Source: SAR86 cluster bacterium AG-422-P06 (GTDB lineage Bacteria; Pseudomonadota; Gammaproteobacteria; Magnimaribacterales; TMED112). Taken from it: DNA of 53,523 bases. Where the stretch lies: NCBI GenBank assembly GCA_003213455.1, contig QCMX01000003.1:1-53523 (forward strand), given 5' to 3'. A model generated the notes under the pieces. It made no database searches, was not told the origin of the DNA, and worked only from the letters and a program-made list of their open reading frames with translations. Shown here piece by piece: positions 1 through 53,523 of the stretch. A program made the position numbers and the translations under genes. Numbering within the stretch: position 1 is the first letter of the stretch; each line of letters opens with the position of its first letter.

Positions 1-1
1 T

Positions 2-547
2 AATACAGGCTTAAATATCTTTGGTCCTACAGAGGGAGGGCAGCCTGCAAACCAAGCTTACGGTGATCCTGTATATAACAATATTTTAGATGATTGCGGT
101 GGGCATACTGCCTTTGCCTATCATAACCATGCACTAAATTTTAGATGTTTTAATCCCAATGGTTTAACTGCTAATCCTGCAACAGATCCGCAACCAGAGA
201 TTTTATATACCTCATTAATTTTAGGTTTTGGACCTGATGGCTTCCCAATTTTCAATGGATATGAGTATGCCAATAATGATGGTGTTAATCTTGTATCACC
301 ACAAAGCAGCTATGAATTAATTGATGGTCAGAATCCACAAAGATATGTTTTTGATGCCTATGAGTATGTTGAAAAAGATAATCTAGAAATTTACTTGGAT
401 GAGTGTAATGGCCATAGTCATGATAACCCTCATGGTTATGAATACCACTACCATGCCACTGAAGATTTTCCTTATATTTATGGTTGTATTAGAGGAGAGC
501 CATTTGGTATAGGTGGCGGCGGTCAAGGGGGCAATAATAATGATTAG
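2..547 (+). CDS. YHYH-domain protein, 3' part (5' end outside window)
   Basis: An open frame runs from the first bases of the window to a TAG at 545-547, giving 181 residues. It is not in the ORF track because its start lies outside. The translation contains GGHTAFAYHNHALNF, a central ILGFGPDGFPIFNGYEY and a late HGYEYHYHATEDFPYIYGC segment. The YHYH motif and surrounding His/Tyr-rich pattern match the YHYH domain family, which is usually secreted and of uncertain function. The tail is Gly/Asn-rich (GIGGGGQGGNNND). Its stop overlaps the start of the next gene by 8 bp, so the two are probably co-transcribed. The histidine cluster suggests metal binding, but that is inference. Family assignment is fairly sure; the activity is unknown. 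Confidence 0.8.
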   Translation, partial: NTGLNIFGPTEGGQPANQAYGDPVYNNILDDCGGHTAFAYHNHALNFRCFNPNGLTANPATDPQPEILYTSLILGFGPDGFPIFNGYEYANNDGVNLVSPQSSYELIDGQNPQRYVFDAYEYVEKDNLEIYLDECNGHSHDNPHGYEYHYHATEDFPYIYGCIRGEPFGIGGGGQGGNNND

Positions 548-914
548 AATCATTCTATTATTATTTTTAGCAAATTTTATGCAATCAGAGACTGTGGAAA
601 CTTATTACAAAACAGGTGAGCTGAAAGAAAGATTTGAGCTTCAGGGTGATATTAGAGAGGGCCTATATCAGAAATGGTATCTGAATGGTCAAATAGGAAA
701 GCAATCATTCTATAAAAACGGAGTTCTGAATGGCGAGTTAACTACTTGGTATCCAAATGGAGTGGTGAAGGGAACGTATCCAATATCTAACGGCAAAATA
801 GAAGGTACGGCAAAGTATTATGATAATAAAGGGAATTTAAGTTGGCAGGTATATGAAAGCAACATACCTAATCAGAATAACAATATAGATCTTTCAGGTT
901 GGTGTTTAGATTAA
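540..914 (+). CDS. Secreted MORN-repeat (YwqK-like) protein
   Basis: The ORF track begins at a GTG at 513, but the better start is ATG 540. It gives the signal-peptide-like N terminus MIRIILLLFLANFMQS and has an AGGGGG ribosome site about 8 bp upstream. The mature part (about residues 17-110 of 124) holds four tandem units of the type YYxxGxLKxx / KWYLNGQI / FYKNGVLNGE / WYPNGVVKG, typical of MORN_2 repeats found in YwqK-like proteins. Such repeats fold as short beta hairpins and often mediate binding. There is no catalytic motif. It overlaps the YHYH gene upstream and ends tail-to-tail with mdh, with a 9 bp overlap. Export and repeat type are visible; the role is unknown. Confidence 0.72.
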   Translation: MIRIILLLFLANFMQSETVETYYKTGELKERFELQGDIREGLYQKWYLNGQIGKQSFYKNGVLNGELTTWYPNGVVKGTYPISNGKIEGTAKYYDNKGNLSWQVYESNIPNQNNNIDLSGWCLD

Positions 915-1892
915 ATCTTTGACTAAATCTCTTTCTTCAACCAATTCATTTGCAGTTTTTTCTAATCCTTTTTTTGCAAAATCACTAAGACTATAATCTC
1001 GAACAATCTCAACAGAGCCTTTACCATCTGAGATTAGAGGAAAACCAGAAAATATACCCTTAGGCATACCATAAGCACCATCGCTCATTACCGCAGCGTT
1101 AAACACATCACCTGATCTAGTAGGATGTTCAACAGCTTTTACTGTATCGCAAGCTGCTCTTGCAGCTGATGATGCTGAAGAAGCACCTCTAGCTTTGATT
1201 ATTTCTGCACCTCTTTGTTGAATTTTGGGAAGAAAATCATTCTCAACCCAGTCATGATCATCTATTTCTTGGTATGCCTTTTTACCCGCTACTATTGTAT
1301 TTTCTAAATCAGGAAACATTGTTGGGCTGTGGTTACCAAATATTGCCAAACGGTATATATCATCAACATGGCAACCCAGTTTTTGGGACAGTTGTGCTTT
1401 TGCTCTAAGCGCATCAAGCATAGTCATTGCCATCCATAACTGAGTAGCTTTCCCTGCACTTTTGTATCCAATCAATGCATTAGTATTTGCTGGATTTCCA
1501 ACAACAAGAATTTTGCAATGTTCTTTTGCATGAGCACCAATTGCTTTTCCTTGTTCTGTAAAGATTCCACCATTTATTTGTAGTAGATCTGATCTTTCTT
1601 TGATTTCTTTACCATTTAGAACTATTCCTCTGGGTATAGAGCCCACCAAAAGACACCAATCAGCATCAACAACTGCATTTTCTATGTTGTCAAAAGTACT
1701 TATTGAACTAACAGTTGAATAAGCTGAATCCTCAAGTTCTTTTACAAAACCATCAAGTCTGCCCATGGCTTGTGGTATTTCAACTAAATTTAAATCTAAC
1801 TTTTCATTGGAATTAAAAATACCCTTTTCACAAAGGAAAGGTATCAAAGAATATGCTATTTGACCTGCTGCACCTGTTATTACTACTTTCAT
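906..1892 (-). CDS. mdh: Malate dehydrogenase (NAD-dependent)
   Basis: Oxidises malate to oxaloacetate in the TCA and glyoxylate cycles. The 328-residue protein has the Rossmann start TGAAGQIAYSL (residues 6-16), VVGNPANTNAL, the catalytic Asp and Arg in MLDALRAKAQL and the catalytic His in FGNHSPTMFPD. It belongs to the roughly 325-330 aa LDH-like MDH group rather than the 312-aa enteric form. The mobile substrate loop is unusual: between the two arginines (PR...ERSDLL) there are about 11 residues, where the family normally has about five (PRxxGMxRxDL). The gene is convergent with the MORN gene and divergent from the SDR gene. Aldehyde or lactate specificity is unlikely given the retained Arg/Asp/His set, but the long loop could alter substrate handling. 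Confidence 0.93.
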   Translation of the reverse strand: MKVVITGAAGQIAYSLIPFLCEKGIFNSNEKLDLNLVEIPQAMGRLDGFVKELEDSAYSTVSSISTFDNIENAVVDADWCLLVGSIPRGIVLNGKEIKERSDLLQINGGIFTEQGKAIGAHAKEHCKILVVGNPANTNALIGYKSAGKATQLWMAMTMLDALRAKAQLSQKLGCHVDDIYRLAIFGNHSPTMFPDLENTIVAGKKAYQEIDDHDWVENDFLPKIQQRGAEIIKARGASSASSAARAACDTVKAVEHPTRSGDVFNAAVMSDGAYGMPKGIFSGFPLISDGKGSVEIVRDYSLSDFAKKGLEKTANELVEERDLVKDLI

Positions 1893-1985
1893 TTCTTGTA
1901 AAAAATAATCTTTATTCTATGTTTACTTGTGATCGATTTCCATTAGAATTTACACTCTAACAGTTTATTTTAAAGGAGTCAGAGA

Positions 1986-2897
1986 ATGTCACTAGATTTT
2001 GAAGGAAAAGTTGCCATTGTTACCGGATCAGGCGGTGGAATTGGTAAAGGGTACGCATTGGAATTAGCACAAAGAGGTGCAAAAGTTGTTGTTAATGATT
2101 TGGGAGGAGCAGTAGATGGTTCTGGCGGCTCTGTATCTGCAGCTGAAGCAGTTGTTCAAGAAATAGAAGCTGCTGGCGGTGAAGCTATTGCAAATGGTGC
2201 AAATGTTTGTTCAGAAGAAGATGTGAAAGCCATGGTTGATAATGTCATGACTAAATGGGGCAGGGTAGATATTCTTGTCAATAACGCAGGAATTCTTAGA
2301 GATAAATCTTTTGCAAAAATGGATTGGTCAGATTTTGTAACAGTCGTGAATGTTCATCTAATGGGTTCTGCATTATGTGCACATACAGTATTTCCAATCA
2401 TGAAAGAACAAGAATATGGAAGAATAATAATGACAAGCTCTTCTTCAGGTTTGTTTGGTAACTTTGGTCAAACCAATTATGGAGCAGCAAAAATGGGTGT
2501 TGTTGGTCTAATGAATACTTTGAAGCTTGAGGGAGCGAAATATAATATTCACACTAACTCTGTTGCTCCAACTGCAACAACACGTATGACAGAGCACTTG
2601 TTTCCTGCTGAGTTTGCAGAAAAGCTTGACCCCCGTTTAATTATTCCTGCAGTTGTCTTTTTAGCTAGTGAAAAAGCTCCGAACGGAGAAATCTTAGAAG
2701 TTGGCGGAGGCGTTGTTGCTAATACATACATCATGGAAACTATGGGTAAATATTTTGGCACTGATGAAGGCTTTAATGCAGAGGCTGTTGCTGATCATTG
2801 GTCTGAAGTGATAGATACCACGGATGCAAAAAGACCATTTCAAGGTGGAGATGTTGCAATTAAGCATTTAGAAACTATTGGGAAATCAGAAAGTTAA
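1986..2897 (+). CDS. Short-chain dehydrogenase, (3R)-hydroxyacyl-CoA dehydrogenase type
   Basis: A 303-residue SDR with a strong ribosome site (AAAGGAGT, 8 bp before ATG). It shows the cofactor motif TGSGGGIGKG (residues 13-22), the structural NNAG (about 98-101), a catalytic Ser in the TSSSSG stretch and YGAAK. The insertion VVNDLGGAVDGSGGS after beta-2 and the long C-terminal tail are characteristic of the SDR domain of peroxisomal multifunctional enzyme 2 and its bacterial homologues, which oxidise 3-hydroxyacyl-CoA. A role in fatty-acid or sterol side-chain oxidation is therefore likely but inferred. It is monocistronic: promoter region shared with mdh and its own terminator downstream. 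Confidence 0.85.
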   Translation: MSLDFEGKVAIVTGSGGGIGKGYALELAQRGAKVVVNDLGGAVDGSGGSVSAAEAVVQEIEAAGGEAIANGANVCSEEDVKAMVDNVMTKWGRVDILVNNAGILRDKSFAKMDWSDFVTVVNVHLMGSALCAHTVFPIMKEQEYGRIIMTSSSSGLFGNFGQTNYGAAKMGVVGLMNTLKLEGAKYNIHTNSVAPTATTRMTEHLFPAEFAEKLDPRLIIPAVVFLASEKAPNGEILEVGGGVVANTYIMETMGKYFGTDEGFNAEAVADHWSEVIDTTDAKRPFQGGDVAIKHLETIGKSES

Positions 2898-2915
2898 ATT
2901 ATCTCTTTCTCAAAT

Positions 2916-2945
2916 AAAAAAGGCTCATAAAGAGCCTTTTTTTTT
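2916..2945 (+). terminator. Rho-independent terminator (possibly bidirectional)
   Basis: A perfect 6-bp stem AGGCTC / GAGCCT with loop ATAAA is followed by a run of nine T. It is also preceded by a run of A, so it can act for the SDR gene on the plus strand and for nrdB on the minus strand. Confidence 0.88.
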
Positions 2946-2988
2946 GAGAGCACCACCAATAGTTGCAGACCTAAGGCAGTGCAAAACT

Positions 2989-4287
2989 CTAGTCGTCAAA
3001 TTTTAGAGAACCACCTACTTGATACTCAATCACTCTTGTTTCAAAGAAGTTTTTCTCTTTTCTTAAATCCATGATTTCTGACATCCATGGGAATGGATTT
3101 TCAGCGCCTGGATAAGCTTCAGGAAGATTAATCTGAGTAAGACGTCTATTGCAGACATATTTTAAATACTCTTCCATAGTTTTGGCATTCATGCCTAGAA
3201 CACCTCTTGGCATTGTGTCTCTGGCATAGTTAATTTCAAGCTCTGTTCCCTCTACAATCATATCGGAAGCTCTCTTCTTCATTTCTTCGTCCCATAGACC
3301 AGGATTCTCATTAATAATTGAATTGATAACGTCTATTCCAAAATTAACATGCATTGATTCATCTCTCATGATGTATTGGAATTGTTCTGAAACTCCTGTC
3401 ATTTTATTTCTTCGTCCCATAGAAAGAATTTGAGAGAAACCACAATAAAAGAACATTCCTTCTAGAACACAATAGAAAGCAATTAAGTTTGATAAGAAGA
3501 GCTTATCCTTCTCTGGAGTCCCTGTTTCAAAGTTTGGGTCTTCAAGCGCTTGAGTATACTTTAATCCCCAAGCTGCTTTTGCTTCAACGCATGGCACTTC
3601 TCTATACATATTGAAGATTTCACCTTCATCCATACCAAGAGATTCAACGCAGTATTGGTATGCATGAGTATGTATTGCTTCCTCAAAAGCTTGTCTAAGT
3701 AAATATTGTCTACATTCTGGGTTAGTGATGTGCTTATAGACAGCCAGAACAACATTATTTGCTACCAATGAATCTGCTGTAGAAAAGAAGCCTAAACTTC
3801 TTTTTATAATTGTTCTTTCATCTTCTGTTAGCCCATCTTCTGACTTCCATAAAGCAATGTCAGCCGTCATGTTAATTTCTTGAGGCATCCAATGGTTTGC
3901 TGTTCCATCTAGGTATTTTTCCCATGCCCACTTATATTTAAAAGGGACAAGCTGATTCAGATCTGCCTTTGAATTTATCATAGCTTTTTGACCGACTTGT
4001 ACCCTACCTTCTAATGCGCTTGCCATTCTTTCACGAACTTTCTCAAGCTCTGCTTCAGTTGGCTCCTTCATTGTTGTGTAATTTTCAATATCTTGCATTG
4101 CTTCTGAAGACATATCTTCAGTAACAAGGGTATCTGTATCTGATGACTGAACTTGTTCTTGTTGAACTTGTGATTCTTGTGGAATCGTTTCAGCTTCAGT
4201 TACTTCTGCTACTCTCGGTTCAGGATTTTTTGTTTCTTCCTTTTTAACCGGAGCTTCGTCTTTATAATAGTCTTCCCAACTTAACAT
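2989..4287 (-). CDS. nrdB: Class Ia ribonucleotide reductase, beta (radical) subunit
   Basis: Supplies the tyrosyl radical for reduction of ribonucleotides by NrdA. The track starts at a GTG at 4308; ATG 4287 is preferred because GGAGGA sits just before it, leaving 11 bp after nrdA. With that start (432 aa) the di-iron ligands are Asp172, Glu203/His206 (EEAIHTHAY), Glu276 (LEGMFF) and Glu310/His313 (RDESMH). The radical tyrosine is Tyr210, spaced exactly as Tyr122 is from its ligands in the E. coli protein. The C-terminal tail (GGSLKFDD) is the expected NrdA-docking peptide. Residues about 10-75 form a Glu/Gln/Thr-rich, probably disordered extension not present in short NrdB proteins. Transcribed with nrdA from the NrdR-controlled promoter. 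Confidence 0.95.
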
Positions 4288-4298
4288 AATTTCCTCCG

Positions 4299-7097
4299 TT
4301 ATTGACACGCCTCACAATCTGGATCAAGTATGCTGCAAGCACTCGGTGCTTGTGACGCTGTTTGCGCTTCTTGACTTGATTGCACAGCATTTAAGCTGCT
4401 CCTCTCCACCGTTGATTTTTCAGTTGCGGTTGCTCCCATTGATCTTAAATAATATGTTGTTTTAAGACCTTTATACCACGCCATTCTGTATGTTATATCT
4501 AATTTCTTTCCATCTACATTTGCTATATAGAGGTTTAGGGATTGTGCTTGGTCAATCCATTTTTGTCTTCTACTGGCTGCTTCAACTATGAATCTAGGTT
4601 CCACTTCAAAAGCAGTCTTAAACTTATTTTTAATGTGTTCAGGAACTCGGTTTATCTGTTTCAGTGAACCTTCAAAGTATTTGAGATCACTTAGCATAAC
4701 TTCATCCCACAAGTTCTCTTTTTTCAACTCTTCAATAAGGTATGGGTTAACAACAGTAAACTCTCCTGAAAGATTAGATTTAACATATAAATTTTGATAG
4801 GTCGGTTCAATCGACTGAGATACACCTGTAATATTAGCGATGGTTGCTGTTGGAGCTATTGCCATTACATTTGAGTTTCTTATTCCATGTGCCGCAACCT
4901 TTTCCTTTAACTTATCCCAATCTAAGGTCTTTTCTGTATTTTGATCAATAAATTCTTTTCCTCTTTGTTCCGTGAGGAGATTAATTGAATCTAGTGGAAA
5001 AATTCCATTATCCCAGAGTGACCCTTTATATGTTTCATATACTCCTTTTTCTTCAGCAAGCTCACAAGAAGCTTCAATAGCAAAGTAACTTATTAACTCC
5101 ATAGATCTGTCCGCAAATTCAACAGCATCTTCTGAGTCATATGAAATCCCGAGCTTATACAAAGCATCCTGGAAGCCCATTAACCCAAGACCAATCGGTC
5201 TATGTTTTTTATTTGAATTCTCTGCCTGAGGAACAGGGTAAAAGTTTATATCGATCACATTGTCCAACATCCTTATGGCTGTTTTCACTGTGCCTTTCAG
5301 TTGTTCTATATTGATTTTTCCTTCACTGATATGTTGAGGTAAATTTACACTACCTAAATTGCATACAGCTATCTCATCCTCGTTTGTATTTAAGGTTATT
5401 TCTGTGCATAGGTTTGAAGAATGGACTGTACCAACATGTCCTTGAGGGGATCTTATATTGCATGGATCCTTAAATGTCACCCATGGGTGGCCTGTTTCAA
5501 AAAGCATTGAAAGAATTTTTCTCCATAAGTCCTTTGCTTCTATGGTCTTATAAAATTTAATCTCGCCTGCTTCAGCCATTTTTTCGTACTCTTCATATCT
5601 TTTTTCAAACTCAGTACCGTAAATATCATGTAAGTCTGGAACATCAGAAGGAGAGAAAAGGGTCCATTTCTCATTTTTTTCTAACCTTTTCATAAAGAGG
5701 TCAGGGATCCAATTAGCAGTGTTCATATCATGTGTTCTTCTTCGATCATCCCCTGTATTTTTTCTCAGGTCTAAAAATTCCTCTACATCCATGTGCCAGC
5801 ATTCAAGATAAGCGCAAAAAGCACCTTTTCTCTTTCCACCTTGATTAACTGCAACTGCTGTATCATTCGATACTTTAAGGAAAGGCACTATCCCTTGGCT
5901 CTTTCCATTTGTTCCCTTAATCCTTGACCCTAAAGCGCGAACAGGGGTCCAATCATTTCCTAATCCACCAGCCCATTTTGAAAGCAAGGCATTGTCTCTT
6001 ATTGCACCGTATATACCAGATAGATCATCAGGCACTGTGGTTAAATAACAAGAAGAAAGTTGTGGACGATTAGTTCCTGAGTTAAATAAAGTAGGAGTCG
6101 AACTCATATAGTCAAAACTTGAAAGTAGCTTATAAAACTCAACTGCTTTTTCATTTTTATTTTCTTCGTTTATTGCAAGACCCATAGCTACCCGCATGAA
6201 AAATACCTGAGGCATCTCATAACGAGTCTCTTCATGTGTAATGAAATATCTATCATATAAAGTTTGTAATCCTAAATATGTAAATTGGAAATCTCTCTTT
6301 TCGAGCAGAGCTGCTCCGAGTTTTTCTAAATCAAATGTTTTTAGTTCTTCGCTTAGAAAATCAAGCTCAATTCCTTTATCAACTGTTTTTGTGAGTGCTT
6401 CCATATACATTTTTGCTCTATCTTTTCTTTCTTTGATATTCAGGAAGCTACACACTTCATTTTCCATATTGTTTAGGAGCAGGCGTGCCGTAACATAGGA
6501 ATAGTTAGGCTCTTTCTCGACCATTGTTCTTGCTGTCATGAGCATGCTTTCTGCGAGATCTTTTTCAGATATACCATCATAGGTGGCATTTTTGATCTCA
6601 GTGGCAAGTAAGGCCTCATCAACGTTATCAAGATCAGTGCAAGCTTTCTTTACAGCAGCGTCTATTATCTCTTGTACACTTTGTTCTATACTTCTGCTGT
6701 CTTCTTTTTCTTCAACTCTCTCATTTTTTCGAGCTTCTCTGTATAAGACATAAGATCTTGCAACCTTATGATGTTCATTTCTCATTAATTGAAGCTCTAC
6801 TTGGTCTTGGATCTCTTCTATATGAATTGTTCCACCAGAAGGCATTCTTCTCTCGAAAACTTTAATTATGTCTTGCGCCATTTGATCAACTTCTTCGTGT
6901 ATTCTTGAAGAACCAGCAGCAGTACCACCTTCTACTGCTAGAAATGCTTTCATTATTGCAACCTTGATCTTTTCTTCTTCGAAGGAAACGACTTTTCCAT
7001 TCCTTTTTATGACTCTAATTTTTCCTGGAGCCATTACTTGGTTAGGAGCTATTTCCTTTTTTTCTTCTGGTGTGTTTTGTGTTACTTGTTGTTCCAT
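4299..7097 (-). CDS. nrdA: Class Ia ribonucleotide reductase, alpha (catalytic) subunit
   Basis: Reduces NDPs to dNDPs. ATG 7097 is preferred to the track's GTG 7148, since the latter would place coding sequence through an NrdR operator. The 932-aa product starts with an ATP-cone activity-control domain ([16 protein letters not shown], about residues 28-45) followed by a linker and the reductase barrel. Catalytic residues are Cys350 (SSCYL), Asn562/Cys564/Glu566 (NLCTE) and Cys579 (AVCNLGS). The radical-transfer tyrosines are in TTYYLRSMG, and a C-terminal cysteine tail (C921, C928, C931) re-reduces the active site. It is longer than the 761-aa E. coli NrdA because of extra N-terminal regulatory sequence, as in pseudomonad NrdA. 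Confidence 0.95.
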
Positions 7098-7144
7098 TAC
7101 TTTAGGTATTTTTCTATAGATGGTGACGACATTCAAGCATTTCA

Positions 7145-7160
7145 ACACAATATGTTGTGT
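7145..7160 (-). promoter_or_regulatory. NrdR box 1 (proximal)
   Basis: ACACAATATGTTGTGT, inside a perfect 7-bp inverted repeat (AACACAA, TATG spacer, TTGTGTT). It matches the NrdR consensus and lies 48 bp upstream of the nrdA ATG. Confidence 0.9.
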
Positions 7161-7175
7161 TATTTTTTTATTTGC

Positions 7176-7191
7176 ACACTATATGCTGTAA
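7176..7191 (-). promoter_or_regulatory. NrdR box 2 (distal), overlapping the -10 element
   Basis: ACACTATATGCTGTAA is a slightly weaker NrdR box. Its start is exactly 31 bp (three helical turns) from box 1, the spacing characteristic of paired NrdR operators. It covers the candidate -10 of the nrdA promoter, which fits repression. Confidence 0.87.
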
Positions 7192-7206
7192 TCTTCTTGT
7201 TGATAA
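7178..7206 (-). promoter_or_regulatory. Candidate nrdAB sigma-70 promoter
   Basis: On the minus strand TTATCA (complement of 7201-7206) and TATAGT (complement of 7178-7183) are separated by exactly 17 bp. The -10 lies in NrdR box 2 and the -35 lies in a DnaA-like 9-mer. Position and overlaps are consistent with a regulated nrd promoter, but it is a motif-only call. Confidence 0.55.
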
Positions 7207-7217
7207 CTTATGGATAA
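7198..7217 (-). promoter_or_regulatory. Two weak DnaA-like 9-mers upstream of nrdA
   Basis: Minus-strand TTATCCATA (7209-7217) and TTATCAACA (7198-7206) each differ by one base from TTATCCACA and are 11 bp apart. DnaA sites upstream of nrdAB are known in E. coli, so linking dNTP synthesis to replication initiation is plausible here. Because the genome is AT-rich, chance cannot be excluded. Confidence 0.4.
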
Positions 7218-7287
7218 ATTGTTGTTTATTTAATAATATCCGTTTAAATAAAGCCTATAAATGTGTATTCTTTAAATCTCTTTCATA

Positions 7288-8472
7288 ATGAAAATAAAGA
7301 TACTAAATAACATAGCAAAAGAAGGTCTAGACATTCTTGGCCAAGGTAATTTTCAGATTGTTGATGAAGATGTTGATCCATCTGGAATTGTTCTAAGAAG
7401 TCATGATCTAACAAGCCTTCAAGTATCAAAAAATCTAATTGGAATAGCACGAGCTGGTGCAGGAACAAATAACATCAATATAAACGAATGCTCAAAACAC
7501 GGGGTTGTTGTTTTTAATACACCAGGCGCAAATGCAAATGCCGTAAAAGAAATGGTCATCTGTTCTCTGATTCTCTCGAAAAGAGATCTTGTATCTGGCA
7601 ATAAGAATCTAGACATGTTGGTGACAGAAAATAAGAGTGACTTGGAAATTAGTGCAGAGATTGAAGGTATGAAAAAAATTTACCAAGGGGAAGAGGTTAA
7701 AGGAAAAACACTGGGTGTGATAGGGCTTGGGGCAATTGGTTCCATGGTTGCTGAACAGTCGATGTCTTTTGGCCTGAAGGTTAATGCTTTTGATCCTGGT
7801 CTAACAGTGGATACAGCTCTACGCCTTCCTAGCAGCTTGAAAAGGTTTGATAGTATGGAAGAAGTATTACAAAACTCCGACTTTGTTTCCCTGCACCTTC
7901 CTTTAACAGAAAAGACCAAAGGGTTAATAAATGAAAGTAAATTAAAGTTAATGAAAAAAAACTCAGTCTTAATTAATTTCTCAAGAGGAGGAATAGTGGA
8001 TGAAAATAGTGTAATTAAATTCTTGGATAATCAGCACCTTTATAAATATGTTACAGATTTTCCAACAAAGGAACTTTTAGAAAGGCTTAATACAAAAAAG
8101 GATGTGATGATATTCCCACACTTAGGTGCTAGCACGAAAGAAAGTGAAGTTAATTGCGCAGTAATGGCTTGTTCTCAATTAAAAGATTTTATTGAGGAAG
8201 GCACAATCACCAATAGTGTAAATTTTCCTAATATAATTTCTGAAAAAATTGGCAAGCATAGAATCTTCATAACAAACAAAAATGAACCGGGCATTATAAG
8301 TAAAATTGCAGAGAGCTTAGCTACCAATAAAATTAATATTTTAGAGTTTGTAAACAAAAGTAGAGGCAATTTAGCCTGCAATATCATAGATACTGACGAT
8401 AAAATTGATGTTTCAATTGTCTCTAAGCTAGAGAAAATCAGCGGTGTTACAAATGCAAGACTTTGCTATTAA
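7288..8472 (+). CDS. serA: D-3-phosphoglycerate dehydrogenase-like protein (short ACT form)
   Basis: A 394-aa NAD-dependent 2-hydroxyacid dehydrogenase, probably catalysing the first step of serine synthesis. It has the Rossmann motif LGVIGLGAIGSMVAE (about residues 144-158), the substrate/catalytic arginine in INFSRGGIVDE, and the catalytic His in FPHLGAST. The C terminus (about 325-394) reads as a single ACT domain beginning HRIFITNKNEPGIISKIAE, which normally binds serine for feedback control. This matches the roughly 390-aa ACT-containing PGDH group rather than a simple lactate or glyoxylate reductase. No serine genes flank it. The promoter must lie in the 190-bp gap shared with nrdA; no strong ribosome site is visible. 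Confidence 0.85.
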   Translation: MKIKILNNIAKEGLDILGQGNFQIVDEDVDPSGIVLRSHDLTSLQVSKNLIGIARAGAGTNNININECSKHGVVVFNTPGANANAVKEMVICSLILSKRDLVSGNKNLDMLVTENKSDLEISAEIEGMKKIYQGEEVKGKTLGVIGLGAIGSMVAEQSMSFGLKVNAFDPGLTVDTALRLPSSLKRFDSMEEVLQNSDFVSLHLPLTEKTKGLINESKLKLMKKNSVLINFSRGGIVDENSVIKFLDNQHLYKYVTDFPTKELLERLNTKKDVMIFPHLGASTKESEVNCAVMACSQLKDFIEEGTITNSVNFPNIISEKIGKHRIFITNKNEPGIISKIAESLATNKINILEFVNKSRGNLACNIIDTDDKIDVSIVSKLEKISGVTNARLCY

Positions 8473-8693
8473 AAAAACGCACTTTTTTTTTCGAAATCTA
8501 TTGCTTTTCTCACAAGAATGAGCATCAACCACTTAAACCCAATAATTCCTTTATGAATTTAATATTTTTTTATATTGTAGGCTGAAAGACTGATTTTAAC
8601 TGGTTAAAAATATATTGTTCATTTTTTGTACAATTTAACGAAAGCATTTTCTCTTGTGGGGTTTATGATATTTTAATGCAGTTTTCCCCAAAG

Positions 8694-8716
8694 TTATCCA
8701 CAGTTTCTGTGGATAA
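8694..8716. promoter_or_regulatory. Perfect inverted pair of DnaA boxes
   Basis: TTATCCACAG, a TTT loop, then CTGTGGATAA: two consensus 9-mers (TTATCCACA) head to head in a 10-bp-arm inverted repeat. It lies in the 273-bp gap between serA and ung; the rest of that gap is AT-rich with no clear ORF. The hairpin is followed by A rather than T on the plus strand, so it is not a terminator. It could control ung or act as a DnaA titration or other replication site. Confidence 0.7.
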
Positions 8717-8745
8717 AAAAAATGTGTTATTTTTACCTTGTGGAC

Positions 8746-9399
8746 ATGCATAATAATTGGCAAAGTTTTATAGATTGCGAAATAAAAAAACCTTATTTTG
8801 CTGACATAAAAAAACGTTTAATTTCCGATAATAAGCAAGGCAAGATTATCTTGCCTAATCCTAAAGATTATTTCAGAGCCTTTAACCTTTGCGAGCTAGA
8901 GAATCTTAAAGTTGTGATAATAGGACAAGACCCATACCATACTCCTGGTGTTGCCAATGGCCTTGCCTTTTCAGTAAGAAAACAACAAAAAATTCCACCA
9001 TCTTTACAGAATATATTTAAGGAATTGAAAACTGATTTGGGTATTGATAACACACATGGTGATTTAACAAATTGGGCAAAACAGGGCGTTCTTCTAATGA
9101 ATACATCATTATCTGTTTGTTCGGGCTTAGCAGCATCTCACTCAAATATTGGCTGGGAGGAATTTACAAACAAAGCAATTAATCTTTTACAGAATAAAAA
9201 AAATATTGTTTTTCTACTTTGGGGTAATTTTGCAAGGAAAAAGAAGGACTTAATAGGGCACGAAAACTACATTTTAGAAGCATCTCACCCTTCGCCTTTA
9301 TCTGCACATAATGGTTTTTTTGGTTGCAAGCATTTCTCAAAGACAAATGAAAGGCTTATTGATCTTGGTTTAGCTCCCATTGACTGGAAGTTGGAATAA
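8746..9399 (+). CDS. ung: Uracil-DNA glycosylase, family 1
   Basis: Removes uracil from DNA in base-excision repair. Family 1 motifs are intact: the catalytic water-activating GQDPYH (around residue 62), LLLMNTSLSV, and the C-terminal HPSPLSAH that inserts into the DNA minor groove. The ORF track starts at 8722, but ATG 8746 (MHNNWQSF) aligns with the usual family N terminus and removes a hydrophobic stub; the protein is then 217 aa. The gene runs tail-to-tail into ygfZ with a 44-bp overlap. The pair of DnaA boxes lies 30-52 bp upstream of the start. Confidence 0.93.
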   Translation: MHNNWQSFIDCEIKKPYFADIKKRLISDNKQGKIILPNPKDYFRAFNLCELENLKVVIIGQDPYHTPGVANGLAFSVRKQQKIPPSLQNIFKELKTDLGIDNTHGDLTNWAKQGVLLMNTSLSVCSGLAASHSNIGWEEFTNKAINLLQNKKNIVFLLWGNFARKKKDLIGHENYILEASHPSPLSAHNGFFGCKHFSKTNERLIDLGLAPIDWKLE

Positions 9400-10084
9400 T
9401 TATCTTGCCGTCATGGTAATAATCATTTTCTTCCACAAAGAATTGGCTTAAATTAATTTCTTCTGACCCAAGCTCAAAAATTTTTTTCCCTATTTTTTTC
9501 CCTGACGAGTCTGAAATAAATTCTAGCGCACTGTCGAATACCACTGCTTTCTTTACCTTTTTGCCTAGGTAAGTTAATCGAGCAATTATTTCTTGTCCTC
9601 TGTAACAGCCTTTGTCATAAGAAATATAATCTTCAAATTTATAACCTATCTCATTAACACGAAATTTATTTGATGATTGCTCATCAATGTCAAAACAGAA
9701 ATTTTTCATAGTTTCTATATCCCAATCTAAGCTTGTTAATTGAAAATGGTTTTTGCCAAGACATTTTTTGAAAACATTATTGTCTTGCACGCCATATATA
9801 TTCTGCTTTTCTTCTGAGATTTCACAATCAAAAAATTTTGCAAATTTTTGCAATTCATCTATCAAGAATTTAGATACATTTTTTTTAACAATAATCCTGA
9901 AGAAGTTCTCTTTAAGAATTACAGCATTTGTGATCACATAACCTTTCTCATCGCAGAAAAGGCCATCAAAATAATCTTTATTCTGAGCAAGATCACAAGA
10001 TACCTGACCCTGAAGAAGCTTTTCTGAATCAACTCCTTTGATTAATATCGAAGTATAATTTGGTAAGGAAAAACTTAATGCCAT
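9356..10084 (-). CDS. ygfZ: YgfZ/GcvT-like folate-binding protein
   Basis: YgfZ is a tetrahydrofolate-binding protein that helps repair or assemble certain iron-sulfur enzymes such as MiaB. The diagnostic motif K-G-C-Y-x-G-Q-E is present as DKGCYRGQEIIARL, and the N-terminal GVDSEKLLQGQVSCDL matches the family start. The track ORF begins at 10168, but ATG 10084 gives the standard N terminus (242 aa). That start codon overlaps the sdhE start codon on the opposite strand. The ygfZ/sdhE divergent arrangement is the same as in E. coli, which supports both calls. The C-terminal region is short relative to the E. coli protein (326 aa). Confidence 0.87.
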   Translation of the reverse strand: MALSFSLPNYTSILIKGVDSEKLLQGQVSCDLAQNKDYFDGLFCDEKGYVITNAVILKENFFRIIVKKNVSKFLIDELQKFAKFFDCEISEEKQNIYGVQDNNVFKKCLGKNHFQLTSLDWDIETMKNFCFDIDEQSSNKFRVNEIGYKFEDYISYDKGCYRGQEIIARLTYLGKKVKKAVVFDSALEFISDSSGKKIGKKIFELGSEEINLSQFFVEENDYYHDGKIIIPTSSQWELNQDQ

Positions 10085-10319
10085 GGATGATAATCTTTTA
10101 CTTAAAAAGTTAAATTTTAAATCAAGAAGAGGGATGAAGGAAACTACATTTGTAGTAAAAAAACTCATTGTTGATTTTGAGGATATGGATAATATGCAAA
10201 AAGAAGAGTTACATGAGTTGCTTGAACTAAATGATCAAGAGCTTTTCGATCTTGTTTTTAAAAATAAAAAACTATTCTCTGAAAAATTTCCTAAGTTAAA
10301 AAATTTGCTAATAAAATGA
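10083..10319 (+). CDS. sdhE: FAD assembly factor SdhE (YgfY/CptB family)
   Basis: Promotes covalent attachment of FAD to the succinate dehydrogenase flavoprotein subunit. The 78-aa protein has the family signature RRGMKE (residues 15-20) and the acidic LLELNDQELFDLVF segment. The next residues after RRGMKE are TT, where enteric SdhE has LD. The distance from the ATG to RRGM equals that of E. coli SdhE, and no other start codon precedes the motif, so ATG 10083 is secure. That ATG shares the palindrome CATG with the divergent ygfZ start, meaning each gene's upstream control region lies inside the other. Confidence 0.85.
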   Translation: MDDNLLLKKLNFKSRRGMKETTFVVKKLIVDFEDMDNMQKEELHELLELNDQELFDLVFKNKKLFSEKFPKLKNLLIK

Positions 10320-10351
10320 ACTTAATTAAAAATTCATTATCAAAGGTGTAA

Positions 10352-10891
10352 ATGAAAAAGAATAGTATCCCACAACTTGTGGAACTCTCACAGAAAGGCG
10401 ACTCGAATGCATTCGAGTTGCTTTTCACTACTTTCAAAACTCGTCTTCATCATTCTTTGTTCAAAGTTTTGAGAAATTATCATGAGACAGAGGATGTTGT
10501 TCAACAAGCATTCATGAGGGCATGGGAAAAGATTGGAACTTTTAAAGGTAATTCTAATTTCTATACTTGGTTATATAGAATCGGTTTTAACCTAGCAATT
10601 ACAAAAATAAATTCCTCTAGAGAGAGTCAAATTGATGAGGGATTTGAAAGTACACTTGCGGCACCAAATAATGTTGTTGAATCTATTGAGAATGCTGAGC
10701 TATTTAAATCTGTAAAAGGCTTGTTGAATGAGCTACCTGAAGAGCAAAGAACAGCCTATATATTGTGCGAAGTAGATTCAAAGAATTATGAGGAAATAGC
10801 AAATATAACAGGTGTGCCAGTTGGAACAGTAAGATCAAGAATTTTTAGAGCGAGACAATTTTTAATGGAGAATTTAAAAGAAAGATTATGA
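10352..10891 (+). CDS. rpoE: ECF sigma factor RpoE/AlgU
   Basis: Directs RNA polymerase to envelope-stress promoters. The 179-aa protein has sigma region 2 (about residues 20-85, with YHETEDVVQQAFMRAWEKI) and sigma region 4 (about 125-172, with LNELPEEQRTAYILCE and the helix-turn-helix YEEIANITGVPVGTVRSRIF), and no region 3, as expected for an ECF sigma. AGGTG precedes the ATG. It overlaps the anti-sigma gene by 4 bp (ATGA) and is followed by a DegP-type protease, the classical algU-mucA-...-mucD order. Likely autoregulated, but I could not identify a convincing sigma-E promoter upstream. Confidence 0.93.
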   Translation: MKKNSIPQLVELSQKGDSNAFELLFTTFKTRLHHSLFKVLRNYHETEDVVQQAFMRAWEKIGTFKGNSNFYTWLYRIGFNLAITKINSSRESQIDEGFESTLAAPNNVVESIENAELFKSVKGLLNELPEEQRTAYILCEVDSKNYEEIANITGVPVGTVRSRIFRARQFLMENLKERL

Positions 10892-11622
10892 GTAATATTT
10901 CAGACTATGATTTTAGCAGGATATCTGCATTCGTTGACGGAGAGTTAAGCACAGAAGAAGTTGATTGTCTTATTAAAGATATGACTGCTAAACCTGAGCT
11001 TAAAGAAGTGTATTTTAATATTATTGAAATAAGTGAGGCGTCAAAAGATTTGAAGCCAATTGGCTTTAAACAGCAATTAGCAAATATGTCCTTGCAAAGT
11101 TTATTTTCTGCTTTCAATCAAAGGCTTGTCATGCCTCTAACGATATTTTCAGTAGGCGCCTTATTAAGCTATTCGGTTCTTAATAATGCAATAAATAATA
11201 ATGATGCAAACAAGGCTAGTCTTTTGCTGCAACAATCAATAGCATCAGTGGAAGCTAAACAAATTCTAGAAAACATTAAATCAGACGAAATTTTGCAGTT
11301 TGCTTCCAGGCATTATGCTCCAAATGTGAATAAAAATATTATGCCTGTCGCATATCAACCACAATGGTTGCCAAGAGGTTTTAATACTGACGATAGACTG
11401 AATAATAGGTTTATTAATAGAGCTAATAAAAAAGAGTTTTCAATCTTTATTGATAGCCCAAATACACTTAATCTTCCTGATGGGGTGTATAAAAAAGAAA
11501 ATTTTATTTTGATTAAGAAAACCCTTATTCACTCTGATAAGCCACATACTATTGCGATATTTGGCGATATAGACATTGAATCAGGAAAAAGAATCCTTAA
11601 TTCTATAAGACCTATTAATTAA
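10888..11622 (+). CDS. rseA: Anti-sigma factor, apparent RseA/MucA-RseB/MucB fusion
   Basis: Inner-membrane anti-sigma factor for the preceding RpoE. Residues about 5-55 are the cytoplasmic anti-sigma domain (FSRISAFVDGELSTEEVD). Residues about 81-99 form one transmembrane helix (VMPLTIFSVGALLSYSVL). The periplasmic part ends in a segment, about 158-243, that reads like the small C-terminal domain of RseB/MucB: PQWLPRGF, EFSIFIDSP, GVYKKENF and TIAIFGDIDIESGKRILNSI follow the family pattern of WxPxGF, a SVFVE-type strand, GxxRxG and VTVVGELPxxTxKRIA. The large LolA-like RseB domain is absent, and there is no separate rseB or rseC/mucC gene before the protease. The anti-sigma call is firm; the fusion is inferred from pattern and needs a profile search. 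Confidence 0.8.
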   Translation: MSNISDYDFSRISAFVDGELSTEEVDCLIKDMTAKPELKEVYFNIIEISEASKDLKPIGFKQQLANMSLQSLFSAFNQRLVMPLTIFSVGALLSYSVLNNAINNNDANKASLLLQQSIASVEAKQILENIKSDEILQFASRHYAPNVNKNIMPVAYQPQWLPRGFNTDDRLNNRFINRANKKEFSIFIDSPNTLNLPDGVYKKENFILIKKTLIHSDKPHTIAIFGDIDIESGKRILNSIRPIN

Positions 11623-11629
11623 ATTATTA

Positions 11630-13000
11630 ATGAAAAAGTTTTTAGCAATAATTCTTGTATTTTTGTTTAGTCTTGATGCTCATGAATTTGATTTTTCTGA
11701 GCTGGTAAAAGACCAATCTGAATCAGTTGTGAACATACAATCAATTCGGAAAATTAAATATAACAGAAGATCTTTAGGAGGCTTCCCAGAGGAGCTTTTC
11801 AGGGAATTTGGCATACCTATGCCAGAGATGAATGACCCAAGAGGCCAAGAAAGAGAATCAATAAGTACAGGGTCAGGTTTTGTAATAGATAAAGATGGAT
11901 ATGTAATAACCAATTACCATGTCGTCCAAGGAGCCGATGAAGTTCTGGTTAAGTTTTTAGACAGAAGAGAATTTAAAGCTGTGATCGTAGGAATGGATGA
12001 ATTAAGCGACTTGGCACTATTAAAAATTGAATCTGATGATTTTGATCCAGTGGAGATTGGCAATTCTGATGAAGTTGAGCAAGGGGATGGGGTCATAGCA
12101 ATTGGTTCACCATATAATTATGATTTTTCAGTTACATTTGGAATAATTAGCGCTACCGGTAGAGGCATAACTTCTGGGCAAGGCATAGGGGACTATGTGC
12201 CATACCTTCAAACAGACGCAGCAGTTAATAGAGGAAATTCTGGAGGACCATTATTTAACACTGAGGGTGAAGTTATAGGCATCAATTCTCAGATCTTTTC
12301 TAGATCAGGAGGAAATGAAGGTTTAGCTTTTGCAATACCGATAAATATTGCTCTTGAGGTTGTTGAACAGCTCAAAGAAAATGGAAAATTTTCTAGAGGT
12401 TATCTAGGAGTTCAGGGCGGAGAAGTTTCGAGTGATTTGGCAGAAGCTCTTGGAATGGAAAAACCAATTGGCGCCTTGGTTCGTGCTGTTGTTAAAGATG
12501 GAGCAGCTGAAAAAGGCGGAATTAAACCAGGTGATGTAATTGTCAAAGTAGGTCAAAAAGATGTTATTTATTTTAAGGACTTGCAACACTCTGTAGGCAT
12601 GACAAAGCCAAAGACTAATTTAAAAATTAAATTATTTAGAGATGGTGAGTACACAAATTTGTATGTGAAAGTAGGTGAACTTCCAACACAAGATAGACCA
12701 GAACCTGTTAATAATGTGCCAGATGAACCAAATTTTCCTCTTGGCTTAGAATTAGAGAATTTAGACAATGAAGAAATTGTTGGAGTAAGAGTAGTCCAAG
12801 TAACAAGAGACTCTCCTGCTATGGGGCAAATTATTAAAGGAGATATTATTAACAAAATTAAATCTGGCAATACAACTTACGATATTGCAAAAGTTGCAGA
12901 TTTTAAAAATGCACTTGATTCATTTGCTGTAGGTGACAAAATAGCGGTATTTGGAACCAGAGAGGGTTCCAACTTTTTTGTTGCAGTAACAGTTGAATAA
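11630..13000 (+). CDS. mucD: Periplasmic serine protease DegP/MucD (HtrA family)
   Basis: Degrades misfolded envelope proteins. The 456-aa protein begins with a signal peptide ([17 protein letters not shown]). The trypsin-like domain carries His97 (TNYHVV), Asp127 (SDLALL) and Ser204 (GNSGGP). Two PDZ domains follow, about 255-345 (RGYLGVQGG...[20 protein letters not shown]) and about 365-455 ([18 protein letters not shown]). Two PDZ domains plus a cleavable signal favour DegP/DegQ/MucD over the membrane-anchored, single-PDZ DegS. Position directly after rpoE-rseA suggests it is both part of the regulon and a candidate regulator of the anti-sigma factor. Its stop overlaps the TTG start of lepA. 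Confidence 0.93.
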
Positions 13001-14780
13001 GATTAGAAATTTCTCAATTATCGCTCATATTGATCATGGGAAGTCCACGCTATCTGACAGAATAATAGAGTTCTGTGGAGGTCTAAGCAAAAGAGAAATG
13101 AAATCTCAGGTTCTAGATACTTTAGAACTAGAACGAGAGAGAGGAATCACTATTAAAGCTCAATCTGTGGCATTGAAGTATGTTGATGATGAGGAATATC
13201 AATTTAATCTTATAGACACTCCAGGTCATGTAGACTTTTCTTATGAGGTTTCAAGGTCTCTAGCTGCTTGTGAAGGTGCGCTACTTGTTGTAGATGGGTC
13301 ACAAGGAGTGGAAGCACAAACATTATCAACTTGTTATAAAGCAATAGATCTTGGTTTAGAAGTAATACCTGTAATTAATAAGATAGATCTTCCACAAGCT
13401 GAACCAGAAAGGGTTAAAAATGAAATTGAGGAGATTATTGGTATAGATGCATCAGAAGCATTATTTGTAAGTGCAAAAGATGGAACAAATCTAAATGAAT
13501 TATTAAGGCAGATATCGCAAAAAGTGCCCCCTCCACAAAAAAGCACTGAAGAGAACTTGCAAGCACTCATTATTGATTCTTGGTACGATAATTTTTTGGG
13601 AGTAATTTCATTAATTAGAATATTTAGTGGCTCCTTGAAGAAAGGCGAAAAATTTATTGTTAAGTCAACTGGTCAAACATATACCGCAGACACCATTGGA
13701 AAATTCACTCCGAAAAAAGTTCCTTGCAACGAATTAATGGAAGGTGAAGTTGGTTATTTGGTTGCAAGTGTTAAAGATCTTAAGTCTGTTCCGGTCGGAG
13801 ATACCTTAATATCTGCAAAACACCCAGATACAAAAGAACTTGATGGTTTTGAAGAAGTGAAACCTCAGGTTTTTGCTTCTTTTTTTCCAATTGATTCAAA
13901 TGATTACCAAGCATTTAGAGAGGCATTGCAAAAACTTAATTTAAATGATGCCTCACTTACTTTTGAACCAGAGAATTCTGAAATTTTAGGTAGTGGTTTT
14001 AGGTGCGGTTTTCTGGGAACATTGCACTTAGAGGTTGTAAAAGAGAGACTCGAAAGAGAGTATGATTTAGATCTGATAACTACAGCACCAAGCGTTGCTT
14101 ACGAAATACTCAGAACAAACGGAGAAGAATCTACAATTAGTTCCCCAGCTGAACTGCCAACAGTTAATGAAATTCAGGAAATTAGAGAACCAATAATCAG
14201 ATCAACTATTCTTTGCCCAAATAAATATGTTGGCGATGTAATTGAATTGGCTATGTCTAAAAGAGGGGTGCAGAAAGATTTACAGTATTTGGGTGGACAG
14301 GTTTCAATTATTTTCGAAATGCCATTGTCTGAAATAGTCATGGACTTCTTTGATATTCTTAAATCTAAAAGTCAGGGCTATGCTTCTGTTGATTTTGTAT
14401 TTGATAGGTTTCAAACTGCCAAGCTCGTGAAAGTAGATGTTGCCATTAATGGTCTAGTTGTAGATTCTCTATCGTCAATAATGCATAGATCCCAAGCTGA
14501 AAGAAAAGGAAGAGAGATAGCTAAGAGGCTACGAGAAGTAATTCCAAGACAAATGTTTGAGATACCCATTCAAATCATGTTAGGTAGTAAAATCATAGCT
14601 AGAGAGAGCGTTAAAGCATTTAGAAAGAATGTTACTGCTAAACTTTATGGTGGTGATGTCACAAGAAAGAAAAAACTTCTGGAAAAACAAAAAGCAGGAA
14701 AAAAGAAGATGAAACAAATAGGCAAGGTAGCACTTCCACAAGAAGCTTTCTTAAGCTTCTTATCAACTGATAAAAAATGA
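12993..14780 (+). CDS. lepA: Elongation factor 4 (LepA GTPase)
   Basis: Ribosome-associated GTPase of the EF-G family, implicated in initiation, back-translocation and 30S assembly. The 595-aa length is standard. G1 AHIDHGKST (residues 11-19), G3 DTPGHVD and G4 NKID are intact, followed by domain II, LepA-specific [13 protein letters not shown] and the C-terminal LepA domain with [15 protein letters not shown]. The start is TTG, 8 bp inside mucD; the translated N terminus ([14 protein letters not shown]) aligns residue-for-residue with the usual LepA start, so the rare codon is credible. The next gene, lepB, overlaps by 4 bp. Confidence 0.95.
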
Positions 14781-15679
14781 GTACATTTTTTTCTCTTATT
14801 CAGCCTATTTCAAATATCCCTGTATTTGTATTTCTAAATATAGCTATTTGTTTAATAGCAATTCATTGGTATTGGATGAAGGCTACAAACAACTTTAACG
14901 AAAATATACATAGATGGGCACAAAGAGCAGGCTTATTAATATCAATTTTAATTATTGGAATATTATTTGTGAAGCAATGGAATATAGGAGATTTATTGGC
15001 TTTTTATTCAGTTTTTTCATTAATATTACTCATCATTTCTTTAATAAATGGCCACAAAGAAATAATCAAAGAAAGTAGAGGGTGGTTTATCAATATTTTT
15101 TTAGTATTTTTCATAAGAGGTTATGTTTATGAGCCTTGGCAGATACCATCAGAGTCAATGAGACCAAATTTAGAAGTGGGTGATTTTGTTCTAGTAAATA
15201 GAAATGCTTATGGTTTAGAGATACCTTTTACAGGTCGTGATAAATTGTTTTCAACTGGGCCAGAGCTTGGTGAAATAGTTGTTTTTTTCCCACCTCATAA
15301 ACCCACAGTGCCTTTCGTTAAGCGAGTAATTGCAAAAGGGGGAGATGTCGTTACGTATGTAAACAAAAAATATTACGTAAATGGAGTTGTCTTATCCCAA
15401 GAAAATTACATAGAAGACGATTCTGCAAAGCTTCTAACTGAATCAAATGCAGGCAAAGAATATACAATCAGACACATGGACAGAAGAGGCCAGAGTGGCA
15501 GCTGGACAATACCAGAGGGCATGTATTTCGTGAGCGGAGACAACAGGGATAACTCTAATGACAGTAGAGCATGGGGCTATATTAGTGAAGATGTTATTTG
15601 GGGAAAAGCAGAATATATATGGATGTCCTGGAAACCTGGTGAATGGCCATCTACAGACAGGGTTGGAAAAATAAATTGA
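14777..15679 (+). CDS. lepB: Signal peptidase I
   Basis: Cleaves signal peptides at the periplasmic face of the inner membrane. The 300-aa protein has hydrophobic N-terminal segments (about 15-33, 51-65, 72-91 and 103-114) before the catalytic domain. The nucleophile is Ser127 in PSESM and the general base is Lys182 in [24 protein letters not shown] is the conserved box E. It starts within the lepA stop (ATGA) and ends in the era start (TTGA). RNase III (rnc), which usually follows lepB, is missing here. Confidence 0.95.
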
Positions 15680-16557
15680 TAAAGTGTGGCTATACAACAA
15701 TTATTGGTAAAACTAATGTTGGTAAATCAACATTTTTAAACAAATTTCTTGATAAGAAAGTGTCAATTACTGCTGATAAATCACAGACAACAAGATCAAA
15801 TATTTATGCCATCAAAACTCTAGAAAAAACACAAATAATTTTTATTGATACACCAGGTATTCATAAAAAAAGTGAAAAAACTTTAAATAAAGTTCTTCGA
15901 AAAAAGCCATCAGAAGTTATTCATGATGTTGATGTAGTAATTTTCATGGTTTCTGGAACAAAATTTGATGATGTTGACAAAGAAACACTAGATTTGGTTT
16001 ATCAGTCCAATGCTAAGAAAATACTAGTCATTAATAAAATTGATCTAGTTAAAAATAAAAAGAATCTTTTTGCTTTTGTTGAAGAAACTTTCAAGAAAGA
16101 TGATTTTTTTGCGATTGTTCCTATTTCAGCCAAAAATAATATCGGCATTGACCTTGTAGAGGAGGAATTGGAGAAAGCTTTGCCAGAGAATGAGTTTTTT
16201 TATCCTGAGGAAATAAGTTTTCAAAGCAAAAATTTTGAAATTAGCGAAATAGTAAGAGAGAAAGTAATTCGCCTATTAGGAGATGAGCTGCCATATGAGA
16301 CAGCAGTAGTTATAGAGCATTTAGACGATAAAAAAGATGCTTTTGAAATAAGCGCCAATATTTATGTTTCAAAGCAAAGTCAAAAAAGCATAGTGATTGG
16401 AAAGAATGGAGAAAAAATTAAATCTATAGGTATTGCAGCAAGAGCAGACCTTGAGAAAAAATTTGGAAAAAAAATTATCTTAAAACTCTGGTGCAAGGTA
16501 CAAAAGAACTGGGTAAATAACCCTATAAGCCTAGAGAGTTTTGGTATCAAGAGCTAA
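15676..16557 (+). CDS. era: GTPase Era (16S rRNA/30S assembly)
   Basis: Binds the 3' end of 16S rRNA during 30S maturation. It has the P loop GKTNVGKST, DTPGIHK (G3), NKIDLV (G4) and a C-terminal KH domain with VIGKNGEKIKSIG. The ORF track starts at ATG 15643 deep inside lepB; the TTG at 15676, overlapping the lepB TGA stop as TTGA, gives [12 protein letters not shown], the normal Era N terminus, at 293 aa. The choice between the two starts is not certain. Followed by recO with a 1-bp overlap (TAATG), as in enteric rnc-era-recO. Confidence 0.93.
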   Translation: MIKCGYTTIIGKTNVGKSTFLNKFLDKKVSITADKSQTTRSNIYAIKTLEKTQIIFIDTPGIHKKSEKTLNKVLRKKPSEVIHDVDVVIFMVSGTKFDDVDKETLDLVYQSNAKKILVINKIDLVKNKKNLFAFVEETFKKDDFFAIVPISAKNNIGIDLVEEELEKALPENEFFYPEEISFQSKNFEISEIVREKVIRLLGDELPYETAVVIEHLDDKKDAFEISANIYVSKQSQKSIVIGKNGEKIKSIGIAARADLEKKFGKKIILKLWCKVQKNWVNNPISLESFGIKS

Positions 16558-17234
16558 TGGACTCAAATTATCAAAAAGCATTTGTAATCCATTCAAGGCC
16601 CTATAAAGAAACTAGTTTAATCGTTACTTTTCTTAGCGAAAAAAACGGAAAAATAAATGCAGTAGCTAAGGGAGCTAAAAGGAAGAATTCTAAGCTCTCC
16701 GGTAATCTTGAGCCTTTTCAATGTTTAAACATTGATTTTAGAGGAAGATCAGATCTAAAGACATTATATTTAGCCGAGCCATGTGAGGTATTCAAAGACT
16801 TCATGGGGAGTGAAAACCTTTATTCCGCCTTTTATATTAACGAACTTATCAATTACTTAATAACACAATCAGAGGAGTCAGCAGAGCTATTTGATATCTA
16901 TAAAAACTGTGTCGCTAAACTAAAGGATGAAAGATCTATTGAAAATGTATTGAGAAATTTTGAATTAGATTTGCTGGGAGTATTAGGGTATGAAATAAAT
17001 TTTTCTACAGAATACGGCACAAATAATGACATAGATTTTGAGCAAAAATATAAATATTCTCCCCAATCTGGTTTTTCAAAGAGCACTAATGGTTTTGATG
17101 GTAAAATACTAAATGAAATTTCAAACAGAAGTTTTTCAAAAGATGCTTTAGCAGCATCAAAAGAAATAAACAGAAAAACAATAGAGTATTATTTTGAAGA
17201 ACTTAATATAAAGAGCAGAGTATTTTTTAAATGA
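16557..17234 (+). CDS. recO: DNA repair protein RecO
   Basis: Loads RecA onto SSB-coated gaps with RecR. The 225-aa protein has the N-terminal OB fold beginning YQKAFVIHSRPYKETSLIVTFLSEKNGKI and the KGAKRKNSK segment typical of the family, then a helical domain with no zinc cysteines, as in the E. coli protein. Sequence conservation beyond the N terminus is low, but the era-recO-acpS context makes the call secure. Confidence 0.88.
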   Translation: MDSNYQKAFVIHSRPYKETSLIVTFLSEKNGKINAVAKGAKRKNSKLSGNLEPFQCLNIDFRGRSDLKTLYLAEPCEVFKDFMGSENLYSAFYINELINYLITQSEESAELFDIYKNCVAKLKDERSIENVLRNFELDLLGVLGYEINFSTEYGTNNDIDFEQKYKYSPQSGFSKSTNGFDGKILNEISNRSFSKDALAASKEINRKTIEYYFEELNIKSRVFFK

Positions 17235-17587
17235 TTTTAGGCATAGGCACTGATCTAGTTCAAAAAGATAGAGTAAAAGCTATCTACAAAAAATATGACA
17301 AAAGATTTATAGATAAAGTGCTTTCAGACTTTGAAAAAAAAGAATTTCTTAAACTAAAGGAAAGTGCAAAAGTTAGCTTTTTATGTTCATCCTTTGCTGC
17401 AAAAGAGGCTCTTGTTAAAGCTTTAGGAACAGGCTTTAGAGGGATTTATCCACCAGATATCTCTATCAAAAAAGATGAATTAGGAAAGCCATCAATAACA
17501 AGCAGCAAGCTAGAAACAATCAAAAACCACCTATCAATAACTAATACTGATAGTTATACTTTGTCTTTTGTAGTTATAGAAAAATGA
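17231..17587 (+). CDS. acpS: Holo-[acyl-carrier-protein] synthase
   Basis: Transfers 4'-phosphopantetheine from CoA to Ser37 of the AcpP encoded 5.5 kb downstream. The 118-aa protein shows the Mg-binding Asp in GIGTDLV (residue 8) and the catalytic Glu in AAKEALVKALG. It overlaps recO (ATGA) and adk (ATGA). pdxJ, which often lies between recO and acpS, is absent here. Confidence 0.93.
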   Translation: MILGIGTDLVQKDRVKAIYKKYDKRFIDKVLSDFEKKEFLKLKESAKVSFLCSSFAAKEALVKALGTGFRGIYPPDISIKKDELGKPSITSSKLETIKNHLSITNTDSYTLSFVVIEK

Positions 17588-18219
17588 ATTTAATTCTTTT
17601 AGGAATGCCGGGGGCTGGAAAAGGCACACAAGCTGAAATAATCCAAAAAGATTTTGATATTGCTAACATCTCTACAGGTGCAATGATGAGAGAAGTCAGT
17701 AGGTCAGAAGGAGAGCTTGCCGAAAAAGTTCAAACCTATTTATCATCTGGAACTTTAGTACCAAATGACATAATAGTTGAAATGCTTGTTCAGAGAATAG
17801 GCCAAGATGACTGCAGAAAAGGTTTCTTGTTAGATGGTTTTCCTAGAAATCTTGATCAGGGCAAAGCTCTTGATTCAGCTAATGTGTCAATAGACCTAGT
17901 TTTATACCTGAGCATCTCAGAAGATGAGATTATTAATCGCATGTCAGGAAGAAGAGTACACCTCTCATCTGGCAGATCTTATCATGTGATTCACAATCCT
18001 CCACAAAAAGAAGGTTTTGATGATATTACAGGAGAAGCACTTATCCAAAGAGAGGATGATGCACCAGAGGTTATTAAAAAGAGACTAGATGTTTATTTTA
18101 GTGAAACAGAACCACTTCTGGATTTCTACAGAAATAAGAATTTAAAATTTATTGAAATAGATGCTTCAAAGTCACTAGATGAAGTAACAGAATCCATTCG
18201 TCAAAGTATTTCAAATTGA
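17584..18219 (+). CDS. adk: Adenylate kinase
   Basis: Interconverts ATP + AMP and 2 ADP. The 211-aa protein has the P loop GMPGAGKGTQ (residues 7-16), the AMP-site LLDGFPRN and a long LID domain (GRRVHLSSGRSYHV...) without zinc cysteines, the gammaproteobacterial form. It overlaps acpS by 4 bp; its TGA stop overlaps the TTG start of tsaB. Confidence 0.95.
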   Translation: MNLILLGMPGAGKGTQAEIIQKDFDIANISTGAMMREVSRSEGELAEKVQTYLSSGTLVPNDIIVEMLVQRIGQDDCRKGFLLDGFPRNLDQGKALDSANVSIDLVLYLSISEDEIINRMSGRRVHLSSGRSYHVIHNPPQKEGFDDITGEALIQREDDAPEVIKKRLDVYFSETEPLLDFYRNKNLKFIEIDASKSLDEVTESIRQSISN

Positions 18220-18800
18220 ACGCCATAGTTTTAGACCTAACCTCAGATCTTCATTACATAACACTTCAATATGATGGGAAAATCTATGATTTTTCATTTA
18301 ATGAAAAACAGATAGCAAAAAGGAATAATTGGGGTGAAAAGATAGAAACATTGAAGAAATCAGTGCCTGCATTTGATTTTAACAAATTGGATAAGATGGC
18401 TTATGCAGCTGGTCCTGGCTCTTATACAGGAGCAAGACTGGCCTACACATTTTTACAAACTATTGAACTAATTTTAGATAAAAAATTCTATGCCTTCTCA
18501 AATTTGAGTGCTTTAAATTTAACTAGTCCAGAGAAGATTCCAGTTATCAAAGGAAATAAAAATGATTTTTTTTATAGGTATATGGGTAAAGATTTTTATT
18601 GTGATAGTGCTGAAGATATTCCTAAAGGACAATATATAGGACTTAAAAGAGATCAGCTTGCTCTTAAAAGCCTAGAGCAGGTTGATGGTAAGACAATACC
18701 GACCAACATTCTTAGAATGCTTTTAAAGGATGATAATCATGAATTAACTTCGAACTTCCCTAACTATATTAAAGAGCTTAGTTACACAAAAAGCCAATGA
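18216..18800 (+). CDS. tsaB: tRNA t6A biosynthesis protein TsaB (YeaZ)
   Basis: Partner of TsaD in making threonylcarbamoyladenosine at tRNA position 37. The family hallmark GPGSYTGARLAYTF is present at about residues 66-79, with an ASKHA-type N terminus AIVLDLTSD. The 194-aa product is shorter than E. coli TsaB (231). The start is TTG overlapping the adk stop (TTGA). The C-terminal half is poorly conserved. Confidence 0.87.
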   Translation: MNAIVLDLTSDLHYITLQYDGKIYDFSFNEKQIAKRNNWGEKIETLKKSVPAFDFNKLDKMAYAAGPGSYTGARLAYTFLQTIELILDKKFYAFSNLSALNLTSPEKIPVIKGNKNDFFYRYMGKDFYCDSAEDIPKGQYIGLKRDQLALKSLEQVDGKTIPTNILRMLLKDDNHELTSNFPNYIKELSYTKSQ

Positions 18801-19561
18801 ATGATCTAAGCATACTTCAAACTATAATTTTAAGCATAATTCAGGCGATAACAGAGTTCTTGCCTATATCAAGCTCTGCACACCTGCTATTGCCAAGCAA
18901 AGTGCTTGGTTGGCCAGACCAGGGAATATTATTTGATATCACAGTACATTTCGCGACATTAATGGCGGTTTTAATCTATTTTAAAGATGAATTCCTAAAA
19001 ATTAACTTTTATTTGTCTAGAACCTTTCTTTATCTATCTTTAAGCACATTGCCAATAGTGTTATTGGTCTTATTTGTCGATGGTATAGGAGATTATAGGT
19101 GGTCATTATCATCAATAGCGTATGCAAACTTATTTTTTGCTTTATTGCTCTTATTCTCTGAGAAGATTAGCTCTAATAAGCTCACAAATGCAAATATGAA
19201 TATCAAACATGCAATAGTTATTGGCGTATTTCAAACCTTCAGTTTAATTTCAGGTGCTTCAAGATCTGGTACAGCTATTACTGGGTCATTAATTTTAGGG
19301 TATAAGAAAGAAGAAGCAGCTAAATACTCCTTGATGCTATCAATTCCAACAATACTAGGAGCACTATTATTTAGCTTTAAAGATATAAACACTTTAACAG
19401 AAGATATAAACATATTAACAACATTTATAGCATTTTTAACTACATTTACAGTATCTTATTTTTCAATTTCAATCTTCATTAAACTAGTAAAACAGTTAGG
19501 CTACATGCCTTTTATTTTATATAGGTTAATTTTGGGTTCTATATTATTGTGGCTGATATAA
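18797..19561 (+). CDS. uppP: Undecaprenyl-diphosphatase UppP/BacA
   Basis: Recycles undecaprenyl pyrophosphate for cell-wall and O-antigen synthesis. The 254-aa multispanning membrane protein carries both signature motifs: EFLPISSSAHL (about residues 20-30) and GASRSGTAIT (about 153-162), which build the phosphatase site. It starts 4 bp inside tsaB and overlaps rsmJ by 13 bp. Confidence 0.94.
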   Translation: MNDLSILQTIILSIIQAITEFLPISSSAHLLLPSKVLGWPDQGILFDITVHFATLMAVLIYFKDEFLKINFYLSRTFLYLSLSTLPIVLLVLFVDGIGDYRWSLSSIAYANLFFALLLLFSEKISSNKLTNANMNIKHAIVIGVFQTFSLISGASRSGTAITGSLILGYKKEEAAKYSLMLSIPTILGALLFSFKDINTLTEDINILTTFIAFLTTFTVSYFSISIFIKLVKQLGYMPFILYRLILGSILLWLI

Positions 19562-20283
19562 AAGGAATAAAGACTGGAGATCCAGAACTTTTTCAAAGAG
19601 CTAAAAAATTATCATCTAAGTACAATGTTCTTTTGCTTGAACCAGAATCTTCTGATACTCACATAAATTTAGATTATCCATCAGTTTTATGCTTTCAAGG
19701 CATGAAATTAGTTAATTCATTCATTAAAGGTAAGTTTTATTCAAGAATTACAAAATTTCAAAATGAATCTCTTTTAAAGAAAGCCTGTGCTGTGAACACA
19801 GCTAAACCACAAAAGATATTAGATACGACTGGTGGACTAGGTCACGATGCTTTTATATTGGCTTTGCTTGGTCAAAAGGTTACTGTTGTTGAGAAGAATG
19901 CAGGTCTTTGTATATTGTTAGAGGAAGCTCTAAATGAATTGCCAGATCTTCCATATTTTAACGATGCTGTAAGCAATATCACTATTATAAATAGTGACTC
20001 AAGAAATCTTTTAGATTCAGTTCGTAGCTTTGATGTTATCTATGTTGATCCTATGTTTAATTCAAACAAAAGACTCAAAAGAACAAAACAAATGGAATTT
20101 TTGGATCTATATTTAGAAGATTACGATGACCCTGCAATTGATTTCTTTAAATCAGATTTTAAAAGATTGGTAATCAAGAAAGAATTAAGAGCTTCAGCTA
20201 GTATAAAAGATAGCTCTGCTATATCATTTAAGGGTTCATCAATAAGATATGATGTCTATATAAGGGAGAAAAATGAATTTTAG
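19549..20283 (+). CDS. rsmJ: 16S rRNA (guanine-N2) methyltransferase RsmJ
   Basis: SAM-dependent methylation of G1516 of 16S rRNA in the known family. Motif I DTTGGLGHDAFILA (about residues 91-104) and the VVEKN and YVDPMF motifs are diagnostic of RsmJ (YhiQ). The 244-aa gene uses a GTG start inside uppP. No clear ribosome site is visible, so translation is probably coupled to uppP. Confidence 0.9.
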   Translation: MADIKGIKTGDPELFQRAKKLSSKYNVLLLEPESSDTHINLDYPSVLCFQGMKLVNSFIKGKFYSRITKFQNESLLKKACAVNTAKPQKILDTTGGLGHDAFILALLGQKVTVVEKNAGLCILLEEALNELPDLPYFNDAVSNITIINSDSRNLLDSVRSFDVIYVDPMFNSNKRLKRTKQMEFLDLYLEDYDDPAIDFFKSDFKRLVIKKELRASASIKDSSAISFKGSSIRYDVYIREKNEF

Positions 20284-20800
20284 TCAAGCAGTAAAGTCAG
20301 CATTAATAGAGAAATATTCTACGTTTAGCGGAAGAGCAAGCAGAGCAGAATGGTGGTATTTTTTATTATTTACCATAATTGTATCGATCGTGGTAAGTGC
20401 ACTAGTAGCTTTTACTACTTTTGGAAGCGTTGATTGGGAATATGTTGCAACGTTAAACGAAGGCCAAGCAACAGAATTTCTTTTAGATTCAAGTTTTGGC
20501 ATAGGCACTAGATTGTCTGCCGTTATTTTATCTTTAGCCTTTTTCTTACCTTCATTAGCAGTAACAATCAGAAGACTTCAGGACTTGGATGCAAGTTACT
20601 ATTGGGCAATTCCGTATTTCATTGCAAGTATTATGAGCATATGGATGGCAATTTTTCCTTCAGTTGAGCCTGCAGCTATCAGACTTGATGCAGCAGGAAA
20701 TCTTGTTACTCTTCTGTATTGCTTAGCTTTTTTAAGAAAGGGCGGTTATGAGGATAACAGATTTGGAGCTAATCCCCTTGAAGAAGAAGATACCTATTAG
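20273..20800 (+). CDS. DUF805 inner-membrane protein
   Basis: A 175-aa membrane protein with the DUF805 N-terminal signature FSGRASRAEWWYFLLF (about residues 18-33). Hydrophobic segments at about 28-48, 82-102 and 110-130 are followed by a short polar tail. The ribosome site AAGGGAG precedes the ATG, which lies inside rsmJ. The function of the family is unknown. It ends tail-to-tail with the ybjQ-like gene, with a 4-bp overlap. Confidence 0.82.
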   Translation: MNFSQAVKSALIEKYSTFSGRASRAEWWYFLLFTIIVSIVVSALVAFTTFGSVDWEYVATLNEGQATEFLLDSSFGIGTRLSAVILSLAFFLPSLAVTIRRLQDLDASYYWAIPYFIASIMSIWMAIFPSVEPAAIRLDAAGNLVTLLYCLAFLRKGGYEDNRFGANPLEEEDTY

Positions 20801-21114
20801 TCTTCAATAGTTACAGCTGTACCATAAGCAACCACTTCAGATGCACCCTGTGCAATAGTGCTGCTTTGTATACGAAAACAAATTATCGCATTCGCACCTT
20901 TGTTTTTTGCATCTGCCATCATTCTTTCTACGGCTTGATCTCTGGTCTGTTGAAGTAATCTTGAGTATTCTTCTACCTCACCGCCAATAACATTCTTAAG
21001 GCTAGCAAAAATATCTGCTACGGCATGTCTGGCTCTTGCAGAACTGCCTTTAACATAACCAATAGTGCTAATAATGTTCTTTCCAGGAATATGCTCTGAG
21101 GTTGTGATTAACAT
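20797..21114 (-). CDS. YbjQ/UPF0145 family protein
   Basis: A 105-aa protein matching the YbjQ family (also called heavy-metal-binding domain). It starts ITTSEHIPGKNIISTIGYVKGSSARARH and has the conserved helix segment AVERMMADAKNKGANAIICFRI and the terminal YGTAVTIE. Members form small homo-oligomers of unsettled function. Divergent from rpmF, sharing a 77-bp promoter region. Confidence 0.85.
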   Translation of the reverse strand: MLITTSEHIPGKNIISTIGYVKGSSARARHAVADIFASLKNVIGGEVEEYSRLLQQTRDQAVERMMADAKNKGANAIICFRIQSSTIAQGASEVVAYGTAVTIED

Positions 21115-21191
21115 GCTCTTATTCTAACAAATAATTTCAATTGATTATTATGCTTCACAATAAGTATTAAAAGATTTAAAATGCATGCTTC

Positions 21192-21401
21192 ATGGCTGTA
21201 CAAAAAAGTAAAAAAACAAGAAGCAGAATTGGAATGAGACGTTCACACGACTCATTATCAAGCAATTCATTGGCTACTGACCCTGTTTCAGGTGAGAGAC
21301 ATTTAAGACATAACATGTCTGCAGATGGTTTCTATAAAGGCAGGCTAGTCAAAGATCTCAAGAAGAAATCAAAAGAATCTGAAGAAGAAATTCAACAGTA
21401 G
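21192..21401 (+). CDS. rpmF: 50S ribosomal protein L32
   Basis: The zinc-free form of L32, recognisable by [22 protein letters not shown] and [18 protein letters not shown]. The protein is 69 aa where typical L32 is about 56-60, because of a charged C-terminal extension ([13 protein letters not shown]). It heads the fatty-acid cluster as in E. coli, but yceD is not upstream and plsX and fabH do not follow. Confidence 0.95.
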
Positions 21402-21407
21402 ATTTTA

Positions 21408-22337
21408 ATGGCTTTCTCATTCTTATTCCCGGGACAGGGAGCTCAATATTCAGGAATGTTCAAAGAGCATTTTCAAGAATTCCCTGAATTTCAAGAAACT
21501 CTAGCTATTGGTGAAGAATTCTATAAAGAAGATCTTAGAAGCATAATATTAACCGATGACCCCAGGCTAAATGATACCTACTACACACAACCATTATTGA
21601 TGTTGATGAGTTATTCGCTTTTTCAGGTATGGAAAAAGCATAATTGTCCAATGCCAAAAGTGGCTGCGGGGCATAGTCTTGGTGAGGTATCTGCATTTTT
21701 ATGTGCTGGAGGTTTCAGTGTAAAAGATGCATTGAGGTTTATAAAATTTCGAGCAACTTTCATGATAGAAAGCAAAGGAGATACTAAGACAAAGATGTCA
21801 GCTGTACTTGGTCTGGACAGTGAAAGTATAAGAAAAATATTAGCCGATAAAAAAGCTAAATTTTTAGAGGCTGTGAATTTGAATTCTCCATTACAAACGG
21901 TTATTGCAGGTAATACAGATGAGATTGAAGCAGTAAAAAATGAGCTAGCTGATAAAGGCGCTAAAAGAGTTATTGATTTAGCAGTATCAGTGCCATCTCA
22001 TTCAAGTTTAATGAATATTGCTACCACAAAACTAAAACTTGTTTTAGACGAACTCAATATCGCAAAACCAAGCTTTCCGGTAATACAAAACCTACATGCA
22101 AAGATTCCATTAACAACTAAAGAGATTTGCAATAATCTTGCTGAACAGATATCCAACCCTGTTCAGTGGGTATCATCAATGAATAGATTGAAGAAATATG
22201 GTCTTGAAGAACATATTGAATTTGGCCCTAATAAAGTTCTTTCAAGTTTGGCAAAGCAAAACAGGATTAAAGGAACATTTTCATCTCTTGATAATATTGA
22301 TACATTTAAAGAACTACTTGATAAATATGGCAAATAA
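21408..22337 (+). CDS. fabD: Malonyl-CoA:ACP transacylase
   Basis: Loads malonyl groups on AcpP for chain elongation. The 309-aa protein has FLFPGQGAQ at residues 5-13, nucleophile Ser90 in AGHSLGE and a catalytic His in VPSHSSLM. It begins 6 bp after rpmF and overlaps fabG by 11 bp. Confidence 0.95.
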   Translation: MAFSFLFPGQGAQYSGMFKEHFQEFPEFQETLAIGEEFYKEDLRSIILTDDPRLNDTYYTQPLLMLMSYSLFQVWKKHNCPMPKVAAGHSLGEVSAFLCAGGFSVKDALRFIKFRATFMIESKGDTKTKMSAVLGLDSESIRKILADKKAKFLEAVNLNSPLQTVIAGNTDEIEAVKNELADKGAKRVIDLAVSVPSHSSLMNIATTKLKLVLDELNIAKPSFPVIQNLHAKIPLTTKEICNNLAEQISNPVQWVSSMNRLKKYGLEEHIEFGPNKVLSSLAKQNRIKGTFSSLDNIDTFKELLDKYGK

Positions 22338-23028
22338 AAAAGTAATTGTTACAGGCGGTAACAGGGGAATAGGAAAAGGCATAGTTCTAAGCTTACTAGA
22401 GTGTGGTTATGAAGTTCTTGCCACTTGCCGAGATGCCTCAAATTTTGATTTTTCTCATGAAAATCTTTCTGTTGCTAATCTCGATATTTCTGATGATGCT
22501 TCGGTAGAGGCTTTTCGTATATCTGTTGAGGAATTCGAACCAAATATTTTGATTAATAATGCAGGCATAACCAAAGATAATCTTTTTTTAAGAATGTCTG
22601 AGGATGATTGGAATGAAGTAATAAATACAAATTTAAATGGAGTATTCAAGATTACCAAGTTAGTAGTTAAAGGTATGCTCAAAAGAAGATGGGGAAGAAT
22701 CATAAATATAAGTTCAATCTCAGGTTCAATGGGAAATCCAGGCCAAACTAACTATTCAGCATCAAAAGCTGGTGTGGACGCGTTTACTAGGTCTCTCGCT
22801 AAAGAATTGGGATCGAGAAACATTACAGTAAATTCAATTGCTCCAGGCTTTATTGAAACTGACATGACAGAGGGTGTTTTAGACCAAGAAATAATAGACA
22901 AGATTCCCCTAAAAAGAGCAGGTAAGGTTGAAGATGTTGCTTCTCTAGTGAACTTTTTATCATCTGAGGAATCAAATTATATAACCGGCCAAACTTTAGT
23001 AGTTGATGGCGGGCTATTTATGAAGTAA
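22327..23028 (+). CDS. fabG: 3-oxoacyl-ACP reductase
   Basis: NADPH-dependent reduction of 3-ketoacyl-ACP. The ORF track begins at 22198 in the fabD frame shadow; the real start is ATG 22327 (MANKKVIVTGG), giving 233 aa. Motifs are TGGNRGIGKGI, NNAGITKDNL (typical FabG), SSISGSMGNPGQTNYSASKAG with the Ser-Tyr-Lys triad, and the C-terminal YITGQTLVVDGG. The position between fabD and acpP confirms the assignment over a generic SDR. Confidence 0.95.
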   Translation: MANKKVIVTGGNRGIGKGIVLSLLECGYEVLATCRDASNFDFSHENLSVANLDISDDASVEAFRISVEEFEPNILINNAGITKDNLFLRMSEDDWNEVINTNLNGVFKITKLVVKGMLKRRWGRIINISSISGSMGNPGQTNYSASKAGVDAFTRSLAKELGSRNITVNSIAPGFIETDMTEGVLDQEIIDKIPLKRAGKVEDVASLVNFLSSEESNYITGQTLVVDGGLFMK

Positions 23029-23060
23029 TGTATGCTTTACGAATTTACTGAGGAGTAATA

Positions 23061-23294
23061 ATGAGCGAAGTTCTAGATAAAGTTGTAGAAATAGTTTGCA
23101 ATCAGCTGACTGTAAATAAAGATGATGTCACACCAGATTCTTCTTTTGTAGAAGATTTAGGAGCAGATTCACTGGATACTGTTGAATTAGTAATGGCATT
23201 TGAAGAGGAATTCGGTCTTGAAATTCCAGATGACGAAGCTGAAAATATTACAACAATTAAGAGTGCCGTCGATTGGATCCAAAACAATAGCTAA
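23061..23294 (+). CDS. acpP: Acyl carrier protein
   Basis: The 77-aa acidic carrier has its phosphopantetheine attachment site at Ser37 in [11 protein letters not shown]. It is preceded by a strong ribosome site (GAGGAG), as expected for a highly expressed gene. The next gene in most gammaproteobacteria, fabF, is missing; mltG follows directly and starts inside acpP. Confidence 0.97.
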
Positions 23295-24255
23295 GAAATC
23301 ACTACTTTTTTTCCTAGTTCTTGGGTTTTTATTTATATCTACAAAGCTTCAGTTTGCGCTTGAGCAAAAAATCCCTGTCCAAGACCATAACCAAACCTTC
23401 ATAGTTGAGAAGGGCGATAGCCTATATGGAATACTTTCTGATATCGAGGCAGAGTATGGTCTTTATAGTACATGGTGGGTGAGGTTCAAATACATATTTA
23501 AAGACCATCCTGTTATAAAAGCAGGCCGATATAACATACCGTCTAATTCAAGCATCTCAGAGCTAATTAAGCGCTTTGAGGAGGGTGATGTTCAGTTATT
23601 TAAGCTTGCAGTTATTGAAGGTACAGTTGCAAAGAAAAGCTTAGATAACTTAGAAGAGCTAATTAATAACCAAAACTTACAAATAAACATTCCCAAAGAA
23701 GTGAGTGACATATTCTCTCGTGAGGGTCTTATTATGCCTGACACATATTTTTTTAGTGACGAGCAAGATCTCATTGAAGTTTTGGCAAATTCAAAATCCT
23801 ATCTAGATGAATATTTAATAAAAGCATGGGAAAGCAAGCCAAAAGATAATCCTTTAAATTCACCCAAAGAAGCTCTGATTCTTGCTTCAATTATTGAGAG
23901 AGAAGCAGTTTTGCCATCTGAGCAAACAACAATTGCATCAGTATTTCTAGCTAGACTAAATATAAATATGAAATTACAGGCCGATCCAACTTCTTCATAT
24001 GGCTATTATCAGGATTATGGGAAAAAAATTGGCAGAGCAGTTCTAGACGATAAAAACTTATACAACACTTATCAGGTGAAAGGTCTTCCACCTGGACCAA
24101 TTTGCTACCCATCTAAAGGTGCTATCGATGCAGCAATAATGTCGTCTCCTGGTGATTATTTCTATTTTGTAGCTAGAGGTGATGGATCTCATGTTTTTTC
24201 AAAAACATATCAGGAACATAATAAAGCTGTAAAAAAGTATATTTACAGTAAATAA
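23263..24255 (+). CDS. mltG: Endolytic murein transglycosylase MltG (YceG)
   Basis: Cleaves nascent glycan strands at the inner membrane. A transmembrane helix ([16 protein letters not shown]) near the N terminus is followed by a LysM-like segment ([15 protein letters not shown]) and the YceG domain. The catalytic Glu is in ASIIEREAV, with [11 protein letters not shown] and [17 protein letters not shown] further on. The start is uncertain: the track uses an ATG at 23200 within acpP, while GTG 23263 gives 330 aa, close to the normal length, with only a few residues before the helix. Confidence 0.9.
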
Positions 24256-24263
24256 TATATATC

Positions 24264-24881
24264 GTGTTTATTTCATTTGAAGGTATTGAAGGATCAGGAA
24301 AGTCTACTCAAATTGACTTATTAGAATCCCATCTTAAAGAGCTAGGTTATAAAGTTGCAAAACTCAGAGAGCCAGGCGGCACTCTTATGGGTGAGAAGAT
24401 AAGAGATATTTTTCTACAAGATACTTCAGAAAAAGTTGATCCAATTACAGAAGCTTTTTTACTTTATGCTTCAAGAAAACATCTTGACCAAAACTTCTTA
24501 AGGGAAAAAATTAATCAAGGATATATCGTTATTGCTGATAGGTACTCTGATGCTACTGTAGCCTATCAATGTTTTGGTAAAGGCCTAGAGAAAGACTTTA
24601 TAGATCTAATACACAATAGCTCTAATTTGCTAACTCCAGATTTAACATTTTATATGGATATTTCAGCTGAAATGTCGAGGGAAAGGATATCTGATAGAGA
24701 GATGGATAGGATGGAAAGTGAGTCAGTTGAGTTTTTTGACAGGGTAAGACAAGGATACTTGCAGATAGCAGCAGAGAACCCAGAAAGAGTAATAAGCCTC
24801 GATGCAAACAAAAGCATTAACGAATTAAAAGATGAGATTGCCACTAAAACTACTGAAAAACTAAATGCTTCCTTGGGATAA
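24264..24881 (+). CDS. tmk: Thymidylate kinase
   Basis: Phosphorylates dTMP to dTDP. The 205-aa protein has the P loop EGIEGSGKST (residues 6-15), the DRY-type motif ADRYSDATVAYQ and the LID region. The start is GTG. The 3' end overlaps holB by 17 bp. Confidence 0.94.
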   Translation: MFISFEGIEGSGKSTQIDLLESHLKELGYKVAKLREPGGTLMGEKIRDIFLQDTSEKVDPITEAFLLYASRKHLDQNFLREKINQGYIVIADRYSDATVAYQCFGKGLEKDFIDLIHNSSNLLTPDLTFYMDISAEMSRERISDREMDRMESESVEFFDRVRQGYLQIAAENPERVISLDANKSINELKDEIATKTTEKLNASLG

Positions 24882-25680
24882 AAAATTTTTAGATGGCATA
24901 GGCAGTATTCAGCCTAAAACAATTTTATGTGGGCCTGATGGCCTTAATATAAATGACATTTCAAGAAGTTTGGTTAAGAAATTAATCTCTGAAACAGACA
25001 GTAGAGATTACTCAGACAGTAAGTTGGAAAACATAGCTTCACCTAACTTCTATTTTCTAAAAAGAGATCCAGAAAAAAGCATCATACCAATTTCTGAACT
25101 TAGAGAACCAAGAGATTTTCTTACCCTAAGTACTTCAAACAGAAGGTTGCTTTTTATTCAGGGTGGGGAAGATATAAGAATTGATGGTTATAATTCATTG
25201 CTCAAAGTTGCAGAGGATACTGGTAAGGACACATATATATTTATTTCTACTAATAATCTTTCACAAATTCCATCGACTATAAAAAGTAGATTTCACATCA
25301 CCAGAGTACCAAGACCTTCAGCATCTGAAGTAAAAGAATATCTTTCATCTAAATCATTCAACCTCTCAGAAGATGCACTTAATTTTTTATCAGAAAATCC
25401 AAATGAATTTGATAGATCAATAGATGAAATATCAACAAAAATGGAAAAATATGATTCGTACCTTAAAAATAAAAACATTCAGTCAAAAGATAAAGGTGAA
25501 ATTTCAGCCTTCACCGATTATCTTATATTTCTTGAGAAGAGTAGGGTTGTTTCAAATAGTAAACAGTCATTGATACATCTAGAGAAATTGATTGATATTA
25601 AAAAATCTATAAATTTACCAAACAATTTAAGTCTTGATGTAATCAAATTAAGACTCAATTCTTGTCTTGAATTGGTTTAG
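24865..25680 (+). CDS. holB: DNA polymerase III delta' subunit, divergent
   Basis: Clamp-loader subunit by position (tmk-holB) and by the segment NSLLKVAEDTGKDTYIFIST...LSQIPSTIKSRFH. That segment follows the delta' pattern NALLKxLEEPPxxTxFxLxTxxxxxLLxTIxSRC. Several family features are degenerate: the N-terminal region reads GPDGLNINDISR with no Walker A motif, the zinc-binding cysteines are missing, and the SRC sensor-1 motif is SRF. Length is 271 aa against 334 in E. coli. E. coli delta' itself has no ATPase activity, so loss of Walker A need not matter. It overlaps the amidase gene tail-to-tail by 26 bp. Confidence 0.78.
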   Translation: MLPWDKKFLDGIGSIQPKTILCGPDGLNINDISRSLVKKLISETDSRDYSDSKLENIASPNFYFLKRDPEKSIIPISELREPRDFLTLSTSNRRLLFIQGGEDIRIDGYNSLLKVAEDTGKDTYIFISTNNLSQIPSTIKSRFHITRVPRPSASEVKEYLSSKSFNLSEDALNFLSENPNEFDRSIDEISTKMEKYDSYLKNKNIQSKDKGEISAFTDYLIFLEKSRVVSNSKQSLIHLEKLIDIKKSINLPNNLSLDVIKLRLNSCLELV

Positions 25681-27181
25681 GAAAAAACTTGTTATTTTGT
25701 TCAAAAGAATAAGCCATATTAAGCAGCTTAACTTCATCCCATGCTGAACCCATAAAAGAGACCCCGGTAGGGAGGCTATCTGAAAAATCTAGAGGTATTG
25801 TGATATGAGGATAGCCAGATATAGCTGACAAGGCTCCATTTCCCCAACCATTTTCAAAAGTATCTCCAGTCTGATAATTAATTTTCCATGCAGTATTTCT
25901 AGTCAAACCTACAAGAGCATCCAGTTTATTATCAGCTAATGTATCGTCTATAGCTTTCTTAGCATATTCAAGCGTTTTTAATGACTCTTGATAGATGTTT
26001 TCAGTTCTGACACTTCCAATAGTTCTTCCTGGCGCAGACTCTACGCTTTTGATGAAATATTCTTGCCCATAGAAGCTCATAACTTGTTTAGAATTTAATT
26101 TATTAAAATCTATAACTGATTCCATATCCTGCATTCTTGATTTAGATTTTTTTAGGTAACTATTAAGACCTATATAGAATTCATGCTGAAGAACAAATAA
26201 AGCAGCAGACCAAAAATTTTCAGGCATGCCAGAAAATCTAACTTCTATTACTTCAGCACCAATTGATTTTAGCTGTTTTTTAACCTTTTCAATTAATCTT
26301 AATGCCTCATTTGGAGCATTAAGATCTGGCATTATTAAACCTATTCTTTTTCCATTTAAGTAATCTCTGTTTAATTCTGTCAGTGCATCAAAATCGTAAT
26401 TGCTTGGTATTGAATGCGTGTATACATCTTTAGGGTCTTTTCCTGAAATAGCTTGAAGTACTATTGCAGCATCTAAAACGCTTCTTGCTAGAGGTCCAGC
26501 AGTGTCCTGGGTAGAAGAAATAGGAATTATTCCATGTCTGCTAACAAGCCCAACTGTAGGCTTTATTCCTACAACACCATTCATTGAAGCAGGGCAGGTT
26601 ATAGAGCCATTTGTTTCAGTGCCTATCGATACAGGAACAAGACCAAGAGCAACTGCTGCTGCACTGCCTGAGCTTGATCCGCAAGGACTGTAGTTATAGT
26701 TGTATGGATTTCTTGTTTGTCCCCCATAGCTTGACCACCCACTTACAGATTTTTCTCCCCTAAAATTAGCCCATTCTGATAAATTTGCTTTTCCAAGAAT
26801 AAGAAAACCAGCTTTTTTTAGATTCTTGACTAAATGAGCATCACTTCGTGGAAAATTATCGGTTAAAGAGATTGATCCTGCAGTATTAGCAAGCCCCTTT
26901 GCATCTATATTATCTTTAAGGAGTATAGGTACACCTTGCCAATCTTTATTCTTGCCATACACGTATGATCTGTAAAGCTGATTAGTTTCATAAAGAGAAA
27001 TTATAGAATTAACATCATTATCTGAGTTTTTTACCCAATCAGAGTAGTCTTTTAGAAAAGCTTTTTTATTTTTACTGTCAGATAGGTTTTCTTGAAACTC
27101 AGTGACTGAGAGAGCCTTAAATGATTCTGAGCTCCATAGAAAAGACGATAAAAATAAGACAAATATTGCTTTAGAACTCAT
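25655..27181 (-). CDS. Secreted amidase-signature hydrolase
   Basis: A 508-aa protein with a signal peptide when started at ATG 27181 (MSSKAIFVLFLSSFLWSSES); the track start at 27235 lies inside the upstream gene. The Ser-cisSer-Lys catalytic set of the amidase signature family is present: Lys89 (LLKDNID), the GSSSGSAAA stretch (about residues 168-176) and the nucleophile Ser193 in GTETNGSITCPAS. Genuine GatA is cytoplasmic; the export signal and lack of gatB/gatC neighbours argue against it. Substrate unknown, probably periplasmic amides or peptides. Starts 1 bp after the stop of the TolB-like/TPR gene, so the two and the M14 peptidase form an operon. Confidence 0.87.
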   Translation of the reverse strand: MSSKAIFVLFLSSFLWSSESFKALSVTEFQENLSDSKNKKAFLKDYSDWVKNSDNDVNSIISLYETNQLYRSYVYGKNKDWQGVPILLKDNIDAKGLANTAGSISLTDNFPRSDAHLVKNLKKAGFLILGKANLSEWANFRGEKSVSGWSSYGGQTRNPYNYNYSPCGSSSGSAAAVALGLVPVSIGTETNGSITCPASMNGVVGIKPTVGLVSRHGIIPISSTQDTAGPLARSVLDAAIVLQAISGKDPKDVYTHSIPSNYDFDALTELNRDYLNGKRIGLIMPDLNAPNEALRLIEKVKKQLKSIGAEVIEVRFSGMPENFWSAALFVLQHEFYIGLNSYLKKSKSRMQDMESVIDFNKLNSKQVMSFYGQEYFIKSVESAPGRTIGSVRTENIYQESLKTLEYAKKAIDDTLADNKLDALVGLTRNTAWKINYQTGDTFENGWGNGALSAISGYPHITIPLDFSDSLPTGVSFMGSAWDEVKLLNMAYSFEQNNKFFPKPIQDKN

Positions 27182-27182
27182 C

Positions 27183-28628
27183 TTAGATAAATTGCTTTTT
27201 AGCGACAGATAACAGGTTAGCTTGAAGATTTTCATTATTTAAATGAAATCTATCTATTTCATTGTCCCAATCAAGGTCTTTAAAGTCTAAGAGCCCTTTC
27301 TTATACCAGTCTTCGTCTTTAAACTCTAAATCCTGTGAAGATTTAATAAAGGTATTCATTAACCAAGTCCTGCTTGTAATTTCATTGATTAAATCAAAAA
27401 TTTCTTCGCATTTTTCATAAGTATTATTAAGGAAATATGCAAAAAATAGATTATTTGTTCGTCTGTCAGAACTACTATCTGCAAATGGTACAGGATCAAT
27501 TGCATATAATTTTTCCCACATTTTTACTCCCTCTGAAATTTTATTGTTTCTTAAAAGCGCATCACCGTAAATAGACATCACATTAGGGTTATTTGGGTTA
27601 GCATTGAAAGAAATTGTGGCAAATTTTAGAGCCTGAGCATAATCATGCAAGGAAAGGTGTACCTCTCCCAAGAGTCTGTTAGCATTCCAATCATTTTCAT
27701 TCATTTCTTTTGCAAAATTTATTGCTTCAAACATCTCATTTACCCACTCATCTGTTTGCTCTACAAAACCCATACCTATAGCTTGACCCATAGTGCAGGC
27801 TTTCCAGGAGTAGGGCAGAGGGTTTGTTTTATCAGCTTCTATTGCTAAATTAAGCATTTTCAATGCTTCAGTATTAGATTCTTTGTTATATTTCTGATTT
27901 AAGGCTCTTCCCTTAAGCATATAGTCATATGAAGTCATATTTTTTGTAGGTTTTCTAAAGGCTCTTTTAAGACTTTTTATTTCAATATTTCCTACAGTTT
28001 GATTAATAATTTTTTTAACAATTTCATCTTGTACTTCGAAGATATCCTTCTTAACACGATCATATTTATTTGACCAAAGTACATTACCATCTTCAGATTC
28101 AGATAATTCCACAGATATCCTAAGCCTATCTTCTACCGCTCTAATGCTTCCAGATACTAAATAATCAGCATTCCATTTGGAGGCAAATTCATTAACAGAA
28201 AGCGCATCATTCCTACATTCGAAACATGCTTTTCTAGAAACAATTTCAACCTCTTTTATCATAGAAAACTCACTTATTAAGTCTTCTACGATGCCATCAA
28301 CAAGAAATAAACCTTCTTCATCTTTATTGAGATTCTCAAATGGCAGGACCCCAATTTTGGGTATTAAGTTTTCACTTTTGACAACACCTTTATTTGTTTC
28401 TACTTCGTCATCTTCAGATCTTAAGAAATATGCCATTAATAGGAACACAGGCAAGAATGCTGGCACTCCAATAAACAAAGTTTGCATGAATAGCTCTTGA
28501 GAGATCCCTAAAGTATCTTTAATGGAAACATTGTTTACTACAACACTTGCTAATTGTATTAATGCAAAACCAGCAACTACATATGCAGTTGCACTTTTCC
28601 ATAAAACTTTAAAAACCTTCTTTAACAT
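27183..28628 (-). CDS. Membrane-anchored TolB-like/TPR protein
   Basis: A 481-aa protein with two N-terminal hydrophobic segments (about 13-32 and 45-66). A TolB-like N-terminal domain follows (about 90-210, with IGVLPFENLNKDEEGLFLVDGIVEDLI and YLVSGSIRAVEDRLRISVEL), of the kind found in adenylate-cyclase/TPR fusion proteins. The C-terminal half (about 225-450) reads as TPR-like helical repeats (LNLAIEADKTNPLPYSWKA, ATISFNANPNNPNVMSIYGD). There is no cyclase or DNA-binding domain. It lies in an operon with two exported hydrolases, starting within the M14 peptidase stop (TAATG). Likely a scaffold or sensor; no activity can be assigned. Confidence 0.75.
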   Translation of the reverse strand: MLKKVFKVLWKSATAYVVAGFALIQLASVVVNNVSIKDTLGISQELFMQTLFIGVPAFLPVFLLMAYFLRSEDDEVETNKGVVKSENLIPKIGVLPFENLNKDEEGLFLVDGIVEDLISEFSMIKEVEIVSRKACFECRNDALSVNEFASKWNADYLVSGSIRAVEDRLRISVELSESEDGNVLWSNKYDRVKKDIFEVQDEIVKKIINQTVGNIEIKSLKRAFRKPTKNMTSYDYMLKGRALNQKYNKESNTEALKMLNLAIEADKTNPLPYSWKACTMGQAIGMGFVEQTDEWVNEMFEAINFAKEMNENDWNANRLLGEVHLSLHDYAQALKFATISFNANPNNPNVMSIYGDALLRNNKISEGVKMWEKLYAIDPVPFADSSSDRRTNNLFFAYFLNNTYEKCEEIFDLINEITSRTWLMNTFIKSSQDLEFKDEDWYKKGLLDFKDLDWDNEIDRFHLNNENLQANLLSVAKKQFI

Positions 28629-31480
28629 TATGGATCTATTCTAGGTGAGGTACCTAATCCAGCCCCATAAACTACTGCATTTAACCATAGTCTGCTTGTT
28701 CCTAGTGCTGCACCTCTAAAGTTTGGCTCTCCTGAAAATAAAATTACCTGGCCTCTACCAACCCTTTCTCGTGTAAGGTAGGCTGAGTTTGCAATTCTTT
28801 GTGAAGCTTCAGGCCAAACTAAGCCACTCATTTTTACATTGAGATCTGTATTAGGCGGCATATCAGACCAGTTAATTGTTCTATAGGTTGTAGCTTCTTT
28901 GTTTTCAATTATCTGTCCCACTCGAACAGCTGCTTCAGAGTTATTGCTAGTCATAAGAACAGGGTTATTGCCATAAAGAACGGGGAGGGTATCTATTGTT
29001 CCAAACGTTAACCAATGCTCATTATCAATTCTTCCTGCAACAATAGCACCAGATGGCATAAACAAAGACTGCCACTTATCCCTCATTTCTAATTGCGCTT
29101 TATTGAATTTGTTTTTACTAACTTCCCAAGGGTATTCAACTTCAAAATCTACCTTATTTTCGTTAACCTTTTGCATATCAATTTCTACGCTCAATGCTCC
29201 AAATTCACGCTGTAGATCCATGTTATAGGCTTCACTTTTATCGAATGTGCTTGAAATTTGTCTAACTGAACCAATTCCATTTTCAGATGCAAGACTTCTT
29301 GAACTTCCATTGTGAGCAATTAAGGTACCACCTTGTTTAACCCAATCTCTTATGCTGCTCATTTCAGAGTTTGATAGCCCTTGATAGCCACTTGGCATAA
29401 TAATTGTGTTGTAACGGGTTAAATCACCATAACTAACAGATGAGCCATTTACCATGCTATGTCTAATGCCCAGGTGGTGATCTAAAGACCACCAACTTAC
29501 ACCCACATCATATGAGCTGAAGTTTTGCTGTGCCATTAATGCAATTTGTGGTCGTTCTAAAAGCCTGAAATGTCTACCACCCCAATCTGGAAGTTCCTCA
29601 GGTCCAAAACCTGAATCTATTGATACAACTGAAATGCTTAAATCACTAGCCACAGACCCAACAACAGAGCTTAAATTTTCAAAATTTGGATTATCCATTT
29701 CAATAACAACTACGCTGCCTCGTGGAAGGTTTTGGTCTGAAAGAATAGATTCTTTGTCTATAATTCTAACCTCAATACCAAGCTCCATAAGTCTTGCAGC
29801 GAAGGCTACAGAGCGATCATCTATCCCATTTACAGCCCACATAAGAGCATCTTTATTGATAGTATTGTCTATTTTTGATGGTTCCCATTTCGAAAGATTT
29901 CCTTGTATATTCTCTTGAACAGTAACTGCTTCTAGGCCGTACATCATGGTTAAGTTAAAAGCTGTTGTGTCATACATTATTGAAGAGCCATTCTTTAAAG
30001 TTTGTCTTCTTTCCTCTTCCAGGACTGACTCAATTATTTCAGCATCAAATTCAAGTATTGCTGCTATTAAAGGTGCTTCTGGCTGAAGATTTGGAATAAT
30101 CATGCTACCAGCTGGTATTACATAATTCTCTTGAGAATCACCAGTTTGTTTTAAAGCAGATTTAGTCTGAATAGGTTTGGTATTTAAATAAATTTCAATA
30201 TCTTGAGCTTGGAGTTTCTTAGCAAAAGTATTAAGTCTTCCTATATTTTCTGTAGGCAATACAACAAAGGTTTGATTAGCAAATTCACTATTTTTAGAGA
30301 CATTATATTTTCTTCCATCCCAGAAATCTTGATACATAGCCTTTGTATGTTTTTCAAGAGTTTTAAGGTTAGCTAAGGTACTAACAAACTGGTGATGGAC
30401 TGATTCTTTATATGATTGAATCGTTCCCTCAGGTCTTCTTACACCATCTTCAGACATTCTAGATTGCTCATATAAGATCCCTAAACTTCCTCTAAATTGA
30501 ATATAAAAAGAGTAGCCAGGATAGAGGTCTTCATGCCATTCACCAGTATAAAATCGCCAATTATTATCATCAAAAGCTTTTGCTTGATCATCAGCAAAAA
30601 CATTACCCCATTTAATTAAATCTCTGTCTATATTTGTATTTATTGGTTCTCTTGGAGGCCCAGTCATAAAGGTATCTTGGGCACCCATCTCATGACCATC
30701 AACAAGAATTTGTGGACGCCATTTATTGATTAAAGGTACTCTTCCTTGAGTTTCAGGTTGAGTAAGGTAAAACCAATCTCTATTCAGATCGAAGTAATAA
30801 TGATTTGTTCTTGCATAAGGCCAGTCGCCTGAATGTAAAAGAGATTGATCATCATAATTTGGTGCTGTTCCTCTATATTGTTCAAGGGATTTTACGAACC
30901 TATCTCTACCATCTGGATTCATCATAGGGTCAACAATTACTATCATATTATCTAGCATGTTAGTAACAGCATTATCTTTACTTGCTATTAGGTGATAAAT
31001 AATACCTAATGCTGCATCTGCACCAGATGTCTCGTTACCATGGATAGAATAGGCCATCCAAGCAGTTGCTGGTAACGATTCGATTAAAGATTGAGCTTCA
31101 CGATTAGAAGTAGCTCTGGCATCTGAGAGTTTAGCAATAGATTTTTGGATATTATCTAAATTAGCAAGATTTTCAGGTGAGGATATATACAATGCAAACA
31201 ATGTGCGACCTTCATGTGTTTTGCCATATTCAATTACTTTTAGCCTGTCAGATTGTTGTGCATATGCTCTTATAGCGTTTTCAATCTGATAAGGGCTAGC
31301 TACTCTAGTACCATAATCAAAATCAAGAAAATTGTCAGGATGGCTGATAGTATCTAGATAATTACCATTAAGAATAGTATTTGAATATAAATCTTTCGAT
31401 AAAGAAGTTGGTTTCATTAAATCTCCAATTAAATAATTAGAGGAGAGTAGGGTGAGTAACATTAAAAATCTGTAAATCAT
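28628..31480 (-). CDS. Large secreted M14 zinc carboxypeptidase
   Basis: A 950-aa exported metallopeptidase, the largest protein in the window. After a signal-like N terminus (MIYRFLMLLTLLSSNYLIGD) comes an M14 domain. Zinc ligands are His147 and Glu150 in SIHGNETSG and His263 in VDGHEMG; VDPMMNPDGRDR and a catalytic-type Glu in LGILYEQSR complete the site. The C-terminal half has a segment like a class-I glutamine-amidotransferase fold (LSNSEMSSIRDWVKQGGTLIAHNG), common in large M14 proteins of marine bacteria. Probably digests external peptides. It is the first gene of the three-gene minus-strand operon and abuts the dif-containing gap. Confidence 0.88.
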   Translation of the reverse strand: MIYRFLMLLTLLSSNYLIGDLMKPTSLSKDLYSNTILNGNYLDTISHPDNFLDFDYGTRVASPYQIENAIRAYAQQSDRLKVIEYGKTHEGRTLFALYISSPENLANLDNIQKSIAKLSDARATSNREAQSLIESLPATAWMAYSIHGNETSGADAALGIIYHLIASKDNAVTNMLDNMIVIVDPMMNPDGRDRFVKSLEQYRGTAPNYDDQSLLHSGDWPYARTNHYYFDLNRDWFYLTQPETQGRVPLINKWRPQILVDGHEMGAQDTFMTGPPREPINTNIDRDLIKWGNVFADDQAKAFDDNNWRFYTGEWHEDLYPGYSFYIQFRGSLGILYEQSRMSEDGVRRPEGTIQSYKESVHHQFVSTLANLKTLEKHTKAMYQDFWDGRKYNVSKNSEFANQTFVVLPTENIGRLNTFAKKLQAQDIEIYLNTKPIQTKSALKQTGDSQENYVIPAGSMIIPNLQPEAPLIAAILEFDAEIIESVLEEERRQTLKNGSSIMYDTTAFNLTMMYGLEAVTVQENIQGNLSKWEPSKIDNTINKDALMWAVNGIDDRSVAFAARLMELGIEVRIIDKESILSDQNLPRGSVVVIEMDNPNFENLSSVVGSVASDLSISVVSIDSGFGPEELPDWGGRHFRLLERPQIALMAQQNFSSYDVGVSWWSLDHHLGIRHSMVNGSSVSYGDLTRYNTIIMPSGYQGLSNSEMSSIRDWVKQGGTLIAHNGSSRSLASENGIGSVRQISSTFDKSEAYNMDLQREFGALSVEIDMQKVNENKVDFEVEYPWEVSKNKFNKAQLEMRDKWQSLFMPSGAIVAGRIDNEHWLTFGTIDTLPVLYGNNPVLMTSNNSEAAVRVGQIIENKEATTYRTINWSDMPPNTDLNVKMSGLVWPEASQRIANSAYLTRERVGRGQVILFSGEPNFRGAALGTSRLWLNAVVYGAGLGTSPRIDP

Positions 31481-31809
31481 AAAAAATCCGATAATTGAGT
31501 AAATTTATTCAATATTAATATAAAAAATTAAAAAAATTGTTCGATTTATGCAAAAAATTCAAAATAGGGCCCAGAAAGCTTTTCTAGAAGAAATTATTGA
31601 AAATGTGAGATAGTAGTCAACTAATTATTAGAGACATATCTTAAACGTGAAATTTAAGAGTAATTTTTTTCTTCAAAATAATATTTTTTTAGCAATTTCA
31701 TAAATTTTAAAAACTAAGCAATTTTTTTTAGATATTTTTTTCGATCAATTACAAACTACAAAAATATATAAATTTTCTCAGGGTAGGTTAGTACTTTTTT
31801 TCCACACTT

Positions 31810-31818
31810 TTATCCACA
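31810..31818 (+). promoter_or_regulatory. DnaA-box 9-mer beside dif
   Basis: A perfect TTATCCACA lies 8 bp left of dif, with a one-mismatch TTTTCCACA nearby at about 31797-31805. In AT-rich DNA one such 9-mer is not strong evidence of a functional site. Confidence 0.4.
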
Positions 31819-31826
31819 TGCAAATA

Positions 31827-31854
31827 ACTTCGCATAATATATATTATGTTAAAT
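31827..31854 (+). other. dif: dif site: XerC/XerD chromosome dimer resolution site
   Basis: A 28-bp site: XerC arm ACTTCGCATAA (31827-31837), 6-bp centre TATATA (31838-31843), XerD arm TTATGTTAAAT (31844-31854). The XerD arm is identical to that of E. coli dif (11 of 11). The XerC arm fits the gammaproteobacterial pattern RNTKCGCATAA at every position. The centre differs from the common TGTATA by one base. dif lies opposite the origin, where XerC and XerD, activated by FtsK, resolve chromosome dimers. It therefore marks the replication terminus and the point where GC skew and KOPS polarity should switch. It sits in the sole large non-coding gap. XerC, XerD and FtsK are not encoded in the window. 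Confidence 0.93.
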
Positions 31855-31944
31855 ATATATAAGGATAAAATGTATTAAGTACATGCTTTAAATAGCTTAT
31901 TCTATATGGTTATTAGGAGATTATTAAATAATAGATAAAAATTT

Positions 31945-31955
31945 ATTTAACATAA
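31945..31955 (-). repeat. Second perfect XerD half-site in inverted orientation
   Basis: ATTTAACATAA is the exact complement of the dif XerD arm TTATGTTAAAT. It lies 91 bp from the right end of dif, on the opposite strand. The adjoining sequence ends in CATAA 5 bp away on the expected side, a degenerate XerC-like end. It may be a remnant of a Xer-dependent integration or a chance match. Confidence 0.55.
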
Positions 31956-31966
31956 TAATCTTATGA

Positions 31967-32440
31967 TTATGAATACCAAGGATGTTTGCCGTATTTATTC
32001 TTAGTTACCCTAGTGTTTGTATGTATATATTCAGAAAAACCTCTTACAACGTTATCTATATAACTTTGTAATCTATGCTTTATGTAAAGATGCCACAATA
32101 ACCATTTAATTATTTTATTTTTATATGGTAATTCTGGTTCTATAGTAATTTTCAGTGAAGATGCCTTTGAATTTCCTTCTACAAGCCATTTTACTCTAGC
32201 TACCTTACTCTTTACCCCTATATCTAGAACATATCCGCTCTCATCCCATTTAATGAATTCTCTACGGTATTTAAGCTTATTTAAATATTTAACATAATCT
32301 ATGGAGCCTTTTCCTGGCCATTTCTCTATTTTATTTTCTATACAAAATGGATGATAATTCTCTAAATTTCCAGGCACCCGTATAGCCTCTAATATTTTAG
32401 ATTTTTCCTTTTTGAATGTTTTTTTAGCTTCTACATACAT
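31967..32440 (-). CDS. SRPBCC-superfamily small protein
   Basis: A 157-aa protein whose first part, AIRVPGNLENYHPFCIENKIEKWPGKGSIDYV, follows the START/SRPBCC lipid-binding pattern of polyketide-cyclase-like proteins (helix-grip fold with conserved NLxxYHPF and WPG). Later strands include YVLDIGV and SSLKITIEPEL. The C terminus is basic and helical. No catalytic residues can be assigned. The gene is extremely AT-rich, overlaps the GNAT gene by 10 bp, and lies next to dif. Confidence 0.68.
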   Translation of the reverse strand: MYVEAKKTFKKEKSKILEAIRVPGNLENYHPFCIENKIEKWPGKGSIDYVKYLNKLKYRREFIKWDESGYVLDIGVKSKVARVKWLVEGNSKASSLKITIEPELPYKNKIIKWLLWHLYIKHRLQSYIDNVVRGFSEYIHTNTRVTKNKYGKHPWYS

Positions 32441-32931
32441 TTTTCATAGTATCTAACACCATATTCTGGATTTGAATATGCTTCAGAAACCTTTCTAAAG
32501 CCCATTTTTTCATGAAATTTAATTGATTCCTTATTTATTGGAACGATATTAACTTCCGCACAAATTGGTAAGCCTTTTTTTAAGCAAATATTATCTATTT
32601 TACTATATATGAAAGTTCCTAAACCCTTATTTTTAAAGCCTTTAACCACGCCTATACGGTCAATGTAGAAGAATCTTTTAAACCTTTTTTTGAAGAATTT
32701 ATAATTCATTGATTGGTATTGTGAATCTTCTCTAAAACATACCAAAAACGCGCAAATCTGGTTTTTGCTAGTAAGAAATATGCTGAAGTTTGATTTATCA
32801 ACTAAATCTCTTAGGTTATCTACAGTTCTAAGAGGCCCTAAAAATGGGTTATAACCTTCATTTATTTCAAATATTTCTTTTAAAGTTTCCTCATTAGCAG
32901 CTTTTAGATCGTGTATTTGAATATCATTCAT
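32431..32931 (-). CDS. GNAT-family N-acetyltransferase
   Basis: A 166-aa acyltransferase with motif A for acetyl-CoA binding, IGVVKGFKNKGLGTFIY (about residues 95-111), and the motif B region NKESIKFHEKMGFRKV (about 135-150) that ends most GNAT folds. Substrate unknown. It occupies the place next to infA where many gammaproteobacteria have aat/ate, but the fold signature is plain GNAT, not Aat. Divergent from infA with 50 bp between, and co-transcribed with the SRPBCC gene. Confidence 0.8.
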   Translation of the reverse strand: MNDIQIHDLKAANEETLKEIFEINEGYNPFLGPLRTVDNLRDLVDKSNFSIFLTSKNQICAFLVCFREDSQYQSMNYKFFKKRFKRFFYIDRIGVVKGFKNKGLGTFIYSKIDNICLKKGLPICAEVNIVPINKESIKFHEKMGFRKVSEAYSNPEYGVRYYEKCM

Positions 32932-32981
32932 TTTGGTAATTTAAGTGACATTTAAAGCTAACCTAGTAAAATAGGCAACCA

Positions 32982-33200
32982 ATGGCAGGAAAAGATACTA
33001 TTGAAATGCAAGGGACCGTTATGGAGGTCCTGCCTAACACTGTTTTTAGGGTGAAGCTTGAAAATGACCATGTCATTACAGCCCACATATCAGGCAGAAT
33101 GAGAAAAAACTACATTCGTATTCTTAATGGAGATAAGGTCACTGTTGAAATGTCGCCTTATGATCTTTCTAAGGGACGTATAACCTTTAGATCTAAGTAA
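32982..33200 (+). CDS. infA: Translation initiation factor IF-1
   Basis: The 72-aa OB-fold factor binds the 30S A site. The sequence [26 protein letters not shown] and [33 protein letters not shown] is standard. Its 3' end overlaps the clpA stop (8 bp, tail-to-tail). clpS-clpA-infA clustering is a conserved gammaproteobacterial feature. Confidence 0.97.
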
Positions 33201-35415
33201 TTCTCTCTTTTCTATTAACTATTTTTAGGTCAATTTTTCCACTTTTTACAGTTAGTTGCACTGAACTTCCTCTTTTTATCGAGTCCTCAATTAACATGGT
33301 AGATATAGGCTTCTTGATTAATTTATCTACAGCTCTAGATAATGGTCTAGCACCTAATTTAGGGTCATAACCTTCATCTAAAACTAATTTTATTACATCG
33401 TCATTAAACTCAATATCTATGCCTTTCTCATTAAGTTTGGCCTCAACCTCAATGATGAGTTTTTTGACAACTGATTCTAAGTTATTGTTTGTGAGGCTAT
33501 TGAAATTAACAATACCATCGAGTCTATTTCTAAACTCAGGAGTGAATGCTTTTGATACTGCTTTCTCAAATTTATCGTCTGTGCCCTGCTCTATGAAACC
33601 TACAGACTCTCCCTCAGCCTCTACTGCTCCTGTATTTGAGGTCATTACGATAATTGTATTTTTGAAGTTAATATTTCTGCCATTGCTATCTGCTAAATTG
33701 CCGTAATCTAAGATCTGCAGGAGTATATTGAAAATATCAGGGTGTGCCTTTTCAATTTCATCTAAAAGCAATACAGAATGAGGCTTCTTATTGATTTCCT
33801 CTGTAAGATATCCCCCCTGCTCATAACCAACATATCCTGGAGGAGATCCTATGAGTTTTGAGATACTATGTTTCTCCATAAATTCAGACATATCAAGCCT
33901 GACAAATTCAATCCCCAAGAAGAATGCTAATTGTTTTGTAAGCTCTGTTTTGCCAACTCCAGTAGGACCGGTAAAAAGAAATGAGCAAATAGGTTTTTCA
34001 TCATTGCCAATGCCTGCTTTCGAGGTTTTAACTGCTGAAACAACGTCATCTACTGCATGATCTTGGCCAAATATTACAGATTTCAAGTTGCCCTCTAAAT
34101 TATTAAGATTTTCCTTACTAGATGCGTTAAGTTGCATTGTAGGAATTTTTGTAATTTTAGAAATTAAGCTTTCTATATCTGACTTTCTGATAATCTTCCC
34201 TTTTGATTTTGATAATTTCTTTTGTGATCCAGCTTCATCAATTAAATCAATAGCTTTATCTGGCAATTTAGAGTCTTGTAAGTACTTATTTGAGAGCTCA
34301 ACAGCTGATTTAAGGGCTTCTTTTGAATAAGTTATGCCATGATAGTGCTCAAACTTATTTTTTAAGCCTTCGAGGATCTGAACTGCTTCTTCAGTTGAAG
34401 GTTCATCGATTTGTACTTTTTGAAATCTACGAGATAACGAATTGTTGCGCTCAAAAATTTGACGATACTCTTTGTACGTCGTTGCACCAATACATTTAAT
34501 GTCCCCTCTAGCTAGCGCTGGCTTTAATAGATTAGAAGCATCGAGAGCTCCACCTGAAGCTGACCCTGCACCTATTATTGTGTGAATTTCATCAACAAAT
34601 AATATTATTTTCTGCGACTTCTTTAGAAAATCCATCATAGATTTCATTTTCTTTTCAAAGTCACCTCGATATTTTGTTCCTGCGACAAGACTTCCTACAT
34701 CTAGAGACATTACTTGATAATCAGTGAATATTTCTGGAGCTTTTCCATCTGCTATTGATTTAGCCAGACCTTCAGCAATAGCTGTTTTACCTACACCAGA
34801 TTCTCCAACTAATATTGGGTTATTTTTTCTTCTTCTACCTAAAACTTGAAAAAGCCTACTAAGAGTATCGGTTCTACCAATAAGCGGATCTATATCACCG
34901 TCTTTTGCGAGATTATTTAGGTTTGTTAAAAATTCAGGATGTGTTTCGCTTTCTTTAGGAGATTCCTCGACATTTTCCTCTGTTTCTACAGCAGTATTCT
35001 TACCATGTGAAATGTATTCGACGACATCTAATCTAGAGATATTTCTTCTGCTCAGCATATAAACTGCATAACTTTCTTTCTCCGAAAAAAGCGCAGCTAG
35101 TAAATTTTCACCATTAACTTCTGTTTTTCCGCTGGATTGAACATGAAAAATTGCTCTTTGCAATACTCTCTGGAAAGCCAAGGTTGGCTGAATTTCCTTA
35201 TTTTCTGTAGCTTTAGGAACATTCTTTTTTATATATTCTTTGATTTCTTTTTGAAGGCTTTCAATATCTATAGACAGGTGATCAAGCACCTTTCTGGATG
35301 AATCTTCCTGAGTTAAAACAAGTAAAAGATGTTCAATTGTTACGAACTCATCATTATTATCAGAGCACTCTTTGAACAATAAATTAAGAGTATTTTCTAA
35401 ATCTTTTGAAAGCAT
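33193..35415 (-). CDS. clpA: ATP-dependent Clp protease ATPase subunit ClpA
   Basis: Unfoldase feeding ClpP. The 740-aa protein has a Clp-N domain (about 1-140), AAA+ D1 with [15 protein letters not shown] and LFVDEIHT, and AAA+ D2 with [15 protein letters not shown] and [12 protein letters not shown]. The ClpP-binding loop, IGL in E. coli ClpA, appears as VGFIEQ before [10 protein letters not shown]. No M domain is present, which excludes ClpB. Lies 13 bp after clpS, so adaptor and unfoldase are co-expressed. Confidence 0.95.
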
Positions 35416-35428
35416 ATATCTAATATAT

Positions 35429-35752
35429 CTAATCTTTTCCTAATTCTTCAATATCTGTTTTCAAAGGATGTTCATTTTCTTTAGCAAATTGATTAATTTG
35501 TTGCGATTTTGTTTCTGCTATTTCTTGTGAGAATGCACCACAGAACCCTCTTCCTTTGGAATGAACTTCTAGCATAATTTCGGTTGATTTAGCATGATCA
35601 AAACCAAAAAACTTTTGTATAACATAAACAACAAACTCCATTGGGGTGAAGTCATCATTGAATATAATTACTGTAAAAAGTGGAGGTTTATCGACTTTTA
35701 GTTCTGCTTCTTCAAGCTCTACTGTGCCAGTAGAAAACTCATCTTGTGCCAT
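35429..35752 (-). CDS. clpS: Clp protease adaptor ClpS
   Basis: Recognises N-degron substrates and delivers them to ClpA. The 107-aa protein has an N-terminal flexible part, then FTVIIFNDDFTPMEFVVYVIQKFF with the conserved N-D-D/T-P-M substrate pocket, and HSKGRGFCGAFSQEIAETK. It begins 4 bp after icd ends. Confidence 0.95.
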   Translation of the reverse strand: MAQDEFSTGTVELEEAELKVDKPPLFTVIIFNDDFTPMEFVVYVIQKFFGFDHAKSTEIMLEVHSKGRGFCGAFSQEIAETKSQQINQFAKENEHPLKTDIEELGKD

Positions 35753-35756
35753 TTAT

Positions 35757-37013
35757 CTAATCAAATTTTTTGATTAATAGTCTACCAAAATCTGAGCAGC
35801 TTACTTCTGTTGCATCATCAATTAGTCTTGCAAAGTCATAGGTAACTTTCTTTTTCTGGATTGTTTTTTCCATAGATTTAATAATTAAGTCTGCCGCTTC
35901 TACCCAACCCATATGTCTCAGCATCATTTCAGCGGAAAGAATTAAAGAGCCTGGGTTGACTTTGTCTTGGCCTGCATACTTGGGGGCTGTCCCATGTGTG
36001 GCCTCAAATACAGCTGTTGTATCTCCGAGGTTTGCACCTGGGGCTATACCTATACCACCAACTTGAGCTGCAAGTGCATCGGAAATGTAATCGCCATTTA
36101 GATTTGGCGAAGCAAGAACATCATACTCAGCTGGTCTGTGTAAAATTTGTTGTAAAAATGCATCACAAATAACGTCTTTCACAACTATATCCTTGCCATT
36201 GTTTGGGTTCTTAAAAACATGCCATGGGCCGCCATCCAATGCTTTTCCTCCAAATTCCTCTCTTGCTAACTCATAACCCCAATCTCTGAAAGCACCTTCT
36301 GTAAATTTTTGTATATTTCCCTTGTGAATTAATGAAACAGAATCTCTATTGTTTTGGATTGCATATTCGAAAGATTTTCGTATTAATCTTTTACTTCCTT
36401 CTTCCGAAACAGGTTTAATTCCTATTCCGCAATTATTAGTAAATCTAATCTTTTCAACACCAAACTCTTTTCCCAGAATGTCTATTAGCTTATTTGCTTC
36501 GTCGGTATTAGCTTCAAATTCTACACCTGCATAAATATCTTCCGAGTTTTCTCTAAAGATAACCATGTCTACAAGATCCGGCCTTTTAACAGGACTTGGC
36601 GTACCTGCAAAATACTTAACAGGCCTTAAGCAAACATATAAATCGAGTTTTTGTCTTATAGCTACGTTTAATGATCTAATTCCACCGCCGACTGGGGTAG
36701 TCAAAGGTCCTTTAATTGAAACATTGTATTCTTTGCAGGCATCAAGTGTTTCTTGTGGCATCCACTCATCACCACCGTATACATCTACTGCTTTTTCTCC
36801 ACAATAAATTTCCATCCAGCTAATTTCTCTCTTGCCACCATAGGCTGATGCTACAGCTGCATTCACAACATCTATCATGACAGGTGTTATATCTACTCCG
36901 ATACCATCACCTTCTATGAAGGGTATGATCGGGTTATCAGGTACAATTAACTGATTATCTTTGTAAGTTATCTTTTCGCCTTTGGCTGGAATTTTGATTT
37001 TTGATGAAGTCAT
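35757..37013 (-). CDS. icd: NADP-dependent isocitrate dehydrogenase
   Basis: Converts isocitrate to 2-oxoglutarate, competing with isocitrate lyase (aceA, 4 kb away) for substrate. The 418-aa protein has [15 protein letters not shown] at about residues 30-44, the substrate/phosphorylation loop [13 protein letters not shown] (Ser corresponds to the E. coli AceK target Ser113), and [23 protein letters not shown]. Homodimeric E. coli-type enzyme. No aceK is present in this window. Divergent from mnmA with a 66-bp shared promoter region. Confidence 0.95.
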
Positions 37014-37079
37014 AGCTAAAAATTTGGCTTGATTATACTTACATTTACACTAAATATTAAGACTCAATAGACAATAAGT

Positions 37080-38219
37080 ATGGAAAAACAAAAAAAAGTG
37101 ATTGTTGGCATATCAGGCGGTGTTGATTCAGCAGTAACAGCATTGCTTCTAAAATCAGCAGGATATGATGTTCAAGGCATATTTATGAAGAATTGGACTA
37201 ATAATGCTCCAAACATTGAATGTACCTCTGAAGAGGATTTTATAGATGCTGAAAAGGTATGCGATCAAATTGGAATTCCTTTGCATCTAGCAAACTTTTC
37301 ATCTGATTACTGGGATAGAGTTTTTAAAAAATTTCTTTCTGATCATCATGAAGGCTTAACCCCTAATCCTGATATTCTCTGCAACAAGGAAATTAAATTT
37401 GGTGCTTTTCTCGATTATTGCTTAGAAACTGGTGCTGACTATATTTCAACTGGACATTATGCAAGACTTGATACTAACCAAAATAGTGTCAAATTGCTTA
37501 GAGGAATCGACAATTCAAAAGACCAGTCCTATTTTTTACACCAAGTTAAAGGTTCAGACCTAACAAGAGCTATCTTCCCTCTTGGAGAGTTAACAAAAGA
37601 TCAAGTTAGAAAGATTGCGCATGATAACAAGTTAATTAACGCTGATAAGAAAGATTCTGTAGGAATCTGCTTTATTGGGAAAAATAATTACAACGACTTT
37701 ATATCGAACTTTTTGGGTAAAAAGCCTGGCAGAATTGTTGATGAAAATGGGATCAAATTAGGCGAGCACCAAGGCCTAATGTATTTTACACTTGGTCAAA
37801 GGCAGGGAATTGGTATTGGGGGAGTGAAAGGCAGAGACCAAAGCTCTTGGTATGTTGCACATAAAGATCAGTCAAATAATGAACTCACAGTAGTTCAGGG
37901 TGGCGATAATCCCCTTCTCTATAGCGAGGGTTGCTATACAGAGGATATGCATTGGATAAATACAGAACTCGAGAATGGTTCTGAATGTGAGGTTCAAATT
38001 CGTTACCAATCAGAACCTATCAAGGCAAAAATTTACAAAACACCTATGGGTAATAAGATAAATTTTCATGAACCAGTATCAGCAGTTACTCCGGGCCAGT
38101 CCGCAGTGATATACCAAAATGAAGAGTGTTTGGGTGGAGCTGTAATTAGAGAAAGAATTTCACAGAAATACTACAGTTGGGCAGAAGATAGGGAGTATAA
38201 TTACGAAGTCTATGAATGA
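37080..38219 (+). CDS. mnmA: tRNA-specific 2-thiouridylase MnmA
   Basis: Makes s2U34 in tRNA for Lys, Glu and Gln. The 379-aa protein has the PP-loop GISGGVDSAVT (residues 10-20), the first catalytic Cys101 (DILCNKEIKF) and the second Cys197 (SVGICFIG). Its last 8 bp overlap the purB start; hflD, which separates mnmA and purB in E. coli, is not here. Confidence 0.95.
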   Translation: MEKQKKVIVGISGGVDSAVTALLLKSAGYDVQGIFMKNWTNNAPNIECTSEEDFIDAEKVCDQIGIPLHLANFSSDYWDRVFKKFLSDHHEGLTPNPDILCNKEIKFGAFLDYCLETGADYISTGHYARLDTNQNSVKLLRGIDNSKDQSYFLHQVKGSDLTRAIFPLGELTKDQVRKIAHDNKLINADKKDSVGICFIGKNNYNDFISNFLGKKPGRIVDENGIKLGEHQGLMYFTLGQRQGIGIGGVKGRDQSSWYVAHKDQSNNELTVVQGGDNPLLYSEGCYTEDMHWINTELENGSECEVQIRYQSEPIKAKIYKTPMGNKINFHEPVSAVTPGQSAVIYQNEECLGGAVIRERISQKYYSWAEDREYNYEVYE

Positions 38220-39555
38220 CACTCTTAATAATCTATCCCCACTAGATGGTAGGTATCGGGAAAAAACCCAAAATTCACGCGCAAATTTCTCTGAAAACGC
38301 ACTTATAAAAGCAAGATTAATAGCAGAAATAAAATGGTTAAGCTATTTTTTAACCACCTTTAAACCTGAATTAATAGATACTGAAACTAATTCAAAAATT
38401 GATCAGTTGTCGAAAACAATTCCAGAACCACTAGTTGCAAGAGTTAAAGAGATTGAGAAGACTACAAATCATGATGTAAAAGCAGTTGAGTTAGCACTTG
38501 CAGAGGAATTTAAGCATTCAGAAAAAGTACAAAGCCTCATACATATATTCTTAACTTCAGAGGATATAAACAGTCTTAGCTATGCTCTGATGTTAAAAAA
38601 TGCACATGTAAGCTTATTAAGCTCGACAGAACAGGTGATAGAGGAATTAGAACTTCTTGCTCAAAAAAATAAAGATACAGCTATGATGTCGAGAACACAT
38701 GGTCAACCAGCCTCCCCTACTACACTTGGAAAAGAGATTAATGTGTTTGTAACCAGAATTAAGAAAGAATATGCCAGTCTTTTGAAGTCAAAATTTTGCG
38801 CTAAATGGGGTGGAGCAACAGCTAACTATAACCCTCATTTTTTAGCCTTTCCTGATGAGGATTGGGTATCGCATTCTAAAGATTTTTTAAAACAGCTTGA
38901 TATTGATTTAACGGTTGTTGCAACTCAAATTGAGCCACATGATTATATGGCTGAACTTTTTCAAAATATTCAAAGAATTAATACTATTATTCTAGATTTG
39001 AATAGAGACATTTGGACCTATATTTCTTTAGATTATTTCTCATTAAAAATGAGTAAAAATGAAGTGGGATCATCGACCATGCCCCACAAAGTTAATCCAA
39101 TAGACTTTGAGAATGCAGAAGGCAATATTGGTTTATCAAATGCTATTTTCTCGCATTTATCTGAAAAGCTTCCGGTTTCAAGACTTCAAAGGGATTTATC
39201 TGACTCTACGGTATTAAGAAATATCGGCACAGCTTATGGATATATGGAAATTGCAATCAATTCAACATTAAAAGGGCTTAGTAAATTGGAAGCTAATAAA
39301 AAGGTTATATCTAATGATCTTGAGGAAAGATATGAGTTGCTTACAGAAGCATTGCAAAGCTTTCTAAGACTTGAAGGTAAAAAAGATGGTTACGATCAAG
39401 TAAAACTTCTTTCAAGAGGGCAAAAAATGGATAAGGAAATGTATTTAAAAGCAGTTGAAGAGCTAATAGAAAATAGCGAATACAAGAAAATATTAATGGA
39501 TTTAACTCCCAGCAAATATATAGGATTAGCAGCTAAGCTAGCTGAAATGAAATAA
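38212..39555 (+). CDS. purB: Adenylosuccinate lyase
   Basis: Acts twice in purine synthesis, releasing fumarate. The 447-aa protein has the lyase superfamily signature GSSTMPHKVNPIDFEN with the catalytic-loop serines, MSRTHGQPASPTT with the general acid His, and the start LSPLDGRYREKT typical of PurB. It overlaps mnmA and aceB (TAATG), so the glyoxylate genes appear to be co-transcribed with tRNA and purine genes. Confidence 0.95.
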   Translation: MNDTLNNLSPLDGRYREKTQNSRANFSENALIKARLIAEIKWLSYFLTTFKPELIDTETNSKIDQLSKTIPEPLVARVKEIEKTTNHDVKAVELALAEEFKHSEKVQSLIHIFLTSEDINSLSYALMLKNAHVSLLSSTEQVIEELELLAQKNKDTAMMSRTHGQPASPTTLGKEINVFVTRIKKEYASLLKSKFCAKWGGATANYNPHFLAFPDEDWVSHSKDFLKQLDIDLTVVATQIEPHDYMAELFQNIQRINTIILDLNRDIWTYISLDYFSLKMSKNEVGSSTMPHKVNPIDFENAEGNIGLSNAIFSHLSEKLPVSRLQRDLSDSTVLRNIGTAYGYMEIAINSTLKGLSKLEANKKVISNDLEERYELLTEALQSFLRLEGKKDGYDQVKLLSRGQKMDKEMYLKAVEELIENSEYKKILMDLTPSKYIGLAAKLAEMK

Positions 39556-41126
39556 TGAAATTCAATTTTAATATACCTGAAAATACACAGATTATTTTTA
39601 CCGATGAAGCAAATAAATTTGTACAAGATCTGCACAGTAAGTTTGGAACTCAAATTCAAGATTTATTAGCCAAACGTGAAGAAAAACAGTCTGAATTTAA
39701 CGAAGGCAACCTACCAAATTTCTTAGATGAAACCAAAGATATTAGATCTTCTGATTGGCAAGTAAGAGAAATCCCAAAAGATTTAAGAGATCGACGCGTT
39801 GAAATTACAGGACCAGTGGATAGAAAAATGGTTATAAATGCTCTTAATGCAGATGTGAAAGTTTTTATGGCTGACTTTGAAGACTCTCTGAGCCCAACAT
39901 GGGAAAACGTAGCTAACGGCCAATTAAACCTCCATGACGCTGTACGCAAGACCATTACCTTCGAAAACCCTGCAAACGGTAAAAAATACCAGCTTAACGA
40001 TGAAACAGCAGTTCTAATGTGTAGAGTTAGAGGTCTACATTTACTAGAAAAAGGCATTGAGATTAATGGTATTAACCCACCAGGATGTCTCTGCGACTTT
40101 GGTTACTACCTATTTCATAATGCAAAAGAATTAATTAATAGAGGTTCAGGGCCTTATTTCTACATTCCTAAATTGCAAAGTCATTTGGAAGCAAGATACT
40201 GGAATGAAGTAATTAATTACGCTGAAGATCAACTAAACCTTCCTAGAGGGACTGTTAGAGTCACTTGCCTCATTGAGACTTTGCCAGCAGTGTTTGAGAT
40301 GGACGAAATTCTGTTTGAACTTAAGGATCATATTGTTGGATTAAATTGTGGTAGATGGGATTATATTTTTAGCTACATTAAGACCTTCCAAAATGACCGC
40401 TCAAGACTTCTTCCTGATAGATATCAGGTAGGCATGGATAAACCATTCCTGAATGCATATTCAAGGCTTCTAATCAAAACATGTCATAAAAGAGGAGCAT
40501 TTGCTATGGGTGGGATGGCAGCCCTAATACCATCAAAAGATTCTGATGAAAATGCAGTAGTTATTGAGAAAGTTCTAAGCGATAAAACCCTTGAAACACA
40601 CAATGGTCATGATGGTACGTGGATCGCTCATCCTGGGCTTGCTGATATTGCCAATAATGTATTTTCTAATGCTTTTGAATTTGACAGAACTAATCAGTTG
40701 CATGTCCTTCGTGAGAATGATGTTATAAATCAAGATGATTTAATTGAGCCTTGTTCCGGTAGTTTTACTGAAGAATGCTTTAGAACGAATATTCGGGTAT
40801 CACTTAGATATATTGAAGCTTGGTTGCGAGGTGTTGGGTGTGTTCCAATTTATGGCTTAATGGAAGATGCCGCTACAGCTGAAATTTCAAGAAGTTCTCT
40901 TTGGCAATGGATCAAGCACAGTGTAGAGCTGGATACTGGTTTAGTGTCTTCAAAAGAGACGTTTGAAAAACTATTAGAGGAAGAATACAATGTTGTCTTA
41001 GAAGAGGTTGGGCAAGACTCTTTAAATTCAGGTAAGTTTGTTGAAGCTAAAGCTTTATTGAAAGATTTAGTATTGAGCGATGAATTAACTGATTTCCTCA
41101 CACTGCCCGCATATAGGAGTATATAA
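39555..41126 (+). CDS. aceB: Malate synthase A
   Basis: Condenses glyoxylate with acetyl-CoA to give malate. The 523-aa length is that of the A form (not the 720-aa GlcB). Motifs include DRRVEITGPVDRKMVINALN, VFMADFEDSLSPTWEN with acidic Mg ligands, TVRVTCLIETLPAVFEMDEI and GLNCGRWDYIFSYIK. Directly abuts aceA (stop 41126, ATG 41127). Confidence 0.96.
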   Translation: MKFNFNIPENTQIIFTDEANKFVQDLHSKFGTQIQDLLAKREEKQSEFNEGNLPNFLDETKDIRSSDWQVREIPKDLRDRRVEITGPVDRKMVINALNADVKVFMADFEDSLSPTWENVANGQLNLHDAVRKTITFENPANGKKYQLNDETAVLMCRVRGLHLLEKGIEINGINPPGCLCDFGYYLFHNAKELINRGSGPYFYIPKLQSHLEARYWNEVINYAEDQLNLPRGTVRVTCLIETLPAVFEMDEILFELKDHIVGLNCGRWDYIFSYIKTFQNDRSRLLPDRYQVGMDKPFLNAYSRLLIKTCHKRGAFAMGGMAALIPSKDSDENAVVIEKVLSDKTLETHNGHDGTWIAHPGLADIANNVFSNAFEFDRTNQLHVLRENDVINQDDLIEPCSGSFTEECFRTNIRVSLRYIEAWLRGVGCVPIYGLMEDAATAEISRSSLWQWIKHSVELDTGLVSSKETFEKLLEEEYNVVLEEVGQDSLNSGKFVEAKALLKDLVLSDELTDFLTLPAYRSI

Positions 41127-42407
41127 ATGAATTTGACTGACCAAGTCGTTGCTTTAGAGAAAGATTGGGCTGAGAACCCAAGATGGAAGCACGTAAAAAG
41201 ACCGTATTCAGCAGAAGAAGTTGTAAAATTAAGAGGTTCTTTGCAACCTGAATGTACATTAGCAAGAAAAGGAGCTGAGAAGCTTTGGAACTATTTATTT
41301 TCTGAAGATTATATTAATTGCTTGGGAGCGTTAACAGGTGGACAGGCAGTTCAGCAGGTTAAGGCAGGAGTTAAAGCAATTTACCTATCAGGGTGGCAAG
41401 TTGCTGCAGATAACAATTCAGCTGGCACAATGTACCCAGACCAGTCTCTATATCCAGTAGATTCTGTACCAAAAGTCATAACAAGAATTAATAACGCTTT
41501 TAGAAGAGCGGACCAAATAGAATGGATGACATCAAATGGAGAGCCAAATGTTGATTTCTTTGCTCCCATAATTGCAGATGCTGAAGCAGGGTTCGGTGGA
41601 AATTTAAACGCTTTTGAATTAATGAAAAGAATGATTGCAGCTGGAGCTGCAGGCGTTCATTTTGAAGATCAATTAGCAAGCGTTAAGAAATGTGGTCACC
41701 TTGGTGGAAAAGTTTTAGTGCCTACACAAGAAGCAGTACAGAAACTTATCGCAGCTAGGTTAGCCTCAGATGTTTCAGGGACTCCAACTATACTAATTGC
41801 ACGTACAGATGCTGATGCAGCAGATCTTGTTACTTCTGACGTCGATGAAAATGATAAGCCTTTCTTAACTGGTGAAAGAACATCAGAAGGATTTTTTAGA
41901 ACAAAAGCGGGCTTGGATCAGGCTATATCAAGAGGTCTAGCGTATGCACCCTATTCTGATCTGGTTTGGTGTGAAACTTCTAAACCTGATCTTGAGCAGG
42001 CGAGAACTTTTGCAGAAGCTATTAAAAAAGATCATCCAGAAATCATGTTGGCATATAACTGTTCACCTTCTTTCAATTGGAAGAAGAACCTCGATGATGC
42101 AACTATAGCTAAATTCCAAAAAGAGCTTGGTGCTATGGGTTATAAGTTTCAATTTATTACACTAGCAGGCATACACTCAATGTGGCACGGCATGTTTAAC
42201 CTGGCGAATGAGTATGTAGCAGATGGTATGACAGCCTACGTTAAGCTTCAGGAAAAAGAATTTGAAGATGCCAAAAAAGGTTATACCTTTGTCTCACATC
42301 AACAAGAAGTAGGCACAGGATACTTTGATGCTGTTAATAACTGTATCCAAGGAGAGGAAAGTTCAACTTCTGCACTCAGAGGTTCTACAGAAGAAGAACA
42401 GTTTTAA
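41127..42407 (+). CDS. aceA: Isocitrate lyase
   Basis: First glyoxylate-shunt enzyme, cleaving isocitrate to succinate and glyoxylate. The 426-aa protein is the short, E. coli-type form. The catalytic Cys is in KKCGHLGGK, and the active-site segments [17 protein letters not shown] and [11 protein letters not shown] are intact. With aceB it lets the cell grow on acetate or fatty acids. The stop codon lies inside a small hairpin, followed by a stronger terminator. Confidence 0.96.
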
Positions 42408-42428
42408 TCAGAACTGTTTTAAAACAAT

Positions 42429-42456
42429 AAGGGCTGTATTTATACGGCCCTTTTTT
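42429..42456 (+). terminator. Rho-independent terminator after aceBA
   Basis: Stem AAGGGC / GCCCTT with inner pairing GTA / TAC and a TTTA loop, followed by six T. A second hairpin just upstream (AACAGTT / AACTGTT, 42397-42418) spans the aceA stop, giving tandem hairpins. Confidence 0.88.
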
Positions 42457-42640
42457 ATAGCCAACCAAAAATAAAGGGGAGTAACAAGGGAAGCAAAAGC
42501 ACGGCTGCATACAGTGTAAAAGCAGCATTTCTAGACATTTTTGTTCCTAAAAACTTACGAATTTTTAATGAGAGTGTTCCAAATATCAACCAAAAACCAA
42601 CGATAAATAATGTTAGATAGAGAGCTTCTAGGTTTGTCAT
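42455..42640 (-). CDS. Small two-helix membrane protein (hypothetical)
   Basis: A 61-aa ORF with two clear hydrophobic helices (LYLTLFIVGFWLIFGTL, about residues 7-23, and FTLYAAVLLLPLLLPFIFGW, about 41-60) joined by a basic loop (KIRKFLGTKMSRN). The hydrophobic pattern and the position filling the gap between aceA and the lipoprotein gene favour a real gene. No ribosome site is obvious and I recognise no family. Its stop lies in the aceA terminator T-run. Confidence 0.55.
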   Translation of the reverse strand: MTNLEALYLTLFIVGFWLIFGTLSLKIRKFLGTKMSRNAAFTLYAAVLLLPLLLPFIFGWL

Positions 42641-42684
42641 TGAATATATTTTACAAAGAAATTAAGTAAATTTATTATACATAA

Positions 42685-44505
42685 GTGCATTATTTTAAAA
42701 GAACCCTCATCTTTTCATACACTTTATTGCTTATAGCATGTGGTGGAGGTGGTGGATCAAGTAATGAGACAACACCTGAATCCATACCTCTAACAATAAA
42801 TGTGAGTAATTTTGATTCTAATGTTAGAAGCTATGAACCAAAAACAATCACTATTTCAGCAAATTATAACTGCTCTTTTAATCTTTCAGGGCCTGATATA
42901 CATTGGGTTACAACATCAGATAATAAAACGTTTTCATATAGAGCTCCGATTACTTTGCTTGAAGAAGAGCAATTCAATATAACCGTTAGCTCAGTGCCTG
43001 CAGCTAATTGTCCTTCTGGATCAAGAATTTTTACTCATAATGTTTCCAGAGAAGCCAATACATTAAGGTATGTGCCTGACCCAGAACCTTACAACTATAG
43101 TGATTTAAAAACTGATTATTTTGCCTCACATGACTTGGGTTTTGGGGGTATGAGAATTACAGATAGATTTACAGCAACTATTTGTTATCCCACGCCTGAA
43201 GATTGTGAAACATGGGAGAATGAGCTGTTTGGTCAAGATGCTCATAACATGGCTACAGGTGATTTCAATGGCGATGGATATGAAGATATGGTAGTTTCAT
43301 GGGCATTATTTCCACACACTATTGATCTTGATCAAAAGGTAAATGCACCTGTAAATATCTATTTAAATGACGGTAATGGTAATCTATATGAAGATCTTTC
43401 AATCTATGAAAATGGTGAAGTTCCAACCCACCCTTTTGCATATAGATTAGCAATTGCTGATTACAACGGTGACGGCATTGATGATATATTTGCAGGCTCT
43501 ATGGGGTTGCAATATCGAGATCCTGATTATTCAAATAACTTTATACTGCCCTACCCTGATCTTCTGCTTTTAAGCAACTCTGAAGGAATATTTATCGAGT
43601 CGTCAGCCAATATTGATGACCAAAATAATGGCGAGGGAAAACTCTGTGGTTTTAGTCATGATTCAAGTTCGGGTGATTTTGACAACGATGGTGATATTGA
43701 TATTTTTGCCTGCAATATCTTATTAGTTAATGATGGTTCGGGGAACTTTTCCTTTCATGATTATCTGGAAAGAAACCATCAATTTGCCTATGGAAACCCT
43801 ATGAGTAGTTTAGTAGTGGATCTCAACAACGATGATTTTGATGATTTAGTTTTCTGGAATTTTGATAACCGTTGGAACTTTGAGAACCTTCCAGAGGATG
43901 GTTTTGTTTTCTTGAGCGATGGAACAGCTAATCTTGAGAACTGGACCCTTACAGAATTACCAATTGGACCTTTTGGTAGAAATCATAATAAATATAATCA
44001 TGCTGCCTGGGGCGATATAAATAACGATGGTAATAATGACATTGTTGTAGCAGTTACAAGGGATTTGCCTTATTACGAAGGAGCATATATTCAAGTTCTT
44101 TTAGGCGATGGCACAGGCCTCATGACAGATGTAACTGCTACTAACTTTAGCAATCAACCAAGGTCTGATAGCCATCATGGAGAAGGCAACATATATCTTA
44201 GAGACTATGATAACGACGGCGATATAGATATCTTTCATTCAACCCGAGACTTTCTATCTGACTTACATGGCGCTCATATTGCCCTAAATGATGGTGAAGG
44301 GAATTTTTCGTCAGTGGCAGGAAGCATTATGCCTCAAAAACCTAAAGCCAATGAATACGATAATAATCAGTACTTATTTAAGGGAATGCCAATAAATCTT
44401 GATAATGAAGGTTGTTTAGATCTTATTTCAACAAGTGACAGTTGGATGAATGAGAGCGCTACAAAAAATTACTTATTTAGTTTAATTAATATTAGATGTG
44501 AATGA
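42685..44505 (+). CDS. Surface lipoprotein with seven FG-GAP/VCBS-type repeats
   Basis: A 606-aa protein starting at GTG. A lipoprotein signal peptide ends in a lipobox LIAC, with Cys near residue 19, followed by a Gly/Ser linker (GGGGGSS). After a possible beta-sandwich N-terminal domain (to about residue 120), seven repeats carry calcium-binding D-x-[DN]-x-D-G-x-x-D loops: DFNGDGYEDM, DYNGDGIDDI, DFDNDGDIDI, DLNNDDFDDL, DINNDGNNDI, DYDNDGDIDI and a degenerate NLDNEGCLDL. Seven repeats suggest a complete seven-bladed beta propeller as in integrin alpha subunits. Probably an outer-membrane binding protein; ligand unknown. Confidence 0.85.
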   Translation: MHYFKRTLIFSYTLLLIACGGGGGSSNETTPESIPLTINVSNFDSNVRSYEPKTITISANYNCSFNLSGPDIHWVTTSDNKTFSYRAPITLLEEEQFNITVSSVPAANCPSGSRIFTHNVSREANTLRYVPDPEPYNYSDLKTDYFASHDLGFGGMRITDRFTATICYPTPEDCETWENELFGQDAHNMATGDFNGDGYEDMVVSWALFPHTIDLDQKVNAPVNIYLNDGNGNLYEDLSIYENGEVPTHPFAYRLAIADYNGDGIDDIFAGSMGLQYRDPDYSNNFILPYPDLLLLSNSEGIFIESSANIDDQNNGEGKLCGFSHDSSSGDFDNDGDIDIFACNILLVNDGSGNFSFHDYLERNHQFAYGNPMSSLVVDLNNDDFDDLVFWNFDNRWNFENLPEDGFVFLSDGTANLENWTLTELPIGPFGRNHNKYNHAAWGDINNDGNNDIVVAVTRDLPYYEGAYIQVLLGDGTGLMTDVTATNFSNQPRSDSHHGEGNIYLRDYDNDGDIDIFHSTRDFLSDLHGAHIALNDGEGNFSSVAGSIMPQKPKANEYDNNQYLFKGMPINLDNEGCLDLISTSDSWMNESATKNYLFSLINIRCE

Positions 44506-44507
44506 CT

Positions 44508-44666
44508 TTAGTCTTTAACTTTGCCACAAACCTGACAAGCCTCACCTTTAGAAAGATATACCCCACCGCAACTAGGGCTTAAAGGCTTATTTTTAAGTAT
44601 TAAACCAATTGCCATTCCACATATTGATAAGGCAACTACTAAAGTGGCTAAAAGAGCATTAATCAT
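44508..44666 (-). CDS. nqrM: Na+-NQR maturation protein NqrM
   Basis: A 52-aa gene missing from the supplied ORF track. It starts by ATGA overlap with the apbE stop and encodes one transmembrane helix (about residues 3-24, LLATLVVALSICGMAIGLIL). The conserved cysteine pattern PSCGGVYL and CQVCG follows. NqrM (DUF539) proteins have exactly this layout and are needed to insert the iron centre between NqrD and NqrE; the gene usually follows apbE at the end of nqr operons. At 52 aa it is shorter than typical NqrM (about 70 aa). Confidence 0.85.
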   Translation of the reverse strand: MINALLATLVVALSICGMAIGLILKNKPLSPSCGGVYLSKGEACQVCGKVKD

Positions 44667-45460
44667 GGGGATATCATACTCCAATTACTGCTTTGAATGG
44701 AATCGCCATTAGCTAAAATAAAAAATACTTTTAAACCATTTAATTCAGCAGTCATTAAACCCTGATCCTTCCCAAGCACATACAAAGCTGTAGCCCATGC
44801 ATCTGCATAAGTTGCACTTTCGTGAGCGACTGTTACAGACAACAAATCTCTAGGGCCCTTACCCCAGATGTGATTAGGTTCACGATACTCTCCAGATGTA
44901 GCAATAGAAATACCACCTTTGGGCACATTAAAGGCGATATAAGGGCTTTTTTTACTGTTGATTGGTCTTTCTATGCCAAAAATCCAATTTTCCTTAAATT
45001 TAGAACCCTTAGACCTAATTTCACCACCTATTTCGATAAAGTAATTATTTACTCCATTTTGCTCAACTAATTCTGCAATTTTATCAATGGCATAACCTTT
45101 ACCAATAGCAGAAAAGTCATAACCATTGTTGTCTTTTGGTGAAAAGGCTCCCTCACTTAAAGTTGATATTTCCATACTTGTTTCATAAAGGTTTCTAAAT
45201 TCTTTCGACCATTCAAGATCATCATCATTATTAATTAGTGAAATTTCTGATGAAGGTTTATATGTTGAGAAAACATAATCTATTCTTGTAAGCTCATTTT
45301 TTATTTTCGACTCTAAGTTCGCATAGCTAGAATTTTCAGCAATTTTAATTGAATATGTTGTGCCATAAATCTTTCCGGAAAAGTCTTGAAGAATTGCATT
45401 AGAACAACCTGATAAAAAAAGAAGGCAAAAAAGAATTAATCTCTTAACCACCAAAGTCAT
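44663..45460 (-). CDS. apbE: FAD:protein FMN transferase ApbE
   Basis: Covalently attaches FMN to threonines in NqrB and NqrC. The 265-aa lipoprotein has a lipobox LSGC at about residue 19, GTTYSIKIA, the flavin-binding segment [33 protein letters not shown], and the Mg-binding [13 protein letters not shown]. It overlaps nqrF by 17 bp, a placement that matches its role in maturing the complex encoded upstream. Confidence 0.94.
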
Positions 45461-46667
45461 CGAGCATTATGTTTTCTGGCTCAACTCCTAGATCAGTAAG
45501 CATTTTGATGCAACTAGAATTCATTATTGGTGGTCCACAAAGATAATATTCACAGTCTTCAGGAGCATCATGTTTTGATAGATACTCATCTTGAGTTACT
45601 TGGTGTATGAAGCCAGAAAGTCCTTCCCAATTATCTTCAGGCAACGCATCAGAAAGAGCGATGTTGAAAGAGAAATTTTCATGCTCCTCAGCAAGTTTTT
45701 CAAACTCTTCTTTATAGAAAATTTCCTTCATACTTCTTGCACCATACCAATAAGAGATCTTTCTATTCGAATTAAGTCTCATTAACTGGTCAAAGATATG
45801 TGAGCGCATAGGTGCCATGCCTGCTCCTCCACCTATGAAAACCATCTCATTTTGTGTTTCACGTGCAAAGAATTCCCCAAAAGGACCAAATACTTTTACC
45901 TTATCTCCTGGTTTTAAGCTAAATACATAAGATGACATTATGCCTGGTGGAAAATCAGAACCTGGTGGTGGAGAAGCTACTCTTATGTTGAACTTAAGCA
46001 CCCCTTCTTCTAGTGGATAATTTGCCATTGAGTAAGCTCTAATTATCGGTTCAGGATTCGTAGCAACGTTGTCCCAAATCTTAAATCTATCCCAGTCCTC
46101 ATGATATTCTTCAGCCACATCAAAATCTTTATATCTCATATTCTCATAGGCTGGGGCTTCCAATTGGACATATCCCCCTGCTCTGAATTTTACATTCTCA
46201 CCTTCAGGAAGTTTTAGCACTAGCTCTTTAATGAAAGTGGCAACATTATCATTTGAAACGACTTCACACTCCCACTCCTTAACACCAAAAACTTCTTCTG
46301 GTATTTGAATCTTCATGTCTCCCTTAACTGCAACCTGACAGGATAGTCTCCAATTATCATTTTGTTGCTTATAGTTAAAATGTGATTGTTCAGTTGATAA
46401 AATAGATCCACCACCATCGGTTACTTGGCACTTACATTCAGCGCAAGTTCCACCACCACCACATGCGGAAGCAAGATAGATATTTTTAGCTGCTAATGTG
46501 CTTAATAATTTTCCACCTGCAGGAACTTTAATGCTTTTTTCTGGATCGCCATTAATCTCAATAGAAACTTCACCCGTTGAGACAAGCTGTGATCTTGCAA
46601 ACATTACAAATGCAACTAAAAATGCAACTATTAAAGTGAACGAAAGTATTCCTAGATAGATATCCAT
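45444..46667 (-). CDS. nqrF: Na+-NQR subunit F (NADH-oxidising, 2Fe-2S/FAD)
   Basis: Electron entry subunit. The 407-aa protein has an N-terminal membrane helix (about 3-24), a 2Fe-2S domain with Cys69, Cys75, Cys78 and Cys110 ([15 protein letters not shown]...LSC), then an FAD domain ([20 protein letters not shown]) and a NADH domain ([17 protein letters not shown]). The C terminus DDFGG is typical. Confidence 0.96.
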
Positions 46668-47275
46668 TAGAGCAAAATACCCCCAAATGACATGAAACCA
46701 AAACTCATTAAACCAACTATTACAAAAGTTATACCTAGTCCTCTTAACCCCTCTGGTATATCACTATATTTTAACTTTTCTCTGATACCTGCCAAGAGCA
46801 CAATAGCTAAAGCCCAACCAAAACCTGCTCCAAACCCATAAACTATGCTTTCAGTGAAATTGTAGTTCTTCTCTATCATAAATAGTGATGCTCCTAGGAT
46901 TGCACAATTTACTGTGATAAGGGGTAAGAATATGCCCAAAGCATTATATAAAGCAGGCACATACTTATCTAAGAACATTTCTAGTATTTGCACGGCTGCA
47001 GCGATCACTCCTATGTAAGTTATCAGACCTACAAATTTCAGGTTAGTATTTTCCAAACCAGCCCAGGATAGAGCCCCTTCTTTGAGCACAAAGTTATAAA
47101 TTAAATTATTGAGAGGGACAGTGATAGTCAAAACAACTATAACCGCAACACCTAATCCAAATGCTGCTTTAACTTGTTTTGAGATAGCAAAGAAGGTACA
47201 CATCCCTAAAAACAAAGAAAGTGCAATATTCTCAATGAAAACGGTTTTAACAAAAAGGTTTAAAAGATCAGCCAC
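46667..47275 (-). CDS. nqrE: Na+-NQR subunit E
   Basis: A 202-aa integral membrane subunit with six predicted helices, homologous to NqrD. With NqrD it holds a membrane iron centre (each contributes cysteines, e.g. the CTFF and NCAILG segments). Overlaps nqrD by 8 bp and nqrF by 1 bp. Confidence 0.95.
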
Positions 47276-47951
47276 TGTGCACCTCTTTCTTAACTTTCAA
47301 AGGCTTGAATGTATGAGCTTTCAATGGGTTTTCATTCTCTTCAACTTGGCTTTTACTGAATGATCTTATAACCCAAATCATTATTCCAATAATTATGAAT
47401 GAGCTTGGAGGAAGTAATAGAAAGTTATTAATAGGATAGCTTTCAGGCATTACCTGTACCCCAAAGAAAGTACCGCTACCAAATACTTCTCGAATTGTAG
47501 CAACTACCAACAAAACAAAGCTATAACCAAGACCATTACCAAAACCATCAAGCATGCTTTTAATTGGTGGATTCTTCATGGCATAGGCTTCTGCACGGCC
47601 CATAACAATACAGTTTGTAATAATTAAACCAACAAACACAGATAATTGTTTGCTAGCTTCATAAGCATATGCTTTTAAAAGCTCATCAACTATGATCACA
47701 AGTGACGAAATAATTGTCATTTGGACAATGATTCTTATGCTGTCGGGTATGTAATGTCTAATAATTGAAATAAATAAGTTTGAGAGCGTTACAACCGATG
47801 TTAAAGCTATACACATAATCAAAGTTACATCCATCTTTACTGTAACTGCAAGAGCAGAACAAATGCCTAAGATCTGAAGCGCAATAGGATTATTCTCAAC
47901 TATAGGAGTAAATAAGAGCTTTCTTGTTTCTTTAACTGAAATTGCCTTCAT
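47268..47951 (-). CDS. nqrD: Na+-NQR subunit D
   Basis: A 227-aa integral membrane subunit. It has the family segments [17 protein letters not shown] and [17 protein letters not shown], whose cysteines are those expected to bind the NqrD/E iron centre, plus [13 protein letters not shown]. Overlaps nqrC by 4 bp. Confidence 0.95.
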
Positions 47952-48682
47952 ACGTTAGCTATCCCTTCTCTTAATTTTTGCAATACTGGACCATAACCAT
48001 TTTCACCAAGCCAGTATCTAATCATATTTGTTACACCATTGCTCGTAAGAGTTGCACCTGAAATGCCATCAATCTCATAATCTTCAGAAGACGGTCCTTT
48101 AGTTACGTAAAGAATTACTTCTCCTGAGGTGTCATAAATTTTCTTTCCATTCCAATCAGATTTCCAAACAGGGTTATCTACCTCTCCCCCTAAACCTGGT
48201 GTTTCTTTGTGATCATAATATTCAATGCCTTTAACTGTATTTAGGTCAGCATCTAAAGATATGTAGCCATAAAGTGTGCCCCATAAACCATAACCCCTTA
48301 TTGGTAAAACAACTTTCTGGATCTGTTCTTCATCAGAATACCAGACATAAATTGGAGCAATATTTTCTCTTCTCTTGAGAATAGCTATATCTTGATCTTT
48401 AGGAACTATGCTAGAGGCTTCAACGCTCGCAGATGCCTTAATATGATCGTAATTGTTTTCGACTTGAACTAACTGATTAGAAGCGAAATCTACATAGAGA
48501 GTCTCAATCTTAGAGAATTCTTTCTCAACCTCATCAGTCACAATACCTGCTGCAGCAAGAATTTTTAATTTCTTTTCATTTTCAATATTTAAGTTTTGCT
48601 CTGGCCTCACGGAAACAGCAGTCACCGAGACAATTACAGCACAGGCAATGCATGCAATTAATGGAATGATCATTTTGTTCAT
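47948..48682 (-). CDS. nqrC: Na+-NQR subunit C (covalent FMN)
   Basis: A 244-aa subunit with one N-terminal membrane helix (about 5-24) and a periplasmic FMN-binding domain. The FMN attachment threonine is Thr211 in [12 protein letters not shown], the ApbE recognition motif; [12 protein letters not shown] and [11 protein letters not shown] are family-conserved. Overlaps nqrB by 4 bp. Confidence 0.96.
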
Positions 48683-49890
48683 GAGTTATATCTCTCCATT
48701 CTCTTGCTGGTATTGTACGAAGTTACACAATAATCTATAGCAGGAGCAAGTAAGTTAGCAAATAGAATAGCTAACATCATGCCTTCTGGAAAAGCAGGAT
48801 TTACAACTCTTATGAGTATTACTAAAACCCCAATTGAGAAGCCATAGATCCATCTGCCCATATTAGTATTAGCAGCTGTAACTGGTTCCGTCGCCATAAA
48901 TACAAGCCCAAATGCAAAGCTTCCAATAGTTAAGTGCCACCACCAAGGGACACTAAACATTGGATTTGTGTCTGAACCAATAAAGTTCAATAGACTTGTC
49001 ATGAGGATCATGCCAATTAATGTGGCTAATATTATTCTCCAGGAGGCAATTTTTGCATAAACCATATAAGCACCTGAAAGCAATATAAGCAGTGTTGATG
49101 TCTCACCAATGGAACCTGGTATTTGACCTAAAAATGTCTGAGTCCAAGTATAGTTAGACTGAATCCCTGCAATACCTTCTTGTGCCCCTATCCCAAGCGC
49201 TGTAGCTCCAGAATAACCATCTATAGCTCCATTATCTGCTAATGATGAAATCCAAACCATGTCTCCAGATAATTCAGATGGATAAGCAAAGTAAATAAAA
49301 GCTCTGCCTGTTAGTGCTGGATTCAAGAAATTCTTTCCTGTTCCACCAAAGAATTCTTTACCCACAACTATCCCAAATGCAATGCCAGAGGCTGCTTGCC
49401 AAAGCGGAATGTCAGGAGGACAGCTTAGTGAGAATAATACAGTTGAAACAAATGCTCCTTCATTAATTTCATGTCTTCTGATAGTTGCAAAGATCGCTTC
49501 ACAAGCAATACCTACAACGAAAACTGTTAAGTAAATTGGCACAAAATAGACCAAACCAAACCAAAATCTATGTAAATGGTTACTAGGATCTGTTCCTACT
49601 AGTTGTACTAAGGCATTATGCCAGTCGCCTGTGGAGGTAAAACCTCCTTTTTGCATGTAATCTAGACCCCAGAACCCCATGTTATACATACCCCAAAACA
49701 TAGCTGGGAAAGTAGCTAGCCATACAACTACCATCACTCTTTGAATATCAAGCTTATCTCTGATATGAGTTTTTCCTGTTGTTGCAACTTTTGATGAAAA
49801 AAAGAAGTTTTGAATCACTTCATACAAATAGAAATAGTTATTGTCTTTTGATGGTCTATTTTTATCAAAAAAATTCTCTAAAAATTTCAT
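48679..49890 (-). CDS. nqrB: Na+-NQR subunit B (covalent FMN, Na+ path)
   Basis: A 403-aa multispanning subunit. The track starts at 49923, but ATG 49890 forms an ATGA overlap with the nqrA stop and gives the normal N terminus MKFLENFF. Thr230 in DGYSGATALG is the predicted covalent FMN site. GKNFFLNPALTGR-like and VSTVLFSLSCPPDIPLWQ segments are typical of NqrB/RnfD. Confidence 0.95.
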   Translation of the reverse strand: MKFLENFFDKNRPSKDNNYFYLYEVIQNFFFSSKVATTGKTHIRDKLDIQRVMVVVWLATFPAMFWGMYNMGFWGLDYMQKGGFTSTGDWHNALVQLVGTDPSNHLHRFWFGLVYFVPIYLTVFVVGIACEAIFATIRRHEINEGAFVSTVLFSLSCPPDIPLWQAASGIAFGIVVGKEFFGGTGKNFLNPALTGRAFIYFAYPSELSGDMVWISSLADNGAIDGYSGATALGIGAQEGIAGIQSNYTWTQTFLGQIPGSIGETSTLLILLSGAYMVYAKIASWRIILATLIGMILMTSLLNFIGSDTNPMFSVPWWWHLTIGSFAFGLVFMATEPVTAANTNMGRWIYGFSIGVLVILIRVVNPAFPEGMMLAILFANLLAPAIDYCVTSYNTSKRMERYNS

Positions 49891-51200
49891 GATGTCTCTT
49901 CTTTCCAAATCATTTGCATACAATCATTAAATAGTGCCACATAGTCATATTTACTAGGGCAAACATATGAAAATACACCCATATCTTCTTCACTTAAGTC
50001 AAAGATGCCTAATTCTCGTAATGCTACTAAATCACCAATAGCTAGTGACTTTAAAAATAGTGTTGGATCAATATCAAAAGGGTTAACTTCATCAAAAACA
50101 CCTATAGGCACAATTGCTCTGTAACCACCATTTATATTTGTATCAAAATCAAACTTTTGGGGCTTCAATAGGCTCGATAAAAATACATTTGAGTTGCTGT
50201 GATCTAATAAGCCAGGCTTTAGCCAATTAAAGAATGTTGCTTTTCTTTCATCTGATACCAATGAAACTTGATTGGAATAGCGAGTAAGGTAATCTGAATA
50301 ACTATCACCACTTCTCCCATAAAATAAGCTCCCAGATACTCTTCTTACATTTTGAGAGTAGAGGCCTGCTGTAATTTCTTCCATATTTGCGCCTTGTCTT
50401 GTTTGAATAACTTTTGGTTCGTCACAGGCTGGACCGCACACACTGACATATTTTTCATAACAAAAATCACCACTTGTTACTGCTTTTCCAATTCTCAAGA
50501 CATCTTGCCAGTTTATAGTCCATGTTTTTTTGCTTTTTGTTAAAGGTTGTATATTTTGTATATGCAGCGAGCTATTACCAGATGGGTATTTACCATCTAT
50601 AACAAACTGTTGAATATCTAAGTCACCAGTATAAATATTTGAATATGAGCATAGATATAAAGGGCAAGCAAAAGCTTCTTTGAGGTACTTTAATCCATTA
50701 ATGAAGCCTTCTTTTTCTATCTCTAGAATTTGATTAGGACTAACTTCTAATTCATCTGACTTACATGCATTTATAAATAAAAAATCAGGGGCTGTACCCA
50801 TGTCAGGAATGCGATTAAAAGGTCTTTCTCTAAAACTATCCCATAGGCCTGCATTAAAGATATTCTCAAGATGATTGGTTGATCTTTCAAATGCTCTTGT
50901 TTGATCACCGTGTCTTTTGACTACAACAGAGACTAGTGCTCTCTTATCACCTCTATTTATCTCATGAATTATGCCAGTTGCAGGAGATTTTACTGTAAAA
51001 CCAGGGTTGGTTTTGTCTTCCCAAATCGATTGACCAATACTTACTTCATCGCCTTCTTTTACCAAGATTTTTGGTTTTAGACCAAAGTAATCTTCTGCTA
51101 AAACCGCAGAAAACTGAGGGTCGATGATATCTAGATTGTTATTTCTTACAGAGCCGTGAAGAGGTACATCAAGGCCCCCTTTCATTTTAATTTTTTTCAT
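49887..51200 (-). CDS. nqrA: Na+-NQR subunit A
   Basis: The 437-aa soluble cytoplasmic subunit. It begins KKIKMKGGLDVPLHG and shows the RnfC-like barrel-sandwich region VKEGDEVSIGQSIWEDK and SPATGIIHEINRGDKRALVSVVV, and the conserved SVCGPACDEPKVIQTRQGA. First gene of the nqr operon; its ATG immediately follows the gap stop codon. Confidence 0.95.
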   Translation of the reverse strand: MKKIKMKGGLDVPLHGSVRNNNLDIIDPQFSAVLAEDYFGLKPKILVKEGDEVSIGQSIWEDKTNPGFTVKSPATGIIHEINRGDKRALVSVVVKRHGDQTRAFERSTNHLENIFNAGLWDSFRERPFNRIPDMGTAPDFLFINACKSDELEVSPNQILEIEKEGFINGLKYLKEAFACPLYLCSYSNIYTGDLDIQQFVIDGKYPSGNSSLHIQNIQPLTKSKKTWTINWQDVLRIGKAVTSGDFCYEKYVSVCGPACDEPKVIQTRQGANMEEITAGLYSQNVRRVSGSLFYGRSGDSYSDYLTRYSNQVSLVSDERKATFFNWLKPGLLDHSNSNVFLSSLLKPQKFDFDTNINGGYRAIVPIGVFDEVNPFDIDPTLFLKSLAIGDLVALRELGIFDLSEEDMGVFSYVCPSKYDYVALFNDCMQMIWKEETS

Positions 51201-52673
51201 TTACTGTTTTGGGTATCTAATTAAATTTACACCAAGAACTTTTTTCAAAAGCCTTACAACTTGTTTGGAGTAACCATACTCGTTATCGTACCAGACGTAA
51301 ATAGTTACACAGTTAAAATTGCTTATTGTTGCTTGTGCGTCATAAACACAAGCAAATTCATTGCTGTAGAAATCTGAAGATACACCATCAATTGAATTAG
51401 AGTAATCAATTGTTGTTCTTAGATTTGAGTGAAAAGCTGCCTGTTTGAATAAGTCATTAAGTTCATCTACAGCAACACCCTTTTTAAGGTTAAGGTTCAT
51501 AATTGCCAAACTCACATTTGGTGTTGGAACTCTGATTGCATTAGCTGTAAGTTTGCCTTTCATTTCCGGCAGTATGTCAGAAACAGCTTTAGCAGCACCA
51601 GTATCAGTGATGACCAAATTAAGAGCTGCTCCTCTACCCCTTCTATCTGACTTATGGTAGTTATCTACAAGGTTTTGATCGTTTGTATATGCATGGATAG
51701 TCTCTATGTGCCCACTGACTATCTTGTAGGCATCATTTATTAGTTTGAGCGGCGGAACAATGGCATTTGTTGTGCATGATGCTGCAGCAACAATTTTTTC
51801 ATCTTGCTTTAATTTTTCATCATTTATTCCAAAGACAATATTTTTGATCTTTCCTTTTGCAGGAGCGGTAAGAATCACCTTGTCTACAGATGCATTTCTT
51901 GTATGTTGGCCAAGCCCTTCTTCATCTTTCCATGCACCAGTATTATCTATAATTGTTGCCTTTTTAATCCCATAATCTTTGTATTTAACTTTACGAGGAT
52001 CGTTTGCATAAATAACAAAAATTTCGTTTCCATTTACAATCAAGGAGTTATTCTTTTTATTGACTCTTATTGTTCCAGGAAATGTACCATGCACGCTATC
52101 ATTTCTTAACAAACTAGCCCTTTTTATTAAATCATCATCATGGCCTGAATCTCTAATTACAACAGCTCTTAATCGCCAATTTGAGCCAGCTCCTGTATCC
52201 GTTACCAGTATTCTAGTTATCAGTCTACCAATTCTTCCAAAACCATACAAAACAACGTCTTTAGGCCTTAGAGGGTAAGATCGCTTAGTTCTTTCTTGGC
52301 CATCTAATGTTTTGCTTACATAACCTGATGCATCAAGTTCAGGATTTTCAAGTAAATGAGAAACCATTTCACCAATATCTATCTCACATGGCATAAGTTT
52401 CATTTTGGCAATTTGTTCAATTACTGGATAAGTTTCTAGCTCACTTAATTCATTGCCTTCAGCTTCCCTTACAAACCTGTGAAGCTTCATAATTTCAATT
52501 GGAGAGCAATTACTTAGAGGGCGACCATACATAAGTAAATGGACGCCATTTCTAAAGAGTTTACCAATGATTGGAACCATAGACTCGGCAAGAGCTTCTC
52601 TCCATTTCCAGTCACCAAAGTAATCATCGACCTTTGGCCTTCTTCGTTTATCTGGATTGAATCTCTTAACCAA
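51201..52673 (-). CDS. gap: Glyceraldehyde-3-phosphate dehydrogenase, long form
   Basis: A 490-aa GAPDH with an approximately 135-aa N-terminal extension before the Rossmann motif GFGRIGR (residues 144-150). The catalytic Cys300 is in AAASCTTN; TNDQNLVDNYHKSDRRGRGAA, RVPTPNVSLAIM and WYDNEYGYSKQV are standard. This long form next to nqrA is also known in pseudomonads. The extension (WKWREALAESMVPIIGKLFR...) is helical and has no domain I recognise. Glycolytic versus gluconeogenic preference cannot be read from sequence. Confidence 0.93.
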   Translation of the reverse strand: MVKRFNPDKRRRPKVDDYFGDWKWREALAESMVPIIGKLFRNGVHLLMYGRPLSNCSPIEIMKLHRFVREAEGNELSELETYPVIEQIAKMKLMPCEIDIGEMVSHLLENPELDASGYVSKTLDGQERTKRSYPLRPKDVVLYGFGRIGRLITRILVTDTGAGSNWRLRAVVIRDSGHDDDLIKRASLLRNDSVHGTFPGTIRVNKKNNSLIVNGNEIFVIYANDPRKVKYKDYGIKKATIIDNTGAWKDEEGLGQHTRNASVDKVILTAPAKGKIKNIVFGINDEKLKQDEKIVAAASCTTNAIVPPLKLINDAYKIVSGHIETIHAYTNDQNLVDNYHKSDRRGRGAALNLVITDTGAAKAVSDILPEMKGKLTANAIRVPTPNVSLAIMNLNLKKGVAVDELNDLFKQAAFHSNLRTTIDYSNSIDGVSSDFYSNEFACVYDAQATISNFNCVTIYVWYDNEYGYSKQVVRLLKKVLGVNLIRYPKQ

Positions 52674-52674
52674 T

Positions 52675-53523
52675 TTAACTATCTATATATTTATCTAAGA
52701 AATAGTCAGAACTACCAAATATATTGGTAATAACTAGTAACCTTTTGAGATAATGTCCAACAGACATTTCTTCTGTAACCCCCATGCCTCCATGGAGCTG
52801 AACAGCTTCTTCGCCTACATATTTGCCTGCTTTTGCTATCTGATGTTTGAGACCATAAACTAGTTTTCTTCTTTCCGAAGCATCGTCTGTTGCTAGAACT
52901 TTCAGTAAGAATGATTTGCTAAATTCTGTTTCCATAAACATATCAACCATTCTGTGTTGCAATGCCTGAAACTTAGATAATGATTGACCAAATTGTTCTC
53001 TTTGTTGAGTGTATTCAATAGTTAGCTTGTAGCACTTCTCCATTGCACCAATAGCTTCTGATGAAACAGATATAATTCCTTCTAAGATCGCTTCAGTGAG
53101 TATTTCAAGTGCATCATTCTTAGAAAAAACAGCTTCAGATTTGACGTTATCTAATTTTATGTCCCCTGAGACAAAACCATCGTACGTTTTATATGAAGTA
53201 ACATTCAGACCCTCAGCATCTTTAGAAACAAGCGCAAAAGCATGGCTTGAACCATGTTTTCCAAATACCAGAAAATGATCAGCATTTGGAGCATTCAATA
53301 CGGTTGTTTTTATACCATTTACTGTTCCATCTGAGGAGATTTCGCAATCAACATTGTCTAAGTTAAATCCTTTTTGAGGCTCATAGTTTGCAAGAGAAAA
53401 TTGAGCTTCTCCTGCAATCAAACTTTCAATTAAATCTGATTTATTTTCGTGATCACATCTTTTAAGAACTCCGCCAGATAAAACTACATTTGCCAAGTAA
53501 GGTTCAATAACAATAGATTTACC
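52675..53523 (-). CDS. Acyl-CoA dehydrogenase, partial (5' end outside window)
   Basis: The frame stays open to the window edge (the track's start at 53496 is an internal TTG), so only the C-terminal 282 residues are seen. The visible start GKSIVIEPYLANVVLSGGVL and the end EAVQLHGGMGVTEEMSVGHYLKRLL belong to the small (about 370-380 aa) flavin-dependent acyl-CoA dehydrogenase family. The usual SIEYTQQREQFG-type segment is present as TIEYTQQREQFGQSLSKFQALQHRM. Substrate unknown. It ends 1 bp before the gap start, possibly in the same transcript. Confidence 0.9.
   Translation of the reverse strand, partial: GKSIVIEPYLANVVLSGGVLKRCDHENKSDLIESLIAGEAQFSLANYEPQKGFNLDNVDCEISSDGTVNGIKTTVLNAPNADHFLVFGKHGSSHAFALVSKDAEGLNVTSYKTYDGFVSGDIKLDNVKSEAVFSKNDALEILTEAILEGIISVSSEAIGAMEKCYKLTIEYTQQREQFGQSLSKFQALQHRMVDMFMETEFSKSFLLKVLATDDASERRKLVYGLKHQIAKAGKYVGEEAVQLHGGMGVTEEMSVGHYLKRLLVITNIFGSSDYFLDKYIDS

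Follow-up and report, generated by a model that had tools for sequence, protein, structure and literature searches.

An RseA-type anti-sigma factor with a fused RseB C-terminal domain in the sigma-E operon of SAR86 bacteria

The anti-sigma factor encoded in the sigma-E-type operon of the SAR86 genome studied here joins, as judged from profile comparisons and its modelled fold, two proteins that are separate in known systems: a front part of the RseA/MucA type and, in its last ~95 residues, the C-terminal domain of RseB/MucB. It is well supported that this fusion is a real architecture, and that it represents an apparently undescribed variant of the RseA/RseB sigma-E module and no new kind of system. 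The gene lies in a window of 53,523 nucleotides, which is the whole stretch of DNA that was analysed, and the source is an SAR86-cluster assembly of 687 kb (66% complete); among named relatives, SAR86 MED-G166 and an uncultured gammaproteobacterium are the closest. SAR86 is among the most abundant bacterial groups of the surface ocean. A search of viral contigs returned no relatives.

The locus is compact (Table 1). The ECF sigma factor gene, whose top NCBIfam match was TIGR02939 RpoE (E 9e-40, under the equivalog cut-off), overlaps the start of the anti-sigma ORF by 4 bases, and the HtrA gene, for which TIGR02037 degP_htrA_DO exceeded its cut-off (E 6e-126), begins 7 bases past the end of that ORF. 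Neither rseB nor rseC could fit into this gap, so that an earlier sequence-only reading, which had given the same ORF boundaries, was right that no separate rseB or rseC precedes mucD. The genes 3' of the HtrA gene were named by ourselves from the sequence, and we take them to be lepA, lepB and era. A small gene of the SdhE/Sdh5 family (10083-10319, + strand, E 8e-9) is located just 5' of the rpoE operon.

Table 1. Features of the SAR86 operon and of a second fusion gene in another gammaproteobacterial genome (G294). Positions are those of the window unless a locus is named.
Feature	Position	Strand	Basis or context
Sigma-E-type promoter motif GAACTT-N16-TCAAA	10318..10344	+	directly 5' of rpoE start; pattern scan
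rpoE/algU-like ECF sigma factor, 179 aa	10352..10891	+	TIGR02939 RpoE, Sigma70_r2, r4_2
RseA-RseB(C) fusion anti-sigma factor, 244 aa	10888..11622	+	profiles, fold
Cytoplasmic anti-sigma domain, RseA/MucA type, residues 1-78	10888..11121	+	profile match, RseA_N
Single transmembrane helix, residues 80-98	11125..11181	+	hydropathy; model helix 89-103
Conserved periplasmic motif AIxS-x-[EQ]A-xxxL, residues 117-127	11236..11268	+	SAR86 alignment
Predicted periplasmic helix between membrane and RseB-C domain, residues 121-143	11248..11316	+	model secondary structure
RseB/MucB C-terminal domain, residues 150-244	11335..11619	+	Foldseek, profile-profile, PF17188
mucD/degP-type HtrA protease, 456 aa, two PDZ regions	11630..13000	+	TIGR02037
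G294 RseA-RseB(C)-like fusion	L110:2638-3363		between rpoE and rseC

Reference alignments were made of true RseB from 24 and of RseA from 19 gammaproteobacterial genomes, and the SAR86 families are referred to here as f1, the window's own, and f2, f3 and f4, the other three. When the f1 N-terminus was compared with the RseA cytoplasmic domains, hhalign gave a probability of 94-97% (96.6% in the C/N-split comparison), and Pfam RseA_N matched 7 of 28 relatives (best E 5e-7). With a sigma-binding domain, one transmembrane helix and a gene placed directly after a sigma-E-type ECF gene, the window protein is an anti-sigma factor of the RseA/MucA type, in agreement with the RseA-like cytoplasmic domain and helix proposed earlier.

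The identity of the periplasmic end is more subtle. The window protein alone scored only E 0.087 against Pfam MucB_RseB_C (13.4 bits, with a cut-off of 30.1; residues 156-240), and thus the earlier claim that this end corresponds to the C-terminal domain of RseB/MucB required testing. The f1 C-domain profile by itself also scored low against RseB in hhalign, and a PDB sequence search with the window protein returned nothing meaningful. Among the family relatives, MucB_RseB_C (PF17188) was found in 15 of 19 (best E 4e-4). In profile-profile comparisons with hhalign, the C-domains of f1 and f3 taken together matched the RseB C-domains (n=24) with a probability of 93.5% (E 2e-7), and the RseB N-domain matched the same fusion C-domains at 0.2% only; full-length alignments of the fusion and RseB gave 83%, against 0.1% for a reversed RseB control. 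Likewise, an RseB-C HMM built here gave 9.9 bits for the window protein and up to 12.5 for its genus relatives, while the top score among 1000 shuffled sequences was 5.1 bits.

The modelled structure points in the same direction. The AlphaFold model of the window protein has a mean pLDDT of 66.9, with blocks of the C-domain mostly at 68-87 and linker residues 106-119 below 50. When it was searched against the PDB with Foldseek, ranks 1-13 were all MucB/RseB chains with a probability of 1.00 (best 6in9 MucB, E 2.1e-5), only RseB/MucB chains reached E<=0.001, and rank 14 had a probability of 0.12. An alternative hypothesis is that the C-terminal domain is not derived from RseB but is a small beta-sheet plus helix fold reached by chance or convergence, as the sub-threshold Pfam score of the single protein and the low hhalign score of f1 alone might suggest. 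However, a chance resemblance would hardly place RseB/MucB at all 13 of the best fold matches with such a drop to the next; in addition, the fusion-C profile, when searched in return, weakly recovers true RseB genes, and the domain occupies the position of rseB in the operon, with rseC following it in a second fusion. A non-RseB origin is already disfavoured on these grounds, and we consider it very improbable. The match to G294 in the return search was discarded as circular, since G294 sat in the query alignment; support for G294 comes from other, independent comparisons. The last ~95 residues of the window protein are thus, as judged from profiles and a predicted model, an RseB/MucB C-terminal domain and not a chance resemblance, and the structural similarity proposed earlier holds. 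The N-terminal LolA-like domain of RseB (PF03888) is absent from the window protein.

The missing half of RseB was not recovered elsewhere either. No match to PF03888 above cut-off occurred in the 21 family genomes, four of them at least 90% complete, or in another 47 SAR86 genomes, and RseC (PF04246) was above cut-off in none of the 21; the family genomes are incomplete, with assemblies of 0.7-1.2 Mb. Within such incomplete genomes, the expectation that no rseB exists elsewhere is upheld. Four f2 genomes gave sub-threshold matches to PF03888; the one that was read, at L132, was rejected as rseB, being a LolA-like protein of the lipoprotein-sorting type that is encoded away from rpoE. RseP was above cut-off in 19 of the 21 family genomes, and in the window's own genome its gene adjoins a bamA-like gene. 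Most family genomes also encode a second HtrA of ~320 aa, which has a hydrophobic anchor at its N-terminus and the HtrA-type His/Asp/Ser catalytic motifs, and whose gene adjoins a murA-like gene in the window genome; murA presumably also lies near algW in P. aeruginosa. In this second HtrA (L125), TIGR02038 covers the protease and PDZ region and Pfam names no PDZ; we call it DegS-like because its score is below the DegS equivalog cut-off. Thus regulated intramembrane proteolysis has its genes in place, whereas RseB and RseC were not found, and of the proteases that the sequence-only reading had singled out, a degS-like gene and rseP occur elsewhere in the genome.

The anti-sigma protein is encoded in 19 of the 21 family genomes (alignment A1), and a search with A1 across 199 genomes of the order recovered the gene in 104 of them and in 16 of 22 genera, with some f4 genera missed. 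All 19 neighbourhoods taken from f2, f3 and f4 contain an rpoE-like gene followed by an anti-sigma gene of 220-239 aa; 18 of them do not end at a contig edge, and in these the anti-sigma gene is immediately followed by htrA, then lepA, with nothing between the anti-sigma gene and htrA. All four SAR86 families have therefore conserved the operon rpoE-antisigma-htrA-lepA, which is an order-wide feature and no quirk of a single genome.

The periplasmic parts of the proteins are less uniform than the gene order. There is a clear relationship between those of f1 and f3 (probability 98.1%) and a probable one between those of f2 and f3 (84.3%). The f2 proteins lack the W-x-P-x-GF part, and RseB was detected neither by profile nor by fold search of an f2 model, which returned only the cytoplasmic MucA structure for the N-terminus (8z6g, prob 0.99). 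Retention of the RseB fold in f2 was thus rejected, even though its periplasmic part relates to f3, and the tail has diverged or been remodelled there. In both f2 and f4 (L091-L100, L108), the tail shows no recognisable RseB similarity and the operon position is unchanged, f4 being represented by a single sequence. The four SAR86 families form two sister pairs (PMC11582366), which would fit with f1 and f3 having kept a recognisable RseB domain.

A second fusion was found outside SAR86. Among 143 gammaproteobacterial genomes with MucB_RseB_C, 142 had their above-cut-off matches in frames of at least 317 aa, as expected for RseB. The remaining one, G294, is a gammaproteobacterium of another order and the sole genome of that order in the set examined; it encodes a protein of 241 aa whose front is RseA-like, followed by a membrane helix and an RseB-C-like tail (E 7e-4 in the genome search, 2e-3 in the Pfam scan), and it has no PF03888 match. 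The gene is followed by rseC (E 2e-16), and the order rpoE, fusion, rseC implies that the fusion occupies exactly the position of rseA-rseB. This fusion may be parallel to that of SAR86, and the architecture first read from a single sequence thus has companions both elsewhere in SAR86 and beyond it.

The stretch that links the membrane to the RseB domain carries the AIxS-x-[EQ]A-xxxL motif ~20 residues past the membrane. Across 38 SAR86 proteins, S120 is conserved in 37, A123 in 36, and E or Q at position 122 in all 38, and the motif persists in proteins whose RseB-C domain can no longer be recognised; it is a candidate element for site-1 protease cleavage or recognition. The motif overlaps the start of the predicted helix 121-143, a putative helix in the model that could correspond to the alpha-I helix of RseA/MucA. 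RseA_C, the tail of RseA that carries alpha-I, the helix by which RseB is bound, in the periplasm, gave no profile match, and in a scan for the alpha-I motif f1 was not above shuffles (fraction at or above the observed score 0.867) and f3 was borderline (0.047). A preserved RseA_C/alpha-I helix in the linker is thus unsupported in f1 and borderline in f3.

On balance, we lean towards reading the fusion as the anti-sigma factor of a sigma-E/AlgU operon that has a built-in guard, has lost its lipid input and originated by deletion. Part of an ancestral rpoE-rseA-rseB-rseC-mucD operon would have been lost, such that the front of rseA (the sigma-binding domain, transmembrane helix and short periplasmic linker) was fused to the final third of rseB; the deletion would have taken the periplasmic tail of RseA together with the LolA-like lipid-binding half of RseB, and rseC would also have been lost in SAR86. 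In the resulting circuit, the N-terminal domain would hold sigma-E. In response to misfolded outer-membrane proteins, the DegS/AlgW-like protease would cut the periplasmic linker, probably near AIxS-x-[EQ]A, RseP would then cut the membrane helix, and the freed sigma-E would transcribe its own operon, including the HtrA protease. For comparison, AlgW cuts MucA at 134-VLAG-137 (PMC8545111). The tethered RseB domain would pack on or near the linker helix and limit access of the protease, acting as a built-in guard that is always 1:1. As the lipid-binding half is missing, the main input of the circuit would be the protein signal.

That the tethered C-domain shields the predicted site-1 stretch seems to us slightly the better account of its role. 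RseB binds RseA primarily through its C-domain, and alpha-I by itself still suffices for binding to RseB (PMC7400510), so that the C-terminal half alone could keep some guard function; in the known structures, however, the N-domain of RseB also covers the cleavage region of RseA (PMC7400510), and thus the C-domain alone may not shield the RseA site. Of the tethered, minimal guard proposed in the sequence-only reading, the homology, the gene absence and the covalent linkage stand. The guarding itself is weakened by the alpha-I motif, which is undetectable in the genus and for which reason this step is one that we infer, and by the tail, which is unrecognisable in two of the four families. Given that divergence, a precise guard everywhere is less likely, and a conserved guard interface is not supported order-wide.

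The same observations fit a different view, in which RseB-C has become a relic or structural cap, and regulation is exerted by DegS and RseP alone with no guarding, as for an RseA in cells that lack RseB; genome reduction in SAR86, as seen in the small assemblies of the window's family, is likewise consistent with a relic. However, within the genus, where identity falls to 42%, LPDG-x-Y, NF, FGDID and the LxSI end hardly vary and the C-domain is as conserved as the rest of the protein, indicating that the domain is under selection, and a dead domain would be expected to vanish from such small genomes. We therefore regard a relic as unlikely. Another hypothesis is that the tethered domain has become a new sensor, which would bind a periplasmic ligand or folding client, gate cleavage and replace lipid sensing. 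LPDG-x-Y and N-x-F-x-N are strongly conserved in the fusion and missing from ordinary RseB C-domains, and DUF4367, a domain that presumably occurs in Gram-positive anti-sigma factors, matched one relative (E 1.5e-3). No ligand or binding site was identified, however, and the conservation may reflect folding only, which leaves a new sensor distinctly improbable. Returning to the built-in guard, its widest form, a single-polypeptide, single-input sigma-E switch in which the DegS site is guarded intramolecularly, the lipid/LPS input has been removed by evolution, the SAR86 envelope-stress response is run by this switch and a parallel fusion exists elsewhere, is a plausible but tentative proposal.

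The fusion shares features with several known proteins. Like RseA/MucA of E. coli and P. aeruginosa, it has an N-terminal sigma-binding domain, one membrane helix and a gene right after rpoE/algU, and DegS/AlgW-like and RseP proteases are encoded in the genome; unlike them, its periplasmic tail is an RseB C-domain, and the alpha-I motif RLNxYLVNHNEYS cannot be detected in the genus. With RseB/MucB (PDB 2P4B, 2V42, 3M4W, 6IN9, 6JAU) it shares the C-terminal fold and the signature WLPxGF ... VTVVGEVP..T...IA.SV, but it has neither a signal peptide nor the LolA-like N-domain and is membrane-tethered within an anti-sigma factor. SsdC/YdcC, a MucB/RseB-like protein of Bacillus subtilis, resembles the fusion in its RseB-like fold and N-terminal transmembrane tether, but it has 338 aa, a large extracytoplasmic RseB-like region, no described anti-sigma domain and a role in spore shape (PMC7769602).

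Among the open-access papers searched, we found no description of an RseA-RseB fusion and no study of sigma-E in SAR86. The sigma-E response of E. coli and Pseudomonas combines unfolded outer-membrane proteins, sensed through DegS, with lipids, sensed through RseB. In SAR86, nature would have deleted the half of RseB that binds lipids and retained the RseA-binding half in cis, and the fusion may thus serve as a test of which half of RseB guards and whether the two-signal logic is needed. The SAR86 stress circuit appears to be reduced to a simpler form, which is of interest for the way in which marine bacteria that are very abundant and have reduced genomes cope with envelope stress, and the fusion explains why rseB would otherwise be reported simply as missing in SAR86.

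The promoter region of the operon is also conserved. In 17 aligned loci of the genus, GAACTT is present in all 17 and TCAAA in 16 (the exception being TCTAA), with a variable spacer. The E. coli sigma-E promoter consensus is GGAACTT/TCAAA; as the motif equals this consensus, the rpoE operon is probably autoregulated by sigma-E, as judged from the promoter pattern. Genome-wide, GAACTT-N16-TCAAA occurs 11 times, compared to 3 for a reversed control. One further occurrence in the window (22950-22976, + strand) falls inside an ORF for a short-chain dehydrogenase (22198-23028), at its 3' end, and 5' of yceG/mltG (23200), and may be a promoter or chance. Nine more perfect sigma-E-type motifs are located outside the window on contigs C1, C2, C5 and C6, and mark possible members of a sigma-E regulon.

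Follow-up and report, generated by a model that had tools for sequence, protein, structure and literature searches.

The dif locus of the window and its inverted XerD arm

The window, a stretch of 53,523 nucleotides from the SAR86 cluster bacterium AG-422-P06, carries a dif site composed of two 11-bp arms and a 6-bp centre and matching gammaproteobacterial dif (Table 1). The site is intergenic and lies between an M14 peptidase gene and a 157-aa ORF, beyond which a GNAT acetyltransferase gene is found. The original prediction had labelled these last two genes SRPBCC and GNAT; the GNAT label was supported by a Pfam match, whereas no Pfam family was recognised in the 157-aa ORF. It had also reported an exact copy of the XerD arm on the opposite strand beside dif, and this copy, hereafter the half-site, is indeed present 90 bp beyond dif, the intervening DNA containing no genes. 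Scattered columns of this spacer exceed 0.6 bit of weighted information, and the stretch that they form is a possible candidate site for another protein. Across the 687-kb assembly there are three copies of the XerD 11-mer, and a stretch of 454 bp contains them all. The third copy was rejected as a further site: it consists of codons for D-Y-V-K-Y, for which relatives use other synonymous codons, and is a codon coincidence in four close species. As a check on the terminus, GC skew was followed in sampled stretches of one complete genome and displayed no clear switch.

Table 1. Features of the dif locus (positions in the window)
Feature	Position	Strand	Sequence or remark
M14 peptidase gene	start 31480	-	
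DnaA-box-like sequences	31798-31806 and 31810-31818		
dif	31827-31854	+	ACTTCGCATAA TATATA TTATGTTAAAT
dif, XerC arm	31827-31837	+	ACTTCGCATAA
dif, centre	31838-31843	+	TATATA
dif, XerD arm	31844-31854	+	TTATGTTAAAT
Spacer from dif to inverted XerD arm	31855-31944		90 bp; diverged sequence, length nearly fixed in the genus
Weakly conserved spacer stretch	31887-31922		consensus roughly GCTnaaannCtTttTttAtgnGGTtttTAGAnnaTT
Invariant 14-mer	31943-31956	-	ATTATGTTAAATAA; contains the inverted XerD arm; in 20/20 congeneric dif loci
Inverted XerD arm (half-site)	31945-31955	-	ATTTAACATAA on + (= TTATGTTAAAT on -); exact copy of the dif arm
XerC-like end	31961-31971	-	TTATGATTATG; 5-bp spacing; overlaps the stop codon of the 157-aa ORF
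157-aa ORF	31967-32440	-	no Pfam family
Third exact XerD 11-mer	32287-32297	-	within the 157-aa ORF
GNAT acetyltransferase gene	32431-32931	-	Pfam match

Conservation of the half-site within the SAR86 genus

Relatives were searched for dif with at most one mismatch; a site was found in 51 of 61, with one copy per genome in nearly all of them. Nineteen other genomes of the same genus had a dif site, and about 6 kb around each (less at contig ends) was retrieved; the resulting 20 loci belong to one genus of SAR86, probably GTDB genus TMED112. The original prediction was open to refutation either by loss of the half-site in close relatives or by a similar density of the 11-mer across the genome. 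Neither was observed: the inverted 11-mer is exact in all 20 dif loci, always on the same side and in the same orientation, and outside dif loci the 11-mer occurs about once per Mb (21 congeners, counted by hand from a table). Measured from the start of dif, the arm is located at 117-120 bp in 16 of the 19 congeners and at 128 bp in the other 3. As the complete genome CP097968 ('TMED112-A1') has the arrangement, it is not an assembly artefact. One congener, G008, gave no dif match, and its single 11-mer is in apparently coding DNA. Outside the set, contig PARR01000042, labelled Rickettsiales bacterium SP101, carries the dif arrangement of the SAR86 genus with a spacing of 118 bp and is either a misassigned contig or part of a misnamed bin.

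Alignment of the 20 loci delimited the conserved elements. The 14-mer TTATTTAACATAAT is invariant throughout, as are 24 columns of dif; no column of the spacer is, and mean pairwise identity there is 0.47 versus a random expectation of 0.33. The length from dif to the 14-mer is nevertheless 87-90 bp in 17 loci and 98 bp in 3. When 9- to 14-mers common to all 20 loci within 1.2 kb of dif were sought de novo, only pieces of the 14-mer were recovered besides dif. Together with its inner neighbour, the XerD arm of dif forms 12 consecutive bases that are identical in the half-site. The XerD arms, in dif and half-site alike, are identical throughout the genus, which leaves no co-variation between the two to be seen. 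The degenerate XerC-like end named in the original prediction did not withstand this comparison: nothing equivalent is conserved in relatives, and it is probably due to chance. With no conserved XerC arm next to the half-site in the 20 loci, a second complete dif, or a site of the pdif type, was likewise discarded.

The genes surrounding the half-site turn over. L040 lacks the 157-aa gene, L047 has it displaced and L045 lacks both it and the GNAT gene, and the half-site is kept in each case; to the left of dif, the M14 gene was undetected in nine of the congeneric loci. In another SAR86 family (f3; L013, L020, L021) a homologue of the 157-aa ORF is found close to dif without a half-site, and the 157-aa gene is therefore an old neighbour rather than cargo. 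Likewise, the absence of the GNAT gene beside dif in L045 indicates that it is not linked to the half-site. The proposal that these genes are the cargo of a mobile element, of which the half-site would be a remnant, is not supported, as the genes turn over while the half-site stays fixed.

Outside the genus, no exact arm was detected within about 1.5 kb of dif in 30 loci from three other SAR86 families. Within 1 kb of 118 other gammaproteobacterial dif loci, one exact arm and five arms with one mismatch were found, which is no enrichment: the reversed control motif gave 0 exact and 9 one-mismatch occurrences in the same loci. A general gammaproteobacterial feature was rejected on this lack of excess over the reversed motif.

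Recurrence in Psychromonas and a possible helical phase of the spacing

We scanned 84,980 species for dif-like sites that have an inverted XerD arm 75-105 bp further on. Matches were obtained in the SAR86 genus, in seven Psychromonas species, in one Thiothrix and in a few scattered genomes, where they resemble chance occurrences or parts of longer inverted repeats. A 5-kb contig of Bacteroidia bacterium MS495-7 (BNTR01000165, 1173-1312) has two complete, inverted dif-like sites about 100 bp apart. In Thiothrix eikelboomii the 11-mer is present twice in 4.1 Mb, as dif and as an inverted arm at 108 bp; being a single genome, it is only a lead. The Psychromonas group comprised 24 genomes, 18 of which have a dif fitting the pattern, and all 18 loci carry the inverted XerD arm on the XerD side of dif in the same orientation as in SAR86, at distances of 94-96 bp (8 loci), 104-107 bp (5) and 127-131 bp (5). 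Here the arm sits in a conserved block, TATTgAACATAATnntATTTAACATAAAATGTATAAyaTAC, in which a second XerD-like arm (mostly TTATGTTCAAT) usually lies 15-16 bp nearer dif and further bases, AAATGTATAA..TAC, are conserved after the arm. In an alignment of seven species the spacer and both flanks are diverged. A promoter in the block was discarded as no gene is consistently downstream, and no convincing match was found that would give the block a phage or plasmid origin. Several Psychromonas spacers, among them L259, L267 and L273, share a GGATCCAGATCTGATC stretch between dif and the block that places three GATC sites within 15 bp.

The spacings of the two lineages fall into classes near 95, 106, 118 and 129 bp, and a single phase accommodates all of them if a turn takes about 11.2 bp. 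For periods of 11.0-11.3 bp, the mean phase in Psychromonas differs from that in SAR86 by no more than 0.4 bp. Looping assays are compatible with a helical repeat of nearly 11 bp in vivo. Independent changes of spacing are few, one jump of 10 bp in SAR86 and at least two in Psychromonas, so that helical phasing of the half-site relative to dif is suggestive, not proven. Phase randomisation is blind to ancestry, and its p-value is not for use. In a tree of the XerD proteins the midpoint root has the 118-bp spacing on either side; of the three genomes with 128 bp, the tree includes two, and these form one clade.

A putative accessory XerD site and its alternatives

Of 21 congeners, 18 encode a XerD that scores above the curated cut-off and 19 encode two recombinases of the XerC/D type, the assemblies being incomplete; the second one is presumably XerC. 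The single recombinase of the window's own assembly scores under the XerD cut-off, which fits the 66% completeness of that assembly. XerD proteins are strongly diverged across the genus and retain the catalytic region HTLRH...LGH...TQIYTH. The FtsK-gamma domain was found in 15 of 21 congeners, the remaining six being assemblies that are 70-84% complete, and a site compensating for a lost FtsK-gamma was dismissed on its presence in the genus.

In the reading that we prefer, and to which we would give an even chance, the half-site is an accessory XerD-binding site of the dif locus that acts in cis and in helical register on XerCD-dif. XerD, alone or with a partner, would occupy the inverted 14-bp site, which lies some 90 bp out from the XerD arm of dif, and its helical phase to the XerD on dif would be constant. 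Contact between both complexes would be made in cis, either by looping of the short intervening DNA or by wrapping into one nucleoprotein complex, the spacer perhaps being bent by another protein, and the outcome would be a tuned loading of XerD or a tuned readiness of XerCD-dif for FtsK-triggered recombination. The invariance of the site, its near-fixed and apparently phased spacing, its constant side and orientation, its independence of neighbouring genes, the rarity of the 11-mer, the conserved catalytic region of XerD and the presence of FtsK-gamma all argue for such a site. Binding of XerD is suggested by the 12-base identity with the dif arm and the place beside dif, contact in cis by the phasing, and an effect on dimer resolution, through control of loading, synapsis or activation, by the position. 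The idea, already part of the original prediction, that the half-site could modulate Xer binding at dif gains support from conservation, near-fixed spacing and phasing. Against a loop in cis, DNA of 67-101 bp would require strong bending, and no site for a bending protein was identified.

The usual portrayal of dif is that of a self-sufficient 28-bp site, controlled by FtsK alone and working without accessory DNA. The SAR86 locus shares with the XerCD/dif system of the E. coli type the usual pair of 11-bp arms around a 6-bp centre, with XerD and FtsK-gamma encoded, and differs from it by a conserved, inverted and apparently phased XerD arm about 90 bp away. By analogy, it may resemble the plasmid sites cer and psi, in which a Xer core is joined by extra DNA at a set distance into a nucleoprotein complex. 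At these plasmid sites the accessory proteins are ArgR or ArcA, together with PepA; in cer, ArgR and PepA bind some 180 bp of accessory DNA (PMC5357621). In SAR86, unlike in cer and psi, the accessory element would be the XerD arm itself, and it is chromosomal. No description of a XerD half-site beside a chromosomal dif was found in the literature searched, a search that most subscription papers fell outside.

A broader version of the accessory-site reading, which we advance tentatively and at somewhat under an even chance, is that of a compound dif locus in which a phased inverted half-site and XerCD-dif would together, in cis, exert local control over dimer resolution, the arrangement being fixed in one SAR86 genus and apparently independent in Psychromonas. 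In these two groups dif is probably more than the textbook 28-bp site. A phased half-site selected in two unrelated lineages would mean that dif is, in some bacteria, part of a larger nucleoprotein structure. As Psychromonas has cultured species, the role of the extra XerD in recombination control, FtsK stopping or SMC unloading is directly testable.

The last of these roles, in which XerD landing at the half-site would unload Smc-ScpAB at the terminus independently of recombination, as in Bacillus subtilis, we consider unlikely. What the two systems would have in common is a XerD that acts at the terminus outside recombination. For XerD unloading in B. subtilis we are not aware of another site at a near-fixed, phased distance, and unloading does not predict the distance seen here. 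In B. subtilis, XerD is reported to unload SMC in a site-specific manner (PMC12322038, PMC8242196), and it has been inferred more widely that SMC is unloaded at dif (PMC13342612). ScpB and a protein with an Smc head are encoded in the genus; however, related SAR86 families with ScpB are without the half-site, and the Smc-like protein of the genus, of about 735 aa and with no recognised hinge, may differ in its mode of action. Both ends of this protein (L279:462-2666, minus strand, and homologues) consist of canonical Smc head sequences. Pfam recognised no hinge in it, which is not proof as the hinge model also missed Caulobacter.

FtsK-gamma contacts XerD, the recombinase of the XerD side of dif. 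A XerD bound at the half-site might thus serve as a stop or parking signal that contacts FtsK as it arrives on the XerD side, keeping the motor in the gap that separates half-site and dif. The half-site is always on the XerD side, FtsK-gamma is conserved in the genus and the gap of 67-101 bp could accommodate a hexamer. Yet parking does not need helical phasing, and most gammaproteobacteria with FtsK-gamma are without a half-site, which makes this role quite improbable in our view.

We give still less credit to a site at which some protein distinct from XerD binds a motif similar to the XerD arm. At 14 bp the conserved core extends slightly beyond the XerD 11-mer, and additional bases are conserved after the arm in Psychromonas; but 12 consecutive bases equal dif, the site is placed beside dif and the 11-mer recurs by dif in an unrelated genus.

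There is very little to recommend a remnant or attachment site of an element exploiting Xer recombination (IMEX, CTXphi-like), with or without cargo. The attP1 and attP2 sites of CTXphi are likewise dif-like, inverted and about 90 nt apart (PMC5357621), the module stands between dif and an ORF that abuts dif in another SAR86 family, and a filamentous provirus bearing a Zot gene adjoins dif in the Psychromonas-type contig L277. The CTXphi sites, however, are phage-borne and resemble dif on the XerC side, whereas in SAR86 the copy is of the XerD arm alone and there is no phage. Classical integration is expected to leave direct repeats and not an inverted single arm. The site is perfectly conserved in 20 species although its neighbours change, the 90 bp are devoid of genes, and 14 bp preserved without change in saturated DNA are unlike a remnant. 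A scan of viral contigs returned two matches, one of them a Psychromonas-type dif. In L277 (IMGVR_UViG_3300025738_000030, 1454-1586 and 1600-8073) the filamentous phage, which encodes a Zot-family protein, a small coat-like protein and a replication-like protein, is apparently integrated at the dif that has the XerD-arm block.

Inverted arms could also form a hairpin in RNA or single-stranded DNA (a terminator, an sRNA or a cruciform), and a perfect 12-bp stem can be drawn between dif and half-site; no compensatory change was seen in any pair, the DNA folding z-score is an unremarkable -1.15 and phasing would be unexpected, and we regard a hairpin as highly improbable. Chance or shared ancestry without function is hardly credible: the window by itself offers one short match, but 14 invariant columns beside a spacer with none, in a genus of strongly diverged XerD, and the recurrence in Psychromonas refute chance in practice for the 14-mer.

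A separate observation concerns DnaA boxes. The box TTATCCACA is positioned exactly at -17 from dif in 6 of the 20 congeners, compared with 0.16 expected, and five of those six have a second box-like sequence, TTWTNCACA, at -29; congeneric loci with a DnaA box near dif include L036, L038, L044, L048 and L053. No such box was detected within 150 bp of dif in the 118 other gammaproteobacterial loci. In SAR86 family f2, the same box is found on the other side of dif, at +34/+35, in 6 of 11 loci (L026, L027 and L030-L033).
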